From NCBI RefSeq assembly GCF_000230835.1, contig NZ_CM001240.1, positions 4,986,779-5,050,778 on the forward strand: a DNA stretch of 64,000 nt. The letters run 5' to 3'. How positions within the stretch are numbered: the stretch's first letter is position 1; every line of letters starts with the position of its first letter. Both the position numbers and the translations under genes were made by a program. Shown in pieces: positions 1 through 64,000 of the stretch. The notes beneath the pieces were generated by a model. That model was given only the letters and a program-made list of their open reading frames with translations, was not told where the DNA came from and did no database searches. The DNA is from Clostridium sp. DL-VIII (GTDB lineage Bacteria > Bacillota > Clostridia > Clostridiales > Clostridiaceae).

Positions 1-1058
1 CCTTCAACATCATCTGAATCAAATCCTTTTCCAAAAATAATGGCTCCTACTGCAACAATCAAACTTCCAACTAATATACCCAAAACATATACCGGCCATT
101 TTTCAACCAATAGCCATCCATATATACCTGATATAGGAATTGAATTTACTGCACCAAGTGAAACAGCTATTGCCGCACCTACAGCACATCCGACAACATT
201 TACAGGTATCATTCTAATAGGATTTACCAATGTAAATGGAATTGCACCTTCCGATATTCCTACTAATCCCATTATGAACGACGCTTTTCCAGCTTCACTT
301 AATTCATTTGAGAATTTCTTCCTTCTTATAAATGTTGCCAATCCATATCCTAGGGTAGGAATTATAATTGCAACTTGAGCCGCTGTATTAGCAATAAATA
401 ATTTTTCTGAAATAAGTGCCATAGCAGTGACAACTGCTGCTTTGTTAATCGGACCGCCTAAATCAAATCCAACCATTCCTCCTACAACTAAAGCCAAAAC
501 TAAAGAACTACTTCCAGTACTCATACCACTCATCCATTGAACTAAAGCGCTATTTAATGCTGAAAATGGTTGTCCTATAATATATTGCATTATCAAAACT
601 GTAAACAATGTACCAAACACTGGCAATATAAATACCGGAATTATACTACTTGCACTTTCAGGTAACTTAATATTAGCTGCTAAAAATGATACTATATATC
701 CTGCTACAAGCCCTGCCGCTAGTGCTCCTAAAAATCCTGTACCTAAATTATTTGCCAATACTCCTCCGACAAATCCTGCAACAAGCCCTGGCCTATCAGC
801 AATTGAATATGCTATAAATCCGGCAAAAACCGGCAGCATCAATCCTAAAGCCAATCCTCCTAATCCATCTAATGTATTAAAAAAAGGTATAAGTCCTTGC
901 GCTGTTTTATGTGAGGCATCCCATATATCAGTAACACCATATATCATCCCACCTACTCTAGCAATTCCCATTATTACTGCTCCTGCAATAGTGAACGGAA
1001 TCATATAAGATACACCTGTTAATACGTGTCTTTTAAGATTTGCTAAAAATTCTTTCAT
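1..1058 (-). CDS. PTS fructose-family EIIC permease (C-terminus outside window)
   Basis: Membrane channel subunit of a fructose-type phosphotransferase system; it would carry the sugar through the membrane while EIIB phosphorylates it. The frame is open from an ATG at 1058 to the window edge (352 codons). It reads as a string of hydrophobic Gly/Ala-rich helices beginning MKEFLANLKRHVLTGVSYMI, typical of the Fru-family EIIC, with the conserved segments GGMVGFDLGGPINKAA and GISEGAIPF. A ribosome binding site, GAGGTGG, lies just upstream. It is the last seen gene of a regulator-EIIA-EIIB-EIIC operon, starting 20 nt after EIIB. Full family length is about 350-370 aa, so only a few residues are missing. 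Substrate cannot be read from sequence: fructose, mannitol-like or mannosylglycerate-type systems share this fold. Confidence 0.93.
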   Translation of the reverse strand, partial: MKEFLANLKRHVLTGVSYMIPFTIAGAVIMGIARVGGMIYGVTDIWDASHKTAQGLIPFFNTLDGLGGLALGLMLPVFAGFIAYSIADRPGLVAGFVGGVLANNLGTGFLGALAAGLVAGYIVSFLAANIKLPESASSIIPVFILPVFGTLFTVLIMQYIIGQPFSALNSALVQWMSGMSTGSSSLVLALVVGGMVGFDLGGPINKAAVVTAMALISEKLFIANTAAQVAIIIPTLGYGLATFIRRKKFSNELSEAGKASFIMGLVGISEGAIPFTLVNPIRMIPVNVVGCAVGAAIAVSLGAVNSIPISGIYGWLLVEKWPVYVLGILVGSLIVAVGAIIFGKGFDSDDVE

Positions 1059-1078
1059 CTTTTATTCCACCTCTCATT

Positions 1079-1387
1079 TTATTTAATTAATGCTAAAGCA
1101 TCTTCTATAACTTTTACTCCATTTTTAATAGGTGCAGCAACAGGTATCTTATATATTGTTTTTCCTTCAAATCGTTCCTCTTCTCGTACCTTTTGCTCTA
1201 CTGCAAATATCACTACATCTGCTTCCTCAATTTCCTGCTTAGTCAATCTATTTTGTATTCCTAAAGCACCCTGCTTTTCAATTTTGACTATATGTCCTAA
1301 CTTTTCTCCTGATTTTGTTAAAGCTTTTGCTGCCATATTAGTATGCGCAACTCCTGTTGGGCATGATGTAACTCCCACAATCTTCAT
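1079..1387 (-). CDS. PTS fructose-family EIIB component
   Basis: Cytoplasmic phosphocarrier of 102 aa that takes phosphate from EIIA and passes it to the sugar held by EIIC. The N-terminus carries the Fru-type EIIB signature TSCPTGVAHT; Cys9 is the phosphorylation site. Length matches a free-standing EIIB (about 100 aa). It sits 4 nt after the EIIA stop and 20 nt before EIIC, so the three are translated from one mRNA as separate polypeptides rather than as the fused EIIABC found in many Firmicutes. The free arrangement resembles Fry/Frv-like or mannosylglycerate systems, but the sugar is not identifiable. Confidence 0.93.
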   Translation of the reverse strand: MKIVGVTSCPTGVAHTNMAAKALTKSGEKLGHIVKIEKQGALGIQNRLTKQEIEEADVVIFAVEQKVREEERFEGKTIYKIPVAAPIKNGVKVIEDALALIK

Positions 1388-1391
1388 AATA

Positions 1392-1862
1392 TTACTCCTC
1401 CACTTTCATTAAATTCTCTTGTAAAAATGTAACTAATTTATTTTTATCGTTTATATTAAACAATGTACGCTTAAAATCATCTTCCATTAGATTAGATGCT
1501 AGCTTTCCAAGAATCTCAAGATGCAATGTTCCTTCATACTTTTTTGGTATAGCTAGTCCTATGATAATATTAACAGGCTCCTCATCCAGCGAGTTCCAAT
1601 CTATTGCTTGATTTAATTTCAAACAAACTATTGTAGGCTTAATTACGCTTTCTACTTTGCAATGAGGGATAGCCAGTCCAAATCCAATTCCAGTTGTACA
1701 CTCATTTTCTCTATCGATATATCCTTTTAGTGTTTCCTTTTTATCCTCTATTCTATTGTCTTTAAATAAAATGTCTGTAATTTTTTCTAATACTTCTCCT
1801 TGTGTTTTTAAATTCAAATTAAATTCGACTGTGTTTATTGTTATCATTTCTGTTATATCCAT
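1392..1862 (-). CDS. PTS fructose/mannitol-type EIIA component
   Basis: EIIA (PTS_EIIA_2) domain of 156 aa that receives phosphate from HPr and hands it to the EIIB next door. The phosphorylatable histidine is His67 in GLAIPHCK, the usual context for this family. The ATG at 1862 has a GAGGTG ribosome binding site that overlaps the stop codon (TGA) of the upstream regulator, so the two are translationally linked. Phosphorylated EIIA or EIIB would be expected to control the regulator through its PRD and EII-like domains, giving substrate-dependent induction. That loop is inference from family knowledge. Confidence 0.93.
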   Translation of the reverse strand: MDITEMITINTVEFNLNLKTQGEVLEKITDILFKDNRIEDKKETLKGYIDRENECTTGIGFGLAIPHCKVESVIKPTIVCLKLNQAIDWNSLDEEPVNIIIGLAIPKKYEGTLHLEILGKLASNLMEDDFKRTLFNINDKNKLVTFLQENLMKVEE

Positions 1863-1866
1863 TTTT

Positions 1867-3822
1867 TCACCTCAATAGCTTAATAAAATCCTTATAGTTT
1901 TTTGCATTCATAAGTTTAGAAACACTTTCTTCATCACTTAATACAGAATATAAGTTTTCAAATATATTCTCAAATTCTATATATAGCTCTTTTTCTATAC
2001 TCATAAGCATTACTAATCTTACATTTTCTTCTTCCCATTTTACCGGCCTTTTATTTATTAAAATGCACACTTTGCTTATTTGGGGGTTAATATCAATTGC
2101 ATGAGGAATTGATATTAGATTCCCAATCTCTGTTGAAGATATGTTTTCTCTCTTATAGAAAAATTCTTTGTCCTGTTCTTCTATAAAACTTTTTTTCACC
2201 ATTTCATTTAGCATAAAATCAAGAATATCTTCTTTTGAATTTAAATTTTTCTCTGGGAAAAATAAATCTTCATCAGTAAATTCTATAAATTTAAGCAAAT
2301 TATCTTCTGTATTTTCTTGTATAAATTCCTTTAATAAGGACAGATCGCTTGATTTAAATATTGGTGATATATACATTATCTTCTTATCTTCAATTCCATA
2401 TTCTTTGACGTTAATTTTTATTGTTGATAAAATAATATCATAGCTATTATCCGCTACATGTACTAACTCATTTAAAGGAATTATTTTTACTATTTCTATA
2501 CTACTTGCAAACTCTCTTTTAATTTTTGCAGATATTATCATTGAAGTACCTAAGCCAGATGCACATACTATTAAAGTTTTCAGTTTATTTTTACTTTTTC
2601 CATTCTTTATTCTTTCTAAGGCTGCTGCAAAATGAAGGCATATAAATCCAATCTCGTCATCGTTTACAGGTTTATTTATTATATGCTCAATATATTGTGC
2701 TATAATAGATGAAATTTTGTATGCAAAAGGATAATTCTTTTTTATTTCAGAAAGCATATCATTAACTATATGCATATCGTATTTTATCCTAGTTACTGCG
2801 GATTTCAAATGTATTGCCAGACTCCATATTAAGGATTTATCTTTTGTAAAATCTATTCCTATTACTTCCTCAACATGATCAAGCATTTCAGTAGCCATAG
2901 CTATATATTTGTCTTTTAGATCAAGATTATTTTGTCCACTATCATTTATTATTTTTCTAGTACACAAGTGTTGAGTTATATAATAGATTTCCTCTTCTGG
3001 AAATTTGACTTTTGTTTCTTTAAATATATTGTCAGCAATTTCTCTAGCAACCTTATACTCATAGGTTTCTTTAAGTTCATCTGCAAATAATGGCCTATCT
3101 AATGTATTTTCATTTTTCACTCTTTTTATTGCTATAAGAATATGTATAAGCAAGTTATAGAAACTAATATCAGTAATACTTATATTGTTTTTCTTAATAG
3201 CACATACCAGAATATATTCCATTTTTTCTATACTGCTTTTTTCAAAAATCATTTCTATTGAATTGAGATTTATGATATCATTTTCATAGAGATTAAAAAT
3301 GTAATGACTAATGCAGCTCCTTATGTTTTCTTCACTTCCCTTTAATGCCACACCTTTTATGCCATCTTTTAATAGTTCGATTTGAAATCTTTTAAGTTTT
3401 CTTCGTACTACAACTAGATCTGCTTTTAATGTTGTTAGACCTATAAATAATAAATCGCATAATTCATTATGAGTTATACCTTTACTATATTTTAGTTCTA
3501 AAAGTAATAATCTCTTAATAATGAAAATAACTCTTCCTTCATGAGTACTTGGTATAAAATTATTGCTGCTAATATCTTCCTCGTATAGTTTAAAAAGCTC
3601 ATTATCAAAACTTTTTCTATTACTAATTTCTAATATATATCCTCTTCCTTTTATGCAAGCTATATGGGAATCTATTTTTTTTAGTTCCTGATTAATATTT
3701 CTAATATAACTTCTTAAAGTTTTTGATGATACCCCAATGAAATTTGATATCTCATCTCCTGTAATATGATGATCTTTATCTAGCAAAAAACTAATTACTT
3801 TTAATTCCCTTTTTTTTATCAT
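1867..3822 (-). CDS. PRD-domain PTS-dependent transcriptional activator (BglG/MtlR/ManR type)
   Basis: Multi-domain activator of about 651 aa for the adjacent PTS genes. Order seen: an N-terminal winged-helix (HTH_11-like, residues 1-60, ITGDEISNFIGVSSKTLRSYI), a second Mga/HTH-like segment (about 80-170), two PRD domains (about 190-410), an EIIB-like domain with the Cys loop VCASGLGTSMI, and a C-terminal EIIA domain with the active-site context LISIPHAID. Such proteins are phosphorylated on the PRD, EIIB and EIIA domains by PTS components and by HPr. I prefer the ATG at 3822, placed 5 nt after GAGGTGAG, over the in-frame GTG nine bases upstream, which overlaps that Shine-Dalgarno. First gene of the operon; its stop overlaps the EIIA ribosome binding site. 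Confidence 0.9.
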   Translation of the reverse strand: MIKKRELKVISFLLDKDHHITGDEISNFIGVSSKTLRSYIRNINQELKKIDSHIACIKGRGYILEISNRKSFDNELFKLYEEDISSNNFIPSTHEGRVIFIIKRLLLLELKYSKGITHNELCDLLFIGLTTLKADLVVVRRKLKRFQIELLKDGIKGVALKGSEENIRSCISHYIFNLYENDIINLNSIEMIFEKSSIEKMEYILVCAIKKNNISITDISFYNLLIHILIAIKRVKNENTLDRPLFADELKETYEYKVAREIADNIFKETKVKFPEEEIYYITQHLCTRKIINDSGQNNLDLKDKYIAMATEMLDHVEEVIGIDFTKDKSLIWSLAIHLKSAVTRIKYDMHIVNDMLSEIKKNYPFAYKISSIIAQYIEHIINKPVNDDEIGFICLHFAAALERIKNGKSKNKLKTLIVCASGLGTSMIISAKIKREFASSIEIVKIIPLNELVHVADNSYDIILSTIKINVKEYGIEDKKIMYISPIFKSSDLSLLKEFIQENTEDNLLKFIEFTDEDLFFPEKNLNSKEDILDFMLNEMVKKSFIEEQDKEFFYKRENISSTEIGNLISIPHAIDINPQISKVCILINKRPVKWEEENVRLVMLMSIEKELYIEFENIFENLYSVLSDEESVSKLMNAKNYKDFIKLLR

Positions 3823-4056
3823 GGATCTCACCTCATTGCACTTTTATTTTAGCATCGGTATATTGCTTACGATAGACTATAAAATTCCTTTATTAGCGGA
3901 ACTTATCCGGCCACCAAAAGTTACTATTTATTAAAATAATATTTTATACTCTTTATATTACACTAAAAATATATTAAAATTCTACAAAGTATGCTAATAC
4001 TAGAAATGATAAAATTAAAGATATACTATAAAATTGTATTTAATCAATGAAATACA

Positions 4057-4098
4057 AAAAAACTTCTAATTCACATTATTAATAATCAGAAGTTTTTT
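4057..4098 (-). terminator. Intrinsic terminator after helD
   Basis: An inverted repeat with arms AAAAAACTTCT (4057-4067) and AGAAGTTTTTT (4088-4098) lies about 30 nt past the helD stop. Read on the minus strand it ends in a run of seven T. The plus strand also has a T run, so it could act both ways. Confidence 0.8.
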
Positions 4099-4129
4099 AT
4101 AAAATATTAAATTTTTCTAATAAAGTTTG

Positions 4130-6394
4130 TTAAATTAAAGTAGTAGCTTCATCCTTTTCAATTATATACTCTAAATGTAGCGCTCTGGTTAATGAAACAT
4201 ACAGTAATCTTTCATCTAAAGTATTCTCTTTATAATTTTCTTTGCTTGGATTTAATATTATTGTACAGTCAAATTCTAAACCTTTAGTCATATATGACGG
4301 AATTACTATTAGCTCTTCCTTTAATTCTTTTTCTTTCCCTTCCACTAATTCAAAGGTATACTTACTCTTCTTTAGAAGCTTATATATTTTAGCTGCTTCC
4401 ACTCCATCCTTTGTTATTACTGCTATAGTGCGCTTCCCTTGTTCTACTGCATTTTCTATTATATTTTCTATAGCAGAAAGAGCTTCTTCATCATTTGAAA
4501 CCTTCACTATTTCTGGTCTAGCTCCATGCCTTAAAACCGGCTTTGCATCTTTAAGTCCTAAATTTTGCGCATTTAATGTTTTTTGAGCAAAATCTATTAT
4601 TTCAACAGTTGATCTATAACTTTGGGTAAGCTGAACATATGTGGCATTCCCATCAAAAACACTTTCCGTTATATCTCCCCACGTTTTTAAGCCCTTATAA
4701 TAATAAATCCCCTGAGCTAAATCTCCAACTAAGGTTAAAGCGTTCCCCTTAGCAAAACTATTTACTAAATAAACTTGAAATGGACTATAGTCTTGAGCCT
4801 CATCGACTACGATATATTCAAATTTTTCTTTTTCATCTATTCCTTCAAGCAAGATTCTAAGATAACCAAGAGCAGCCAAATCATCCTCATCAATTATATT
4901 CTTCTCATGGTTGTTATTGAATTCTTCTTTCATATAATCTGCTAGAACTTTAGGTATTTTATTCCCTGTAGCTTCTTCAAACAAATCACCATTGTAAAAG
5001 CTATAATATATATCCCTTGAATTCACATCTTTCCATTCTTTAAAATAATTATTAAATTCCTTTTTACTGTTACTTTTTATATTTTCTTTTATTTTATCTC
5101 GTTCTTCATATAAACTTATGAGCTTTTTCCGTCTTTCTTCTGAATCTCTTTCCCCGTTTCTGATTTCTCGTATTTTCCTCTCCCACTTGTTGTCTATCTC
5201 TATTAACAGGGTTTCAATTCTTCCCTTTATCTTTAAATTTAAATATTTCTTTATTTCACTTTTTCTCTTATTTATTGGGTAAGCTTTAAGATCCATAGAG
5301 TATAATCTTTTTATCTCTTTTTTATCAAATAATATTTCATCTCTAACTTTAATGTCATCTATATTCAAAGTATTCTTTTCAATCAATGAAATATATCTGT
5401 CTAGCATGGTTTTAAACACCAATGTTCCTTTAACCTTACTTGAATTTACTATGAGCTTTTTCGTGTGCTCATCCTTTTCTTCAATGATTTTCATTATCTT
5501 TTCATCTTTGTTTAATATCTTTTCTTTTAATTTAAGCTTTGATAAAATGAGTTCTTCAAAAGTACTTTGATTAACCTCATCAGCTCCAAGGCTAGGAAGG
5601 ATATCTGAGATGTAGTTTAGAAATAATTTATTAGGAGCTAAAACTAAAATCTCACTCCCGCTCATATTTTCTTTATATCTATAAATAAGGTATGCCAATC
5701 TATGTAATGCTATTGTAGTCTTTCCAGACCCTGCTGAGCCTTGAACTATTATAGGCAGGTTCTTAGGCCATCTTATTATTTCATTTTGTTCTTTTTGAAT
5801 TGTAGCAACAACTTCTTTGAGTTTTTTTCCTCTATTCTCTTCAAGATTAATCTTTAAAAATTCATCAACTAAGTTTTGCCCTTCTCCTCCGTTTATAATG
5901 ATTTCATTTAAGCCTTCATCAAATAGCTGCTCTATATCATTATTCTTATACAAAAATTTCCTTTTTAGTTTGAGTATACCTTCAATAACTCCCTTTGGAG
6001 CTGTATAATACGCTTCTCCACCTGTTCCACTATAATACAGATCAGCAACCGGTGCTCTCCAATCTACAACTACCTCTTCGCCATCTTTACTACTGTTTAT
6101 CCCTTTCTTTCCAATGTAAATACTTTCTGTAAATCCACGATGTTCCCTAAAATCAACTCTTCCAAAATAAGGCTCATTTAATGATTCTTCATACTTTTCT
6201 ATATCCTCACCTAAGTGCTTAAAAATCAGTTCATTAGCTACTTTCTCTTCACTAAATGTCTTTATTTCTTTATTGAGTCTGTTAAGTTTTTCTTCCACTG
6301 CTTGAAACTTTGTTTTTTTCTCTTTTAGTTCTTCTTGTATTAAATTCTTCTTTTGAAATAATACTTCTTTTTCTTCTTTTAAATTCACATCCAT
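4130..6394 (-). CDS. helD: HelD-type superfamily 1 helicase/ATPase (RNA polymerase recycling factor)
   Basis: UvrD/Rep-like SF1 ATPase of the HelD family. In Firmicutes HelD binds RNA polymerase and strips it from DNA. Seen from the revised start: an N-terminal charged coiled coil (residues 1-60), the family segment VVVDWRAPVADLYYSG, Walker A GSAGSGKTT near residue 220, Walker B VVDEAQDYSP, and helicase motifs LTQSYRST and YVSLTRA. The frame stays open further upstream to a TTG at 6475, but that extension (beginning MIVPK) is translated from a TTAGGCACA repeat and a hydrophobic stretch, so I start at the ATG at 6394 (754 aa). No good ribosome binding site stands directly before this ATG (AAAGG lies about 20 nt up), so the start is the weakest point. 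Single-gene unit with its own terminator. Confidence 0.9.
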   Translation of the reverse strand: MDVNLKEEKEVLFQKKNLIQEELKEKKTKFQAVEEKLNRLNKEIKTFSEEKVANELIFKHLGEDIEKYEESLNEPYFGRVDFREHRGFTESIYIGKKGINSSKDGEEVVVDWRAPVADLYYSGTGGEAYYTAPKGVIEGILKLKRKFLYKNNDIEQLFDEGLNEIIINGGEGQNLVDEFLKINLEENRGKKLKEVVATIQKEQNEIIRWPKNLPIIVQGSAGSGKTTIALHRLAYLIYRYKENMSGSEILVLAPNKLFLNYISDILPSLGADEVNQSTFEELILSKLKLKEKILNKDEKIMKIIEEKDEHTKKLIVNSSKVKGTLVFKTMLDRYISLIEKNTLNIDDIKVRDEILFDKKEIKRLYSMDLKAYPINKRKSEIKKYLNLKIKGRIETLLIEIDNKWERKIREIRNGERDSEERRKKLISLYEERDKIKENIKSNSKKEFNNYFKEWKDVNSRDIYYSFYNGDLFEEATGNKIPKVLADYMKEEFNNNHEKNIIDEDDLAALGYLRILLEGIDEKEKFEYIVVDEAQDYSPFQVYLVNSFAKGNALTLVGDLAQGIYYYKGLKTWGDITESVFDGNATYVQLTQSYRSTVEIIDFAQKTLNAQNLGLKDAKPVLRHGARPEIVKVSNDEEALSAIENIIENAVEQGKRTIAVITKDGVEAAKIYKLLKKSKYTFELVEGKEKELKEELIVIPSYMTKGLEFDCTIILNPSKENYKENTLDERLLYVSLTRALHLEYIIEKDEATTLI

Positions 6395-6461
6395 ATTACT
6401 ACATTGTATAATGCCTTTAACCTTAAGCACAATCAAGAGGGTAACTAATTTAAATATTAGT

Positions 6462-6517
6462 TTAGGCACAATCAAAAAATAACAAGCCCATCTGCCAGCC
6501 TATTTTCATGTGCCTTA
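6462..6517. repeat. TTAGGCACA palindromic repeat, short form (56 bp)
   Basis: Begins TTAGGCACAATC and ends TGTGCCTTA, with the inner words AATAACAAGCCCATCTGCCA and CTATTTTCATG. It shares ends and interior with the copies at 15675, 16274 and 16416. A second half-end, TTAAGCACAATCAAG, stands at 6423. The element covers the region upstream of helD and generates a false N-terminal extension of that gene. Confidence 0.8.
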
Positions 6518-6722
6518 TTTCATGCATATTATTAAAGTCACTATATTTTCCTTTCTTAAATATCTCGTATACAAGATGCTATAAGCCTCTTGTCATGGCA
6601 TTCCCATTTACGCTTAGACACACGAGCAACGTAATTTAGGAGATCATTATAAAAATACCGCATTCATTTAGTATATATTTTATTTCGATGGTTTGTAAAG
6701 ACATAAATTTATATTTTTTATA

Positions 6723-7628
6723 TTAATCCAGAACTATTTTGGATTTAAATACAATTACAGCGTTTCCAGAGATCTTAACTTCTATTGGCTCTTTTTCTTC
6801 AATTGCTACTTCAACTTCAATAATTCCTGCACGATTTATAGCTTCACCCTGCTTAGCTTTAAACTTAAATAAGTAATTATCATGTTCTACTAATTTATGA
6901 TGCACAAGATATGCTCCTAAAGGCCCATTTGCATTACCTGTTACTGGATCTTCGTTAATTCCTATAGCTGGTGCAAACATTCTGCCATGCACTAAGATAT
7001 CTTTATCCTTAGGATCAGTTGTAAAAACATAATATCCATTGCACTTAATAATATTACTTAATCTAGAAAGTTCATCATACTTAGGTTTTAATCTATTTAG
7101 TAGTTCCAAGCTATTTATACCAATCATAACCTTAGAATGTCCTGTTGAAACTATCTGAATAGGATAATTTTTTATTAAATCCACTTCACTTATACTAAGT
7201 GCTGCCAAAAGGCTCTCTTTATTATTACCATCTATTACATCTCCAAACTCAATTTTTCCCTGAGTCATGGTTATCTTATAATCATTATTTTCTTTTACTA
7301 TATCAACAGGCAAAATTCCAGCCCCTGTCTTCTGGTAAACTCTTGCTTTATCTAGTTTATTTTCAATAGCACGGACATAATGGGCAGCTATAGTAGCGTG
7401 TCCGCAAATAGGCACCTCGCTTAATGGAGTGAAGAACCTTACATGAACATCATATTCCTCATTATTTGAAGAAAAAATAAACGCTGTTTCTGAATTATTG
7501 AGTTCTCTTGCTATCTTCTGCATTTCTTCCTCTGTTAGTCCATCAGCATTTGTTACTACACCAGCAGGATTACCCGTAAATTTTTCTTTTGTAAATGAAT
7601 CTATTTGATATAAAATATATTCACTCAT
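6723..7628 (-). CDS. PhzF family isomerase-like protein
   Basis: Member of the PhzF/diaminopimelate-epimerase-fold family (301 aa from the revised start, usual length 260-310). Most members act as isomerases or epimerases on small acids; their substrates are usually unknown. Seen: N-terminal QIDSFTKEKFTGNPAGVV, catalytic-type Glu in LNNSETAF, VPICGHATIAAHYV and the C-terminal EDPVTGNANGPLGAYL motif. These are the hallmark PhzF blocks. The ATG at 7628 has GGAGGT 8 nt upstream, so I chose it over the in-frame start nine codons earlier. Lies downstream of fabF on the same strand but separated by a terminator, so probably transcribed alone. No phenazine genes are nearby. Confidence 0.9.
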   Translation of the reverse strand: MSEYILYQIDSFTKEKFTGNPAGVVTNADGLTEEEMQKIARELNNSETAFIFSSNNEEYDVHVRFFTPLSEVPICGHATIAAHYVRAIENKLDKARVYQKTGAGILPVDIVKENNDYKITMTQGKIEFGDVIDGNNKESLLAALSISEVDLIKNYPIQIVSTGHSKVMIGINSLELLNRLKPKYDELSRLSNIIKCNGYYVFTTDPKDKDILVHGRMFAPAIGINEDPVTGNANGPLGAYLVHHKLVEHDNYLFKFKAKQGEAINRAGIIEVEVAIEEKEPIEVKISGNAVIVFKSKIVLD

Positions 7629-7700
7629 AATGTTTACCTCCAAAAATGTTAACATTTATGTACTAGCATTAATTATTCTTATTTACTTTCTATAACAAAA

Positions 7701-7730
7701 ACTACACCAAAAACATATTTTTGGTGTAGT
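7701..7730 (-). terminator. Terminator downstream of fabF
   Basis: A perfect 13-bp inverted repeat, ACTACACCAAAAA with a 4-nt loop, sits 14 nt past the fabF stop. On the minus strand it is followed by TTTTTG, a usual intrinsic terminator form. Confidence 0.8.
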
Positions 7731-7743
7731 AAATATTAAATTA

Positions 7744-8979
7744 TTAATTAAAAGCTTTTAAAATAATTGATGCATTATGTCCGCCGAATCCAAATGAATT
7801 GCTTAAAGCATAAGTAAATTCTGACTTTTTGCCTTCATTAGGCACATAGTTTAAATCGCACTCAGGATCTGGATTCTTATAATTTATTGTTGGAGGAATA
7901 AAGCCATCTTTAATTGAAGATGCTACAATTATTGCCTCAATAGCCCCTGAAGCTCCTAGTAAATGTCCTGTCATTGACTTTGTGGAACTAATTGGAACTT
8001 CATGTGCATAGTCTCCAAAAACAGTTTTTATAGCTTTTGTCTCAGTTTTATCATTTGCTGGTGTAGAAGTTCCATGAGCATTTATATATCCAATGTCTGC
8101 TGGATTTATATCTGCATCTTTAATTGCGTTCTGCATACATTTTGCAGCTCCTTCTCCACCTTCTGATGGTGCAGTTATATGGTATGCATCATTTGTGCAG
8201 CCATATCCAACAATTTCCGCTATTATATTAGCACCTCTGCTTATCGCATGCTCAAGTTCCTCAAGAATAAGTATTCCTGAACCTTCTCCCATTACGAAAC
8301 CATTTCTTTCTGTGTCAAACGGTCTACAAGCAGTTTTAGGATCAGGGTTTGTTGTCATAGCTTTACTTGCACAAAAACCTGATATAGTAAGTCTTGTGAT
8401 ACATGCTTCTGCTCCTCCTGCTATCATAATATCTGCATCATTTCTTTGAATTACCTTAAATGCATTTCCAATTGCATTAGTTGAAGAAGCACATGCTGTT
8501 ACAGTACATTCATTATACCCATTTGCTCCAAATTTTATAGCAACTAATCCTGAAGCCATATTACATATCATCATTGGTACTAAAAATGGACTTACTCTTT
8601 TATATCCTTTCTCTAAAAATTGATTACATTGATTTTCTACAGTTTCAATTCCACCTGTACCACTTCCAATGAATACTCCAAGCCTATCTCTATCTACTTT
8701 CTCTAGATCAAGCTTTGAATCCTCGACTGCTAATTTAGCTGCTGCTAAAGCAAATTGTGCAAATCTATCAGTTCTTCTAGCTTCCTTTTTATCCATAAAA
8801 TCTTCTGGATTAAAGTCTTTTACTTCTGCTGCAACTTTAGCTGGTATATCGGAAACATCTATTCTTTCAATTTCACTGATTCCACATTTCCCGCTTTTAA
8901 TTGATTCCCAAAGTTTATCTGCTCCTATTCCAAGAGATGAAACAGATCCCATCCCTGTGATTACTACTCTTCTTTTCAT
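7744..8979 (-). CDS. fabF: Beta-ketoacyl-ACP synthase II
   Basis: Condensing enzyme of type II fatty acid synthesis that extends acyl-ACP with malonyl-ACP in the cytoplasm. Length (411 aa) matches FabF. The Cys-His-His triad is visible: nucleophile Cys in [11 protein letters not shown] (about residue 163), His in INAHGTSTP, and His in [10 protein letters not shown], plus the C-terminal [11 protein letters not shown] loop. Start ATG at 8979 has AGGAGGG 8 nt before it. It is monocistronic here, not in a fab cluster, so it may be a second FabF copy beside the main fatty acid operon; the window cannot show this. Confidence 0.96.
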
Positions 8980-9182
8980 AGTAAAACCCTCCTAAATGTA
9001 TAAAGTCTATAAATATTTTTAGATCTTATAGTATTTACATTAATAACTATAATCCTATATAATGAATTAAAACGAATAATACATAATCGCCTTTAATACA
9101 ATTATAATTAAAATTATCCATTAAAATTAACAGATGTTGCTTTTTATTATTGCAATTATTTCTAAGAAAAGGTGTTTAAATT

Positions 9183-10064
9183 ATGAAAGACTTGAAAGAA
9201 ACTATTATTGAAACCGTAGAATATATTGAAGATAATCTTTATGATAAAATCACTTTAGATGATATATCTCTTCATACTGGACTATCAAAGTATTATCTAC
9301 ACAGGATTTTTAAATCGTTAACAGGTGAATCTATCATTGAATATGTTCAAGGACGCAAATTAACAAATAGTATTAATGAACTTATAAATACAAGTATGCG
9401 AATCATTGATATTGCCTTAAGCTATGGCTTTGATTATGAACAATCTTATATTCGGGCTTTTAAAAAATGTTTTGGTCATACTCCTGTAAAAGTGAGATCT
9501 GATAATTCTTCACTTAGCTTAGTACTTAAAGAAAAAATCAATATTAATGACATTTTATCCATAGGCGACTCAATCACCTATACTCCTCATTTTGTATTCA
9601 AACAAAAATTCAATTTAATTGGAATTAAACACAAAATATTAAGTAAATCTGGTGATAAGAGTGCAAACATATATGGAAGAGATTTCTTTTATAATCATAA
9701 GGATAAAATTCAAAACATAATCAATCCTGAAGAATACTTTGGATTTACAGATTGGAGCAGCGATGGTTTTATATATTATGTTCCAAGTGCTCAGGTATCA
9801 GATTTAAATTCTGTTCCAGAAGGAATGACAAGTATATCTATCCCTGCGCATAAATATGTCGTATTCCGCTTTGTTGGCTTCTTTTGCCCAGACAATCTTA
9901 ATGCTAGGCATTTGGGACGTCTTTTAGTTCAACTATATAGAAAATGGATTTTTAAATCAGGATATAAGTTTGCAGATACCTTTAGATTTGAATATATAGA
10001 TAATTCAAGATCAAAGGATAATTATTGTGAGCTATATGTATTTCAGCCAATAGAAGATATTTAA
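9183..10064 (+). CDS. AraC family regulator with C-terminal effector-binding domain
   Basis: Transcription regulator of 293 aa with the DNA-binding part at the N-terminus. Residues 5-105 hold the two AraC helix-turn-helix motifs (ITLDDISLHTGLSKYYLHRI and the second around IIDIALSYGFDYEQSYIRAF). Residues about 130-290 look like the GyrI/Rob-type small-molecule-binding domain, with the recurrent element SIPAHKYVVFRF. This N-terminal-HTH layout is that of MarA/Rob/BltR-like sensors. Ribosome binding site AGGTG is only loosely placed before the ATG. Divergent from fabF; target unknown. Its HTH resembles that of the short AraC protein at 18328. Confidence 0.9.
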   Translation: MKDLKETIIETVEYIEDNLYDKITLDDISLHTGLSKYYLHRIFKSLTGESIIEYVQGRKLTNSINELINTSMRIIDIALSYGFDYEQSYIRAFKKCFGHTPVKVRSDNSSLSLVLKEKININDILSIGDSITYTPHFVFKQKFNLIGIKHKILSKSGDKSANIYGRDFFYNHKDKIQNIINPEEYFGFTDWSSDGFIYYVPSAQVSDLNSVPEGMTSISIPAHKYVVFRFVGFFCPDNLNARHLGRLLVQLYRKWIFKSGYKFADTFRFEYIDNSRSKDNYCELYVFQPIEDI

Positions 10065-10067
10065 ATG

Positions 10068-10120
10068 AAAAAATGATATTACTTTGATTTTAATTTAATC
10101 AAAAGTAATATCATTTTTTT
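10068..10120. terminator. Bidirectional terminator between AraC gene and CNNM-type gene
   Basis: A long hairpin: arms GATATTACTTTGATT (10075-10089) and AATCAAAAGTAATATC (10097-10112), followed by seven T on the plus strand and by a T run on the minus strand. Serves the convergent genes on both sides. Confidence 0.8.
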
Positions 10121-10158
10121 AATTTATATATTTTTTGTATTAGTAAGTCAATTCTTTA

Positions 10159-11451
10159 TTACTCACTTATCTTTTTAATTAGCACCTGACTTATTCTCTT
10201 TCTATCGCATTTTAAAATAATAAATTCATACTCTTCATAAGAAACCTTTTCCTTAGGCTTAGGATATGATTTTAACTGTGAATAAATCCATCCTCCAATA
10301 GTATCAATGTTTTCAACTTCAATCTCTATATTTAAAAGTTCATTAATATCTCCAATATGAACTCTTCCATCTACAACATAGCTTCCGTTTTCATTTTTTC
10401 TTACCTCTTCTTCCACATCATCATCAAATTCATCTTGAATCTCACCAACTATCTCTTCTAGAATATCTTCAGTAGTTACTAGTCCTGAGGTTCCTCCAAA
10501 TTCATCAATAATTATGGCCATTTGCGCTTTTTCTTTTTTAAAGGTCTTAAATAATTCACTGATTGATAATGACTCTGGAACAAATTTTATCTCTCTAATG
10601 ATTTCTTCTATGTTTTCATTACCCTCAAATTTAAGTTTAAATAAATCCTTAATATGTATAAAACCAATAACATTATCTTTGCTGTCTCTACATACTGGAT
10701 ATCTAGTTAATTGTTCTTTCAAGACATATTCAATAATTTCATCAAAGGTATCTTCAATAAAAATACATGCCATATCAGTACGCGGTATCATAATTTCTCT
10801 TACAGTTTTTTCTGAAAAATCAAATATGTTATCTACAAAAGTTAACTCTGTTTGATCGATTAGTCCATGTTTGTAGCTATCCTCTACTAAAAGCTTTATT
10901 TCTTCATCTGTATGTGCTGCTTCATGTTCTTCAACTTGTGAAATTCCAAATATTCTTAATACTAAATTAGTACTATGGTTAAAAGTCCACATTATTGGAT
11001 AAGTTAATCTATAAAATGCTATAAGCGGAAAAGCCGTAAACATTGCTATACTTTCTGTATTTATAATTGCTAACGACTTAGGTGCGAGTTCTCCAAGCAC
11101 AATATGAAGTCCAGTTATGATTGAAAAACCTAAAACAAAAGAAATTGAATGAACAGTATTCTCTGATAAGTTTAACAAACTAAACAATGGGCTAAGTGCC
11201 TCTGAAACTGCCGGTTCTCCAATCCAACCAAGTCCTAATGAAGCTAAGGTTATTCCCAACTGACATGCAGATAAATATGAGTTTAAATCTTTAACGACCT
11301 TTAGAGTATACTTTGCATTTCTACTTCCTTCTAGCGCTAGTGTTTCTACCCTTGATTTTCTTACCTTAACCATTGCAAATTCTGTTGCTACAAAAAAACC
11401 ATTCATAAGTACAAGTAAGATTGCAATGATAATATTTATTATAGTTATCAT
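10159..11451 (-). CDS. CNNM/CorC-HlyC type membrane transporter (hemolysin family)
   Basis: Membrane protein of 430 aa. An N-terminal CNNM (DUF21) domain with about four hydrophobic segments (residues 1-180; signature FFVATEFAMVKVR, GELAPKSLAI) is followed by a pair of CBS domains (about 205-330; IMIPRTDMACIF, IIDEFGGTSGLVT) and a C-terminal CorC/HlyC transporter-associated domain (about 345-425). The family is linked to magnesium and other divalent cation efflux. The older hemolysin label is historical. Transcribed alone, with GGAGGG before the start. No partner gene nearby suggests a particular ion. Confidence 0.92.
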   Translation of the reverse strand: MITIINIIIAILLVLMNGFFVATEFAMVKVRKSRVETLALEGSRNAKYTLKVVKDLNSYLSACQLGITLASLGLGWIGEPAVSEALSPLFSLLNLSENTVHSISFVLGFSIITGLHIVLGELAPKSLAIINTESIAMFTAFPLIAFYRLTYPIMWTFNHSTNLVLRIFGISQVEEHEAAHTDEEIKLLVEDSYKHGLIDQTELTFVDNIFDFSEKTVREIMIPRTDMACIFIEDTFDEIIEYVLKEQLTRYPVCRDSKDNVIGFIHIKDLFKLKFEGNENIEEIIREIKFVPESLSISELFKTFKKEKAQMAIIIDEFGGTSGLVTTEDILEEIVGEIQDEFDDDVEEEVRKNENGSYVVDGRVHIGDINELLNIEIEVENIDTIGGWIYSQLKSYPKPKEKVSYEEYEFIILKCDRKRISQVLIKKISE

Positions 11452-11602
11452 ATATTGATAGTTTCCCTCCTAAGTTGTTATATATCTTCTACTAGTTAAC
11501 ACTTTATTAAGTGATATTAAATATTATATCATATTTAATAGATTGTATATTAATTATTTCCTATTAAAATATAATTATTATAATTTTTCCCCTTGTTAAA
11601 AG

Positions 11603-11653
11603 AAATAAGAAGCAAATATATTATTGCATAAAAAATATATTTGCTTCTTATTT
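11603..11653 (-). terminator. Terminator after the Spo0E-like gene
   Basis: A 20-bp nearly perfect inverted repeat with arms beginning AAATAAGAAGC and ending GCTTCTTATTT begins 2 nt past the stop codon at 11656. The minus strand has T-rich sequence after it. Confidence 0.75.
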
Positions 11654-11655
11654 TA

Positions 11656-11811
11656 TTATTCATTCAGTATCTTGGAGTCTTTTTTCATTTCTTCCACTAT
11701 ATAAACATCTAATTCTTGGCTTAACTTTAAAATTTCTTTAGGATCCAAGTTATTATTTATCATCTCGTTCAATTCGTCTCTTAATTCATCAAGCTTACTA
11801 TTCTCCTTCAT
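11656..11811 (-). CDS. Spo0E-like aspartyl-phosphate phosphatase
   Basis: Small protein of 51 aa, read MKENSKLDELRDELNEMI then ending with SQELDVYIVEEMKKD. It has the helical hairpin form and the SQxLDxxI signature of the Spo0E family, which removes phosphate from the sporulation response regulator Spo0A in bacilli. The ATG at 11811 has GGAGAG 7 nt upstream and the gene is followed at once by a strong terminator, so it is a complete single-gene unit. The role in this organism is inferred from the family; clostridia lack the full Bacillus phosphorelay, so direct action on Spo0A-P is the simplest idea. Confidence 0.8.
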   Translation of the reverse strand: MKENSKLDELRDELNEMINNNLDPKEILKLSQELDVYIVEEMKKDSKILNE

Positions 11812-11832
11812 TATTCACTCTCCAGATAAGTC

Positions 11833-11846
11833 TTAGGCACAATCAG
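11833..11846. repeat. Half-end of the TTAGGCACA repeat family
   Basis: TTAGGCACAATCAG matches the left end of the family exactly for 12 bases. No matching right end follows within 150 bp, so this is a remnant or solo end. It lies just upstream of the Spo0E-like gene. Confidence 0.5.
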
Positions 11847-12195
11847 TATATTGCTGTTTTCCATTGATGCTTTAGCTTGTACAATATCACATTTCATAAA
11901 TTCTTAATTAAAAATTTTTTTATAAATTCATAATTTTAATTTATTATGCTTAAAAACCGTATGTAAAGTTACACAATTAAATTTGTAATCATAACAACTT
12001 ATTTTTACTTTGTTGTCAAAAAAACTTAATTAGTGACAAGTAAAAAGTTATACAATAATCTTGTTGTAGAAAATACATGAATTAAAGCTTCTCTAGAAAC
12101 CTATATTTAGTGATTATCCCTTATAAAAACATTATACAACAAAAAAAGTTTACTCCCAGGAAACTTTCGACCATTTTTGAGCTTGATAATACGAG
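11847..12195. other. Intergenic stretch before XRE gene
   Basis: About 350 bp of very AT-rich sequence. The only structure I see is a loose inverted repeat around TTTTTACTTTGTTGTC (about 12002-12017) and GACAAGTAAAAAGTT (about 12037-12051). No ORF of note. Promoter and operator of the XRE regulator probably lie in its last 100 bp. Confidence 0.4.
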
Positions 12196-12204
12196 GTGAT
12201 AAAT

Positions 12205-12411
12205 GTGATAAAAGAAACGCGGCAAGAAAAAAGAATTACTCAGTCAAAATTAGCCAGAAATTTAGGAATTAGCAAAGGATATTTGTCAAAATTAGAGAAA
12301 CACCCTTCTCTTTGTAATCCAAATGTTAATCTTATTTTAAAATTATCAAAAGAACTTACCGTAGATCCTGTTAAAATTTTTTTATATTTTATAAAAGAAA
12401 AAAAGAATTAA
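12205..12411 (+). CDS. XRE family helix-turn-helix regulator (possibly truncated)
   Basis: Small DNA-binding protein of 68 aa with a Cro/CI-type HTH: TRQEKRITQSKLARNLGISK then GYLSKLEKH, followed by a short amphipathic tail KLSKELTVDPVKIFLYFI. I use the GTG at 12205, 6 nt after GAGGTG; the other in-frame GTG at 12196 lies inside that ribosome binding site. After the TAA stop the same reading frame stays open for another 60 codons (12412-12591, ending TAG), reading like protein (for example ILNYEEDFKSLHYNL). The gene may therefore be a longer regulator cut by a nonsense mutation. Function unknown; phage-like or stress regulators share this fold. Confidence 0.75.
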   Translation: MIKETRQEKRITQSKLARNLGISKGYLSKLEKHPSLCNPNVNLILKLSKELTVDPVKIFLYFIKEKKN

Positions 12412-12590
12412 ATTAATATAAACTATAACCTTGCTGCAATAAATTCTTATTTAGCAGAAAAATTTAAGGATAGCAAACAGATGTCGTCTACCATCCTAAA
12501 TTATGAAGAAGATTTTAAAAGTTTGCATTACAATTTAAATAATAGGATTACTGCAATGCTATGGAGGATTACAATGAAATTATTAGAGTG

Positions 12591-12625
12591 TTAGTATAAC
12601 AGTCATCTCTAGACTGTTACACTAA
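12591..12625. other. Stem-loop after XRE region
   Basis: Arms TTAGTATAACAGTC and GACTGTTACACTAA pair with one mismatch around a 7-nt loop. There is no T run, so it may be a weak terminator or a binding site. Confidence 0.4.
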
Positions 12626-12714
12626 TTCATAATACTAAGAATAATATATGCAAAAATTTATCAATTGTTCCACCCCTTAAACCTTATTGTATTCCTCCTA
12701 CATTACAATAAGCT

Positions 12715-13155
12715 TTACTTTTTATCTTTAATTGATTCCGTATTAACATTTGAAGGCAATACTTCTTGAATCTTTCCTAACTGCTCTTTAAGTTTCTCGT
12801 TTTCTTCCTGCACTTTAGTATAAAGATCTTGCAATTCTTTAAATGCATAAACTTGATTTAATACTTTTCCCTTATTTTCGTTAAATTCACCAATTATGCT
12901 TTCCTTTAATTTAGTAATATCTTCACTTTTCAATTCTGGAAATTTTTTATTTAATGTTTCATCAAATTTATCTATTTTTATCTTCAACATGTTCTCTATT
13001 GTATTTGAAATTCCAAAATCCTTATCTATCATATCCCAAATTTCTTTTGCTTTTGCAACATACTCTGGATATTTTGCAAATTCATCTTTTAATCCTGATT
13101 GTTCTATTCTGCTTTTTAATATTACTTCTATTGGTTTTAAGATTGTTTTTAACAT
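12715..13155 (-). CDS. Hypothetical protein with C-terminal coiled coil
   Basis: I do not recognise this 146-aa protein. It begins MLKTILKPIEVILKSRIEQS and is highly charged and helical throughout, with a likely coiled coil in the last 45 residues (KELQDLYTKVQEENEKLKEQ). There is no signal peptide, Cys cluster or catalytic motif. The ATG at 13155 follows AAGGAAG; an upstream in-frame start would add 13 residues without a better ribosome binding site. It stands between a stem-loop and lepB, in the same direction as lepB but beyond the lepB terminator, so is probably transcribed alone. Confidence 0.75.
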   Translation of the reverse strand: MLKTILKPIEVILKSRIEQSGLKDEFAKYPEYVAKAKEIWDMIDKDFGISNTIENMLKIKIDKFDETLNKKFPELKSEDITKLKESIIGEFNENKGKVLNQVYAFKELQDLYTKVQEENEKLKEQLGKIQEVLPSNVNTESIKDKK

Positions 13156-13323
13156 ATTTCCGACTTCCTTCTTAAAATTATTTCTATACAACAAAATATG
13201 AAATAATAATCTTAAAAGCTACTTTTTTAATTGATTTAAATGATAATTAATACATAATATATACTACTATTGTTAAATATATTAATGCATTAATCTCTAT
13301 TCCTCTGATTAGCATAAAAAGAA

Positions 13324-13350
13324 AAATGCAGCTTAATCTAAGCTGCATTT
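13324..13350 (-). terminator. Terminator of the lepB operon
   Basis: Perfect 12-bp stem AAATGCAGCTTA with a 3-nt loop and TAAGCTGCATTT, 2 nt past the lepB stop. On the minus strand the stem is followed by TTTTTC. Confidence 0.85.
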
Positions 13351-13352
13351 TA

Positions 13353-13895
13353 TCATTTCAATTTTCCAAAATCATTAAATGGATAAAATATAAATTGTGC
13401 TTTTCCTTCTATTTTTGATCCATCTATGTAATGATTTTTCCAATATCTCGCATCATTTGATACTGGTCTATTATCACCTAAGAAAAAATATTTTCCTTCT
13501 GGTACTTCAAAAGATCCATTATATTTATCTTTATTTTTTACATAATCATCTTCTAATTTATTTCCATTTACAAACACTTCTCCGTTTTTTATATCTATTT
13601 TATCGCCTGGAAGTCCTATTAATCTCTTTACTAGTGTTTCTCCAAGTTCATCAGAATCAAACACTATTATATCTCCTCTTTTTAAACTATTAAGACTCAT
13701 TATTCTAGTAACTAATACTTTATCATCTTTGTTTATAGTTGGAATCATTGAACCTGTTGGTACATAGACATTAAAAAACACAAATTTTCTTAATAGAAAT
13801 GCTATAGCTAAAGCACAGACTATTGGCACTACCCATTCCTTAAAAAACTTATATTTCTTTGTATCCTTAGCTTTTATTTTAATATTTTCTTCCAA
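13353..13895 (-). CDS. lepB: Signal peptidase I
   Basis: Membrane-anchored serine protease (180 aa) that cuts signal peptides from exported proteins. One transmembrane anchor at about residues 20-42, then the catalytic Ser49 in VPTGSMIPT and the general-base Lys90 in LVKRLIGLPGD; later GDNRPVSNDARYW is the conserved box E. This is the short single-anchor (SipS-like) Gram-positive form. It ends a three-gene unit (EamA, DUF218, lepB) with gaps of 22 and 17 nt and its own terminator. Clostridia often carry several lepB paralogues; whether this is the main one is not evident. Confidence 0.95.
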   Translation of the reverse strand: MEENIKIKAKDTKKYKFFKEWVVPIVCALAIAFLLRKFVFFNVYVPTGSMIPTINKDDKVLVTRIMSLNSLKRGDIIVFDSDELGETLVKRLIGLPGDKIDIKNGEVFVNGNKLEDDYVKNKDKYNGSFEVPEGKYFFLGDNRPVSNDARYWKNHYIDGSKIEGKAQFIFYPFNDFGKLK

Positions 13896-13912
13896 AATAA
13901 ATCCCTCCTGCT

Positions 13913-14707
13913 CTATAGTTCACACCTTGCTGAAAACTTATTATTATTAATCAAATTTTTTAATACGTTATAATCATCTTCAATTTCTTTCGGAATATCT
14001 ATATGTGCAATAAAATTTTTTCCATTAGGTCCATAACCATTAACATCATCTTTTAATCGTGGTATTTCTCCCATAATAAGTTCAAAATATCTTTGTTCAT
14101 CCCAAATACCTTTGATATCTTTATTATTTAATATCAAATTACAATTAATACTCGGAATAAATGGAGAATAGTTTATTATCTTTACATTTTTTATATCTAC
14201 ATATTTCAAGAATGATGCAAATGTCCTAAGCTGCATAGTAGGATCCTGAATTAAAAGTAAAGAATTATATGAAATAGATAACTCATTTAATAATTCTACT
14301 GCTTTTTTTGCATTGTCGCCACAATTAGTAGATTTATTTTCAACAATAATTTTATCTGAATCCACATTGTAAATTTTAGTCATGATTTCATAAAATATAT
14401 CAGCTTCAGCTTTGTTTTCAATATCTATGAAATTAAATTTACTATCTTTCCTGATCTCATTTCTTAATAGCTCAGTAGAATGTCCTATTCCTCCATTAAT
14501 TAAAATTTTATCACATAAGTTATTTTTATAAGCATTAACTGCACACTCTATCGTATGTGGAATAGAATTTCCGAGTAAAACTAATATATCTACTTTTTTT
14601 ATTCCAAATGCTCTTTCTAGTTCTTTGCATTCCAAATTATTAATATCCCTAACTGCGAGAAACTTAGCTATCCTATTAGTATGATACTGAATTTTCTTAT
14701 TATCCAT
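13913..14707 (-). CDS. YdcF/ElyC-like DUF218 family protein
   Basis: Cytoplasmic-looking protein of 264 aa of the DUF218 (YdcF/SanA/ElyC) family. The motif LVLLGNSIPHTIECAVNAYK with the following LINGGIGHSTELLR is the usual start of the domain, and NKSTNCGDNAKKAVELL and LIQDPTMQLRTFASF are later conserved blocks. No transmembrane anchor is seen, as in E. coli YdcF and unlike ElyC/SanA. YdcF binds S-adenosylmethionine; others affect envelope integrity. The exact role is unknown. Sits 22 nt after the EamA gene with GGAGG before the ATG, so is co-transcribed with it and lepB. Confidence 0.85.
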   Translation of the reverse strand: MDNKKIQYHTNRIAKFLAVRDINNLECKELERAFGIKKVDILVLLGNSIPHTIECAVNAYKNNLCDKILINGGIGHSTELLRNEIRKDSKFNFIDIENKAEADIFYEIMTKIYNVDSDKIIVENKSTNCGDNAKKAVELLNELSISYNSLLLIQDPTMQLRTFASFLKYVDIKNVKIINYSPFIPSINCNLILNNKDIKGIWDEQRYFELIMGEIPRLKDDVNGYGPNGKNFIAHIDIPKEIEDDYNVLKNLINNNKFSARCEL

Positions 14708-14729
14708 AAAATCCTCCTGCTAACTTCCA

Positions 14730-15638
14730 TTATTCCTTTTGCTTATTAGTCTTTACAAAAGATAACATTATTATTGTAACTATAATACATATGGTTCCTA
14801 TCCACTCTGCTATTCCTAAAGAAACCTTAAGCCATAATACAGATAAAAGAGCGGCAGATAATGGTTCAGCGGAAGATAATATACTTGCATCTGTTGGTTG
14901 TACATATTTTAAACTTTCCAAGTAACAATAAAATGCAATTAAAGTTCCAAATAAAACTACAAATATAACTGCTAATATTGATTCTATAGACCATTCTCCT
15001 GTAAAATTCCAAGGACTGTGGACAAAAGCAAAAGCTATTCCTCCAATAATCATCCCCCATCCAACAGTACTTGTTGAACCAAACTTTTTCAATAAATACT
15101 TAGGCTGAATTGTATAAAAAGCTGCTGCAAAAGCAGAGCTGATTCCCCAAAATAATGCTGTCTTAGAAATAGCTATGCTATGAATATTTCCTTTTGTAAT
15201 TATAAGGAATGTCCCAAGCATCGCTAATGCAATCCCTGTAATTTCCTGTAGGCTTGGACATTTTTTCATCCTAACAGCTAAATATAAAGTTATTATCACT
15301 GGTGATAAGTATTGAAGTATAGTTGCTGTTGCTGCATTTCCATATTTAATCGCAGCAAAATATGTATATTGAACACTTAACATGCCTACAATACCAAATA
15401 ATAAAATATTAATGCGGCCATGTTTTGTCTTCCAAACTTCATATATCTTTCCCTTATCTTTTATTGAACCATATAATAATAAAATTATTCCTGATACTAA
15501 TAATCGAATATCTACCAGCCATTCTGAACTAAAGCCCTTTTGCTGAAATAAATATTGAGCAACTGTGCCTGATACTCCCCATAGCATAGCTGCAAAAAGT
15601 ATTAGCATTATGCCTCTTCTTCTTTCCTTAGTATTCAC
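14730..15638 (-). CDS. EamA/DMT family transporter
   Basis: Inner-membrane drug/metabolite transporter of 302 aa with ten predicted hydrophobic segments arranged as two EamA repeats (about residues 10-145 and 160-295). The opening RRGIMLILFAAMLWGVSGTV and PVIITLYLAVRM are typical. These carriers export amino acids, vitamins or metabolites; this substrate is unknown. The start at 15638 is a GTG; an alternative ATG ten codons later (after AGAAGAGG) is possible. A TTAGGCACA repeat lies just upstream. A second EamA gene of different sequence is at 38553. Confidence 0.9.
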   Translation of the reverse strand: MNTKERRRGIMLILFAAMLWGVSGTVAQYLFQQKGFSSEWLVDIRLLVSGIILLLYGSIKDKGKIYEVWKTKHGRINILLFGIVGMLSVQYTYFAAIKYGNAATATILQYLSPVIITLYLAVRMKKCPSLQEITGIALAMLGTFLIITKGNIHSIAISKTALFWGISSAFAAAFYTIQPKYLLKKFGSTSTVGWGMIIGGIAFAFVHSPWNFTGEWSIESILAVIFVVLFGTLIAFYCYLESLKYVQPTDASILSSAEPLSAALLSVLWLKVSLGIAEWIGTICIIVTIIMLSFVKTNKQKE

Positions 15639-15674
15639 TATTATTTTTCACTCTCTTTCTTCTTTTGAGTTTGC

Positions 15675-15749
15675 TTAGGCACTATCAAATAAATAACAAG
15701 TCCACTTGCAAGGCTATTTTGGACTCATTATTTATTTTCATATGCCTTA
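15675..15749. repeat. TTAGGCACA palindromic repeat, 75-bp form
   Basis: Starts TTAGGCACTATCAAATAAAT and ends TTTTCATATGCCTTA. The inside carries AATAACAAGTCCACTTGC and, inverted, GGACTCATTATTTATTTT, so the copy is a hairpin. It lies 36 nt upstream of the EamA start, in its likely promoter region. Confidence 0.8.
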
Positions 15750-15954
15750 TTGCTAATTAGTAAATTATATCATATTTTTTCTCTTCAAATTAATTTCCCA
15801 TATAAGTATAATATATATTTAATATATTTGCATATTATTTAGAATTATTGTGAATTATATTATTGCATAAGTTTTTATATTCCCTACTATTAAATTCAAA
15901 AGAGGTAACCATATTACTTTAGTGGTTACCCCCAATTTACAAATAATCAAATTA

Positions 15955-16242
15955 TCAGCTTATCTCATCTATAGTTACTCTTTCATTATATTTATTATTA
16001 TATTCCCTTATCATTTCAATTAAGAATCTTTTATAATCATCTAACTCATCATCATTATTAATTTTTACATACGTAAATTTTGTTCCATTTTTATGAGTTT
16101 TACTAATATTCTTAACCTTAAATCCCTTTTTATATTCTTTAATATATGCTGCTATTATTTTTAAATCAAATAAACGTTTCTCTCTTATTAGTTTCTGAGC
16201 ATCTAAATCAGAATATGCTATTTCATATTCTAAATTTTTCAT
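15955..16242 (-). CDS. Hypothetical protein, 95 aa
   Basis: Unrecognised small basic protein starting MKNLEYEIAYSDLDAQKLIR. It is helix-rich with no membrane segment or metal motif. The ATG at 16242 has an excellent GGAGGTG 7 nt upstream. An in-frame TTG at 16287 gives a longer reading beginning MIVPK, but those bases belong to a TTAGGCACA repeat, so that start is spurious. Flanked on both sides by copies of the repeat; the downstream side has no clear terminator. Confidence 0.7.
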   Translation of the reverse strand: MKNLEYEIAYSDLDAQKLIREKRLFDLKIIAAYIKEYKKGFKVKNISKTHKNGTKFTYVKINNDDELDDYKRFLIEMIREYNNKYNERVTIDEIS

Positions 16243-16273
16243 CTTTATTTCACCTCCTGTAAACTTTTGTATC

Positions 16274-16330
16274 TTAGGCACAATCAAAAAAATAACAAGC
16301 CCATCTGCAAATCTATTTTCATGTGCCTTA
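16274..16330. repeat. TTAGGCACA palindromic repeat, 57-bp form
   Basis: TTAGGCACAATC at the left, TGTGCCTTA at the right, with AATAACAAGCCCATCTGC inside. Nearly identical to the copy at 6462, including the deletion of the palindrome centre. Confidence 0.8.
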
Positions 16331-16415
16331 TCATTTCACTTTTATTATCTCCATTGTTTTACTCTATTACTCCTAAGTATCCTTTGTGAACAAAATATTT
16401 TCTTAACCTTTAGAT

Positions 16416-16579
16416 TTAGGCACAATCAATTAAATAATAAGTCCATTTGCCAGCCTATTTTCCATCATCCTACGGCGACAAATTAGCCTAATAGCCCGCT
16501 ATGAGGGCAATTTGTCTTCTTGCCTGATGAAAAATATCCATGGCAACTTTGGACTTGTTATTTATTTTCATGTGCCTTA
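16416..16579. repeat. TTAGGCACA palindromic repeat, full-length 164-bp form
   Basis: Longest copy. Left end TTAGGCACAATCAATTAAAT and right end TTTTCATGTGCCTTA. The arms pair over most of their length: AATAATAAGTCCA with TGGACTTGTTATT, TTGCCA with TGGCAA, and GACAAATT with AATTTGTC around the centre. It ends 26 nt from the hydrogenase stop and could form a long hairpin in that mRNA. No ORF inside. Confidence 0.85.
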
Positions 16580-16605
16580 ACATAGAAAATCACGAAGCAA
16601 GCTTC

Positions 16606-18186
16606 TTAATGTTTTTTCCGCTTTTTAGTATCTTTATTCTTTATATTATTAGATCTATCTGTATAATCTGTGTGAAGCAAATTAATTGATTTTACGCCCC
16701 CTGGCTCACCCATGTAATTTTTGTACATCTCTTGAAGACTATAATTTTTATCTGAAACTCTTTTATCACATGTTCTATCTATATTTCTTAAAGAATTAAT
16801 TCTAATTTTCATGTAATCTGTGTCTAAAAAATTATTTGTTGCTTTATCAAAATCTTGCACGCTTATGGCCTTAGCTCTGCAAATATTCGCGCATAATTTA
16901 CATCCAGTGCATTTTCTAATATCACTAAAGGCTTCTCCTCTTTCATTAAACTCTCTCGCACTAACAGGGCAGCTATCTATGCAGGTTCCACAGCTTATAC
17001 ATAAATCCCCGTCAGTTTTAGCCCTTTTCTCCACTCTTACCGCACCACCGCCATTCATACAGCCATCCTTGCAAGTCATAACTTCAATAAATAAATATTC
17101 TTTCCACTTTTCGCTCTTTAAGAATTTATCGACTTCTTTTAATCCGTTAATTACTGCCACCTTGTACCTTTGGCTTCCTAAATTAATATTTGCTTCTTTT
17201 ATATACTCATATCCGAAAACATTCTCAAAAGCTACATTATCAATTTCAAATACATCACTGTTTAGATAACTTGCAACTGTCCTAATAACAGATCTCATTG
17301 CACCACCGCTTATTGCAAAACTTGTTCCCGCTCCAGTATATTCATTCATAAAAGGAGCACCTGCTTCATCTGCTATAGCAGTTATGTCAATTCCATTATC
17401 TTTTAATAACTCGCTATATTCTCTCGTAGTTAAAACTGCATCTATATCTTTATAGTTATCTCTTCCCATTTCTGCTTTTTCTGCCTCATATTTTTTAGCA
17501 GCACAAGAATTAACAGAAACAATAAAAATGTTAGTAGGTAAAATATTGTAGTTATCTGCAAAGTATGTTTTTACGCTTGCACCCATCATTTGCTGTGGAG
17601 ATTTTGCAGTTGAAATATGTTCTAATACTTCTGGGTGAAAAAGTTCAGCATAGCGTATCCACGATGGACAAAAAGAAGTAAACATAGGAAGTTTTTCTTT
17701 ACCTGCAATTCTCTTTATCAGTTCAGTTGCTTCCTCAACAACTGTCATATCAGTACCAAATTCAGTATTAAATGCATTTTGAAAACCTAATTTCCTTGCT
17801 GATGGCACTATCTTTCCTTCTACATAAGATCCTGCAGGAAGCTTAAATTCTTCCCCCAAAGTTGCTTTTACTATAGGAGATGAAATTAAAACTAAGTATT
17901 TACCACTATTTAGGGCTTCTTTCACTAATTCTACATCACTTCGTACCTTCATAGCTTCAGTTGGGCAGGCTGTAGCACACTGTCCACAATATATGCATCC
18001 TGTGTCTTCAAAAGTCCCTTGTTTCGGTTCAACTGTTCTTCTTCCAATATCTATTTTCTTTAATATAGATATCTTTGTCTCCCGAGCACATGTAAATGCA
18101 CAAGCTGTACACCCTATGCATTTTTTCTTATCTATTTGCATAATATTATCTTCTTCAGTTCTATTACTTTTCTTTGACTTTCCCAT
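16606..18186 (-). CDS. [FeFe] hydrogenase-like protein with extra ferredoxin domain
   Basis: Iron-only hydrogenase family protein of 526 aa, expected to handle H2/proton chemistry with ferredoxin. Order: two N-terminal [4Fe-4S] clusters (CIGCTACAFTCAR; CIYCGQCATACP), the H-cluster domain with L1 TSFCPSW, L2 NSCAAKKYE and L3 MTCKDGCMNGGG, then a second two-cluster ferredoxin segment (CISCGTCIDSCP; CTGCKLCANICR), and finally the small-subunit-like tail GEPGGVKSINLLHT. All four cluster/H-cluster Cys are present, but L1 has Phe where the proton-relay Cys of the canonical TSCCP motif stands, and L2 has NSC instead of MPC. It is therefore a divergent, possibly sensory or low-turnover, hydrogenase. 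Start ATG at 18186 follows GGAG by 6 nt. Monocistronic, divergent from an AraC-type gene. Confidence 0.88.
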   Translation of the reverse strand: MGKSKKSNRTEEDNIMQIDKKKCIGCTACAFTCARETKISILKKIDIGRRTVEPKQGTFEDTGCIYCGQCATACPTEAMKVRSDVELVKEALNSGKYLVLISSPIVKATLGEEFKLPAGSYVEGKIVPSARKLGFQNAFNTEFGTDMTVVEEATELIKRIAGKEKLPMFTSFCPSWIRYAELFHPEVLEHISTAKSPQQMMGASVKTYFADNYNILPTNIFIVSVNSCAAKKYEAEKAEMGRDNYKDIDAVLTTREYSELLKDNGIDITAIADEAGAPFMNEYTGAGTSFAISGGAMRSVIRTVASYLNSDVFEIDNVAFENVFGYEYIKEANINLGSQRYKVAVINGLKEVDKFLKSEKWKEYLFIEVMTCKDGCMNGGGAVRVEKRAKTDGDLCISCGTCIDSCPVSAREFNERGEAFSDIRKCTGCKLCANICRAKAISVQDFDKATNNFLDTDYMKIRINSLRNIDRTCDKRVSDKNYSLQEMYKNYMGEPGGVKSINLLHTDYTDRSNNIKNKDTKKRKKH

Positions 18187-18327
18187 ATAATTCTCCAAAA
18201 CATTCTTTTTATCACATTATTATTAATAAGCCGATTATATGAATATTAATGAGCAAAAAAAGACAGGATTTCTATTAATGGTTAATATATAATATAGAAA
18301 AAAGCTTAGATAAGGCAGGTATTTGAA

Positions 18328-18726
18328 ATGAATTATGATAAATGCATAAAAAAATCTATTGAGTATATTGAAGACAATTTAAAGAAAAAAATTGAATTAC
18401 AGGAGATTGCAAATAAGGCTTTTTTATCAAAGTATCACTTTCATAGAGTTTTTCATGCCACAATTGGAGAATCTGTGGCTGAATATATACGGAGAAGAAG
18501 ATTAATAGAGGCTGCCAATGAGTTGTTGAATACAGAACATAAAATCATAGATATAGCACTAAATTATCAATTCAGCACTCAGGAATCTTTTACGAAAGCC
18601 TTTAAAAAATTTTATGGAATTCCACCTAAAGAATTTAGAAAAAATAAAACAAATATGACTTTACTGCATTCTACAAAACTACTTTCTACAAAGAAACCTA
18701 TAAACACACTTTCTATGGCCGCGTGA
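18328..18726 (+). CDS. Short AraC-type HTH protein
   Basis: DNA-binding protein of 132 aa made of little more than the AraC HTH domain (residues 4-105: IELQEIANKAFLSKYHFHRV and IIDIALNYQFSTQESFTKAF). The tail (MTLLHSTKLLSTKKPIN) is short and has no ligand domain, unlike the 293-aa relative at 9183. It could be a MarA/SoxS-like stand-alone regulator or a protein whose sensor domain was lost. Transcribed away from the hydrogenase gene, which it may control; that link rests on position only. Ribosome binding site is weak (GGCAGG, 12 nt before the ATG). Confidence 0.82.
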   Translation: MNYDKCIKKSIEYIEDNLKKKIELQEIANKAFLSKYHFHRVFHATIGESVAEYIRRRRLIEAANELLNTEHKIIDIALNYQFSTQESFTKAFKKFYGIPPKEFRKNKTNMTLLHSTKLLSTKKPINTLSMAA

Positions 18727-18762
18727 GGAACAGTTCACAATTTACAGTTTGTAGTTACTGAG

Positions 18763-18781
18763 GAAAAGCTCACAGCTTTTC
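18763..18781. terminator. Possible terminator after short AraC gene
   Basis: GAAAAGCT, a CAC loop and AGCTTTTC form a perfect 8-bp hairpin 37 nt past the stop. The T run is partial. Confidence 0.45.
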
Positions 18782-18880
18782 TAAAATGTATATTTATTAA
18801 CTATATTAACCCAGCTAAAAACTATATTAAATGCAATAGAAATCAACTTTTATACAAAAATAATTTTCAGGAGTGATTTT

Positions 18881-19459
18881 ATGAGCTATGTGCCAATGGT
18901 AATTGAACAAACAAATCGTGGGGAGCGTTCGTATGATATCTATTCTAGACTGCTTAAAGATAGGATAATTATGCTTAGTGATGAGGTAAATGATGCAAGT
19001 GCAAGTATAATTGTGGCCCAGCTGCTCTTTCTTGAAGCTGATAATCCTGATGCAGATATTAATTTCTATATAAACAGTCCTGGTGGCTCCATAACTGCAG
19101 GAATGGCAATATATGATACAATGCAATATATAAAACCAGATGTATCTACAATATGTGTTGGTATAGCAGCAAGCATGGGCTCATTTCTACTTACAGCCGG
19201 TGCTCCTGGCAAGAGATTTGCTCTTCCAAATAGCGAAATTCTCATTCACCAGCCATCAGTATATGGAGGTCTTAAAGGCCAAGCTACAGATATAAAGATT
19301 CATACAGATTGGTTATTAAAAACTAAAGACAAGATAAATAAAATATATAGTGAAAAGACTAAAAAACCAATTGAGACAATAGAAAAAGATATGGAAAGAG
19401 ATTATTTCATGTCTGCTAAGGAAGCTTTAGCCTATGGAATAATAGATAAAATACTGTAA
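18881..19459 (+). CDS. clpP: ATP-dependent Clp protease proteolytic subunit
   Basis: Serine peptidase subunit of the barrel-shaped Clp protease, 192 aa. The triad is visible: Ser98 in AASMGSF, His123 in LIHQP and Asp170 in EKDMERD. The N-terminal [20 protein letters not shown] is the conserved axial-loop and hydrophobic region. The ATG at 18881 is preceded by AGGAGTG. It is not next to tig or clpX, so it is likely the second ClpP paralogue rather than the housekeeping copy; this is inferred from context only. A structured repeat begins 20 nt past its stop and may lie in its 3' UTR. Confidence 0.95.
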
Positions 19460-19479
19460 AAATATATTGTACTCCAGAC

Positions 19480-19759
19480 TTAAACTTATGTGTTAACTAC
19501 CGAAATTATAAACATTTTTATTCCGAAAAACTATAAAAATATCGCTGAAAGTTCTAAGCTGTAGGTTGCATCCACTTTAGCGTGCTCCAACTTTCAGTTT
19601 GACAAGCTAAAGTGGAACAACCTTTAGAGGAAACATGACTCACATACGTTCACTGAGTAAGCGATTCACGCCAAATCATAGATTTGGGTTCTCTGCTTAA
19701 GAACCTTTAACAGCTCATTTTTAAATGTTTATTATTTCTAGTGAAGCTATCCACTTAAG
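19480..19759. repeat. Structured repeat element, copy 1
   Basis: About 280 bp, matched by a second copy at 31028-31296. It starts TTAAACTTATGTG, keeps the words ATTCCGAAAAACTAT, CCAACTTTCAGTTTGACAAG and TTTCTAGTGAAG, and has an 10-bp stem CCACTTTAGC (19572-19581) / GCTAAAGTGG (19606-19615) enclosed by AGGTTG/CAACCT. Copy 2 shows compensatory changes in the same stem. This copy carries an extra ~75 bp with two further hairpins (ACTCA..TGAGT and CCAAATC..GATTTGG). No ORF. Probably a structured RNA or a hairpin-rich non-autonomous element. Confidence 0.7.
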
Positions 19760-20023
19760 ATCTAGGAAACATGTCCATATTTTTACTTTATAAATCTAGA
19801 TTCGAATTTTTATCTTGCGTGTATTTTATATTTGGTTAACCGAACTTTCTGCGTGAATTTCATCCTAAATTCATAACTTATAACTGTACGTAGCATAAAC
19901 TAAAATTTACAGATAATAAATTAAATTTTTGATTTATTCATCTATATATTCTCTACAGCTTTGGCTATAATATACATAGGTTTAATTTTAAAACTAGTTT
20001 TATGAGCTAAAGCGGGTGACAAT

Positions 20024-20797
20024 ATGAATTATATAATATATGATCTAGAATTTAATCAAAAAGATAAAAAGTCTGATGAAAATAACACAGACTTATCAGC
20101 GAAAAACGTATCTGACCTGCCTTTTGAAATCATTCAAATTGGTGCTTTAAAGTTAGATGATGATTTTCAAACAGTTTCCACGTTTAATTCACTGATTAAA
20201 CCAACTGTATATAAGTCTATCCATCCTCATGTAGAGAGTTTAACCCAAATTACAGATGAAAAAGTCGCCTTATGCAGACACTTTCCTGATGTGTATAAAG
20301 ATTTTCTAGAATTTATTGGAGATGAGGAAATAATTTTATGTGTCTGGGGCACTGTTGATATTAAAGAATTAATAAGAAATTTAAAATTTTATAACCTTAC
20401 TATTTCAAATATTTCTAAATATATTGATGTTCAAAAATATGCTTCAAAGCATTTAAAGACCTTAAATAAATCTAGAATTGGTTTAAGAAATGCAATTGAA
20501 CTTTTAAATATACCTATTAATGGTGAATTCCATGATGCCTTTAATGATGCTTATTATACTGCAGAAATTTTTAAATTTATTTATAATAATAAAATAATTA
20601 GACCATCAGTATACACTTCTGCACCTACAAAGAGAATCTCAAAACCTAAAGAAGATATTGATATGACTTCTTTAATTCATCAGTTTGAAAAGATGTATAA
20701 TAGGGAAATGACAGAAGAGGAAAAATCAATAATAAAGCTTGCTTATATAATGGGCAGAACCGGACAATTTATCAAAAGTGGTGATATACCCCAATAA
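20024..20797 (+). CDS. DEDDh-type 3'-5' exonuclease (KapD-like)
   Basis: RNase T/DnaQ-superfamily exonuclease of 257 aa. Exo I motif YDLEFN (Asp7, Glu9) is at the N-terminus, an Exo II-like region follows (CVWGTVDIKELIRN), and Exo III is the H-D pair in FHDAFNDAYYTAEIF, so the enzyme should bind two metal ions and trim nucleic acid 3' ends. The C-terminal 60 residues (TSLIHQFEKMYNREMTEEEK) are not part of the core domain. It is a stand-alone gene with GGGTGACAAT ahead of the ATG. KapD-like exonucleases are linked to sporulation control in bacilli; here the substrate is not known. Confidence 0.85.
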   Translation: MNYIIYDLEFNQKDKKSDENNTDLSAKNVSDLPFEIIQIGALKLDDDFQTVSTFNSLIKPTVYKSIHPHVESLTQITDEKVALCRHFPDVYKDFLEFIGDEEIILCVWGTVDIKELIRNLKFYNLTISNISKYIDVQKYASKHLKTLNKSRIGLRNAIELLNIPINGEFHDAFNDAYYTAEIFKFIYNNKIIRPSVYTSAPTKRISKPKEDIDMTSLIHQFEKMYNREMTEEEKSIIKLAYIMGRTGQFIKSGDIPQ

Positions 20798-21084
20798 TAA
20801 GGTTATCCGCATTTAAATTCCATTTCCATAAAAAATATGGCTAGAAAACATTGAACTTATCTAGCCTCTATATGCATTTCAATTAAGAATGTATAATTAT
20901 AATTTTGATAAAAATCCTTACATAATTCTTTTAAATTTACAATGTATAACTATTATTGCAGCATATATATTTCAATAGAATATATTAACCTATGTACATT
21001 ATATCTATAATTTTAGTTTATATTTATTTAAAGCTCACTATATTCTTATATTTATTTCAAATAAAATTGTACCTTCAAAATTAA
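20798..21084. other. Intergenic stretch between exonuclease and buk
   Basis: Nothing coding seen. A short inverted repeat GGCTAGA (20839-20845) / TCTAGCC (20860-20866) could end the exonuclease transcript. The rest is plain AT-rich sequence. Confidence 0.4.
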
Positions 21085-21111
21085 AGAGCGTACTCTTTAT
21101 AAAGCCGCTCT
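21085..21111 (-). terminator. Possible terminator after buk
   Basis: AGAGCG and CGCTCT pair around a 15-nt loop that itself contains CTTTATAAAG, 19 nt past the buk stop. On the minus strand it is followed by TTTAATTTTG. Confidence 0.6.
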
Positions 21112-21129
21112 CTAATATTTAATTTAAAA

Positions 21130-22200
21130 TTATTTATATTCTTTTACTTCTTCTTGCCCATCTAAAACTCTAATTACACCTTCTGCTAAGGCAAGCATTT
21201 CATTCTCGCCAGGATAAACTGTTATAGGTGCTATGAATTCTATCTTAGGTCTTAAAAAATCTATCATTATCTTTTCATAAGCTATACCACCAGTTAAGAT
21301 TATTGCATCTACCTTTCCATCTAGCACTGCTGCAGCTGCACCTATATCTTTTGCGACTTGATATCCCATGGCATCATGTATTAATTTTGCTTTTGAATCT
21401 CCATTTAATATTAAATTCCTTACTACTCTTCCATCATTTGTGTCAAGGTAAGCTACAAATCCACCTTTTCCTGTTATCTTCTTCAAGATTTCTTCTAATG
21501 TGTATTTTCCACTAAAGCACATTCTGACTAAATCACCTGCTGGAACTCCACCGCTTCTTTCAGGTGAAAAAGCTCCCTCACCATCAAGTGCATTATTTAC
21601 ATCGATTATTTTTCCTTTTTTATGTGCACCTACTGAAACTCCTCCTCCCATATGGGCAACTATAAGATTTATATCTTCATAGTTCTTGGAGTTTTCCTTT
21701 GCATATCTCTTCGCTACTGCTTTTTGGTTTAATGCATGGAAAATACTCTTTCTCGGCAGTTCAGGTACACCTGAAAATCGTGCAATCGCTTCCATTTCAT
21801 CTACAACTACTGGATCTACTATAAAAGCTTCTTTCCCTATTCCCTTTGCAATTTTATCTGCTATAATTGCTCCAAGGTTAGATGCATGCTCTCCTTGTAT
21901 ATTTTCTTTTAAATCCTTTAGCATTACATCGTTTACAGCATATGTACCACTATGTATCGGCTTTAAAAGACCGCCTCTTCCAACTATTGCATCTAATTCT
22001 CTTACATCTATGTTATGTTTCTTTAGTGCATTTAATATAAGATCTTTTCTAAAATCTTCTTGATCTGCTACGCATTTAAATTGTCCTATTTCTTCTGAAG
22101 AATGCCTGAGTGTTTCTTCAAAAACTTCCTTTTCATTTTCATATATTGCTATCTTAGTTGACGTGGATCCTGGGTTTATTATTAATAATTTATAATTCAC
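21130..22200 (-). CDS. buk: Butyrate kinase
   Basis: ASKHA-family acetate/butyrate kinase that turns butyryl phosphate and ADP into butyrate and ATP, the last step of butyrate formation. Seen: N-terminal [16 protein letters not shown] phosphate loop, [38 protein letters not shown] and [15 protein letters not shown]. The GTG at 22200 stands right after GGGGAGGAAATGAT and gives 356 aa, the normal Buk length; the in-frame ATG 12 codons upstream would include the ribosome binding site. The usual partner phosphotransbutyrylase (ptb) is absent here, so this is probably a second buk. Branched-chain acid kinases are nearly the same, so substrate choice is not certain. Confidence 0.93.
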
Positions 22201-22334
22201 ATCATTTCCTCCCCTTCGTTTTTGTATCGTACTCATTGTATAGTGTTAAACGTTTTTTTTCAAGCAAATTTTCAATATTTTTAATAATATTTTTACGGAA
22301 CACCATTCCACACATTTTATCTTTGTATAAATAT

Positions 22335-22556
22335 CTAAATCTTATATATTAATCCTGAAAGAATTGCAAGTGGTGACAATCCAAGTACTCCAGCAGGGCG
22401 AAAAACCTTTCCAACAATTATGAATATACTAGCACCCACAATAAATTTTCCTACTATGTAACAGAACACCTTTTTTAATGCTTTTGGTGCTAATTTAAAT
22501 TGCATTTCTGAACCGATTAAAAACATAAAACAAGCCAGAATTGGTGATGATGCCGA
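22335..22556 (-). pseudogene. Fragment of 2-keto-3-deoxygluconate permease (KdgT-like)
   Basis: A 74-codon open stretch with no ribosome binding site reads ASSPILACFMFLIGSEMQF, then KLAPKALKKVFCYIVGKFIV, ending AGVLGLSPLAILSGL. This matches the middle of KdgT-type permeases (FFAFxLGxxIDF... APKALKKG ... FLGLSPLAI), which are about 320 aa. Only about a quarter remains, bounded by stops on both sides. It looks like a decayed permease between buk and a DUF6512 gene. Recognition is from memory of the family pattern. Confidence 0.6.
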
Positions 22557-22756
22557 TCACTAAATAACGCTGTGAATAATCCTTTTATCTACTATATTGG
22601 ATTTTAATAATTACACACACCATAATATCTCTTAAGACGAATTTAAGTCCTAAACTATGTGCACATTACATATAATTATTTAAAAATACTTATTTAAATA
22701 GATTACAAATCTACCACAAATAAATAATTAATTTTATTGGAGGCATAACTTAAATC

Positions 22757-23302
22757 ATGGAAAACATTCTTATTAATCCAGCTTCTTGGTTCATTCTCGG
22801 CATTCCATTCATCTTTATACTTGGTTCTTTAGCACATTTTGCATATAAATGGAGTGGTAAATCAATTATCTTAGGAATTTTCACCCCAGTCAATGAAAGT
22901 ATCTGGGAACATCTAAAGCTTTCCACTTATCCTATTTTTCTTTGGTACTTCTTAGGATTTATATTATTAGAAGATAAAATAAACATATATCGATGGTATA
23001 TCTGTTGTATTATTTCAATTGTTGTAAATATGATTGTTATAATTTCTTTTTACTACACTTATACAGGTGCCTTTGGAATTCACTCATTATTTCTTGACAT
23101 ATTTTCATTATTTTTAGGGCTTTCAATTGCTCAATGCATATCCTTATATATATACAATCATGCTAAATTAACTACTCTTGACTTTTATTTATCTATTATT
23201 ATCGGTACATTAGTAATTATTTGTTTTACATTATTTACTTTTAATCCGCCTAAATTTCCTATTTTTATGGATCCTGAAAGTAAAAAGTACGGAATTAACT
23301 AG
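22757..23302 (+). CDS. DUF6512-like integral membrane protein
   Basis: Membrane protein of 181 aa with about five hydrophobic helices. The conserved pattern FTPVNESIWEHLKLSTYP near residue 42-60 and the C-terminal FNPPKFPIFMDPESKKYG resemble the DUF6512 group of clostridial membrane proteins; function unknown. GGAGG lies 13 nt before the ATG, a wide spacing. Transcribed alone, convergent with the PadR operon. Confidence 0.7.
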   Translation: MENILINPASWFILGIPFIFILGSLAHFAYKWSGKSIILGIFTPVNESIWEHLKLSTYPIFLWYFLGFILLEDKINIYRWYICCIISIVVNMIVIISFYYTYTGAFGIHSLFLDIFSLFLGLSIAQCISLYIYNHAKLTTLDFYLSIIIGTLVIICFTLFTFNPPKFPIFMDPESKKYGIN

Positions 23303-23318
23303 ATAGTACAACAAAAAA

Positions 23319-23351
23319 GAAAGTATAGATATCTATATTACCTATGCTTTC
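23319..23351 (-). terminator. Terminator of the PadR operon
   Basis: GAAAGTATAG (23319-23328) pairs with CTATGCTTTC (23342-23351), with a run of six T next to it on the minus strand. Confidence 0.7.
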
Positions 23352-23434
23352 TCACTTAAAATAACTCAAACTACCCAAAAGTATAACACAGATATATCAT
23401 TATTAGTATAGCCCTCAAAGTCAATTCTATATAA

Positions 23435-24088
23435 TTATGAGATTTCTATTTCTTTTGATATGCTTTTTCTTTTAGAATACCATTTAGGAAACATAATTGA
23501 AAATCCTAGCATAAGTGGACTTGAAATATTCCCATATACTGTGCTAACTGCATAGTAAGCACTTACTGAAACAGAGTATAATAATATGATTCTTAATGCT
23601 GCTTGGCTTATATTTAGGAGCCCCCATGCAATAGAAAGAATTCTCCAAGCTTTTATTAATTGAGGTCTGTTTTTAACCTCTTCAGGTGCATTTTTTAAGT
23701 AACTTTGCTCAACTATTATTTGAATTAATGATTTTTTAAAAAGTAAAGATCCAAAAAACATTGCAGCATATAAAATATCTTGCACTATTGGAGATATTAA
23801 ATAGAAACCTGGATTTTTTGAAATAATAGTTCCAATTAATCCACTTCCAGCAAAAACAGCACTTATTGTAGCAAGAGCATTTAACTCATGATCTTTAATA
23901 TAATTGATTAAAACTACACCTATGCTCCACCCTCCTGATAAAACTATTCCTTCAAAAGTCATTCCATTCCTATCTAATATTGAAAAAATTATAATAGGAA
24001 TTATAGCACTTATAACGAAATCTTTGTTAAATATATTTTTTAATACTGAATATTTTTTACTTGGATTCTCTTTAGAAGGCCCCTCCAT
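23435..24088 (-). CDS. VC0807 family membrane protein
   Basis: Integral membrane protein of 217 aa with about six hydrophobic segments (for example FVISAIIPIIIFSIL, WSIGVVLINYI). The pattern of an early IIPIIIFSILDRNGM and a later FFGSLLFKKSLI then RPQLIKAWRILSIAWGL is that of VC0807-like proteins, distantly related to the YciB septation family. No function is established. Last gene of a PadR-flavodoxin-VC0807 unit; its product would be a target of the PadR repressor. Confidence 0.7.
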   Translation of the reverse strand: MEGPSKENPSKKYSVLKNIFNKDFVISAIIPIIIFSILDRNGMTFEGIVLSGGWSIGVVLINYIKDHELNALATISAVFAGSGLIGTIISKNPGFYLISPIVQDILYAAMFFGSLLFKKSLIQIIVEQSYLKNAPEEVKNRPQLIKAWRILSIAWGLLNISQAALRIILLYSVSVSAYYAVSTVYGNISSPLMLGFSIMFPKWYSKRKSISKEIEIS

Positions 24089-24126
24089 AATATGTTTCCC
24101 CTCTTATCGTAAATTTAGTTTTGCAT

Positions 24127-24831
24127 TTATTTTGCCCAATTTTCATTGGCCCTTTTCACATAAAGTTCAGAATCAATTACTTCCTTATCAAGTATAGCTT
24201 GTGTCTCAGCTTTTACGTATCCTAAGCTGATTACCTCTCTTCCAGCATTTCTTAAAGCTGAAAAAAATGGTTCGTATAATTTTTGAAGTTCACTATTAGT
24301 CTTTATAGCATTTAATATTCCGCCTTCTTCACACAAAATAGCCGCTGTTAAATTTCCCTTTGTCATAACATTGAAGGTTTCTACTAATCCAGAAAAATTA
24401 TACTTTCCAGGAAAACCACAATTTGAAATCAGCACATTTTTAACATGATGCTCTTTTTCATAGCGTTTAGGATGACTATATTTATCTCCTACTTTAATTA
24501 TATTTCCTTTAATTAATGGAATTTTACGATCCATAAAATCTTTCATTATGCCAGTAACAGTAAATACATATAACGGTGTAGCATAAACAATTACATCAGC
24601 TTCTGATACTTTATCTAATAATTCTTCCATGTCATCTTTATGAATGCATTTTCCTGGAGTTTTTGTCCAGCAGGTAAAACATCCTTCACAGTGCTTAATG
24701 TCCTTATCCTTTAAGTAAACTGTTTCTGTTTCTGCACCTGCCTCCTCACATCCTTTAAGAAATTCTACTAAAAGAACTTCTGTATTCCCTTTTGCTCCTC
24801 TTGGACTACCATTTACTGCTAAAACTTTCAT
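24127..24831 (-). CDS. Flavodoxin-fold NAD(P)H-dependent oxidoreductase
   Basis: FMN-binding reductase of 234 aa. The FMN phosphate loop is VNGSPRGAKGNTEVLL at the N-terminus. A Cys pair typical of the iron-sulfur flavoprotein/NADPH-dependent FMN reductase group follows in CEGCFTCWTKTPGKC, and the FMN-contact segment is VYATPLYVFTVTGIMKDF. Probably a quinone or xenobiotic reductase. Co-transcribed with the PadR gene 21 nt upstream, which suggests induction by a toxic aromatic compound, as for other PadR-controlled genes. Substrate not known. Confidence 0.88.
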   Translation of the reverse strand: MKVLAVNGSPRGAKGNTEVLLVEFLKGCEEAGAETETVYLKDKDIKHCEGCFTCWTKTPGKCIHKDDMEELLDKVSEADVIVYATPLYVFTVTGIMKDFMDRKIPLIKGNIIKVGDKYSHPKRYEKEHHVKNVLISNCGFPGKYNFSGLVETFNVMTKGNLTAAILCEEGGILNAIKTNSELQKLYEPFFSALRNAGREVISLGYVKAETQAILDKEVIDSELYVKRANENWAK

Positions 24832-24852
24832 TTACAACACCTCTCAAAAATT

Positions 24853-25413
24853 TTATAAATTATTTAATGATTTCAATTGTTGTATTGTTTCCTCACACCA
24901 TCTTATTCTTGCTTCTTCTCCTAGTTTTCCATACATAACGGTGCTTAAATACAACGTTAATTCCTTTTTGTTCATATCAGTCTGTTCAGATTTGAAAAAT
25001 TTCTCAATTTCTGAATACTTCTTCAGTTCTTCTTCACACTGCTCCTTTAACTTTTCAACTTTTTCAAGAACACTCTTTATTGGGATATCTTTAGATAAAA
25101 ACATCTTTAATAAAAATTCTGATCTAATTGGATCATTTTCAACCGGAAGCTTAAGCCATTCTTCTAATTCTTCTCTACCTTTTTGTGTAATTGAATATAC
25201 ATTTTTAGAAGGTCTTCCTTCTGTTTGTGTCACTTCTTTTGTTATTAATTTTTCGTCTTCCATTTTCTGAAGTACTGGATATATGTGTCCATAATTTTCA
25301 TTCCAAAAATATCCTATGGACACATCACAGAACTTTTTAATATCATATCCGGATCCAGACATTATATTAAGTACTCCTAATAATGCGTATTTCGTTTTGT
25401 TAACCTTTGCCAT
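24853..25413 (-). CDS. PadR family transcriptional repressor
   Basis: Winged-helix regulator of 186 aa. N-terminal TKYALLGVLNIMSGSGYDIKK and HIYPVLQKMEDEKLIT are the PadR DNA-binding signature; the C-terminal half (about residues 90-180) is the Vir_act_alpha_C-type helical dimer region. It heads the operon with the flavodoxin and VC0807 genes. Three direct repeats lie directly ahead of it, one overlapping its own ribosome binding site, so it is likely autorepressed. Start ATG at 25413 has AGAGGTG 7 nt upstream. Confidence 0.9.
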   Translation of the reverse strand: MAKVNKTKYALLGVLNIMSGSGYDIKKFCDVSIGYFWNENYGHIYPVLQKMEDEKLITKEVTQTEGRPSKNVYSITQKGREELEEWLKLPVENDPIRSEFLLKMFLSKDIPIKSVLEKVEKLKEQCEEELKKYSEIEKFFKSEQTDMNKKELTLYLSTVMYGKLGEEARIRWCEETIQQLKSLNNL

Positions 25414-25422
25414 TTGTACTCA

Positions 25423-25478
25423 CCTCTGATATATTTCACTCTGATATATTATAAATATATTATATCACTCTGATACAT
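25423..25478. promoter_or_regulatory. Candidate PadR operator: three direct repeats
   Basis: The word CTCTGATA occurs three times in 56 bp (about 25423, 25440 and 25469), twice as CACTCTGATA. They flank an AT-rich region that can supply the -10 box for padR on the minus strand. Position and autoregulation of PadR repressors suggest an operator. Confidence 0.5.
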
Positions 25479-25529
25479 AAATACAATACCTCTTTCAATT
25501 AAAATTTAAAATTTATGTGCTAAAAATTT

Positions 25530-26912
25530 GGCTCAACACTAAAAACTGTGCTTGACATAAAATAATTATAAAATTAAATGAAAAATGCATTCAAATTCCT
25601 GTATTCTATAAGTGACTAATCCAATAGAATTGAAGGAGTTTAAATGCAATTACAGGATATCACTAATATATTAAATTTACAAGGAATAAATGTTATCAAT
25701 TTTATCTATGGTTTTGAAGATAGAATTTGTATTGAAATCCAACCTACAGAATATACTCAACCTTGTCCGTGCTGTAAGAGTTTTAAAATAATAAGACGAG
25801 GCTCATCTGGAATTAGAAGAGTAAGGCATCTTCCTATATTTCAAAACGAGGTAATATTAAAGGTTCCTAAAATAAGAATGTCCTGTAAGGATTGTAATGC
25901 CTCTTTTTCATGGCAATATTCATTCCTGACTGGAAAGAGTCGTTATACTAATGAATTTCAAGAGTTTATTGCAACTAAAGTACCAGGAGCAACGGTTATT
26001 CACTGTGCTAGAACATTGAAAATACCATATTCTACAGTTGAAAGAATATATAAAAATTATATTGACTATGTTGTTCCACAATTGCAAGCAAAAGTTATAT
26101 TAGAAAGTTCTAACACTAACAAGCTTATACTTGGAATGGATGATTTTGCTATAAGGAAAGGACATAGTTATAATACTGGAATTCATGACCTTCGTAACGG
26201 AACATTACTTGAAATAATTCCAGGAAGAAAACTTGAAGAGCTTAGAAGTCATAAGACTGTAAATCCAGAACTTTTTGAGCTCCGACCTTTTGCTATAGTA
26301 ATGGATTTGGCTCCATATTATCACACATTTGCAAAAGAAGTATACCCAGATGCTATACGTATTGCGGATAGGTTTCATGTTAATAGCTATGCTATGGAAG
26401 CTCTTAGAGGCGTAAGAAAACGCATAAGTTGTGATTTAACTCCTGCGGCACGGACAGTATTGAAAAGAAATAAATCAGTACTTGAAAAACGGAATGAATA
26501 TCTTACATCAAAAGAGGTTGAGATGCTCCAGCAGTTGTTGTCATTATCACCTGACCTAAAAGCAGTATATGAGTGGAAAGAGGAACTTATTGAGTGGTAT
26601 GACTGTTGTTCAAGTGTTATACAGGCAACAAATGTATTTGATAAATGGTGTAAAAAAGGACATTCACTAAATATACCTGAGGTAGAACGTGCTTTGGTTA
26701 CTTTTGAAAACTGGAGACAAGAAATAATTAACTATCATCATTGTAGATATACCAATGCCGCTGTTGAAGGTAGAAACGGTAAAATTAAAGCAATTCAACG
26801 CAGACACTATTTTACAAGGAATAAAGACTACTACAAAGGAAGAATTTTATTAGAATGTAATAACCATTTCTTGACAGCTTAAGCTGTCAAGAACATATTT
26901 TGATGTTGAGCC
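25530..26912. mobile_element. ISL3-family insertion sequence, complete copy
   Basis: Length 1383 bp. Ends GGCTCAACA at 25530 and TGTTGAGCC at 26912 belong to a 28-bp imperfect terminal inverted repeat (23 of 28 match) finishing in CTTGACA. An 8-bp target duplication AAAAATTT flanks it exactly (25522-25529 and 26913-26920), so this is an intact insertion. A 22-bp perfect palindrome covers the transposase stop (26870-26891). One transposase gene inside. A copy with the same sequence, as far as visible, starts at 62762. Confidence 0.9.
25644..26882 (+). CDS. ISL3 family transposase
   Basis: DDE transposase of 412 aa. Residues 35-90 form a zinc-binding domain with CPCCKSFK and CKDCNASF. The DDE-type catalytic segment starts LGMDDFAIRKGHSYNTGIHD, with further acidic residues in VMDLAPYYHTFAKEVYPDA and RFHV, and the C-terminal NAAVEGRNGKIKAIQRRHY is the conserved Glu block of ISL3. 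Length fits the family (400-440 aa). Ribosome binding site GGAG is 7 nt before the ATG. The frame is intact, so the element may be active. Confidence 0.95.
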   Translation: MQLQDITNILNLQGINVINFIYGFEDRICIEIQPTEYTQPCPCCKSFKIIRRGSSGIRRVRHLPIFQNEVILKVPKIRMSCKDCNASFSWQYSFLTGKSRYTNEFQEFIATKVPGATVIHCARTLKIPYSTVERIYKNYIDYVVPQLQAKVILESSNTNKLILGMDDFAIRKGHSYNTGIHDLRNGTLLEIIPGRKLEELRSHKTVNPELFELRPFAIVMDLAPYYHTFAKEVYPDAIRIADRFHVNSYAMEALRGVRKRISCDLTPAARTVLKRNKSVLEKRNEYLTSKEVEMLQQLLSLSPDLKAVYEWKEELIEWYDCCSSVIQATNVFDKWCKKGHSLNIPEVERALVTFENWRQEIINYHHCRYTNAAVEGRNGKIKAIQRRHYFTRNKDYYKGRILLECNNHFLTA

Positions 26913-26990
26913 AAAAATTTCTATAATTTTTCTTAAAGAACAAAAGTGTCTGCGACACGCTCCTTCGGAGAAATTATTAATAGTTAAATT

Positions 26991-27025
26991 AAAAACCATA
27001 GAGATTGCTGTTCCTCTATGGTTTT
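26991..27025 (-). terminator. Terminator at the end of the IS91-like element
   Basis: AAAACCATAGAG and CTCTATGGTTTT form a 12-bp stem 5 nt past the zinc-ribbon gene stop. T-rich on both sides, so it may also stop plus-strand transcription from the ISL3 copy. Confidence 0.75.
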
Positions 27026-27029
27026 CTTC

Positions 27030-27224
27030 TTATAGTTTATAACTTTTGCCATATACCCCATTGTATTCTTTAGGTCTCATAACTCCACCACATTTTTCGC
27101 ATGAAAAACAAGGCGGTTCATCTATATTACTTTGATCCATCTCATCAAAGTATTCTACAACCTCCCTAGGTATATTTTCTGTTATTCCACAATTTAAACA
27201 TTTATATGGTATTATATCTTTCAC
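27030..27224 (-). CDS. Small zinc-ribbon protein
   Basis: Protein of 64 aa with two CxxC pairs, YKCLNCGI and FSCEKCGGVMRPKEY, spaced to bind one zinc ion. It has no other known motif. It lies 15 nt downstream of the broken IS91-type transposase in the same direction and ends in the element terminator, so it is probably part of the element. The ATG has GGAGGG 7 nt upstream. Role unknown. Confidence 0.65.
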   Translation of the reverse strand: MKDIIPYKCLNCGITENIPREVVEYFDEMDQSNIDEPPCFSCEKCGGVMRPKEYNGVYGKSYKL

Positions 27225-27239
27225 TTAACATCCCTCCAA

Positions 27240-28468
27240 CTATGTTGTTGTCGGCTTTATTTTACCATATAGTACTCCTTTTGCAATTGCATATATTTCC
27301 AGGATGTTTTCTAATTTTTCTTTCCCTTCACTTATAAATTTATCTTTAAAATATTCTCGCATCGAGCCGTATCGTGGATACACTATATCATTAAATCTCA
27401 TCTTACCACCACATTTAGAACATTTGCATGGATCTACCCCAAAAGACGCAAGAATTCGATATTCCCACTTTTCTATTGATTTCTTAATTTGTATTATTTT
27501 CTTATCTATCATCTTGATAAATTGATCTTTATCCTTACATCTCCTCGAATACAGTCCAAAATATCTCACCATTTTAAAATTCTTGTCTGGTATATGTATT
27601 ATAACTTTTTTTATAAACTCAAAGACTGGCACTTTCTCTATTATTTCTTTATTGTCTTCATGTCTTTTATATTTAAATGTTACACTTTCACCATCATACG
27701 CAATTATTCTTGATTCTGCTATCGCAGGTCGTCCAACATATCTTCCAATATATTTTGCAGCTATCTTTGCTGATTTTATTTCATTTTTAGCATGAACATA
27801 AAATCCATCTTTATTATTTTTATATATTTTGTTCTTTAATCGTCTAAAACTATCTTTATTTCCTTCTCTTTTTATTATTTCATCTAATAATATTTTTTGC
27901 CATCTCTTTCTTAATGCTTCATACGAAAAATATTTAAAATTTCTCCAGGTAGTTAGCTTACCCTTTCCACCTTCTGTAACCATCATGTGGACGTGGGGAT
28001 TCCACTTTAAATCTCGTCCAAAAGTATGTATAACTGCTATAATTCCAGGTATAAATTCTTCTTTTTATTTTGCTTATACATCCAACTCGTAACAGCTTTA
28101 GCTGCACATTGCGGAAGTAACTTCAGCCTATCTCTTTCTCTTCCGAAGTAATTTCTAAGTTCCTCTGGTATTGTAAATACCATATGTCTATGCTTTACAT
28201 TTATTAATTTTCCCAGCATTCCATTAACCCAATTATCAACATAAACCTTTCCACATGATGTACAAAATCTACTTTTACAAGTGAACCCAACTTTCTTTAT
28301 TTCGCCACATTCCTTACATTTTAATTCAATATAACCATTACTTATATCCTTGCATTTCATAACTTTTTTTACTTCTGCAATAACACTAGGTCTAATTCTG
28401 TTTTTATATCTTTTATAAAATTCATTCCAATTTTCCTCTAATATTCTTCTTAATTTACTCTTAATCAT
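27240..28468 (-). pseudogene. IS91-type (HUH, Y2-like) transposase split by a frameshift
   Basis: Two adjacent frames together make one IS91 transposase of about 410 aa. The upstream part (28468-28037) carries the zinc-finger region ELKCKECGEIKKV and FCTSCGK; the downstream part (from about 28060 to 27240) carries IPGIIAVIHTFGRDLKWNPH, the HUH motif PHVHMMV, the tyrosine-bearing KYIGRYVGRPAIAES, and a second zinc pair CKCSKCGGKM. They are joined at 28060: an AAAAAG run after SWMYKQNKK needs one more A to continue as EEFIPGII. Loss of one base in a poly-A run explains the break. Probably inactive. Confidence 0.85.
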
Positions 28469-28556
28469 TTCATCAATTTACCACATATATTTTTCTAATG
28501 CAAGTCTACGCCGCGCTTTCAGCGAGCGCGATTTTTATACTTTCCTATACAATAAA

Positions 28557-28577
28557 AAAATCCCTTTAAGGGATTTT
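28557..28577 (-). terminator. Terminator of the LysR gene
   Basis: AAAATCCCTT / AAGGGATTTT, a perfect short hairpin with a seven-T run on the minus strand, 42 nt past the LysR stop. Confidence 0.75.
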
Positions 28578-28618
28578 ATCTAAAATTTCAAACCTTTGCT
28601 TCTTAGCTTTTAACTTAT

Positions 28619-29512
28619 CTAACTCCATCTATTAGAGTTTTCAAAAGTTATTTCAATTAGTTTCTTCATTGCAGTTGATTGATTTTTATTTTTATGATAT
28701 ATAAGTTGAGTCGCATATTTATCAAAGTTTCCATCTAATTCTATCATTTTAAGACTTTCCTCAGATATTTCCCTTTTGATAGCATAGAGAGGAAGAATAG
28801 AAATTCCAAGACCATTAATCACACATTTTTTAATGGCTTCTATGCTCGAAAACTCTAAAGGATTTACATACTTTATCTTATTTTGTTTTAAATAATTTTC
28901 AAAAGATATTCTAGAACTGCATCCTTTTTCACTAAATATTACATTTTCTTTTAAAACCTGTTCCTCAGAATTTCTCTTAAAAAATTCTAGATCTGAATTC
29001 AGTTCACCTATAATTACCATAGTTTCATCTTTTAATTTTTTAACTTCTAAATTATCATCTCTTACTTCTGGCTCAATTGTAAATACAACATCAAATTCCC
29101 CACTATATAGCCTTTTTCTTAAATCACTGCAAATTGAATTTTTCAAGATAATATTCACTTTGGGATATTTTCTTTTATACTCCTTTAATATTTTTCCCAA
29201 GCGATATATTGATAAAGATTCACTTGCTCCTATGACTAAATCCCCTGTAACTTGATCTTTTTCATTCGTCATGTCTTTTATTTCTTTATATATCTCGAGC
29301 ATTTTCTTAGCATGTGGCACTAACTGGCTTCCCATATTAGTAAGAACAATCTTTTTACCTAAACGATCAAATAAAGCAGTATCAAGTTCATTTTCTAAAA
29401 GCTGAATATGTGATGTTATAGTAGATTGAGCATAGCCTAAATTATCTGCTGCTTTCGTAAAACCTCCAAGTTCAACTATAGCAATAAATGTTTGCAGATG
29501 TCTGATTTCCAA
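28619..29512 (-). CDS. LysR family transcriptional regulator
   Basis: LysR-type regulator of 297 aa. Residues 1-60 are the winged HTH (LEIRHLQTFIAIVELGGFTK, AADNLGYAQSTITSHIQLLE); residues 90-290 are the periplasmic-binding-like effector domain. I use the TTG at 29512, 4 nt after GGAGGTGATAA, because the in-frame ATG five codons earlier contains that ribosome binding site. Divergent from the DJ-1/PfpI gene at 29714, which it may control; LysR regulators commonly act on the divergent neighbour. Effector unknown. Confidence 0.9.
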   Translation of the reverse strand: MEIRHLQTFIAIVELGGFTKAADNLGYAQSTITSHIQLLENELDTALFDRLGKKIVLTNMGSQLVPHAKKMLEIYKEIKDMTNEKDQVTGDLVIGASESLSIYRLGKILKEYKRKYPKVNIILKNSICSDLRKRLYSGEFDVVFTIEPEVRDDNLEVKKLKDETMVIIGELNSDLEFFKRNSEEQVLKENVIFSEKGCSSRISFENYLKQNKIKYVNPLEFSSIEAIKKCVINGLGISILPLYAIKREISEESLKMIELDGNFDKYATQLIYHKNKNQSTAMKKLIEITFENSNRWS

Positions 29513-29713
29513 TTTTATCACCTCCATGATATCAATATATTATTATAATATCAGATATTCCGATTATTAACTTCAATCATTTCAATTTTACTGATTGCTT
29601 CTTAACTACTATACTAAAAATATAAAAACACATACCTTAAAAATTAATTTTAAAGTGTTAAGATTTTATACACTTGTATTATTAAAAAAACTAAAATAAG
29701 GAGATGTCTAGTT

Positions 29714-30310
29714 ATGAAAAAAGTATTATTGCTACTTGCAAATGGTTTTGAGGCAGTTGAGGCAAGTGTTTTCACGGATGTTATAGGTTGGAATAACCTT
29801 GAAGGTGATAAAACTACTGATTTAGTGACTGCAGGATTACATGACAAAATAAAATGTACATGGAACTTTACAATAATTCCAGAAATAAATATTAATGATG
29901 TTAATATTGATGATTTTGATGCACTAGCAATTCCTGGTGGCTTTGAAGAAGCTGGATTTTATGACGATGCTTATAATGAAGATTTTTTAAATTTAATTAG
30001 GGAATTTAATAAGGCAGGAAAAATAATTGCTTCCATCTGTGTTGGTGCTCTTCCAATAGCCAAGAGCGGTATATTATATGGAAGAAGTGCTACGACTTAC
30101 AATTCTCCAGCTAGCATACGACAAAGACAATTAAAAGAGTTCGGCGTAAATGTTATCTCTGATAAACCAATTGTTATGGATCAAAAAATAATAACCTCTT
30201 ATAACCCAGCTACAGCTTTTGACGTTGCTTTTATGCTTTTAGAACTTTTGACTTCTAAAGAAAATTGTAATAATGTAAAAAAATTGATGGGCTTTGCAGT
30301 AGAGCACTAA
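29714..30310 (+). CDS. DJ-1/PfpI family protein
   Basis: DJ-1-type protein of 198 aa. The nucleophile elbow is ASICVGALPIAKSG with Cys109, and the partner acidic residue lies in ANGFEAVEAS near the N-terminus; PGGFEEAGFYDD matches the family oxyanion area. DJ-1 members act on glyoxals or as oxidative stress proteins, but many have no proven reaction. Good ribosome binding site AAGGAG 10 nt before the ATG. Single gene, divergent from LysR. Confidence 0.9.
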   Translation: MKKVLLLLANGFEAVEASVFTDVIGWNNLEGDKTTDLVTAGLHDKIKCTWNFTIIPEININDVNIDDFDALAIPGGFEEAGFYDDAYNEDFLNLIREFNKAGKIIASICVGALPIAKSGILYGRSATTYNSPASIRQRQLKEFGVNVISDKPIVMDQKIITSYNPATAFDVAFMLLELLTSKENCNNVKKLMGFAVEH

Positions 30311-30339
30311 CCTATATAGATATAAATTTATAAAATAAA

Positions 30340-30379
30340 GATGCCCTTTAAAATCCGTTTTCTACTTTTAAAGGACATC
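30340..30379. terminator. Bidirectional terminator between DJ-1 gene and tetR
   Basis: GATGCCCTTTAAAA and TTTTAAAGGACATC pair with one mismatch. It lies between the two convergent stops. Confidence 0.65.
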
Positions 30380-30401
30380 GTTATTAATATTTATTTAGAA
30401 A

Positions 30402-30992
30402 CTAGTTTCCTGTTTCAAGATAATTTTGGTATATTACTATTAAATCTTCTCCCATATTTCTTAGGACGTCTTTATTCTTACTTATTCTATAATACACTAA
30501 ATTACCTTCATATATAGCAAATACACGCCTTGCAAGCCTTACTGAATTTTCTTTAGCTATCCCGGAATTTTCAAGAATATATGTAAATAAATCAATTAAT
30601 TTCTTCAAAGAATCGTGATAGTGACTTGCAATCTCTGGTTCAAAAAAAGCAAGTTCCTGTCCTAAAGTAATTAATGGGCATCCAAAGTAAACTCCACTTT
30701 CTACTCCATTAATCATATCATTCACTAGGTTATTTACAAACTCTTCCCATTTCTTATTTTTTGCTGTATCTGAAATCCACTTTCCTAATTTTTTTTGAAA
30801 ATAAGCATTAACTTCAATAGCTAATTCTTTTTTACTTTCAAAATGAAAATAGAAAGAACCTTTAGGCAGCTTAGTAATTTTTAAAATATCATTTATTCCT
30901 GTTGAGTTATATCCATTTCTAAAAAATAATTCTGCTGCACACTCAATTATTCTGTTTTTCGTTTGTTCACCTTTAGTGATTTTACCAGCCAT
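30402..30992 (-). CDS. TetR family transcriptional regulator
   Basis: Repressor of 196 aa. The N-terminal HTH is clear: TKNRIIECAAELFFRNGYNS then LPKGSFYFHFESKKELA. The rest is the helical ligand domain with HYHDSLKKLIDLFTYIL, of the TetR_C type found in regulators of alkylation or solvent stress pumps. The ATG at 30992 has TGGAG 6 nt upstream and is preferred to the ATG four codons earlier. The structured repeat (copy 2) lies 35 nt upstream of its start, so it may sit in the tetR 5' UTR. No target gene is adjacent. Confidence 0.9.
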   Translation of the reverse strand: MAGKITKGEQTKNRIIECAAELFFRNGYNSTGINDILKITKLPKGSFYFHFESKKELAIEVNAYFQKKLGKWISDTAKNKKWEEFVNNLVNDMINGVESGVYFGCPLITLGQELAFFEPEIASHYHDSLKKLIDLFTYILENSGIAKENSVRLARRVFAIYEGNLVYYRISKNKDVLRNMGEDLIVIYQNYLETGN

Positions 30993-31027
30993 TTTATACT
31001 CCATTCTATAAATATCAAACTTTTAAC

Positions 31028-31296
31028 TTAAACTTATGTGGTAACTTACCGAAATTATAAATATTTTTATTCCGAAAAACTATGAAAATATCGCTGAAGG
31101 TTCTAAGTTCCAGGTTGCATCCGCATTGGCATGTTCCAACTTTCAGTTTGACAAGCTAATGCGGAACAACCTAGAACTAAGAACCTTTGACAGCTCATTT
31201 TCAAATGTTTTCTTCACAAAAATATTTAAAATTTCTAGTGAAGATATCTACTTAAGGTTTAACCAGCATGGATAAACACTACATACATAAGTTTAA
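31028..31296. repeat. Structured repeat element, copy 2
   Basis: 269 bp bounded by a 12-bp perfect inverted repeat, TTAAACTTATGT (31028) and ACATAAGTTTAA (31285-31296). The core stem CCGCATTGGC (31121-31130) / GCTAATGCGG (31155-31164) sits inside AGGTTG/CAACCT and an outer GGTTCTAAGTTC/GAACTAAGAACC stem. The loop word CCAACTTTCAGTTTGACAAG is identical to copy 1. An AAATATTTTT/AAAAATATTT pair closes the next outer layer. Confidence 0.7.
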
Positions 31297-31667
31297 TTTT
31301 AAAGTTGGATGTGTATATAGATATCCAATTTAAGAGTTTGACATATGCATTATTAGAAACCTGATGAAATCAAAAAATTATTAAATGCATAAGTTTAGTT
31401 TTTAATTTGGGTATCTATATAAATATATCTATTTAAATTTATAATCCGTTTTAATACTAGACTACTTTGTCTGTTTTGTCAATATTTTAACCATATCTAA
31501 ATTCATATGGTTAAACAAATTACTTATCAGTATTGGTATCGAAGATAAAAATTTATTAGGTTATAGTTTACATGGATTAGCAATCTTACAAAAATTATAG
31601 GATTATTTAGCGTGATCAAGCTCTCCTTTGTTATGAATTTTTAGTCAGATTTATCTATAGTTCCACA
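31297..31667. other. Intergenic stretch before the MocR-type gene
   Basis: Apart from repeat copy 2 to the left, this 370 bp shows a loose duplication: the CATAAGTTTA-plus-AT-rich block at about 31287-31332 recurs at 31390-31437. A hairpin TGCATTATTAG ... TTATTAAATGCA lies between the two. No ORF with a ribosome binding site. Confidence 0.4.
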
Positions 31668-31697
31668 TTGTAAAGTTTATAGAATAATTGTTATAAT
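31668..31697 (+). promoter_or_regulatory. Sigma-A type promoter for the MocR-type gene
   Basis: TTGTAA (31668-31673), 18-bp spacer, TATAAT (31692-31697), about 40 nt before the start codon. Confidence 0.6.
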
Positions 31698-31738
31698 ACT
31701 AAATGAGATAACAGCCTTAAGAAAGAGGTGATTTAATA

Positions 31739-33247
31739 TTGATATTTTCTAATCTTATTATAAATGCTGAAGAACCTATTTATCTTCAAATAGAAAGACA
31801 TATTAAGCAGGGAATTAAAAATGGCGAATTAAAAAAGGATAGTAAACTTCCTTCAACTAGAGAAGTAAGTAAATTTTTAAATATAAGTAGAAATTCCGTT
31901 ATTTCTGCGTATGAAGAGCTTGAAAGCATGGGTATTATAGTCACTAAAAGAGGTATAGGAACTTTTATCTCAATAGAGGGTGAAAATGAAAGCTATGAAT
32001 ATAATATAGATTTCACCGAAAGAATTAATGACTATGGAAATACATTAAAAGAATTTGATATTATAAAAAGCGAATTACCTTATAAGAAGGGAATGATATC
32101 TTTTAAATCCATTTCACCTGAGAGCCATCTTTTTAATCTTGATGATTTTAAGAGGTCCCTTCTGGACGCTTGGACATTTGAAGAAGCAAATTTATTAAAT
32201 TACGGTTATGCAAAAGGTTATAAGCCATTAATAGATTACTTTTTTAATTATATGAAAGAAAAACGTGTAAATACTTCAAATAAGGATATTTTAATTACAA
32301 ATGGTTTTACTGAAGCTTTTGACATACTTATCAGTTCATTAACTACTAAAGGCGATATTATTATATGTGAAGAACCTACTCATAATACCGCTTTGAAAAT
32401 TATGAAAGCTTATAATCTTCAAATTGTTCAAGTAAAAATGGATAAAGAAGGCTTGGATTTAAAAGATCTTGAAAATGCCTTAAGTAAATATGCTCCTAAA
32501 TTTGGATATTTAATTCCTTCTTATAATAATCCAACAGGAATTGTAACTAAAACTGAACGAAGAAAAGAGATTTATAAATTATTTAGAAAGTATTCTGTAC
32601 CTATAATAGAAGATGGTTTTAATGAAGAATTATTATATTCAAGTTCCCCTATTGACCCAATAGCTTCTCTATGTGGAAATGGGAATGGAGTTATTTATAT
32701 AGGAAGTCTTTCAAAAATTCTATTTCCAGGCCTTAGAATCGGCTGGATCTTAGGTGATGAGAAACTTATAGATGTTTTAGAAAGCGTAAAGCGTGGCCGA
32801 AACATTCATTCATCTTTCTTAGATCAAAGTGCTTTTTATTATTATCTTAAAAGTGGTGCCTTCAGCCGATATGTAAAAAATGTTCGAAAATACTATAGAG
32901 ATAAATATAATCTCGTTATGGAAATGGTTGAGAAATACATACCATATGACTATATAACTGGCGAAGGAGGCCTCCACATCTTCATAAAACTAAAAAGCAA
33001 TATAAATGCTCGAGCACTCTTAGATCTTTGTTATAAAGATAATGTACTTTTTATGCCTGGTGATATTTTCTATGAATACTCAAAAAACATCTTAGAAAAT
33101 TGTGAGGAAGATTCTCTACAACATGGAGAAAATAACTTAAGAGGCTCTGATACATTTAGGATTGGTTTTGGAAGAGTAAGTGATGCTGACATAATAAAAG
33201 GTATAAAAATAATCGGAAAGAATATCAAACTTCTACAAACACATTAA
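31739..33247 (+). CDS. MocR-type regulator (GntR HTH fused to aminotransferase domain)
   Basis: PLP-binding regulator of 502 aa. Residues 10-80 are a GntR winged helix (LPSTREVSKFLNISRNSVIS); residues 110-500 are a fold-type I aminotransferase domain with the PLP lysine in IGSLSKILFPGLRIGWI and the Asn/Asp/Tyr contacts in PSYNNPTGIV and PIIEDGFNEE. MocR proteins include PdxR (vitamin B6 synthesis) and GabR (GABA use); neither pdxST nor gab genes are adjacent, so the target is unknown. Start is TTG at 31739, 6 nt after GAGGTG. Monocistronic. Confidence 0.92.
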   Translation: MIFSNLIINAEEPIYLQIERHIKQGIKNGELKKDSKLPSTREVSKFLNISRNSVISAYEELESMGIIVTKRGIGTFISIEGENESYEYNIDFTERINDYGNTLKEFDIIKSELPYKKGMISFKSISPESHLFNLDDFKRSLLDAWTFEEANLLNYGYAKGYKPLIDYFFNYMKEKRVNTSNKDILITNGFTEAFDILISSLTTKGDIIICEEPTHNTALKIMKAYNLQIVQVKMDKEGLDLKDLENALSKYAPKFGYLIPSYNNPTGIVTKTERRKEIYKLFRKYSVPIIEDGFNEELLYSSSPIDPIASLCGNGNGVIYIGSLSKILFPGLRIGWILGDEKLIDVLESVKRGRNIHSSFLDQSAFYYYLKSGAFSRYVKNVRKYYRDKYNLVMEMVEKYIPYDYITGEGGLHIFIKLKSNINARALLDLCYKDNVLFMPGDIFYEYSKNILENCEEDSLQHGENNLRGSDTFRIGFGRVSDADIIKGIKIIGKNIKLLQTH

Positions 33248-33259
33248 ATACAGACTTAA

Positions 33260-33296
33260 AAAATTGACTGACCACCTAATGTAGTCAGTCAATTTT
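33260..33296. terminator. Bidirectional terminator
   Basis: AAAATTGACTGAC and GTCAGTCAATTTT, a perfect 13-bp stem with an 11-nt loop, between the MocR-type gene and the convergent NADH oxidase gene. Confidence 0.85.
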
Positions 33297-33362
33297 CATA
33301 TCAAAAATAAAATTATATTAGCTCTGCATATGCTTAAAATAATTCTTAATTTCTGTTTCTCT

Positions 33363-34706
33363 TTACTGTAATTTCTTTAATGCCTGTAATGCAGCTATAT
33401 TTAATAAGCTCCAAGGTTTATTAAAATGTGGCTGGAAAAAGAAGTCTGTCATAGCGAGTTCTTCTACTGTCATCCTATTCTGAATCACTACTGATAGTGT
33501 GTTCATAAACTGTGTTAAATCTAAATTAGAAACTATTTGACCACCCAATATTTTTCTATTATCCCTATCATATATAAGCTTTAACATTGCTTCTTCAAAA
33601 GTTGGCATAAACTCTGGTCTGTAATTATCAGTCACAGTAACAGAATCCACATTTAATGATGTAGTATTTTTTGCTACCTCTTCTGTGAGGCCTGTTGATG
33701 CTATACATTTTTCATATATCTTAATCCCAGAAGTACCTTGTGTTCCCATGTATCTTAATGTTGGTTTAATTATATTATATGCGATTAAGGTCCCCATTCT
33801 AACTGCATTAGTAGCTAAAGGTATATATCTTGTATCATCAGCTGGATTGAACTTAACAACACAGCAATCTCCTGCTGCAAATACATCTTCTCTGCTTGTT
33901 TGCATATATTCATCAATCACTATTGCACCATTATCTAATGTTTTAAGCTTTCCTTTTACAAGAACAGTACTTGGTGCAAAACCAATGCATAATATAACTA
34001 AATCTGCTTCGTATTCATTATTTTCAGTTACCACATGAGTTACCTTGTTATCTTTCCCTTTGAACAATTTTACTTTCTCACCTAGAACTAAGTTTATTCC
34101 TTTTTCTTCAAACTCCTTTTCCGCAATATCTGTAATTTCTTTATCTAGATATTTTGACATTATCCTCTTTTCTGCATCTATTAGAGTTACATTTTTCTCC
34201 TGTATTCTAAAAGCTTCTGCAAGTTCAACGCCAATATAACCTGCTCCAATTATCACTACATTCTTTGCATTACTTCGTCTAGATTCTATTTCCTTTGCAT
34301 GATTATAATTTTTACACAAAAGTATATTTTCCAAATTTCCGCCTTCAAATTTAGGTACTATTGGCCATGATCCTAATGTTAACACCAATTTATCATAATT
34401 ATCTTCAAAAACTTCATCAGTTTCTAAATTTTTAACTTTAAGTTTTTTATTATCAAAGTCAATGTCCAAAACATCATGTTTCATTTTAGTTACAACTCCC
34501 ATAGAACTTAAGTTCTCTGGAGAATTATAAAATAACTTTTCAGTTTCTGTAACTATTCCTCCAACACTTAAAGCTATACCACAAGATAAAAACGATATAT
34601 TATCATTTCTTTCATAAACTACAATTTCACTATCAGGGTGAAGTTCTTTTAAATTAACTATGGCAGCTGTTCCTGCATGAGTACAGCCAATTACGATGAC
34701 TTTCAT
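33363..34706 (-). CDS. FAD-dependent NADH oxidase / CoA-disulfide reductase family
   Basis: Pyridine nucleotide-disulfide oxidoreductase of 447 aa with one redox Cys, Cys42 in FLSCGIALSVGG, as in water-forming NADH oxidases and CoA-disulfide reductases. FAD site IVIGCTHAGTAAI at the N-terminus, NAD site VIIGAGYIGVELAEAF near residue 155, second FAD segment VFAAGDCCVV. A water-forming NADH oxidase would remove O2 at the expense of NADH, useful to an anaerobe. The Rossmann loop reads GCTHAG rather than the usual GxNHAG/GGVAAG forms. Which activity it has cannot be told from sequence. Start has AAGGAGGG 8 nt upstream. Confidence 0.9.
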   Translation of the reverse strand: MKVIVIGCTHAGTAAIVNLKELHPDSEIVVYERNDNISFLSCGIALSVGGIVTETEKLFYNSPENLSSMGVVTKMKHDVLDIDFDNKKLKVKNLETDEVFEDNYDKLVLTLGSWPIVPKFEGGNLENILLCKNYNHAKEIESRRSNAKNVVIIGAGYIGVELAEAFRIQEKNVTLIDAEKRIMSKYLDKEITDIAEKEFEEKGINLVLGEKVKLFKGKDNKVTHVVTENNEYEADLVILCIGFAPSTVLVKGKLKTLDNGAIVIDEYMQTSREDVFAAGDCCVVKFNPADDTRYIPLATNAVRMGTLIAYNIIKPTLRYMGTQGTSGIKIYEKCIASTGLTEEVAKNTTSLNVDSVTVTDNYRPEFMPTFEEAMLKLIYDRDNRKILGGQIVSNLDLTQFMNTLSVVIQNRMTVEELAMTDFFFQPHFNKPWSLLNIAALQALKKLQ

Positions 34707-35099
34707 ATAATACCCTCCTTATAATTCATAAAAATTACTTATTAATAATAATTATCTCTCAATTAAATTATACATCTTTATAATAATAATATAAAGATGT
34801 TCTATTAAAAATATTAATAAATTTCAATCATTTATCCATAATAAGAATCTCTTAAAATATTATTTAACAACAAGTATATAAATTACAATTTGAATTTTGT
34901 ATTATAGAATAATTTAATTTTAAGAAATACCAAAGCACTTTAACAACCATAATTGTTGTACATTTCATTTCTTAATTGTACTATATAGTATTATGTGTTT
35001 CTTTCTTAGCTTTAATTACAATTTTCTTTATCCTGTCTTAAATTACACTACTTTATCTTTCTCTATTTTCTTTCTAAAAATAATATCCAATCACAAAAA
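34707..35099. other. Intergenic stretch with no clear feature
   Basis: About 390 bp of AT-rich sequence between the NADH oxidase start and the HAD terminator. It must hold the NADH oxidase promoter on the minus strand, but no strong -35/-10 pair stands out. I see no ORF, riboswitch-like structure or repeat. Confidence 0.5.
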
Positions 35100-35127
35100 A
35101 CTATCTAGTAATTTTTAACCAGATAGT
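35100..35127 (-). terminator. Terminator of the HAD phosphatase gene
   Basis: ACTATCT / AGATAGT stem with a 14-nt loop, followed on the minus strand by TTTTTT, 22 nt past the stop. Confidence 0.75.
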
Positions 35128-35149
35128 TCTTCAATGATCATATAGATAC

Positions 35150-35932
35150 TTATATTAATTTAAACTTCCTTAATCCATTATATATACCGTGATTTTCAAT
35201 ATTGTCCGTCTTATATTCAGCTATTTCAAGAATTTCCGGACTGCTATTTCCCATTGCTATCCCATATTTTACGTACTTAAGCATATCAATATCATTTAAG
35301 CTATCTCCAAATGCATATGTATCTTCAATATCTACTCCTAACTGCTTTATTATTGCCTCTATTCCTTTTACTTTTGAAAATCCTTTTGGAACCAATTCAA
35401 TAAATTTCGGATTGTGATAAATACAGTCAAAATCCTTTTCCAAAATTTTATATGCTCTTTTAAAATCACTATACTCTTCTATTCTGCATGTAATTTTATT
35501 AAAATGATAATCTACGCCTGTTATGGGTTTTATTTTATCTCCAAATCTGCTCTTAAATGCTTTCACTGAAAATTTATCACCTTCAGATTCATCATCATCC
35601 ATATACAAATAATCCTTTCCTTCCAAAACACAAAAAACATTGTGCTCCTTCAAGATACTTATTACATTATCAGATATTTCTTTTTCCAAATCTATATTAT
35701 AGACCACATTTCCTTCAAATTCCACATAAGCCCCGCACGCAGCAAGTACTCCATCAAACCCCAAATCAACTAGTTCTTGTGGAATCATGGCTCTTGCCCT
35801 TCCCGTTGATATAAAAGCAAGATGCCCATTTTCTTTCAACTCTTTAATAGCTTGTACCGTACTCTCTGGAACCCCTAAACTTTGATTATATAAGGTCCCG
35901 TCTATATCAAAAAATACTGCCTTTCTCTTCAT
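35150..35932 (-). CDS. Cof-type HAD superfamily phosphatase
   Basis: Sugar-phosphate or cofactor phosphatase of 260 aa. Motif I is FFDIDGTLY (nucleophile Asp, acid Asp), motif II FISTGRAR, motif III Lys in FSKVKGIEAII, and motif IV FGDSLNDIDML. The cap between residues about 85 and 185 makes it type IIB (Cof/YbiV). These enzymes have broad substrate range. The ATG at 35932 has GGAGGG 5 nt upstream; the in-frame ATG four codons earlier overlaps that site. Divergent from the GH3 gene. Confidence 0.92.
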   Translation of the reverse strand: MKRKAVFFDIDGTLYNQSLGVPESTVQAIKELKENGHLAFISTGRARAMIPQELVDLGFDGVLAACGAYVEFEGNVVYNIDLEKEISDNVISILKEHNVFCVLEGKDYLYMDDDESEGDKFSVKAFKSRFGDKIKPITGVDYHFNKITCRIEEYSDFKRAYKILEKDFDCIYHNPKFIELVPKGFSKVKGIEAIIKQLGVDIEDTYAFGDSLNDIDMLKYVKYGIAMGNSSPEILEIAEYKTDNIENHGIYNGLRKFKLI

Positions 35933-36118
35933 CTTTCCCTCCACATTTTTAAAATTAAATACTCCTTACTATTTATAATACAATAACTCTTATAAAAAAT
36001 GTAATATATGTTGTTTATTTTTAATAGTATAATAATAAGATTATTTTTTAATTAAATATATGAAATTCAATTTTCAATATATAAATTAAACTACTAAGAA
36101 AGATAAGGTGGTACTTGA

Positions 36119-38380
36119 GTGGATATAAAAAATATAATTAATCAGTTAACTTTAGAAGAAAAAGCATCATTATGTTCTTTGAAAAACTTTTGGGAAACTC
36201 AAGATATTCCAAGGCTTGGAGTTCCATCAATAACTTTATCACAAGGACCTTATGGACTTGCTAAGCGATTATCTAATTTTTCCGACATTATTCCATCCAC
36301 TTGTTTTCCTGCATCTTCTGCTTTAGCTTCATCTTGGGATACAGACCTAGCTTATTGCATTGGTAAGGCTATTGCAGAGGAATGCTTAACAGAGGATGTT
36401 CAATTGCTTCTTGGACCTGCTATAAATATTCAGCGTGATCCTCTAGATGGTAAAAATTTCGAATATTATTCAGAAGATCCAGTATTAAGTGGTGAATTTG
36501 GTGCTGCTTTTATCCAAGGTATTCAAAGTGAAGGCGTAGGTGCTTGTGTAAAATATTATATTGCTGACAATCAAAAATATTACAGGCAAATCATAAATAA
36601 TATAATTGATGAACAGGCATTAAGAGAAATTTATCTACTTAACTTTAAAATTGCTATCAAAAAAGGAAAACCAGTTGCTGTCATGGCTGCTTCCAATAGC
36701 GTAAATGGAATACCTTGTACAGAAAACTCATATTTATTAACTGATGTTCTACGAAATGAATGGAATTTTGATGGACTTATTGCCTCTGACTGGTTTGCAG
36801 TAAATTCAATAATAGATGCACTAAATGCAGGTCTAGATTTAGAAACTCCTTATTCTTACGGCCTTCATAATAAAGAAATAGTTGAAGCTGTATTAACTGG
36901 TAACTTAGATGTTTCAGTTCTTGATAAAGCAGTCGAAGATATACTAAATGTGATTTTTAAAGTTGCTCCAAATACAAAGGAATACGATACATATGACAAA
37001 GTAAAACATAATGACTTGGCACGAGAAGCTGCTGAAGATTCCATGGTTCTTCTAAAAAATAAACATAATCTTCTGCCTTTAAAAAGAGAAAAATTAAAAA
37101 ACAAGAAAATAGGTATAATTGGTGAATATGCAAAGGAACCATTATATCAAGGTGAAGGCAGCTATCATATTGATCCTACTATGGTTGAAAATGCTTATGA
37201 TGAAATAACTAAATTAGTTGGTGATTCAATTAAAGTTTATTACGCAAAGGGCTATAATACTTCAGAAGAAAATACAGAGGATGATAATTTTCTTATTAAA
37301 GAGGCAAGAAAAGTTGCAAAAGAATCTGATGTTGTTATATTGTTTGTAGGAATTCAAGAACTTAATAATATGAAGGATGCAGATAAGAGAAATGCTAATT
37401 TACCTGATAATCAAACAAAATTGATTAAAGAAATCGGTAAACTACAAAAAAATCTTATTTTAGTACTTAGTAATGGTTCTCCTGTTATTATGTCCCAATG
37501 GTCTAAATATGCTGATGCTATTTTAGAAACATGGTTTCCTGGCCAAGCAGGCGGTGGTGCCATCGCAGATATTCTATTTGGAGTAGCAACTCCATCTGGA
37601 AAGCTTACTTCAACATTTCCAATAAATTTATCAGATAATCCTGCTTATTTAGATTATATAGATTCAGAAAATAACTTGGAATTTAAAGAAGGTATTTTTG
37701 TAGGTTATAGATATTATGATAAAAAAGATATAGATGTTGAATATCCTTTTGGATTTGGATTATCTTATACTACCTTTGAGTATAGTGATTTAATATTAAA
37801 CAAAGACGTAATTAAAGACACTGATACATTAGAAGTAAAGCTTAAAGTCAAAAATGCTGGTAAATGTTTTGGCAAAGAAATCGTTGAACTCTATATAAAA
37901 AATCTTATAAGCACTTCTCCAAAACCAGAAAAGGAATTAAAAGCTTTTACTAAAGTAGCTCTTTTCCCTGGAGAAGAAAAAGAAGTAAGCTTTACACTTA
38001 ACTTAGAAGATTTTTCACATTATGATGTCATCTTACACAACTGGGTTATAGAAAGTGGACCTTATGAGATTTTAATTGGTAAATCTTCTAGAGACATTGT
38101 TCTATCTAAAAATATATTTGTTCAATCATCATATGTTTCAAAAATTCTATACACAGAAAATACGCCTGTAGGAGATTTTCTTAATAATTCAAAGTCCAAG
38201 CCTATTGTTGACACAGCACTTGCAAATATTGCAAAAGTTGTAATTCCTAACGAGGATGATAGAGATGAATTTTTGGGTTATTTAGATAACATTCCAATAA
38301 AGAGATTAATAACCATAAGCAATGGAAGCTTTACAGACGAAATGCTGGCTAATATTTTAAAATCAGTTAATGAAGTTTAA
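36119..38380 (+). CDS. Family 3 glycoside hydrolase (beta-glucosidase-like)
   Basis: Cytoplasmic GH3 enzyme of 753 aa, no signal peptide. The (beta/alpha)8 barrel covers about residues 1-275, with nucleophile Asp224 in LIASDWFAV; the alpha/beta sandwich about 310-500 (KIGIIGEYAKEP, FPGQAGGGAIADILFG); then a fibronectin-III-like C-terminal domain (about 565-640) and a 100-residue tail. Odd points: the substrate-binding KHF motif reads K145-Y146-Y147, and SYN is replaced by ASNSVNG, so the subsite -1 differs from typical beta-glucosidases. Start is GTG at 36119, 8 nt after AAGGTGG. Monocistronic. It could cleave beta-glucosides, xylosides or a modified sugar. Confidence 0.9.
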   Translation: MDIKNIINQLTLEEKASLCSLKNFWETQDIPRLGVPSITLSQGPYGLAKRLSNFSDIIPSTCFPASSALASSWDTDLAYCIGKAIAEECLTEDVQLLLGPAINIQRDPLDGKNFEYYSEDPVLSGEFGAAFIQGIQSEGVGACVKYYIADNQKYYRQIINNIIDEQALREIYLLNFKIAIKKGKPVAVMAASNSVNGIPCTENSYLLTDVLRNEWNFDGLIASDWFAVNSIIDALNAGLDLETPYSYGLHNKEIVEAVLTGNLDVSVLDKAVEDILNVIFKVAPNTKEYDTYDKVKHNDLAREAAEDSMVLLKNKHNLLPLKREKLKNKKIGIIGEYAKEPLYQGEGSYHIDPTMVENAYDEITKLVGDSIKVYYAKGYNTSEENTEDDNFLIKEARKVAKESDVVILFVGIQELNNMKDADKRNANLPDNQTKLIKEIGKLQKNLILVLSNGSPVIMSQWSKYADAILETWFPGQAGGGAIADILFGVATPSGKLTSTFPINLSDNPAYLDYIDSENNLEFKEGIFVGYRYYDKKDIDVEYPFGFGLSYTTFEYSDLILNKDVIKDTDTLEVKLKVKNAGKCFGKEIVELYIKNLISTSPKPEKELKAFTKVALFPGEEKEVSFTLNLEDFSHYDVILHNWVIESGPYEILIGKSSRDIVLSKNIFVQSSYVSKILYTENTPVGDFLNNSKSKPIVDTALANIAKVVIPNEDDRDEFLGYLDNIPIKRLITISNGSFTDEMLANILKSVNEV

Positions 38381-38519
38381 TTATATTTATATTTAATTCT
38401 ATGTATGTATGTTGAAATTGGTTTTCTGCATTTTGCATCTGGATATTTACTTAGTGGATAGACATCCTAACTGTAATTTTATTATTGCAACATATATATA
38501 ATATTTCAGTACTAAAAAA

Positions 38520-38548
38520 CAAGGAGCATGCTTAAATTATGCTCCTTG
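38520..38548. terminator. Bidirectional terminator
   Basis: CAAGGAGCAT / ATGCTCCTTG, a 10-bp stem with T runs on both sides, between the GH3 gene and the EamA gene. Confidence 0.85.
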
Positions 38549-38552
38549 CTTT

Positions 38553-39455
38553 TTAATTTTTATAATAGTTTGTCCCCCATACACCTGCTAAAATCATAAT
38601 TGAACCTATAAGATGATAAAGGTGAAAATCTTCATGTAAAAATATTACTCCAGCTGCTATAGATACAATAGTCGATATATTTGCAAATACTGATGATCTA
38701 GATGCTTCGATTTTTGAAAGTGTATAATTTGCTAAGAAGTAAGCAACTACTGATGATAATATACCAAGATATATTATTGAAATTATAAAGCTTGTATTAC
38801 CTAACGGTAAAAAATATTCCTGTAATCTTTTATCCATTATATGATGAATAATTGAAATTCCATTGAAAAAAATAGCCCCTAAAAACATCATAAAATATGT
38901 TACTTCTATAGCCGTAAAGTCTTTAGATATTTTTCTTGCTATTATATTAAATAATGCTGCTGAAAACACTGCTCCACCGAGTAATAATATTCCTAAAAGA
39001 GTACTGCCTCCATTATCTGAATTTTCCATTAAAATTATTAAAACCACACCAGCTACGGATAATATTATACTAATCGTCTGTTTTACTGATGGCATTTCTT
39101 TTAATAAATATACTGCTAAAATTGTAACTATAATTGGTATAAGTGCAATCATAAGGCCACTTAAGGATGTAGAAATTCTTTGAAGTCCATAGGTTTCGAA
39201 TACAAAATAAATTATAGGTTCTATAAATGCTAAAATAATTAGCCATTTCATTGGCTTATTTCTATAATTTACTTTTATTATTTTTAAAGCTATAAGAATC
39301 GTCATTGCAATAAAAGCAGTTAAAAATCTAAATGAGAGTAATGTCATTGGATCAGCTGTGCTTAAACCTTGCTTTGAAAACAAAAAACTAAGTCCAAATA
39401 TAAAATTAGTTATTATAGCTGTGAGATATGGAATTATATGTGATTTATTATTCAT
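38553..39455 (-). CDS. EamA/DMT family transporter
   Basis: Second drug/metabolite transporter of the window, 300 aa and ten hydrophobic helices in two EamA repeats. The first repeat opens IIPYLTAIITNFIFGLSFLF with SLLSFRFLTAF-like helix three; the second has ILLLGGAVFSAALFNIIARK. I start at the ATG at 39455 (GAAGGG 13 nt upstream) because the 22 residues before it are polar and unlike the family. Export substrate unknown. Monocistronic. Confidence 0.88.
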   Translation of the reverse strand: MNNKSHIIPYLTAIITNFIFGLSFLFSKQGLSTADPMTLLSFRFLTAFIAMTILIALKIIKVNYRNKPMKWLIILAFIEPIIYFVFETYGLQRISTSLSGLMIALIPIIVTILAVYLLKEMPSVKQTISIILSVAGVVLIILMENSDNGGSTLLGILLLGGAVFSAALFNIIARKISKDFTAIEVTYFMMFLGAIFFNGISIIHHIMDKRLQEYFLPLGNTSFIISIIYLGILSSVVAYFLANYTLSKIEASRSSVFANISTIVSIAAGVIFLHEDFHLYHLIGSIMILAGVWGTNYYKN

Positions 39456-39844
39456 GTTAATTTTATTCCCTTCTTCATATGTTTTACTATCATAGATAAG
39501 CAACTTACAACTTATATTCATACGTTTACTAACAAAAATAATATAAAATTCGTTAAATGTCTAAATGTATTCGCATTGCAAGTCAAATATAGAATTTAAA
39601 TATCCATATTTTTATCAAAAAAATGTAAAGGGACACTAGTAATAGCGCCCCTAATATTAAAGTTTGTAGTAACTACCAAATGAAAGTATACTATAAAATC
39701 AAATTATGCACAATATTTATATATACATGTTGGAATTAACAATTTACACTGTACAATTAATCCCCTTTATGGTTAATTGGTTACCAATTATTGTTGAAAT
39801 TCTTTGTAAATTATCATCTATACAATTCAATAACTTACAAAGAC
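39456..39844. other. Intergenic stretch with no clear feature
   Basis: About 390 bp. It holds the EamA promoter region on the minus strand and AT-rich sequence before the cell-wall repeat fragment. I see a weak inverted repeat GGGACAC/GCGCCCC near 39630-39650 and nothing else. Confidence 0.4.
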
Positions 39845-40354
39845 TTATTGTACCCATGCACCGTTAGAATTAACGTAATATCCATCAATATATGTGTTAT
39901 AAGCCATTGTCCCATCATAATAGAAATAATACCAATATCCATCTATATAAGCCCAGCATGCCCTTTTCATAAGCCCCTTATAGCCATCTGAATTTGGATT
40001 AAAGTAGAACCACTTTCCATCTACATATTTCCACCCAGTTAGCATGACCGCCTTACCATCAGTTGAGCTTGGTTCAAAATAATACGAATATCCTCCAAGA
40101 TCTATAAATTCTGTAGCCATTTGACCATTTCCATAAAAATAATACCAGTTATCGCCTTCATTGTACCATCCATATCTATATGATCCATCACTCCATAACC
40201 AATACCACTTGTCTTCATCTTTATACCAGCCTTGTCCTTTAAAATTTTGATTTTCACCATCAGAAGATCCTATATTAATTTTTGCACTTGATGTCGGTCC
40301 GCATATGTCTTCCCCTATTTTAACGGCCTTGTTTGGAATATCAATACTTTTTCC
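39845..40354 (-). pseudogene. Truncated cell-wall (choline-binding type) repeat protein
   Basis: An open frame of 169 codons with no start codon until codon 79: the upstream end is a TGA at 40357, so the 5' part of the gene is missing. It encodes about six Trp/Tyr/Gly-rich CW_binding repeats of the form GWYNEGDNWYYFYGNGQM and GWKYVDGKWFYFNPNSDGYK, the surface-anchoring repeats of clostridial and streptococcal wall proteins. The linker GEDICGPTSSAKINIG precedes them. It ends naturally at TAA (39845). Either a decayed surface protein or a tail left by recombination. Confidence 0.7.
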
Positions 40355-40449
40355 TCAATATAATAATTTTATTTAACTCTTATGTATATTTCTAAAATTT
40401 CTGAGAACTATATATGAATAAGATTTATTTTTACAGGAGGTAAATGTAT

Positions 40450-41370
40450 ATGAAGGTTGGAATTCCCAAAGGATTATTGAATTATAAGTATTATAAATTC
40501 TTTGAAGAGTTTTTTCATGAGCTTGGAGCTGAAATTATTACTTCACCAGATACAAATAAACAAATACTCGATGAAGGTGTTAAATATTGTGTAAATGATG
40601 CATGTTTACCTATTAAAGTATTTCACGGACATGTTGCCTCTATTAAAGATAAGTGCGATTTAATAGTTATACCTAGAATTATGCAGATATGCGAACATGA
40701 ATTTATTTGTCCTAAATTTTGTGGTCTGCCAGAAATGATTATAAGCAGTATACCAAATATGCCCAAAACTACTATGGCTCCTATTTATGCTACTTCAAAA
40801 GAAAATTTGTATAAGTGGGTTAAAGACACAGGAAGAATGATTACTACTAATAAAAATAAAATTAAAAAGGCTTATTTAAAAGCACTAAGTGAACAAAATA
40901 AACTTAATCTTGGAATTAAAACACAGGATTGTGAAATAAATATTGCATTGATTGGACACCCTTATAATATTTATGATAATTTCATAAATATGAATTTAGT
41001 TAAAAAACTCAAAAAATTAGGCATAGGAGTTATAACAGAAGAATTTATAGATGAAACTTTTATAAATGATAAAGTAAAATACTTATTTAAACGACCTTTT
41101 TGGACTTTTGCACGAAACGCCTATGGTGCATCAATATATCTCGCAGAAAATAAAAAAGTCGATGGAATAATATATATATCATCTTTTGCATGCGGTATAG
41201 ATTCTGTAGTTATAGACCTTATAAAAGAAAAGACAAAAAATTTTCCTTTTTTAATTCTAAAAGTTGATGAACATACAGGTGAATCAGGCTTTGATACACG
41301 AATAGAAGCCTTTGTTGACATGTTAGAAAGGAGGCAACTGTATGAAAATTATGGCTCCTCATTTAGGTAA
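40450..41370 (+). CDS. Acyl-CoA dehydratase activase-related protein (DUF2229-like), first subunit
   Basis: Protein of 306 aa related to the DUF2229 part of large 2-hydroxyacyl-CoA dehydratase activators. N-terminal KVGIPKGLLNYKYYKFFEEF and the Cys cluster CVNDACLPIKVFHGH, QICEHEFICPKFCGLPE look like Fe-S ligands; the C-terminus has DGIIYISSFACGIDS and LKVDEHTGESGFDTRIEAF. The ATG at 40450 has GGAGGT 8 nt upstream; the ATG at 40444 is too close. First of three overlapping genes. In many bacteria these three parts are one ~1000-1400-aa protein. No dehydratase subunits lie nearby, so the substrate is unknown. Confidence 0.8.
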   Translation: MKVGIPKGLLNYKYYKFFEEFFHELGAEIITSPDTNKQILDEGVKYCVNDACLPIKVFHGHVASIKDKCDLIVIPRIMQICEHEFICPKFCGLPEMIISSIPNMPKTTMAPIYATSKENLYKWVKDTGRMITTNKNKIKKAYLKALSEQNKLNLGIKTQDCEINIALIGHPYNIYDNFINMNLVKKLKKLGIGVITEEFIDETFINDKVKYLFKRPFWTFARNAYGASIYLAENKKVDGIIYISSFACGIDSVVIDLIKEKTKNFPFLILKVDEHTGESGFDTRIEAFVDMLERRQLYENYGSSFR

Positions 41371-42439
41371 TACATATCTTGTGGCCAAAGCTGTCTTTGA
41401 TAAACTAGGTGTGGATTATATAATTCCAGAATTTAATAGTAAAAGAGCCTTAGAAATAGGTTCTAAGTACTCACCAGAAGATATGTGTCTGCCATTTAAA
41501 CTCATGATGGGTAATTATATTCAAGGCATCGAAAAAGGGGTAGATACAATAATAATTACTGGAAGCTGCGGTCCATGCAGATACGGTGAATATTGTGAAT
41601 TACAAATCAGCATATTAAAAAAATTAGGGCATAATTTAAATTTTATAGTTCTAGATAAACCATCAGCAATAGGAATAGATGAGTTTTTAAAAAGGATATC
41701 CTTTGTTTCTTCAAATAGTACTAAAACAACAATTCAAAAACTTAATGCTTTGCGTATGGGATATAAGGTTCTAAATCTAACTGATAAGATAGAAGCTAAA
41801 GCACATTATCTAGCTGGTTACGAAAAAAACAAGCATGAATGTAAGCATTTATTGAATAAATGTAAGATTGACGCAGTTAATAGTAACACTCCTGAAGAAA
41901 TGATAAAAATATTAGATTATTATAATAAAAAATTTGATTCTATTGAAATATGCAAAGACAAGAAACCTCTTAAGATAGCAATAATAGGTGAAATATACAC
42001 TATCATAGAACCATTTTCCAATCTTTATATTGAAGATAAACTTATGGATTATGGGGTTTCAACTAAGAGGAGATTAACCCCAAGCTGGTGGGCAAAAGAT
42101 TGTTTAATGTCAGTTTTTAACCTTAATTCTTTAGATATAAGAAGAGCCTCTAGGGAATACTTACCTTTATATATTGGAGGACATGGCAGAGAATGCATTG
42201 GCGAAGCAGTAATGGCAACTAAAGAAGGTTTCGATGGTGCTATTCAAATATTCCCCATGGGGTGCATGCCTGAAATTGTATGTAAAGCTCTGCTTCCTGC
42301 TATATCTAAAGATAAAGATTTTCCTATCTTAACCCTAGTCGTTGATGAAATGACAGGGGAAGGCGGATATATTACAAGAATAGAAGCATTTTTAGACTTA
42401 TTAGAAAGGAGAAAACAAAATGTATTATCTAGGTGTTGA
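41342..42439 (+). CDS. Acyl-CoA dehydratase activase-related protein, second subunit
   Basis: Protein of 365 aa with the pattern APHLGNTYLVAKAVFDKLGV at the N-terminus, Cys-bearing SPEDMCLPFKLMMGNYIQG and TGSCGPCRYGEYCELQ, and the C-terminal CMPEIVCKALLPAISKDKDF then VDEMTGEGGYITRIEAFLDL. That ending parallels the ending of the gene before it (VDEHTGESGFDTRIEAFVDM), so the two look like divergent paralogues. It overlaps the upstream gene by 29 nt and the downstream gene by 20 nt, which implies translational coupling and a complex of fixed ratio. The conserved Cys could hold a [4Fe-4S] cluster. Confidence 0.8.
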   Translation: MKIMAPHLGNTYLVAKAVFDKLGVDYIIPEFNSKRALEIGSKYSPEDMCLPFKLMMGNYIQGIEKGVDTIIITGSCGPCRYGEYCELQISILKKLGHNLNFIVLDKPSAIGIDEFLKRISFVSSNSTKTTIQKLNALRMGYKVLNLTDKIEAKAHYLAGYEKNKHECKHLLNKCKIDAVNSNTPEEMIKILDYYNKKFDSIEICKDKKPLKIAIIGEIYTIIEPFSNLYIEDKLMDYGVSTKRRLTPSWWAKDCLMSVFNLNSLDIRRASREYLPLYIGGHGRECIGEAVMATKEGFDGAIQIFPMGCMPEIVCKALLPAISKDKDFPILTLVVDEMTGEGGYITRIEAFLDLLERRKQNVLSRC

Positions 42440-43394
42440 TGTTGGATCAGTGAGTACAGATATTGTTCTTTTAAATAATAATCTTGAAGTTATAGATAAA
42501 CTATATTTAAGAACAAAAGGCAAACCTATAAATGCCATTCAAGAAGGCTTCAAAATTTTAAAAGAAAAATATTCGGATGAACAAATAAAAGCTGTTGGAA
42601 CTACAGGCAGCGGAAGGCAGATTTCCTCATTTATAATAGGTGCAGATGCAGTAAAAAATGAGATAACAGCTCATGCGTGTGCAGCTCTTAGCATTGATGA
42701 AGATGTAAGAACTATTATAGAGATAGGGGGGCAGGATTCAAAAATTATAATTTTAAGGGAAGGAATACCTATAGATTTTGCTATGAACAATGTGTGCGCC
42801 GCGGGAACTGGCTCTTTTCTTGATAGGCAGGCGGAAAGACTTGGTATTCCAATAGAAGAATTCGGAAATTATGCATTAAAATCAACAACATCTTTAAGAA
42901 TAGCTGGAAGATGCGCGGTTTTTGCTGAATCTGATATGATACATAAGCAACAGCTTGGCTATGATGAAGCTGACATAATAAATGGCTTATGTGAAGCTCT
43001 TGTTAGAAATTATCTCAATGATATTGCTAAAGGAAAAGACATATTTCCTAAGATATTCTTTCAAGGCGGTGTAGCTGCAAATAAAGGAATGAAAGCCTCC
43101 TTTGAAAAAGCTTTAGGCTGTGAAGTCTATATTCCTGAACATTATAATGTTATGGGTGCTATAGGTGCAGCAATAATTGCAAAAGAAACTGTTCTTAAAA
43201 CTGGTTCAACAAATTTTAAAGGCTTTGATATAGCAGATTCCAATTTTATTTCTAACAGCTTTGAATGCGATGGCTGTTCTAATAGATGTGAAGTTGTAAG
43301 AATAAAAGATGACGAGACTATAATTGGATGTTTTGGAGACAGATGTGGCAAATGGACTAATTCCATTAGCCATAATATTGATAAAGGTGCATAG
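42420..43394 (+). CDS. BadF/HgdC-type ATPase, acyl-CoA dehydratase activase
   Basis: ASKHA-fold ATPase of 324 aa that drives low-potential electron transfer in 2-hydroxyacyl-CoA dehydratases and benzoyl-CoA reductases. ATP loops: LGVDVGSVSTDIVLL, TTGSGRQI and EIGGQDSKII; the Cys pair that bridges a [4Fe-4S] between two monomers is in NNVCAAGTGSFLDRQ and RCAVFAESDM. A Cys-rich extension follows (FECDGCSNRCEV, GCFGDRCGKW) that ordinary HgdC lacks and the large activators have. Third gene of the overlapping operon. Confidence 0.88.
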   Translation: MYYLGVDVGSVSTDIVLLNNNLEVIDKLYLRTKGKPINAIQEGFKILKEKYSDEQIKAVGTTGSGRQISSFIIGADAVKNEITAHACAALSIDEDVRTIIEIGGQDSKIIILREGIPIDFAMNNVCAAGTGSFLDRQAERLGIPIEEFGNYALKSTTSLRIAGRCAVFAESDMIHKQQLGYDEADIINGLCEALVRNYLNDIAKGKDIFPKIFFQGGVAANKGMKASFEKALGCEVYIPEHYNVMGAIGAAIIAKETVLKTGSTNFKGFDIADSNFISNSFECDGCSNRCEVVRIKDDETIIGCFGDRCGKWTNSISHNIDKGA

Positions 43395-43498
43395 ATATTA
43401 CATAAGTTGTGATAATGAAAGTACAGCACTATTGTTTGCATGAATACAAACACAAAATATACAATATGAATTCTTTAACGCAACTTATATAGCTTAAA

Positions 43499-43540
43499 TA
43501 AAATCAAATGCATTCCTAAAGAAAAATGCATTTGATTTTA
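43499..43540. terminator. Bidirectional terminator
   Basis: TAAAATCAAATGCATT and AATGCATTTGATTTTA, a perfect 16-bp stem with a 10-nt loop, between the activase operon and the convergent GNAT/rsgA operon. Confidence 0.85.
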
Positions 43541-43567
43541 CACTATTATATAACTCTCATATTATAA

Positions 43568-44488
43568 TTATCTGTATTTATAATAATCCATTACAGAAAC
43601 TTCTCTAAATCCGAAATATTTATATATATTAAGAGCTCTATCATTTTTTGATTCTACATCCAATTCAATATCTACTATTTCCTTATTATTTATTAATTTT
43701 AAGGCTTCCTTTAATGTTTCTTTTCCATATCCTTTTCCTATAAACCATGGCAGAATTCCAAATCCACATATAAAAGCTGAATTCTCTTCATATTCAATTT
43801 TAATTTTTCCAATAACTTCACCATTAACCTCTGCCATATATACATTATTAATTGAAACTTCTTGATCTATTGAACTATTTGCTTCGTTATCATTTAAAGA
43901 ATCTTCAATTTCTTCTTCATCACTAAAAAATATTGAATCCTGTCTTCTGATTTCATTTTTGTCTCTATTCTCAGCTTTTCTTAAATTAACAGAGTTAACA
44001 TTTCCTAAAGAAACTTTATCAGTTAACTTCATCCTATATTCTGAGAAGTCATAGTTTCCTCCATGATTTTTTATAAATTCACTTCCTAAATCAGACTTAC
44101 CATCTGTTAATAATAATATCTTCTTAAAATTTCTTTTGCTGCATTCGTCTATTACAAGTTTAAAAAGTTTTTCAAAGATCCCTTTCTTTCTCCATTTAGG
44201 ATGAGTCATACCATTTATTTCACCTATGCCTCTACCACCAAAACTTGAAATTCCAATATAGGCTGCTAAATTTCCATCTATATAATATAGAAATTCATTT
44301 ATACTTTTTAATCCAATATCACTTTTATTGTTCTCATCATATAGGCTTAGCTTATAATCCAATTCTAATTTCAAATTAACCCCATTTTCCTGATTACAAA
44401 GCTTTTCTAATCTGTTTATCTCATCATATTCTTCCTTATTTATATATTCTTTTAGGCAAATGAATTCATTTAATTTTGTTTCTTGCAT
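43568..44488 (-). CDS. GNAT family acetyltransferase (two-domain)
   Basis: Protein of 306 aa with two GNAT-like halves. The first (residues 1-150) has GEINGMTHPKWRKKGIFEKL, matching the acetyl-CoA loop; the second (about 165-306) has ICGFGILPWFIGKGYGKETL (motif A, Q/RxxGxG-like) and NDRALNIYKYFGFREVS (motif B). Acceptor unknown; candidates include ribosomal or small-molecule amines. It starts directly after the rsgA stop, so the two are one operon, which suggests a link to ribosomes or translation. Start ATG is preceded by GGGGAG. Confidence 0.85.
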   Translation of the reverse strand: MQETKLNEFICLKEYINKEEYDEINRLEKLCNQENGVNLKLELDYKLSLYDENNKSDIGLKSINEFLYYIDGNLAAYIGISSFGGRGIGEINGMTHPKWRKKGIFEKLFKLVIDECSKRNFKKILLLTDGKSDLGSEFIKNHGGNYDFSEYRMKLTDKVSLGNVNSVNLRKAENRDKNEIRRQDSIFFSDEEEIEDSLNDNEANSSIDQEVSINNVYMAEVNGEVIGKIKIEYEENSAFICGFGILPWFIGKGYGKETLKEALKLINNKEIVDIELDVESKNDRALNIYKYFGFREVSVMDYYKYR

Positions 44489-44489
44489 T

Positions 44490-45560
44490 TTAAAATCTCC
44501 CCTTTAATTCTTTTTGAGTTTTAGATATATTCTTGAACTTTGCTTTCTCTTTGGCTTGAAGTATTTTGCTTTCTTTTCTTTGTGCAAATTCCGCCTCTTT
44601 TTTTATCTTCATATAATTCTCCCATCTTTCCTTAGAAAGCTCGCTATTTTCTAATGCAGTCTTTACTGCACAACCTGGCTCTTTACCGTGAGCACAATCT
44701 TTAAATTTACATTTTTTAGCTAATTCTTCAATATCATCAAATGCTGCATCTAGACCTTCACTGACATCCCACATTGCAAGTTCTCTCATTCCAGGAGTAT
44801 CAATGATCATAGAATTATTTTTAAGTATTATGAGCTGCCTGTGAGTTGTAGTATGTCTTCCTTTGCTATCAGCTTCACGAATACTGTTTACCTTCATAAT
44901 TTCTTCCCCTAAAAGTGCATTAACTAATGATGACTTTCCGATACCTGATGATCCTAGAAACACACCAGTTTTATATGGGGCTGTATATTCCCATAACTCT
45001 TCCAATCCTTCTCCTGTTAAAGAGCTTACTGCAATTATAGGAACAAACGGTGCTATCTTTTCAATTTTTTGTCTTTGTAGACTGCAATCACTGCATAAAT
45101 CTAACTTTGTCATGATAATTATTGGAGTACCGCCACTTTGCCATGCAGCTGCTAAGTATCTCTCCATTCTCTTAATGTTAAAGTCATTATTAAGTGAAAT
45201 CATTATGAAGACATAATCAAAATTAGCTGCCACAACTTGTTCAATTTCATTAAAAGAATCCATTCTTGAAAATTTACTTTTTCTCTCAAATACATGATAT
45301 ATAATGTCATTTCCTAATGAATTATGCTTAATTAAAACAAAATCTCCAACTGTAGGATATTCCTTATATAATTTTTCATTATAAAATAATGATCCTTTTA
45401 ACTTTCCATTACTTTCTCCATACTCTGAAATCAACTTATATTGTTCTCTTTGTACCTCAATTACTCTCGCAGGTATAATATCTACTGCCGATAACTTAAA
45501 TTTTTTTACCTGCTTTTGAAAAAAATCATCATATCCGTACTTTTCTATATTATTATTCAT
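44490..45560 (-). CDS. rsgA: RsgA-type circularly permuted GTPase
   Basis: Ribosome-assembly GTPase of 356 aa. Order: N-terminal OB-fold (residues 20-95), a permuted G domain with G4 MTKLDLC, G1 GSSGIGKSSLVNAL, G3 DTPGMRELAMWD, then the zinc-binding tail CKFKDCAHGKEPGC. It is longer than the usual 290-aa clostridial RsgA and has the C-terminal basic extension KILQAKEKAKFKN, so it may be a paralogue. The ATG overlaps the stop of a 22-codon leader ORF. A long leader with an intrinsic terminator precedes it. Co-transcribed with the GNAT gene. Confidence 0.92.
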   Translation of the reverse strand: MNNNIEKYGYDDFFQKQVKKFKLSAVDIIPARVIEVQREQYKLISEYGESNGKLKGSLFYNEKLYKEYPTVGDFVLIKHNSLGNDIIYHVFERKSKFSRMDSFNEIEQVVAANFDYVFIMISLNNDFNIKRMERYLAAAWQSGGTPIIIMTKLDLCSDCSLQRQKIEKIAPFVPIIAVSSLTGEGLEELWEYTAPYKTGVFLGSSGIGKSSLVNALLGEEIMKVNSIREADSKGRHTTTHRQLIILKNNSMIIDTPGMRELAMWDVSEGLDAAFDDIEELAKKCKFKDCAHGKEPGCAVKTALENSELSKERWENYMKIKKEAEFAQRKESKILQAKEKAKFKNISKTQKELKGRF

Positions 45561-45621
45561 CTAATTCCTCCATGCTAATTAAGTAACTTTTAAATTTTAA
45601 TTTTAGTTTTAAAGCTTTCAT
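45553..45621 (-). CDS. Leader peptide of 22 aa overlapping rsgA start
   Basis: Reads MKALKLKLKFKSYL and then ISMEELDE. It has a strong GAAAGGAG ribosome binding site 9 nt before the ATG, and its stop codon lies 4 nt inside the rsgA start region, overlapping it by 8 nt. Its alternating Lys/Leu sequence and position resemble leader peptides of translation-attenuated genes. Translation of rsgA is probably coupled to it. No homology is claimed. Confidence 0.55.
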   Translation of the reverse strand: MKALKLKLKFKSYLISMEELDE

Positions 45622-45688
45622 TATCACATCACTCCTTTCAATAATTAATAAGTTTTATTTCTTACCTTCCTAAAAATGGGTAAAAAAA

Positions 45689-45729
45689 TCCCGCAGACAT
45701 TAACCTTAAAATGGCTACTACCTGCGGGA
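45689..45729 (-). terminator. Attenuator hairpin in the rsgA leader
   Basis: On the minus strand the arms TCCCGCAG (45729-45722) and CTGCGGGA (45696-45689) pair and are followed at once by TTTTTTT. It sits between the promoter and rsgA, so it can stop transcription before the gene. A second CCGCAG copy upstream (45864-45870) could pair with the same 3' arm and prevent its formation. Confidence 0.8.
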
Positions 45730-45942
45730 ATATTAATAAACAGATATACGCTCTGCTTTGCTATTCACCTAGAAATATGATAAATAATTAATAAAATAAG
45801 TATATATTACTTATTTTAAATGTTAATCATAATAGTCAATCTTTTATGAAAGGTTAGAATATTCTGCGGAAATGCAACACAAACAAAGGGTATAATTCCC
45901 CTTTAAAAAATTACAAAATTACGTTTTCGCCCATATTTAGTT

Positions 45943-45975
45943 TTATTTTAACATCACCTTTACATTTGCTCTCAT
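45943..45975 (-). CDS. Leader peptide of 10 aa in rsgA 5' UTR
   Basis: MRANVKVMLK with its own AAAGGAG ribosome binding site 9 nt before the ATG at 45975. It lies about 60 nt after the likely transcription start and before the hairpins. The setting is that of an attenuator leader ORF. Confidence 0.5.
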   Translation of the reverse strand: MRANVKVMLK

Positions 45976-46043
45976 ATAACATTTCTCCTTTCATAAGATT
46001 CATTATCATCTTTTTTATAATAAATCTTTTTATAACTATATAA

Positions 46044-46073
46044 AGCATACTATAACAAATAAGCACTTGTCAA
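46044..46073 (-). promoter_or_regulatory. Promoter of the rsgA leader transcript
   Basis: TTGACA (46073-46068) and TATGCT (46049-46044) with an 18-bp spacer, both on the minus strand. This starts a leader of about 475 nt ahead of rsgA. Confidence 0.65.
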
Positions 46074-46112
46074 TATATAGAAACTTATATTTTTTCCACA
46101 CTTGCTTTAATC

Positions 46113-47465
46113 TTACTTCTTATTCTTTCTACTTATATAAAAATATATAGGAAGTCCTATTAAGGTTATCCCTATTCCATATATTGCATTTAAGTAATCT
46201 GTTATAAATGTACTTATTAATATATATAAACCTCCAACAATTCCTATCAAAGGTACAACTGGATATAATGGAACTTTATATGATCTTTCCAGCTCTTTAT
46301 GCTTACTTCGTAATATAAAGATACCGCATACACACATTACGAAAAATATCCACATTACAAATACAACAAGGTTAGTAAGTGTATCGAAAGATCCACTTAA
46401 TACATACAAACTAGCTAATACTACTTCAAAAATAAATGTGTTGATAGGAGTTTGAAATTTATCATTCACTTTCCCAAAGAATCTGGAGAACGGAAAAAGA
46501 TTATCTTGAGCCATTGCAAAAGGAACTCTAACACCTGTCATTAAATATCCATTTAATGCACCAAAAATGGAAACCATTATCCCTGCTGCAATTAAAGCCG
46601 CTCCCATATCTCCAAAAATAATTACAGCTGCGTCTGAAGCTGGCTTAGAAGAAGCAATTACTTTAGACACTGGCATAATATTTATAATAGCTGTATTAAT
46701 TAATATATAGACTATAATTGTTGTTATTAGCCCGATAATTATGGACTTTGGTAGATCTTTCTTAGGGCTTTCAAGCTCACCAGACATATTTCCTACATTT
46801 ATCCAACCATCATAAGCCCATAAAGTTCCAAGTATTGCTGCTCCAAACCCTGCTGCTCCTACTGTATTTGTAGAAGAAACTGGTAATGTAAAATCATGTG
46901 CTGTCCCATTTATCAACCCAAATATAACAATAAAAAATATCGGTACAAGCTTACCAATTGTAGCAATAACTTGTACTTTGCTTCCTAATTTTGTCGATAA
47001 AACATTTAAAATCATTACAAAAAATAATATACATATTGCCAATATTTTTTGTGCTATTGGAGTTAAATTTGGTATAAAGTATGTTGCCTGAGTAACAAAA
47101 ACTATCGATAATGCCGCTGCTACCCCTGGTACATAAATTAGAGTTTGCATCCATCCAAATAAAAACGCCCATTTTTCACCATATAATTCTTTAATATAAG
47201 CAAATACTCCACCTGTCTTTGGAATCGCTACAGCTATTTCAGCTACTGTTAGAGCCGATGCTATTGTTATTAATCCACCAACTACCCAAGCCATTATTCC
47301 AAGCATCGGTGTGCCTGCATTTTTAAAAACTGATGATGCTTTAAAGAATATTCCTGAACCTATAACTACTCCTATAACTATTGTTATAGCTTCAAATAAA
47401 CCGATTTCCTTTTTGAGTCCATTAGCTTTAGTAATCTCTTCTTTATTATTTTTTGACTCATTCAT
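46113..47465 (-). CDS. APC family amino acid permease
   Basis: Membrane transporter of 450 aa with 12 hydrophobic helices. The first helix motif is GLFEAITIVIGVVIGSGIFF (unwound GSGIFF substrate loop) and the helix six region is ATLWAYDGWINVGNMSGEL, typical of LAT/YfnA-type exchangers for amino acids. C-terminal residues end in SRKNKK. Specificity is not readable. It is transcribed alone with its upstream region free of a T-box. Confidence 0.92.
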   Translation of the reverse strand: MNESKNNKEEITKANGLKKEIGLFEAITIVIGVVIGSGIFFKASSVFKNAGTPMLGIMAWVVGGLITIASALTVAEIAVAIPKTGGVFAYIKELYGEKWAFLFGWMQTLIYVPGVAAALSIVFVTQATYFIPNLTPIAQKILAICILFFVMILNVLSTKLGSKVQVIATIGKLVPIFFIVIFGLINGTAHDFTLPVSSTNTVGAAGFGAAILGTLWAYDGWINVGNMSGELESPKKDLPKSIIIGLITTIIVYILINTAIINIMPVSKVIASSKPASDAAVIIFGDMGAALIAAGIMVSIFGALNGYLMTGVRVPFAMAQDNLFPFSRFFGKVNDKFQTPINTFIFEVVLASLYVLSGSFDTLTNLVVFVMWIFFVMCVCGIFILRSKHKELERSYKVPLYPVVPLIGIVGGLYILISTFITDYLNAIYGIGITLIGLPIYFYISRKNKK

Positions 47466-47680
47466 TAATTATCATTCCTTTTTAATTTTTTATATAACAT
47501 ATTAAATTTAACGCTTTACTTAGTTTATATTTTTTGCATTATTTAGTCAATATATGTTATATAACAAATTCCATACTTATTTATTTACTCAATGCAAATT
47601 TATATTCTTATTACTCTTCTTTTTTATACTCAAAGATTCTTTTCATCACTGAATATATTTAATTCCGATATAAAAACAGC

Positions 47681-47700
47681 CTCTAATTATTAAATTAGAG
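47681..47700 (-). terminator. Terminator of the sigma/anti-sigma operon
   Basis: CTCTAATT / AATTAGAG with a 4-nt loop, followed on the minus strand by GGCTGTTTTTA. Confidence 0.6.
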
Positions 47701-47730
47701 ACTACTTTTTAATGGCACATTGTACTTAAA

Positions 47731-48750
47731 TTAATATTTATCCACTACAGTTCCAAGTATGGCATGTTTTATAATTGGATTATTTTGAATCCCTTTAAGT
47801 TCCTTTGGACTTCCTATAACTACAGCTCCACCTATCTTAATATTCTTTTCATCTATATTTTCAATATATTGGGTATCTCCTATTTCTTTTAACTGCTTAA
47901 GTGCAGTTTTGAAATTTTCCATCCTGCTATCAACATCCACTCTAAATTCACCAGCCCCATCAGTGGACTTTATTCCTATAACATTAAATGCTGTATTTTT
48001 TAATTCAACTGCATGTTCTTTTTCATCTTCAGAATTATTATCAACCCAATAAAATGTTATTAAATTGCTATCTAGCATTTTGTTTACTTCTTCATAACTA
48101 TATTCTTTATTGAAGGACAATGCTATTTCAACTATTTTATCATTATCAATTTCATTTAAGTATTGAAAATCATTTATTATATTTTCTTTATCAGAAGATG
48201 ATGTATTATCAGGAATTTTATTATTTTCTGTTTGATAATCATATATGTTTTGTTCATAATTAACATATGGATATAAAAATTGCAGTTTTCTTAGTCCATA
48301 AACATCGCTGGATCTTTCACTTATATTATCATTTAATGGGATATTGCTTATCGCCAACCTTTCTTTTGACATTTTATCTTTTAAAAGACCTCCTAAATAA
48401 TTAGTAGAACCAGCATAAATAACTTTGCCTCCAATTTTCTTTCCATACTCATAAGTACTCATATATTTAAAATATCCTGTTACTTCACATGTTTCTTTTC
48501 CTATATATTCATTTGGATTCATTATTACATTTTCCAATTCAAGTTTCTTTTCCTCCTTGGTATACGCATTTTCTATATATTTATGACTTGCAAAATTTAG
48601 AGTCAATATTCCTAAAATAATTATAATTAATGTTGAAATTATTGAAATTGTTATTAACTTTAAATTTAACTGTTTTCTTTTCTTTTTTATTTCTTTCTTG
48701 ATTTGATTCTCCATGTTATTTGAAAATATATCTTCAATATCTTTATTCAT
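47731..48750 (-). CDS. Membrane anti-sigma factor with sigma-regulator domains
   Basis: Protein of 339 aa with a cytoplasmic N-terminus (residues 1-40), one membrane helix (about 31-50, LKLITISIISTLIIIILGIL) and a 280-residue outside domain. The N-terminal motif and the C-terminal pattern (KTALKQLKEIGDTQYIENID) match the Sigma_reg_N/Sigma_reg_C anti-sigma family that partners ECF sigma factors of the YlaC type. I use the ATG at 48750, after GGAAGGTG, which overlaps the last eight bases of the sigma gene; the longer frame has no ribosome binding site. Its outside domain probably senses envelope stress. Confidence 0.82.
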   Translation of the reverse strand: MNKDIEDIFSNNMENQIKKEIKKKRKQLNLKLITISIISTLIIIILGILTLNFASHKYIENAYTKEEKKLELENVIMNPNEYIGKETCEVTGYFKYMSTYEYGKKIGGKVIYAGSTNYLGGLLKDKMSKERLAISNIPLNDNISERSSDVYGLRKLQFLYPYVNYEQNIYDYQTENNKIPDNTSSSDKENIINDFQYLNEIDNDKIVEIALSFNKEYSYEEVNKMLDSNLITFYWVDNNSEDEKEHAVELKNTAFNVIGIKSTDGAGEFRVDVDSRMENFKTALKQLKEIGDTQYIENIDEKNIKIGGAVVIGSPKELKGIQNNPIIKHAILGTVVDKY

Positions 48751-49228
48751 ATTTTTCACCTTCCCATATTTCTTTAAACCTATTTCTCGCTCTATAACAT
48801 AAAGTCTTTGCTGATCCTTCTTCAATATTAAGGAGATTGCCTATGCTCCTATAAGACATTCCCAAACTATATTTTAAAACTAGTAAGTTTTTTTCACTTT
48901 CTTTCATTGATGCTAAAATTCTATTAACCTCCATAGAATTATCTATATGTCCTATTTTAAAATCACTTTCAATAGTAGCATATAGTTCATTTGTTAAACT
49001 CACATTAATTTTACTTCTTTTATATAATGTATAAAATTTGTTAATAGAAACCTTAAACATCCATGCTTTTATATTTCCATCAATTAATATATCAATATTT
49101 TCATAAGTTTTAATGAACGTTTCCTGCACAATATCTTCTGCATCTTCCTTTGATGAACCTATTGAAATTAAATATTTGTAAATTATAGCTAAATCCTCTT
49201 TTATTAAACTGCATATATCATCCTTAAT
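48743..49228 (-). CDS. ECF RNA polymerase sigma factor
   Basis: Sigma-70 family factor. Region 2 is YKYLISIGSSKEDAEDIVQE then FIKTYEN; region 4 is YSLGMSYRSIGNLLNIEEGS. Partner of the anti-sigma gene that overlaps its 3' end. The start is uncertain: no ATG, GTG or TTG has a suitable Shine-Dalgarno near the first conserved residues, whereas an in-frame ATT at 49228 stands 5 nt after GGGGGGAG. I used it (161 aa). A GTG at 49267 or an earlier start at 49342 remain possible, but the residues there are hydrophobic or of unlikely composition. A nine-codon ORF with its own ribosome binding site precedes it (49242-49271). Confidence 0.85.
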   Translation of the reverse strand: MKDDICSLIKEDLAIIYKYLISIGSSKEDAEDIVQETFIKTYENIDILIDGNIKAWMFKVSINKFYTLYKRSKINVSLTNELYATIESDFKIGHIDNSMEVNRILASMKESEKNLLVLKYSLGMSYRSIGNLLNIEEGSAKTLCYRARNRFKEIWEGEKYE

Positions 49229-49363
49229 TTTTACTCCCCCCTTATGTCCACTTTTTAATGGTACCACACATATATAACTTTTTACTCCTTCAAAAGTGAA
49301 CACGATAATTAAAATTTTCCAAAAAAATAAACTTAAACACACATAAAAAACGTCTGCTTAAGC

Positions 49364-50824
49364 TTATTTTGTAAATATATAGGCTGATTCATTTTCAAGA
49401 AGAACCTTTAAATCATTCTTTTTATCTCCAAGTATATTAACATCTTCTTTTGTAATAAATAAAAGTGAATCATTTGCATTATCTACTAAAAAACCTTCTG
49501 CGCCTCCTTCTATTGGAGTTAAATCATCATATAATTCAGCACTTAACCAGTAGCTTTGATCATAATGATTTATATATATTCTTTTTCCTTTATATTGCTG
49601 CGTACTTCCAATATTCTTAATCAATTCTTGATTAAGCTCTGGCTCAGGACTCGAAATTCTACTTACTATAACTTCTTCGCTTTTATATATAGATATTGCA
49701 ATCATCACAATTAATATAATTTGAGTAATTAAATTTCTATTTTTTTCCTTTAACAAAAAACTTGTTGTAGCACCTATACTTAAGGCTATAGCAGGATATA
49801 CCGGAAGCATATACCATGATATTTTCGTTTTTGCCATAGTATACAATAGAAATGGTACAACTATCCATGTACCTATAATCAAGCCATTATTAACCGTTTC
49901 CTTATTTCCTATATACCTATATATAAGAACTATGTATGCCATAGATGTTGCAACAAAAAGAAGATTCCAATAAAAATACGACCATTGCAATCCTTCTAAA
50001 TAAAAGCAGTATCCGCCAATATGACCTTCTAGAACCTCTGATGTTCTTTTTAATAAATCAAATTCTACCATAGTTTTGAAAAAGGTTATACCATCATTGA
50101 TGTATCTTAATATTATCCATATAAATATAGGTGCACAGATACTTAAAACCAATAAAAATATTTGTTTTACTTTTAGCTTAAATAAAAACTTACTCAATAA
50201 TAAATAAATTATTCCTATTACAATTATATTACCTGCATGCCAGCTCTTACTTAAAAATGCTAAAGCAAAAGAGATTCCAAAAGCATATATCCATTTGCTA
50301 TTATTTTCTACTAATGCCAATGATACTATTGCCATTGTAAAGAATAATACATATATAGAATCTGCATCCCCAGTACGTGCGCAATGTTCTGTAATAAATG
50401 GTATTGTTGTAGCCATAACAATTGTAGAAATTAATGATGCCAGCCTTCCATACTTACATAAACTAAAAATTCCTATAATTAATATGGTTAACATTGCTGC
50501 TAATCCTGAAAACAATCTAAGCCCTAGCGGATTAAATCCTGCTATTTTATACCCTAAAACTATTATCCAAAAGCTTATTGGAGGTTTTAAGTTCCAATAG
50601 TCATTATTATAAGCATAAGTATTTACTACATAATTATTTCTTTTCATCATTTCATAGGCACTAACACCATGCCTTGCTTCATCAAAACTTTCTATAGGCA
50701 CGATTCCCAAATTGAAAAATACATTAAACAAAGCGACCATTAATATAACTATAAAAATAATATAATACAATTTTTCAATAATCTTTATAAGGCTATCAAA
50801 CAATTTTGTATTAAATATATTCAT
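49364..50824 (-). CDS. Glycosyltransferase family 39 (ArnT/PMT-like) membrane protein
   Basis: Integral membrane glycosyltransferase of 486 aa with about 10-12 hydrophobic helices. The first loop carries the conserved acidic sugar-lipid motif ESFDEARHGVSAYEM, then YWNLKPPISFWIIVLGYK, as in GT39/ArnT proteins that use polyprenyl-phosphate sugars. Later helices end in a soluble tail (YINHYDQSYWLSAELYDD). The acceptor (cell wall polymer, lipid or protein) is unknown. Just downstream of the sigma factor on the same strand, so it could feed the envelope-stress response; no operon link is proven. Confidence 0.88.
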   Translation of the reverse strand: MNIFNTKLFDSLIKIIEKLYYIIFIVILMVALFNVFFNLGIVPIESFDEARHGVSAYEMMKRNNYVVNTYAYNNDYWNLKPPISFWIIVLGYKIAGFNPLGLRLFSGLAAMLTILIIGIFSLCKYGRLASLISTIVMATTIPFITEHCARTGDADSIYVLFFTMAIVSLALVENNSKWIYAFGISFALAFLSKSWHAGNIIVIGIIYLLLSKFLFKLKVKQIFLLVLSICAPIFIWIILRYINDGITFFKTMVEFDLLKRTSEVLEGHIGGYCFYLEGLQWSYFYWNLLFVATSMAYIVLIYRYIGNKETVNNGLIIGTWIVVPFLLYTMAKTKISWYMLPVYPAIALSIGATTSFLLKEKNRNLITQIILIVMIAISIYKSEEVIVSRISSPEPELNQELIKNIGSTQQYKGKRIYINHYDQSYWLSAELYDDLTPIEGGAEGFLVDNANDSLLFITKEDVNILGDKKNDLKVLLENESAYIFTK

Positions 50825-50931
50825 AACATGCTCCCCTTTATATCTGTTTATTTACGGAGTCCTTACTATATTAACCTCAGCTTAAGAATATATACATTTC
50901 AAAAATGCTTATACTAATAATTTCTAGTAAA

Positions 50932-50964
50932 AAACAGCTTCTAATTCTAAGTTAGAAACTGTTT
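50932..50964 (-). terminator. Terminator of the radical SAM gene
   Basis: AAACAG...CTGTTT with the inner pair TTCTAA/TTAGAA. T run on the minus strand. Lies between the radical SAM stop and the GT39 start. Confidence 0.7.
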
Positions 50965-51009
50965 ACTTATATTCTTATAAAAAACATTATTTAAAATAGT
51001 TATATATAT

Positions 51010-51876
51010 TTATAATCTTCTTTCTTCCTCACCTTTTAACCTGTTATTTTTCATATAATAATCAATTTGCTTTAATAACATTTCCTTATCCTGCGGTAAA
51101 TTCCCTTTTAATGAAATATAATTTGATGCATGATTACATCTAAATACCATTAGTTCATTAACATTAATTTGTTCTATTAAAAGCCTGATTTCATTTAAAA
51201 TTTCTCTATCACTTAAAACTTCAAATTCTTTATTTAAAATTTTATTATATAAAACCGTGTCCTTTTCAATCATAAGAGTCAATACACCTAGATAATCTGG
51301 CGACATTTCAGTTATTATTTTCCCAGTTTTGATTGCATGATTTCTACTTGATTTTTTTCCACCTATACCAGAAATAACAGTTACTGAAAGTAAAATATCT
51401 GCATCTTTAACCATCTTTCCAGCCTTTATTAAAGTTCCACTATCTACACCTTTGTTTATATCTTTTAAAACTACATCATCTCCACTTTCAACGCCCATAT
51501 ATATCATAGATAAACCTAAAGCTTTAAGCTCCTTTAATTCCTGAGTGGTTTTAAGTAAAATTGATTTAGGTGATCCATAAAGAGTAATTCTTTTGCACTC
51601 AGGAAATACTTCCTTTATATATGAGAATATTTCCTTTAACTTCTCCGTAGGAATAATTAAAGCATCTCCATCTGCTAAAAATATTCTCTCTACATATTTA
51701 TATACTTGTCTAAAATAATTTATATCATTTTTAATATCATCTAAAGATTTTATCATAAATTTCTTAGACTTATACATACTGCAAAAACTGCATTTATTGT
51801 GAGAACACCCTAAAGTAACTTGTATTATTAAACTATTAGCCTCACTTGGCGGTCTGTATAATGGATAATCATACAT
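51010..51876 (-). CDS. Radical SAM enzyme
   Basis: Protein of 288 aa with the [4Fe-4S]/SAM motif TLGCSHNKCSFCSMY at residues 22-36 and the GGE-like GDALI, GVESGDD segments. Short length and the PPSEANSLIIQVTLGCSHN opening match the Elp3-like radical SAM proteins often labelled B12-binding-free. Reaction unknown. Starts 57 nt upstream of the exporter gene in the same direction. Confidence 0.85.
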   Translation of the reverse strand: MYDYPLYRPPSEANSLIIQVTLGCSHNKCSFCSMYKSKKFMIKSLDDIKNDINYFRQVYKYVERIFLADGDALIIPTEKLKEIFSYIKEVFPECKRITLYGSPKSILLKTTQELKELKALGLSMIYMGVESGDDVVLKDINKGVDSGTLIKAGKMVKDADILLSVTVISGIGGKKSSRNHAIKTGKIITEMSPDYLGVLTLMIEKDTVLYNKILNKEFEVLSDREILNEIRLLIEQINVNELMVFRCNHASNYISLKGNLPQDKEMLLKQIDYYMKNNRLKGEEERRL

Positions 51877-51932
51877 AAATTATCTAGCTCCTTTCGTTTG
51901 ATTTTACTTTCCTAATTCTACATTGCACTTAG

Positions 51933-52898
51933 TTATCTATAGTGTATAGACTCTTTAAATTTTTTCTTTACAATTAAGAAGTCTTCTAAATCATTTAAAA
52001 ACTGAAACAATAAGGCTCTGTTTTCAAATTCGTTTCTATTTTTAGGCAGTTCCATATCTGCATAATCTTTTCTAAGTAAATTTAATTTATTAATAAGTTC
52101 AATACAATCATTATTCTCATGAAGATTCATTGCAACATTATTGGTGAAGTCCGATAATATTTTAGTTTGACCATAAGTCATATAAAATCTTGAGAAATGC
52201 TTTTTCATTCTTTTCATTGTATCCAATTGTATTATTCTCATCTCTATATAATTTAGATAATAATCGTTTTTCTTAAATAAATGATTATTATTTATTGTCC
52301 GCGCTATATCTTTAGACTTTTTAATAAGTTTCTCGACTTCCAATAATATTTCTCGTTCATAAACTGGTACAGCTTGAGTTACCAAGCTTACTGCCATGTC
52401 TGATAATATAGCTCTATAACAATCTTCTATTCTTAACTTATTCTTTTCAAACTCATCTTCTAAAGAAGCTGCATATAAATTAAATAACATTGCAACACCA
52501 ATTCCTATTATAGTTAATTGTGCTTCATTTATTATCCATGAAGCATTTATATTTGTACTTGTTAAAAGATGAGTTGAAAGTACTGCTCCAGGAACCATGC
52601 CTTCGCTCATTTTTAGAAGCTGAGTAGTTGATATAAAAATTATCAAAAACAGTCCAAATACAATAGGATTATTACCAAGCAAGATGTATAATACAAAAGA
52701 TAAAAGTATAGCTATTGCAGCTGTGATTACTCTTCTGCCTCCGATTAGCAATGCTTCCTTCTTAGTATCCTGAATAGTAAGGATTGCAATTATACCCGAG
52801 GTTACACCAAACTGTAAACCAATATAATTTGATATCATTATTGCTACTGTAGCTGACAAAGCCATTTTGAAAACCTTCGACTGTAAATATTTAATCAT
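51933..52898 (-). CDS. Aromatic acid exporter family (FUSC/ArAE-like) protein
   Basis: Membrane protein of 321 aa: about six hydrophobic helices (residues 10-155), starting SKVFKMALSATVAIMISNYI with GLQFGVTSGIIAILTIQDTK, and a soluble helical C-terminal part (about 165-320). This is the ArAE_1/ArAE_1_C layout of Gram-positive relatives of AaeB. The ATG at 52898 has TTGGAGAAG 6 nt upstream and is chosen over the ATG five codons before. Exported compound unknown. Same direction as MATE gene upstream. Confidence 0.82.
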   Translation of the reverse strand: MIKYLQSKVFKMALSATVAIMISNYIGLQFGVTSGIIAILTIQDTKKEALLIGGRRVITAAIAILLSFVLYILLGNNPIVFGLFLIIFISTTQLLKMSEGMVPGAVLSTHLLTSTNINASWIINEAQLTIIGIGVAMLFNLYAASLEDEFEKNKLRIEDCYRAILSDMAVSLVTQAVPVYEREILLEVEKLIKKSKDIARTINNNHLFKKNDYYLNYIEMRIIQLDTMKRMKKHFSRFYMTYGQTKILSDFTNNVAMNLHENNDCIELINKLNLLRKDYADMELPKNRNEFENRALLFQFLNDLEDFLIVKKKFKESIHYR

Positions 52899-52922
52899 AC
52901 GAATCTTCTCCAATCCTATATC

Positions 52923-52959
52923 TTAAGGCACATCTTTGGTCTATTATCATATGCCTAAA
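52923..52959. repeat. Degenerate TTAGGCACA-type repeat
   Basis: Starts TTAAGGCACA and ends ATATGCCTAA, a 37-bp degenerate copy of the family ends with a much shortened middle. Lies between the exporter and the MATE gene. Confidence 0.45.
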
Positions 52960-52976
52960 GCATTTCATCTATTCTT

Positions 52977-54323
52977 TTATGTTAAATTTTTTATAAACTT
53001 AGCATGTTCTTTTCTATGCTTTATAAGTATTGGAACTTCATAAGAAAGCATTATAATCCATCCTCCTAGACAGCTTAAAGCAATACCAACTATACCAAAC
53101 CTCGGAGCAAGTAAATAAGCAAATAATACTCTTCCAACCATTTGAACAAAAGTAGATCTTAAAGTAACCTTTAAATCTCCCATTCCTCTAAAGTATCCTT
53201 GTATTCCATTTGTCCATGCTGGAAGTATATAAAAAAATGCCATTAAATGAAGATATGTCGCTCCTAACTCTATAACTTTTGATCCTTCATTTGGGACAAA
53301 TAAGTTCATCAAGTTATTTGCTCCAAAGTATACTGACAAGACGAGTATGCACCAAAATAACATTTCAAGTTTTAATCCTGTCCAAAGCCCTTCCTTTATC
53401 CGATGATGTTTTTCACCACCTCTATTTTGGGCTAAAAATGTAGTCATAGCACTGCTAATACTTTGTTGTGGTGTAAACGCAAAATCATCTACTCTGTTAA
53501 CTGCATTGAAGGTTGCAATTGCATCCACACCTAGAGGATTAACGGCAGCTTGAACAAGAACTTTTCCCACATACAAGCAAGTTTGCTGCATTGCTGTGAC
53601 CCAGCTATAATTTATAGTGATTTTTAATAAATTTTTATCTAATATAATTTCATTTTTTGAGAAATGCAATAATGGCACCTTTTTATAAATATAAATAATA
53701 CAAAAAAGGCTGGAGAACATTTCAGCTGTTGCAGTTGCAATTCCTGAACCGATAACCCCCATATTAAAATAAACTACGAATATAATATCCATTACCACAT
53801 TTAATACTGCTGAAATAGCTAAAAAAATTAATGGCGATTTTGAATCACCTATGCTACGTAAAATTGAAGCAAATGCATTATATAAAAATGTAAAAATCAG
53901 TCCCAAAAATATAATCCTTAAATAAGCTGCAGCATCTGGTATTATTTCTTGTGGAGCTTGTATTAACTTTAATATTGGTTCAATAAATATTATGCCTAAT
54001 ATAATTACAATTGAAGTAAATATAAGTCCGGCTATCATAGTAGTTGAAACTTCTCTCTTGAATTTTTTTATATCATTAGCTCCAAAATATTCACTCATAA
54101 GTACTGAAGCTCCCATACAAATTCCTATAATAAAGAATATTATGATGTTCATTATAGGATTTGCTGTACCAACAGCTGCTAAAGCTTCTGTGCCTACAAA
54201 TCTTCCTACAATAATTGAATCTGCTGCATTATAAGTTAATTGAAATAAATTTGCTAATACCAAAGGAACTGCAAATTTAATTAAATGTTTTGATATATTC
54301 CCTTTTGTCATGTCTGTAATCAA
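52977..54323 (-). CDS. MATE family efflux transporter
   Basis: Multidrug/toxin extrusion pump of 448 aa with 12 hydrophobic helices in two bundles. The first bundle opens LIKFAVPLVLANLFQLTYNA with ADSIIVGRFVG; the family signature PGPVTAQ-type segment is replaced by FTPQQSISSAMTTFLAQNRG in the second. Drives export with Na+ or H+. The start is TTG at 54323, 9 nt after GGGGAG. Likely multidrug or flavin-like export; the substrate is not readable. Confidence 0.92.
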   Translation of the reverse strand: MITDMTKGNISKHLIKFAVPLVLANLFQLTYNAADSIIVGRFVGTEALAAVGTANPIMNIIIFFIIGICMGASVLMSEYFGANDIKKFKREVSTTMIAGLIFTSIVIILGIIFIEPILKLIQAPQEIIPDAAAYLRIIFLGLIFTFLYNAFASILRSIGDSKSPLIFLAISAVLNVVMDIIFVVYFNMGVIGSGIATATAEMFSSLFCIIYIYKKVPLLHFSKNEIILDKNLLKITINYSWVTAMQQTCLYVGKVLVQAAVNPLGVDAIATFNAVNRVDDFAFTPQQSISSAMTTFLAQNRGGEKHHRIKEGLWTGLKLEMLFWCILVLSVYFGANNLMNLFVPNEGSKVIELGATYLHLMAFFYILPAWTNGIQGYFRGMGDLKVTLRSTFVQMVGRVLFAYLLAPRFGIVGIALSCLGGWIIMLSYEVPILIKHRKEHAKFIKNLT

Positions 54324-54571
54324 TATTTTCCACTCCCCAATCCTCTTCTTACGTATATAAAAAATAGCAGATAATAATACTTCTATGTTATTTTTAATTA
54401 TACCGTATGTTTTTGCAATAACTTAACATACACTATAAATTATTATTACTATCTACTTCATGCACACGTGTTCTCTATTCTATGTTAATTATATACCCCT
54501 TTCATTGCTTTTGGAAGAATATAAACTCTCTTTTATTTTCAATATCAAAATAAAAGACTAAGATATATAAA

Positions 54572-54604
54572 AAAACATAGGGTAGTATACTTTCCCTATG
54601 TTTT
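54572..54604 (-). terminator. Terminator of the tre operon
   Basis: AAAACATAGGG and CCCTATGTTTT form an 11-bp stem with a minus-strand T run, 16 nt past the treC stop. Confidence 0.85.
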
Positions 54605-54619
54605 CATTAATTAAAATTC

Positions 54620-56272
54620 TTAAACTGTTTTTAAAAATGCTATTGATTCGTATGGTTTTAGGACGAACACTGATTGTAAATCTCTTTCATCATAATTTGT
54701 AATTATGGATTTATACTTTTCTAACTCTTCAATATCTAACTTTATTTCAACTTCCTTTTCAAAAAAGTTATTAATCACAATCAAAGATTCATTTTTATAT
54801 TCTCTTTTATATGAAAACACAAAATCATTATCCTCTAGTATAGGTATATAACTTCCATAAGCTATAACATCATACTGCTTTCTCAAGGAAATCAACTTTT
54901 TATAGTGATAAAAAATCGAGTTTTCATCATTTAAACTATTCAAGACATTTATTTCTTTATAATTAGAATTTACACTAATCCATGGTTTTCCTTCACTGAA
55001 TCCAGCATTTTTAGTAGCATCCCACTGCATTGGCGTTCTGGAATTATCTCTTGAACGTTCCTGCAAAACTTTGTATATTTCGCCTTCATCTATTCCCTGC
55101 TCTTTTAATATTTTAAAATAATTTAAACTCTCTACATCTACATATTGATTGATATCAGTAAAATACGCATTTGTCATTCCGATCTCTTCACCTTGATACA
55201 CATATGGTGTACCTTTTAATAAGTGGATCATTGTTGCCAGCATTTTAGCCGATTCCCTATGATATTTGCCATCATTTCCAAACCTAGAAACTATACGTGG
55301 TTGATCATGATTGCACCAAAAGACAGCATTCCATCCATTGCCCTTCTGCATTCCTAACTGCCATTCATTAAGTATATTCTTCAAGCTTTTAAAATCACAT
55401 TCTTGCAATTCCCATTTATTTTGATTTTTGTAGTCAACTTTTAAATGATGAAAATTAAATACCATTGATAATTCTTCTTCTTTTGGTTCTGAATATCTTA
55501 TGCAATTTTCAAGGGAAGTTGATGACATTTCTCCAACTGTTATAATATCAGAATGTTTCCCAAAAGTTTTTTCATTAAGCTCTTTAAGATATTCATGTAT
55601 CTTTGGGCCATCTGTATAAAATTTTCTTCCATCACCCTCTAAATCATCTTCTAATTTCTCTGGTTTTGATATTAAATTTATAACATCAAATCTTAAACCT
55701 TTTACACCTTTTTCTATCCAATAATTCACTATGTTATAAATCTCTTTTCGTACCTCTTCATTGTCCCAATTTAAATCGGCTTGTGTCTTGTCAAAAAGAT
55801 GCAGATAGTACTCATCAAATTCTTCTACATACTGCCAAGCGCTGCCTCCAAACTTAGATTTCCAATTTGTTGGCGCATTATTATTTACTGGTTCTTTGAA
55901 AATATAAAAACTCTTATATTTCTCTTCTCCAATCAATGCTTTCTTAAACCATTTATGTTCAGTTGATGTATGATTAAGAACCATATCCAGCATTATATAT
56001 ATATTTCTTGCTTCTGCTTCCTTAATTAATTTTTCAAAATCTTCTAATGTTCCAAAGCTCTCATCTATATTATAATAGTCTGCAATATCATAACCATTAT
56101 CTACTTGAGGTGAAGGATAAAAAGGAGTAAGCCATATATAATCTATACCTAAATTTTTTAAATAGTCTAGTTTTTCTATTACTCCGTTTAAATCTCCAAA
56201 TCCATCACCGTCTGTATCATAAAATGATTTAGGATATATTTGATAGACAGTACTTTTCTTAAAATCCTTCAT
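54620..56272 (-). CDS. treC: Trehalose-6-phosphate hydrolase (GH13)
   Basis: Cytoplasmic alpha-glucosidase of 550 aa that splits trehalose-6-phosphate into glucose and glucose-6-phosphate. GH13 regions: IWLTPFYPSPQVDNGYDIAD, MVLNHTS, nucleophile Asp in GLRFDVINL, acid Glu in VGEMSS and the Asp in WCNHDQPR. The length and the ILPxx-free N-terminus MKDFKKSTVYQIYPKSFYD match TreC/TreA. It follows treP by 23 nt, which fits TreC acting on the PTS-phosphorylated sugar. Confidence 0.95.
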   Translation of the reverse strand: MKDFKKSTVYQIYPKSFYDTDGDGFGDLNGVIEKLDYLKNLGIDYIWLTPFYPSPQVDNGYDIADYYNIDESFGTLEDFEKLIKEAEARNIYIMLDMVLNHTSTEHKWFKKALIGEEKYKSFYIFKEPVNNNAPTNWKSKFGGSAWQYVEEFDEYYLHLFDKTQADLNWDNEEVRKEIYNIVNYWIEKGVKGLRFDVINLISKPEKLEDDLEGDGRKFYTDGPKIHEYLKELNEKTFGKHSDIITVGEMSSTSLENCIRYSEPKEEELSMVFNFHHLKVDYKNQNKWELQECDFKSLKNILNEWQLGMQKGNGWNAVFWCNHDQPRIVSRFGNDGKYHRESAKMLATMIHLLKGTPYVYQGEEIGMTNAYFTDINQYVDVESLNYFKILKEQGIDEGEIYKVLQERSRDNSRTPMQWDATKNAGFSEGKPWISVNSNYKEINVLNSLNDENSIFYHYKKLISLRKQYDVIAYGSYIPILEDNDFVFSYKREYKNESLIVINNFFEKEVEIKLDIEELEKYKSIITNYDERDLQSVFVLKPYESIAFLKTV

Positions 56273-56295
56273 GATGCCTTTATCCTTTCCTCCGT

Positions 56296-57711
56296 TTAAT
56301 TAATTCCTCTTCTTTTTCCTATAACTACAGTTAGTATGAATGGTATAACAATAGCTGTAAGCATGCATACTGCGAAGATTAACATAAATTGTGGTTTAAT
56401 TGATAAAATTCCAGGGAGACCTCCAACACCAATAGAGTTTGCCATTACTCCACTACCGACAGAAATAACTGCTGCCGCAGCTGAACCTATCATTCCACAT
56501 AGAAATGGGAAGCTATACTTTAAGTTAACACCAAACATTGCAGGCTCTGTTACTCCAAGATAAGCTGAAATGCAAGCTGGAACATTAATTTCCTGAGCTT
56601 CTTCATTTTTTCTTTGTAAATATATCATTGCAAGTACTGCTGAACCTTGTGCAATATTAGATAAAGCTATCATTGGCCATAGTGATGTTCCATTAAATTG
56701 TGCCATTAATTGAAGGTCTATTGCATTGGTCATATGATGAAGTCCTGTAATAACTAATGGTGCATATAAGAATCCGAAAACCGCAGCAAAAACAGCTCCA
56801 AATGACGATGTAAGTCCACCATATACTACTTGTGAAATAGCTGCACCAATTGCCCATCCTATAGGTCCTATAACAATATGAGCTATTAAGACTGCTGGTA
56901 CTAAAGCCAAAAATGGTACAACTATCATAGATATTGATTCTGGACTTATCTTTCTAGCCCCTCTTTCAAGAAATACTAATGTAAAGCCTGCAAGTATTGC
57001 TGGTATAACCTGTGCCTGATATCCTATCATTTTTACTTGTGCAAATCCAAAATCCCAAAAAGGAATTTTATCTACTGGTGTACTTGCTACTGAATAGGCA
57101 TTTAAAAGTTGTGGTGATACTAATGTAATACCTAACACTATACCAAGAATCTGGGTTGTCCCCATTTTCTTTGTTATTGACCAAGTTATCCCTACAGGTA
57201 AGAAGTGGAATATAGCTTCTCCTATTAACCATAAGAAACTATTTGTTCCAGCCCAAAACTGAGATACTTCAACTAAAGACTTTGTTCCACCTTCTAATAA
57301 TTTCATATCTCCAATTACATTTCTAAAACCTAAGATCAAACCACCAACTATTATGGCTGGAATAAGAGGTGAAAATATTTCTGCTATATTAGCCATAAGC
57401 TTCTGTATAAAAGTCATATTATTTTTAGCTGCATTTTTCACTTCATCTTTACTTACACCATCTATACCTGAAATTTTTATAAAATCATTGTAAAAGATTG
57501 ATACTTCATTTCCAATAACAACTTGAAATTGCCCTGCCTGAGTAAATGTGCCTTTAACACTCTTCAACTTTTCAATTGCATCTTTATCAGCTTTACTTGG
57601 ATCGTTTAGAACAAATCTCATTCTAGTAACACAGTGTGTAACAGCTGATATATTTTCTTTTCCGCCAACATATTTTAGCAATTCCTTAGAATCATTTTCA
57701 AATTTCCCCAT
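56296..57711 (-). CDS. treP: Trehalose-specific PTS EIIBC
   Basis: Transporter of 471 aa that takes up trehalose as the 6-phosphate. Residues 1-85 are EIIB with the phosphocysteine in AVTHCVTRMRF; residues 105-470 are EIIC with about ten helices. No EIIA domain follows, as usual for Tre systems that borrow EIIA-Glc. ATG at 57711 follows GGAGGT by 7 nt. The gene pair treP-treC and the divergent treR make the substrate assignment firm. Confidence 0.93.
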   Translation of the reverse strand: MGKFENDSKELLKYVGGKENISAVTHCVTRMRFVLNDPSKADKDAIEKLKSVKGTFTQAGQFQVVIGNEVSIFYNDFIKISGIDGVSKDEVKNAAKNNMTFIQKLMANIAEIFSPLIPAIIVGGLILGFRNVIGDMKLLEGGTKSLVEVSQFWAGTNSFLWLIGEAIFHFLPVGITWSITKKMGTTQILGIVLGITLVSPQLLNAYSVASTPVDKIPFWDFGFAQVKMIGYQAQVIPAILAGFTLVFLERGARKISPESISMIVVPFLALVPAVLIAHIVIGPIGWAIGAAISQVVYGGLTSSFGAVFAAVFGFLYAPLVITGLHHMTNAIDLQLMAQFNGTSLWPMIALSNIAQGSAVLAMIYLQRKNEEAQEINVPACISAYLGVTEPAMFGVNLKYSFPFLCGMIGSAAAAVISVGSGVMANSIGVGGLPGILSIKPQFMLIFAVCMLTAIVIPFILTVVIGKRRGIN

Positions 57712-57844
57712 AAATAATACCTCCAAATGAATTTTATTTTTAATGAATTATTTCACAGATTACTGATTAATATTTAGATACACATTTCTTAACTCTACAC
57801 TTTGACGTAATATGATTATCTTTCTCCTTTATGTATCTTTTTAG

Positions 57845-57862
57845 CTGGTATACGTTTACCAG
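57845..57862. promoter_or_regulatory. Palindromic operator-like site upstream of treP
   Basis: CTGGTATACGTTTACCAG, an 18-bp palindrome with a central CG and two mismatches. The CG-centred form is that of LacI-family sites; it does not fit the 14-bp cre consensus. It is 134 bp before the treP start, on the downstream side of a minus-strand TATTAT box. Confidence 0.5.
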
Positions 57863-58032
57863 ACTCGTATAATATCGTTTTCTTCATTGAAGAATTTCAT
57901 TTTCAGATCTGCACATTATATAAGTTCAGTAAAACATTTAATATTTTTGAATTTGGATCCATTAATTAAATCTTATTTTAAATGTTTACATTATCATAAT
58001 ATTCTTTTTTGAACATATCGTCAATACATTTC

Positions 58033-58058
58033 TTAAAATTTGTTTAAACAAATTTTAA
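58033..58058. promoter_or_regulatory. Candidate TreR operator 1
   Basis: A 26-bp perfect palindrome with core TTTGTTTAAACAAA, about 320 bp upstream of treP and 270 bp upstream of treR. Repeats of the same core lie at 58111 and 58145. Confidence 0.65.
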
Positions 58059-58110
58059 AATATATAAATTCACTTGATATATAGCCATTGTTTAAAATAC
58101 GTTTTATAAT

Positions 58111-58130
58111 ATATATGTTTAAACAAATAT
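58111..58130. promoter_or_regulatory. Candidate TreR operator 2
   Basis: ATATATGTTTAAACAAATAT with the same TGTTTAAACA core (58116-58125) and a near-palindromic form. Confidence 0.6.
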
Positions 58131-58144
58131 ATTATAACCATTAT

Positions 58145-58160
58145 ATTTGTTTAAATAAAT
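58145..58160. promoter_or_regulatory. Candidate TreR operator 3
   Basis: ATTTGTTTAAATAAAT, a degenerate third copy of the core; a fourth partial one (TGTTTAAAAT) is near 58089. Confidence 0.5.
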
Positions 58161-58254
58161 TATACAAATTCCACATTTCGTATAAGTATTTTATATGCAG
58201 CTATAATTAATTATATAAGATTTACTTTTCTTATTTAGTTTCTTTAACATTTAG

Positions 58255-58283
58255 TTAACTTATATTTAAAAGTGAAGTATAAT
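58255..58283 (+). promoter_or_regulatory. Promoter of treR
   Basis: TTAACT (58255-58260), 17-bp spacer, TATAAT (58278-58283), 47 nt before the treR start codon. Confidence 0.65.
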
Positions 58284-58329
58284 TGAAGTGTATAAATTTG
58301 ATTAAACATATTTTAAAGGAGTGTTTTTT

Positions 58330-59049
58330 TTGCCTAATGTGAAATTTAAAGATATATATCATACATTAAAAGATAATATAGATGATGGTAAATATGATGC
58401 TTCTATGATGCTTCCTACGGAAATGGAATTAGTAAATACTTTTAAATGCAGCCGAAATACTGTTAGAAGAGCTATCAGTGAATTAAGTAAAGATGGATAT
58501 GTTGAAAGTGTAAAAGGAAAAGGTGTTATTATTCTAGATGGCAGAGAATCTATTGAACTTCCTATTGGAAACCTATTAGGTCTTCAGGAACTAAAGCTAA
58601 AAAAGAAATTCACTACAAGTGTAGTTAACTTTTCAAAGATAACAATAAATGATCACTTATCAAAAAAAACTGCATTAAAGCCACATACAGAAGTATATCA
58701 TCTTCATAGAATCCGATTTCTTGATAATGAACCTATAATCCTCGATATCAACTATTTCAGCTCAGATGTAGTTAAAGACCTAACTATAGAAATAGCACAA
58801 AAATCAATATATGAATATATAGAAAAAGAATTACATACTAAGATCCTTGCTTCAAAAAAGATTATAGTAGTTGAACACGCAACTGAATTAGATAAGCGTT
58901 ATCTAGATTTAGGCACTTATGATTGTGTTGTTATCGTAAAAACATATGCTTATACTGATTCTGGTAAACTCTTTGAATATACAGAATCTCGTCATAGGCC
59001 AGATAAATTTGTATTTGTTGAATCTTCATCTACCCGAAAAACTGAATAA
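58330..59049 (+). CDS. treR: Trehalose operon repressor (GntR family)
   Basis: GntR/HutC-type repressor of 239 aa. Residues 1-70 are the winged HTH (MLPTEMELVNTFKCSRNTVR, AISELSKDGYVESV); residues 85-235 are the UTRA effector domain (YHLHRIRFLDNEPIILDINY). By position it answers trehalose-6-phosphate. The start is TTG at 58330, 7 nt after AAAGGAG; the GTG at 58321 overlaps that site. Divergent from treP-treC, with operator-like palindromes in between. Confidence 0.88.
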   Translation: MPNVKFKDIYHTLKDNIDDGKYDASMMLPTEMELVNTFKCSRNTVRRAISELSKDGYVESVKGKGVIILDGRESIELPIGNLLGLQELKLKKKFTTSVVNFSKITINDHLSKKTALKPHTEVYHLHRIRFLDNEPIILDINYFSSDVVKDLTIEIAQKSIYEYIEKELHTKILASKKIIVVEHATELDKRYLDLGTYDCVVIVKTYAYTDSGKLFEYTESRHRPDKFVFVESSSTRKTE

Positions 59050-59080
59050 AAGCTTACTAAGATTCTTTCTTAGTAAGCTT
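59050..59080. terminator. Terminator after treR
   Basis: AAGCTTACTAAGA and TCTTAGTAAGCTT, a 13-bp stem immediately after the treR stop; the T run is short. Confidence 0.65.
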
Positions 59081-59208
59081 AATTCAAAATGTTACTACAA
59101 TGATTTTCATGACTATCTTTCCTGATTAAAATATTTTTATTATTTATCAATTCATTGATTTAAACCAATGAATGTTTATGTGAATACTTAATTTTTAATC
59201 AGTATGAA

Positions 59209-59631
59209 TTATAGATTTTCTTTTATAACCTTAATTCTTTCGCTATATTCCTTATCACTTAAATATGTCTTTTGAGGATTCATTTCAAATACACCACCCC
59301 ACGAATAACCATTTTCATATTTAGGAACTACATGAAAATGAAGATGAGGAAGGGTATCTGAATATGCCCCATAATTTACTTTTTTAGGTGAGAATGCTTT
59401 TTTTATTGCAGCTGCTGCCTTTGTAACATCTTTCATAAACAATTCAAGTTCTTTATCTTCTAATTCAAACAATTCATTCACATGTTTGTTATAAGCAACA
59501 ACACATCTTCCTTCATGGCTTTGCTCTTTAAACAAATAGAGGGTGGATACATCAAGTTCACAAATTTTAATCATTAGATTATCAAGTTTTTCATCTTTAT
59601 CACAATAAAGACAATTAATTTTATTATTCAT
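59209..59631 (-). CDS. HIT family nucleotide-binding protein
   Basis: Protein of 140 aa with the histidine triad HLHFHVVPKY near residue 110 and the N-terminal metal-like pair CLYCDKDEK. HIT proteins hydrolyse dinucleoside or aminoacyl-nucleotide substrates; the Fhit/HinT subtype cannot be chosen. The Cys pair recurs in clostridial HIT proteins. Single gene, ATG at 59631 with AGGAGATT 8 nt ahead. Confidence 0.88.
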   Translation of the reverse strand: MNNKINCLYCDKDEKLDNLMIKICELDVSTLYLFKEQSHEGRCVVAYNKHVNELFELEDKELELFMKDVTKAAAAIKKAFSPKKVNYGAYSDTLPHLHFHVVPKYENGYSWGGVFEMNPQKTYLSDKEYSERIKVIKENL

Positions 59632-59663
59632 ATTAAAATCTCCTAACGTTTATATTAAAATTA

Positions 59664-59704
59664 GCTGCCTTAAAATAGCAATTCATCTTCTATCTTAAGA
59701 CAGC
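59664..59704 (-). other. Stem-loop ahead of HIT gene / after the hexuronate operon
   Basis: GCTGCCTTAAAATAG and CTATCTTAAGACAGC pair with two mismatches. It lies 90 bp past the stop of the GPH transporter and could end that operon, although the T run is poor. Confidence 0.45.
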
Positions 59705-59793
59705 CATAAAACCAAGTTAAAATATCTTTAGAGATAGGATATCATTTTTTAATTTTAACTTATTTAAACTTTAAATTAATTTAAATATCCAAT

Positions 59794-61299
59794 TTATACT
59801 GTAGTTTCTTTCCATACATTTTCATATTTATAACCAGTAAGATTTTCAACAATTTCTTTTGTTTCTGCATCAACATCAGCCTTTGATCCGCCATTTTTTA
59901 ATCTCTCAACTTCATCAACTAATATACCATGTGTTCTTTTATTAAGTTTGAATGTTATTGCGAAATATAATGCTAATATAAGTAAACCTATGCATCCAAT
60001 TGCTAAAAGATTTGCTATAGTTGATACTACATGTGGTGATTGAGTTGTTTGACCTTTTACAAATCCGCTTTCTTCTAATACAACTCCTAGAACAAATGTA
60101 GCTAAAGCAACACTACTCTTTCTAGTAAAAGTCATAACTGCTGCGAAAAGTCCTTCTCTTCTTTGTCTTGTAACCATTTCATCAACATCAGGGATGAAAG
60201 GGAATACATTCCATGGAGTAAATTCTAATAAGCTTCTTCCAACTTGATAAATAGTACCAATTACAAATAATAATACAATATTTGATCCTAAATGACCTAC
60301 ATAAAGTCCATAAAATCCTAATAGACATATAATCATAACTGTATAAGAGAATTTATATAAGTTACTTGGACCAACCTTAATCATCATGATTCCGCCTAAT
60401 ATTGTTACAGGTATACCAATGATACTAAGTGAAAGTACATTAGCAGCAGTAGTAGATGAAACTCCTAAGTTAAATACACAGAAATATACAAATACAGAAT
60501 TAAATAAATCTTTAGCAGTAAATGAACATATATAAATTGCTAAGTGTTTTCTGAAAGCTTTAAGCTTTAAAGTAGATATATAAGCTATCGCTACTTTTAT
60601 TATTCCTGTTATTTGTTCACCGAAACTCTTACTTTGAGAACCTTTTGCTAATTCTGCTTCCATTTCAGGTGTAAGATCTCTTTCCCAAGTTACTCTGTGA
60701 GCTATTAATATACAAATTGCATAAATGATAGCGAAAATTAAACCATTTAAAAAATATGCTTGTGAACTTTTTTCACCAAAGAAAGCTATTAATCTTCCTG
60801 GAACAAAAGTAGCTAAAAATGTACCAGTTGCTGATATGAACATTCTTGATGCAGATAATTTAGTTCTATCATCAAAGCCTTTTGTCATCTCAGCAGGCAA
60901 TGTTTCCCATGGAATTAATACCATAGCTGCAATTATTTCAAATAGTAAATATGTAACTAAGTAGAATACATAACTTCTTCCTGTCACCCATAATAGTACA
61001 TAGTCTGCCATTAAAGGTGCTCCAATTAATAAGAAGAAACGACGTCTTCCAAAAAGCTTTCCAAGCTTAGTCTTATAAAAGTTATCAGATATACTACCGA
61101 TAAAAAGACTGGCAACTGCATCCACAACTCTGGCAATCGCAATTATAGATGCACCTTGAATTGGTGTTAATCCTGCAAATGTTGTGTAGAAAAATAGTAA
61201 AAATGCTCCGATAATGGTAAATGCACCACCACCCATTAAATCAACTAATCCATACCCAACGCCTCTAGCTATCGTAATTTTTCTATTATTATTTGACAT
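59794..61299 (-). CDS. GPH family sugar:cation symporter (uronide-type)
   Basis: Membrane symporter of 501 aa with 12 hydrophobic helices; N-terminal RGVGYGLVDLMGGGAFTIIG and the conserved ARVVDAVASLFIGSISD segment are the glycoside-pentoside-hexuronide (MelB/UidB) pattern. Its neighbour uxaC (39 nt upstream) indicates that it imports glucuronate, galacturonate or an oligouronide. A ~50-residue hydrophilic C-tail lacks a PTS EIIA domain. Confidence 0.9.
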   Translation of the reverse strand: MSNNNRKITIARGVGYGLVDLMGGGAFTIIGAFLLFFYTTFAGLTPIQGASIIAIARVVDAVASLFIGSISDNFYKTKLGKLFGRRRFFLLIGAPLMADYVLLWVTGRSYVFYLVTYLLFEIIAAMVLIPWETLPAEMTKGFDDRTKLSASRMFISATGTFLATFVPGRLIAFFGEKSSQAYFLNGLIFAIIYAICILIAHRVTWERDLTPEMEAELAKGSQSKSFGEQITGIIKVAIAYISTLKLKAFRKHLAIYICSFTAKDLFNSVFVYFCVFNLGVSSTTAANVLSLSIIGIPVTILGGIMMIKVGPSNLYKFSYTVMIICLLGFYGLYVGHLGSNIVLLFVIGTIYQVGRSLLEFTPWNVFPFIPDVDEMVTRQRREGLFAAVMTFTRKSSVALATFVLGVVLEESGFVKGQTTQSPHVVSTIANLLAIGCIGLLILALYFAITFKLNKRTHGILVDEVERLKNGGSKADVDAETKEIVENLTGYKYENVWKETTV

Positions 61300-61337
61300 A
61301 TGTTTTTCCTCACTTTCTTTACTTAAGTACTCTTATT

Positions 61338-62744
61338 TTAGTTAAATCCAAAATATTCTTTTGCATTGTTGTAACATATACCTTGAACAATTTTCTTAAG
61401 CAATTTCACATTCTTAGGAACTTCACCATTTTCAACCCATTCTCCAATCAAATTACAAGCAATTCTTCTAAAATACTCATGTCTTGTATATGACAGGAAG
61501 CTTCTAGAATCAGTTAACATTCCGACAAAACGTCCTAGTAGTCCAAGATTTGCTAATGCTTTCATTTGTTCAATCATTCCGTCTTTATTATCATTAAACC
61601 ACCAAGCTGCACCAAATTGCATTTTTCCTGGAATTCCTTCACCTTGGAAATTACCTATCATTGTTCCAAGAACATAGTTATCCTTTGGATTTAATGTATA
61701 TAAAATAGTCTTTGGAAGAGCATTTTCTTTATCTACTGAATCTAAAAGTCTTGAAAGTGGATAAGCTATACTTTCATCATTAATTGAGTCAAAACCAGTA
61801 TTAACGCCTATTTTTTCTAACATTCTTTCATTATTGCTTCTAAGTGCTGCAATATGAAGCTGTAATACCCATCCTAGTTCATGATAAAGTTTAAATACAT
61901 GTCTTAATGTGTAAGTCTTATATTTCTTTTCTTCATCTGAAGTTATAGTTTTACCTTCCAATGCTTTAGTAAATATTGCTGCTGCTTCTTCCTTTGTTGC
62001 TTCCGCATAAACTACTACACCGTCTATACCATGGTCTGCAACTTTACATCCAACTGAATTGAAAAATCTTATTCTTGAGTCTAAAGCTTGTAGGAACTTA
62101 TCATAATCATTTATGTTTATTTCTGATATATCTCCTAAAGACTTTACCCATGTAAGAAAGTCACCCGCCTTTATTTCTACACCCTTATCAGGTCTAAAAG
62201 TGGGTAAAACATTTACATTGAAACTAGTATCTTCTTTAAGCTTTATATGATATTCTAATGTATCAGTCGGATCATCTGTTGTACATATAGTTTCAACATT
62301 TGATTTTAAAATTAAATCTCTTACATTAAAACCTTCTCCGCTAAGTAATTCATTAGCTTTCTTCCAAATCATTGGAGCAGTTTCTTCATCAAGAGGTTCA
62401 TCTATTCCAAAAAATCTTTGAAGTTCTAAATGAGTCCAATGATAAAGTGGGTTTCCTATTGCCATAGGTATAGTTTCAGACCAAGCTAAAAACTTATCAT
62501 AATCGCTTCCGTCCCCTGTGATGTATTTTTCATCAGCACCATTACTTCTCATTGCTCTCCATTTATAATGATCTCCATATAACCATGCTTCAGTTATATT
62601 TTTAAATTTTTTGTTTTCATATATTTCTTTAGGATCAATGTGGCAATGATAATCAATAATAGGAAGTTCCTTAGCATAGTTGTGGTATAATTCTATCGCA
62701 GTATCATTAGATAATAAAAAATTTTCATCCATGAAATTCTTCAA
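61338..62744 (-). CDS. uxaC: Uronate (glucuronate/galacturonate) isomerase
   Basis: Metal-dependent amidohydrolase-like isomerase of 468 aa that turns glucuronate to fructuronate or galacturonate to tagaturonate in the cytoplasm. Key patterns: ELPIIDYHCHIDPKEIYENK (metal His pair), LYHWTHLELQRFFGI, DVLPTFRPDKG-like and GMLTDSRSFLSYTRHEYFRR. The start is TTG at 62744 with AGTAGGA 9 nt upstream; this site lies in the 8 bp next to the ISL3 copy. First gene of the operon with the GPH transporter. Later pathway genes (uxaB/uxuB, kdgK, kdgA) are not in the window. Confidence 0.93.
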   Translation of the reverse strand: MKNFMDENFLLSNDTAIELYHNYAKELPIIDYHCHIDPKEIYENKKFKNITEAWLYGDHYKWRAMRSNGADEKYITGDGSDYDKFLAWSETIPMAIGNPLYHWTHLELQRFFGIDEPLDEETAPMIWKKANELLSGEGFNVRDLILKSNVETICTTDDPTDTLEYHIKLKEDTSFNVNVLPTFRPDKGVEIKAGDFLTWVKSLGDISEININDYDKFLQALDSRIRFFNSVGCKVADHGIDGVVVYAEATKEEAAAIFTKALEGKTITSDEEKKYKTYTLRHVFKLYHELGWVLQLHIAALRSNNERMLEKIGVNTGFDSINDESIAYPLSRLLDSVDKENALPKTILYTLNPKDNYVLGTMIGNFQGEGIPGKMQFGAAWWFNDNKDGMIEQMKALANLGLLGRFVGMLTDSRSFLSYTRHEYFRRIACNLIGEWVENGEVPKNVKLLKKIVQGICYNNAKEYFGFN

Positions 62745-62761
62745 AATTCATCATCCTACTT

Positions 62762-64000
62762 GGCTCAACATCAAAATATGTTCTTGACAGCTTAAGCTGT
62801 CAAGAAATGGTTATTACATTCTAATAAAATTCTTCCTTTGTAGTAGTCTTTATTCCTTGTAAAATAGTGTCTGCGTTGAATTGCTTTAATTTTACCGTTT
62901 CTACCTTCAACAGCGGCATTGGTATATCTACAATGATGATAGTTAATTATTTCTTGTCTCCAGTTTTCAAAAGTAACCAAAGCACGTTCTACCTCAGGTA
63001 TATTTAGTGAATGTCCTTTTTTACACCATTTATCAAATACATTTGTTGCCTGTATAACACTTGAACAACAGTCATACCACTCAATAAGTTCCTCTTTCCA
63101 CTCATATACTGCTTTTAGGTCAGGTGATAATGACAACAACTGCTGGAGCATCTCAACCTCTTTTGATGTAAGATATTCATTCCGTTTTTCAAGTACTGAT
63201 TTATTTCTTTTCAATACTGTCCGTGCCGCAGGAGTTAAATCACAACTTATGCGTTTTCTTACGCCTCTAAGAGCTTCCATAGCATAGCTATTAACATGAA
63301 ACCTATCCGCAATACGTATAGCATCTGGGTATACTTCTTTTGCAAATGTGTGATAATATGGAGCCAAATCCATTACTATAGCAAAAGGTCGGAGCTCAAA
63401 AAGTTCTGGATTTACAGTCTTATGACTTCTAAGCTCTTCAAGTTTTCTTCCTGGAATTATTTCAAGTAATGTTCCGTTACGAAGGTCATGAATTCCAGTA
63501 TTATAACTATGTCCTTTCCTTATAGCAAAATCATCCATTCCAAGTATAAGCTTGTTAGTGTTAGAACTTTCTAATATAACTTTTGCTTGCAATTGTGGAA
63601 CAACATAGTCAATATAATTTTTATATATTCTTTCAACTGTAGAATATGGTATTTTCAATGTTCTAGCACAGTGAATAACCGTTGCTCCTGGTACTTTAGT
63701 TGCAATAAACTCTTGAAATTCATTAGTATAACGACTCTTTCCAGTCAGGAATGAATATTGCCATGAAAAAGAGGCATTACAATCCTTACAGGACATTCTT
63801 ATTTTAGGAACCTTTAATATTACCTCGTTTTGAAATATAGGAAGATGCCTTACTCTTCTAATTCCAGATGAGCCTCGTCTTATTATTTTAAAACTCTTAC
63901 AGCACGGACAAGGTTGAGTATATTCTGTAGGTTGGATTTCAATACAAATTCTATCTTCAAAACCATAGATAAAATTGATAACATTTATTCCTTGTAAATT
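62762..64000. mobile_element. ISL3-family insertion sequence, second copy (cut by window end)
   Basis: Inverted copy of the element at 25530. Its right end GGCTCAACATCAAAATATG begins at 62762, 18 bp before the uxaC start. The visible part codes for a protein identical to the first copy. Expected end is near 64144, outside. The 8 bases before it (62754-62761, TCCTACTT) are the presumed target duplication. Confidence 0.9.
62792..64000 (-). CDS. ISL3 family transposase (N-terminus outside window)
   Basis: Same protein as at 25644, in the opposite orientation; the start codon would fall near 64030. The zinc finger (CPCCKSF), MDDFAIRKGH and EGRNGKIK blocks are all visible. Its stop lies 30 bp from the IS end, so its transcript runs straight towards uxaC in the same direction. 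Confidence 0.93.
   Translation of the reverse strand, partial: NLQGINVINFIYGFEDRICIEIQPTEYTQPCPCCKSFKIIRRGSSGIRRVRHLPIFQNEVILKVPKIRMSCKDCNASFSWQYSFLTGKSRYTNEFQEFIATKVPGATVIHCARTLKIPYSTVERIYKNYIDYVVPQLQAKVILESSNTNKLILGMDDFAIRKGHSYNTGIHDLRNGTLLEIIPGRKLEELRSHKTVNPELFELRPFAIVMDLAPYYHTFAKEVYPDAIRIADRFHVNSYAMEALRGVRKRISCDLTPAARTVLKRNKSVLEKRNEYLTSKEVEMLQQLLSLSPDLKAVYEWKEELIEWYDCCSSVIQATNVFDKWCKKGHSLNIPEVERALVTFENWRQEIINYHHCRYTNAAVEGRNGKIKAIQRRHYFTRNKDYYKGRILLECNNHFLTA

Follow-up and report, generated by a model that had tools for sequence, protein, structure and literature searches.

A conserved leader of an rsgA paralogue in Clostridium sp. DL-VIII, probably a uORF-dependent transcription attenuator

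The gene of an RsgA paralogue (rsgA2) in Clostridium sp. DL-VIII is preceded by a leader with a short upstream open reading frame (uORF), which appears from comparative analysis to be a conserved RNA switch, spread more widely than the preliminary description of this DNA had supposed. Most probably the leader is a transcription attenuator that depends on the uORF, of the same kind as vmlR and hflXr but itself undescribed. It lies on the minus strand of the analysed stretch of 64,000 nucleotides (the window; contig NZ_CM001240.1, positions 4,986,779 to 5,050,778), and the coordinates below are those of the window.

The rsgA2 operon and its setting

RsgA2 (356 amino acids, 44490..45560, minus strand) is assigned to the RsgA GTPases by its domain (PF03193, E 5e-50) and by the NCBIfam cutoff (TIGR00157, 170.3 bits against a cutoff of 100), and solved RsgA structures match it by sequence. 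It contains what we take to be the P-loop and a C-x4-C-x-H-x5-C segment. One base past rsgA2, on the same strand, lies the gene of a GNAT acetyltransferase of 306 amino acids (43568..44488), in which PF00583 matches two stretches. Five other genomes have a gene of the same GNAT family immediately after the leader.

The genome (6.48 Mb, one contig) has two rsgA copies among its matches. The other copy encodes 290 amino acids, is 33% identical to RsgA2 over 258 aligned positions and is followed by frames which we take to be ribulose-phosphate epimerase-like and thiamine-pyrophosphokinase-like. Covariance models find a single leader in this genome, that before RsgA2; upstream of it, on the same strand, is an amino-acid permease gene. 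Elsewhere in the window, a sigma-factor-like frame (199 amino acids) overlaps a membrane-anchored frame (364 amino acids) at 47731-49342 and has by eye the look of a sigma/anti-sigma pair, and three adjoining plus-strand frames at 40444-43394 look by eye like a 2-hydroxyacyl-CoA dehydratase with its activator.

Architecture of the leader

The elements named in the preliminary description (promoter, 10-codon ORF1, both hairpins, CCGCAG, a run of seven T and 22-codon ORF2) were all located on the minus strand, from 46073 to 45553. The promoter TTGACA-18-TATGCT (46044..46073) has its boxes at 46073-46068 and 46049-46044, separated by an 18-nt spacer; the match alone is not significant (18 sites found against 20.5 expected), and similar TTGACA-type boxes were seen by eye upstream of ORF1 in many relatives. 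ORF1 (MRANVKVMLK*, 45943..45975, ATG at 45975 and TAA at 45943) is preceded by its ribosome binding site, GAAAGGAG. Within ORF1, the sequence GGUGAU (45953..45958) contains a valine GTG, the codon at position -4 from the stop, and is complementary to AUCACC of the 16S rRNA 3' end. One exact copy of the 16S 3'-end motif was found in the 6.48 Mb genome; other copies may differ.

The leader has two helices, P1 and P2, and all four of their strands are supported by covariation and swap tests. The 5' strand of P1, UAUGAAAGG (45987..45995), overlaps the ORF1 Shine-Dalgarno sequence, and its 3' strand, CCUUUCAUA (45845..45853), is an anti-Shine-Dalgarno mimic, so that P1 covers the ribosome binding site of ORF1. 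The 5' strand of P2 (45919..45930) begins 12 nt past the ORF1 stop and pairs with a 3' strand at 45866..45877. P2 is an addition to the earlier layout; the AAAGGG/CCCTTT hairpin listed there (about 45905-45884) sits within the P2 loop.

The candidate antiterminator strand CCGCAG...AACC (45852..45869, with CCGCAG at 45869-45864) is the best partner region in the window of the 3' arm of the intrinsic terminator T2. T2 and its T run occupy 45682..45729, the hairpin TCCCGCAG...CTGCGGGA (45729-45689, -21.8 kcal/mol) being followed by seven T. ORF2 (22 codons, 45553..45621) overlaps the rsgA2 start at 45560. The leader as a whole folds with a z of -4.06 against 100 dinucleotide shuffles. Directly 3' of the T run, a conserved CCCAUUUUUA is found in the window (45680-45671) and in relatives, and it is a near-complement of UAAAUAUGGGC past the ORF1 stop.

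Conservation and spread

The preliminary description had made its proposal depend on conservation of the leader in close relatives. The leader stands before 17 of 17 rsgA2 orthologues of 59-75% identity (distinct loci, the window counted; 71-75% within the genus and 59-70% further out) and its 5' domain covaries, so the proposal of an attenuator-type leader on an rsgA paralogue holds in this respect. ORF1, a AACCUUUC strand (AACCUUUU in two) and a terminator are present at all 17 loci; in L031 the stretch from ORF1 to the AACCUUUC-type strand is much shorter. Loci among L025-L030 and L033 that duplicate others were counted once, and the leader counts over rsgA2 orthologues leave out 15 loci of 28-39% identity (L034-L048).

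Of the 68 genomes in the genus, 23 match RsgA2 at E 1e-60; the 10 of at least 71% identity carry the leader and the 13 of 42-47% do not. Three genus genomes (G002, G003 and G013) have the leader, no RsgA2 match at E 1e-60 and a double GNAT behind the leader. In G013 the leader (L060) is found where an rRNA operon ends, about 240 nt past a 5S rRNA gene.

A covariance model built from 16 leaders, the window included (R1), matched 13 of the 68 genomes searched in the genus and 41 of 206 in the family (16 of 46 genera). With a second model, R2, built from 49 leaders, matches came from 50 of 225 genomes in the order, 23 of 391 in the class and 7 of 398 in the phylum. The genome sets overlap, each containing the window's genome, and the searches used strict filters by which weak matches are lost. 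The window's own R1 match (E 5e-24) is no evidence, since the window is among the 16 sequences of the model. The 79 leaders counted below leave out the three weakest order-level matches (L148-L150, E 0.006-0.009) and the phylum matches L173-L178, which were looked at separately.

The window leader has no match among 72,556 plasmid records, its core motif was not found in exact form in viral contigs, and a mobile origin was rejected. Rfam 15 gave no covariance-model match in the window at the gathering score; on the 16 leader loci it gave six matches up to E 5, none of them at the leader.

Covariation of P1 and P2

In a plain MAFFT alignment of 16 leaders, both-sided changes occur in only 3 of 22 pairs. 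With 49 leaders the number rises to 12 of 22, compared with 3-8 in slid controls and a mean of 7.8 in shuffles, 2 of 500 of which reach 12. With 79 leaders, 16 of 22 pairs change on both sides and 94.4% of cells are paired; slid controls give 3-10 pairs and 38-59% of cells, while shuffles average 12.2 pairs and none of 500 reaches 16.

The 49- and 79-leader alignments were fitted to the model, and swap tests were therefore added, in which each strand is paired with the partner strand of other leaders (78 of the 79 leaders; L143, which has no T2, was left out). The native partner was better in 70 of 78 leaders for P1 (p 1.6e-11) and in 74 of 78 for P2 (p 4.7e-14); as the leaders are related, these p values are not those of independent cases. 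P2 is seen by eye to be rebuilt with other letters in different groups, for example as GCGAAAAUG/CAUUUUUGC and GUUCAAAAGG/CCUUUUGAAC. The default structure thus takes in the uORF region through two covarying helices.

Terminator and candidate antiterminator

A T2-type terminator lies between ORF1 and the gene in 78 of 79 leaders, L143 being the exception, and a second, weaker terminator (T1) precedes T2 in 52. The competition of CCGCAG for the CTGCGG arm of the terminator, proposed in the preliminary description, is good in the window, where nothing pairs better with the T2 loop and 3' arm than the CCGCAG...AACC strand (-21.3 kcal/mol, z -4.6), but it does not co-vary across leaders, the native combination with the T2 3' arm being better in only 44 of 78 (p 0.07). 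This strand holds the best partner of the T2 3' arm in 17 of 49 leaders of the family set and 6 of 29 of the class set, with mean z of -1.8 and -0.4 (30 simple shuffles each). Two other targets were rejected: no upstream partner for the T2 5' arm, as in the usual antiterminator, rises above shuffles on average (mean z about -0.1), and with T1 as the target the native combination is better in 24 of 52. The candidate antiterminator uses the 3' arm of T2 and so would have no kinetic head start.

Masking everything to 12 nt past the ORF1 stop flips the predicted fold of the window from T2 to the antiterminator, but footprint-sized masks leave T2 in place at nearly all positions. In equilibrium folding of 14 leaders under such masks, most positions leave T2 close to its free value, and in the window a mask of only the first 22 nt of ORF1 with the preceding sequence does not flip the fold. 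T2 falls clearly in three leaders: in the window from 0.93 to 0.65 when two ribosomes are placed, in L099 from 0.89 to 0.59 with the mask at the stop codon, and in L152 from 0.95 to 0.76 and 0.64 at codons 1 and 3; L032 shows a slight drop at codon 2 (0.80). In the free fold, P1 is not predicted in L007 and hardly in L099. The link from ribosome to terminator is the weak step of the model because of the failed swap test and the footprint scan of 14 leaders.

An automatic search located the rsgA start in 42 of 59 leaders examined, and ORF2 ends beyond it in 23 of these 42. From this overlap, translational coupling is suspected but not claimed.

Constraint on ORF1

An ORF1 of 8-12 codons with a Shine-Dalgarno sequence of its own, defined by script as starting just behind P1 and ending before P2, is present in 79 of 79 leaders (10 codons in 56; ATG in 78 and TAA in 78). 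Codon -4 from the stop is GTG in 77 and GTA in two. Codon -5 ends in G in all 79, whether it stands for K, E, M, L, R, G or Q; at codon -3 the first base is a purine in 76 leaders, and 65 have ATT or GTT there. GTG makes up only 9% of the 878 valine codons in the long ORFs of the window, and the constraint is therefore on the nucleotides of ORF1. The covariance models themselves reward GGUG; yet the 17 loci found by protein orthology have GTG in 17 of 17. GGUGRUU (65 of 79) can pair over its full length with GAUCACC of the 16S 3' end, wobbles allowed, and the distance from the ORF1 stop to P2 is 10-13 nt in 78 of 79.

Across the 79 leaders the constraint bears on the nucleotides of ORF1 more than on a drug-stalling peptide. 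A conserved stalling peptide was rejected: the valine (79 of 79) and the following isoleucine or valine (70 of 79) are the only residues retained, and codon usage suggests a constraint on the RNA. The Arg-Leu-Arg (RLR) macrolide motif was not seen by eye in the 79 ORF1 peptides. A second start codon (AUGGGC) past the ORF1 stop was also discarded, since it is not kept in the class-level leaders.

With the internal Shine-Dalgarno-like GGUG, exactly three codons from GTG to the stop and P2 10-13 nt further on, a terminating or unrecycled ribosome could be held by its anti-Shine-Dalgarno sequence, abutting P2. It is conceivable, at rather less than even chances, that the switch senses the condition of a ribosome parked on the ORF1 stop codon and not the nascent peptide.

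Genes behind the leader

With unmatched frames under 150 amino acids skipped, the first gene encodes RsgA in 56 of the 79 leaders, a GNAT in eight, a CD3324-type protein in five, another small HTH-like protein in two (by eye) and an APH-like kinase in two. One leader each precedes an APH-like/GNAT fusion, a Tet-type GTPase (NF012153, E 6e-187, below its cutoff), a methyltransferase, RtcB, an ABC exporter (L144) and a 181-amino-acid GNAT-like frame (L003, by eye). In 59 of 79, one of the first three frames encodes RsgA.

In L101 an ABC-F protein of the ribosomal-protection-like type (above the NF000355 cutoff) follows rsgA2 under the same leader. In L169 the leader precedes an RtcB-PrfH pair, both above their cutoffs, which is a candidate ribosome repair operon; the title of PMC9223846 reports protection of an E. 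coli strain against colicin E3 by RtcB2-PrfH. Small HTH-like first genes (L094, L097, L140, L146, L164, L171 and L172) are CD3324/Mor-like in five cases and of another type in two, and the one protein of this other type that was scanned had no Pfam match. In L140 and L164, rsgA comes after the small HTH-like gene, while in L097, L144, L146, L171 and L172 the first three frames contain none of the listed genes.

The Tet-type ribosomal protection GTPase, ABC-F, RtcB-PrfH, APH-like kinases and GNATs fit a role in translation stress, with the reservation that GNATs and methyltransferases are common genes and that the list of related targets was compiled in hindsight. As the leader stands before ribosome-protecting and drug-modifying genes, it probably turns genes on when translation is in trouble.

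A second type of leader

All 13 rsgA2 orthologues of 42-47% identity (L012-L024) have another uORF leader, so that rsgA2 appears under uORF-type leaders of two designs. This uORF has 15-21 codons and, among the short ORFs listed, ends in 13 of 13 with AAG or GAG, a GNN codon (GTG in eight, GTA in three, GTT and GAA in one each), three codons and the stop. The distance from GNN to the stop is the same as in the first type, and on the reading of a parked ribosome this suggests the geometry itself as the sensor. Where leaders were compared by eye, the Shine-Dalgarno-like end of the uORF faces a complementary anti-Shine-Dalgarno element that could also pair with the rsgA Shine-Dalgarno sequence, and the uORF end may be kept for that reason. 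No terminator and no P1/P2 domain was seen in these leaders, and their 13 genomes have no R1 match.

Proposed mechanism and alternatives

Attenuation best explains what the sequences show: a leader whose parts are conserved, with covarying P1 and P2 helices, terminators and shared downstream genes. When ORF1 is free of ribosomes, P1, which pairs its Shine-Dalgarno sequence with AACCUUUCAU, and P2 would form, the strand between them would be kept off the terminator and RNA polymerase would stop at T2. A ribosome dwelling at the ORF1 end, with further ribosomes loading behind it, would block P1; the freed CCGCAG...AACC strand could then pair with the T2 loop and 3' arm, and the polymerase would read through into rsgA2 and the GNAT gene. 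ORF2 over the rsgA start may add a translational layer. We infer that ribosome dwelling is the signal and that it sets the switch to ON; the antiterminator step would connect the two, and ribosome-directed inhibitors would presumably be the natural inducer.

A general sensor of translation capacity with the opposite polarity, in which active ORF1 translation keeps the genes off and failed loading or elongation turns them on, is an unlikely reading. It would agree with the geometry of the second leader type in the 13 orthologues, where a ribosome standing at the end of the uORF would be expected to shut the gene off (partly by eye), but that type has neither a visible terminator and P1/P2 nor an R1 match; in the first type, most of the leaders tried are predicted to form P1 and P2 when no ribosome is present, with T2 then stable, and polarity as such is unreadable from sequence. 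Less likely still is a riboswitch or protein-binding leader, for example for self-feedback by RsgA2, with ORF1 a by-product: the RNA is strongly structured and rsgA is the first gene in 56 of 79, but ORF1 with its fixed stop context is present in 79 of 79, the leader also precedes APH-like, GNAT, Tet-type GTPase and RtcB-PrfH genes with no rsgA among the next genes, and no Rfam family matches. A constitutive 5' UTR whose ordinary terminator ends leftover transcription from the upstream permease gene on the same strand, with no regulation, is very improbable given the leader's own promoter-like site, its covarying helices and its conservation across differing genomic settings.

Relation to known systems

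The attenuator proposed here may be compared with systems described in the excerpted texts of the papers cited. The vmlR leader of Bacillus subtilis has a uORF within an anti-antiterminator, an antiterminator, an intrinsic terminator and a second, translational layer (PMC9226507). The rsgA2 leader shares the uORF and terminator, its antiterminator being a candidate and its translational layer suspected; unlike it, vmlR encodes an ABC-F and has the uORF MIN, while the rsgA2 leader has 8-12 codons and a separate P2 past the stop (compared by description). The hflXr/rli80 leader of Listeria also places a ribosome-GTPase homologue under a uORF attenuator with premature termination, but its 14-amino-acid uORF carries the RLR motif (PMC6310831), seen by eye in none of the 79 ORF1 peptides. 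The uORFC-6-1 motif of Bacillales likewise combines a uORF with covarying RNA, mostly before hflX, a ribosome-rescue gene; it differs in its structure wholly past the uORF start codon, its RLR peptide and its lineage, and RsgA has no occurrence in the main text of that paper (PMC8632094). The cplR leader of Clostridioides and Clostridium is a clostridial case of uORF control by transcriptional and translational attenuation, with a 3-codon uORF, MR[I/M], and an ABC-F target (PMC10201436). SCO6149 of Streptomyces coelicolor, an RsgA/EngC paralogue of the WblC regulon, similarly ties an rsgA paralogue to translation-targeting antibiotics; its control is by a transcription factor, and the excerpted text mentions no RNA leader (PMC7157823).

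By analogy, the leader would work most like those of vmlR, hflXr and cplR, and the WblC-regulon paralogue is a precedent for its target. Among the papers listed in PMC full-text searches, none was seen to describe an rsgA paralogue under the control of an RNA switch.

The spread of the leader marks a clostridial set of genes, the rsgA paralogue included, that may rise together under ribosome hindrance, and the leader offers a directly testable handle on which ribosome inhibitor opens the switch. If the parked-ribosome reading is true, the leader would be a generic reporter of termination or small-subunit trouble that drives a regulon of clostridial genes for ribosome repair, ribosome protection and drug modification, and the geometry of GTG, stop and P2 would be a new idea for ribosome sensing by a leader ORF without a stalling peptide.
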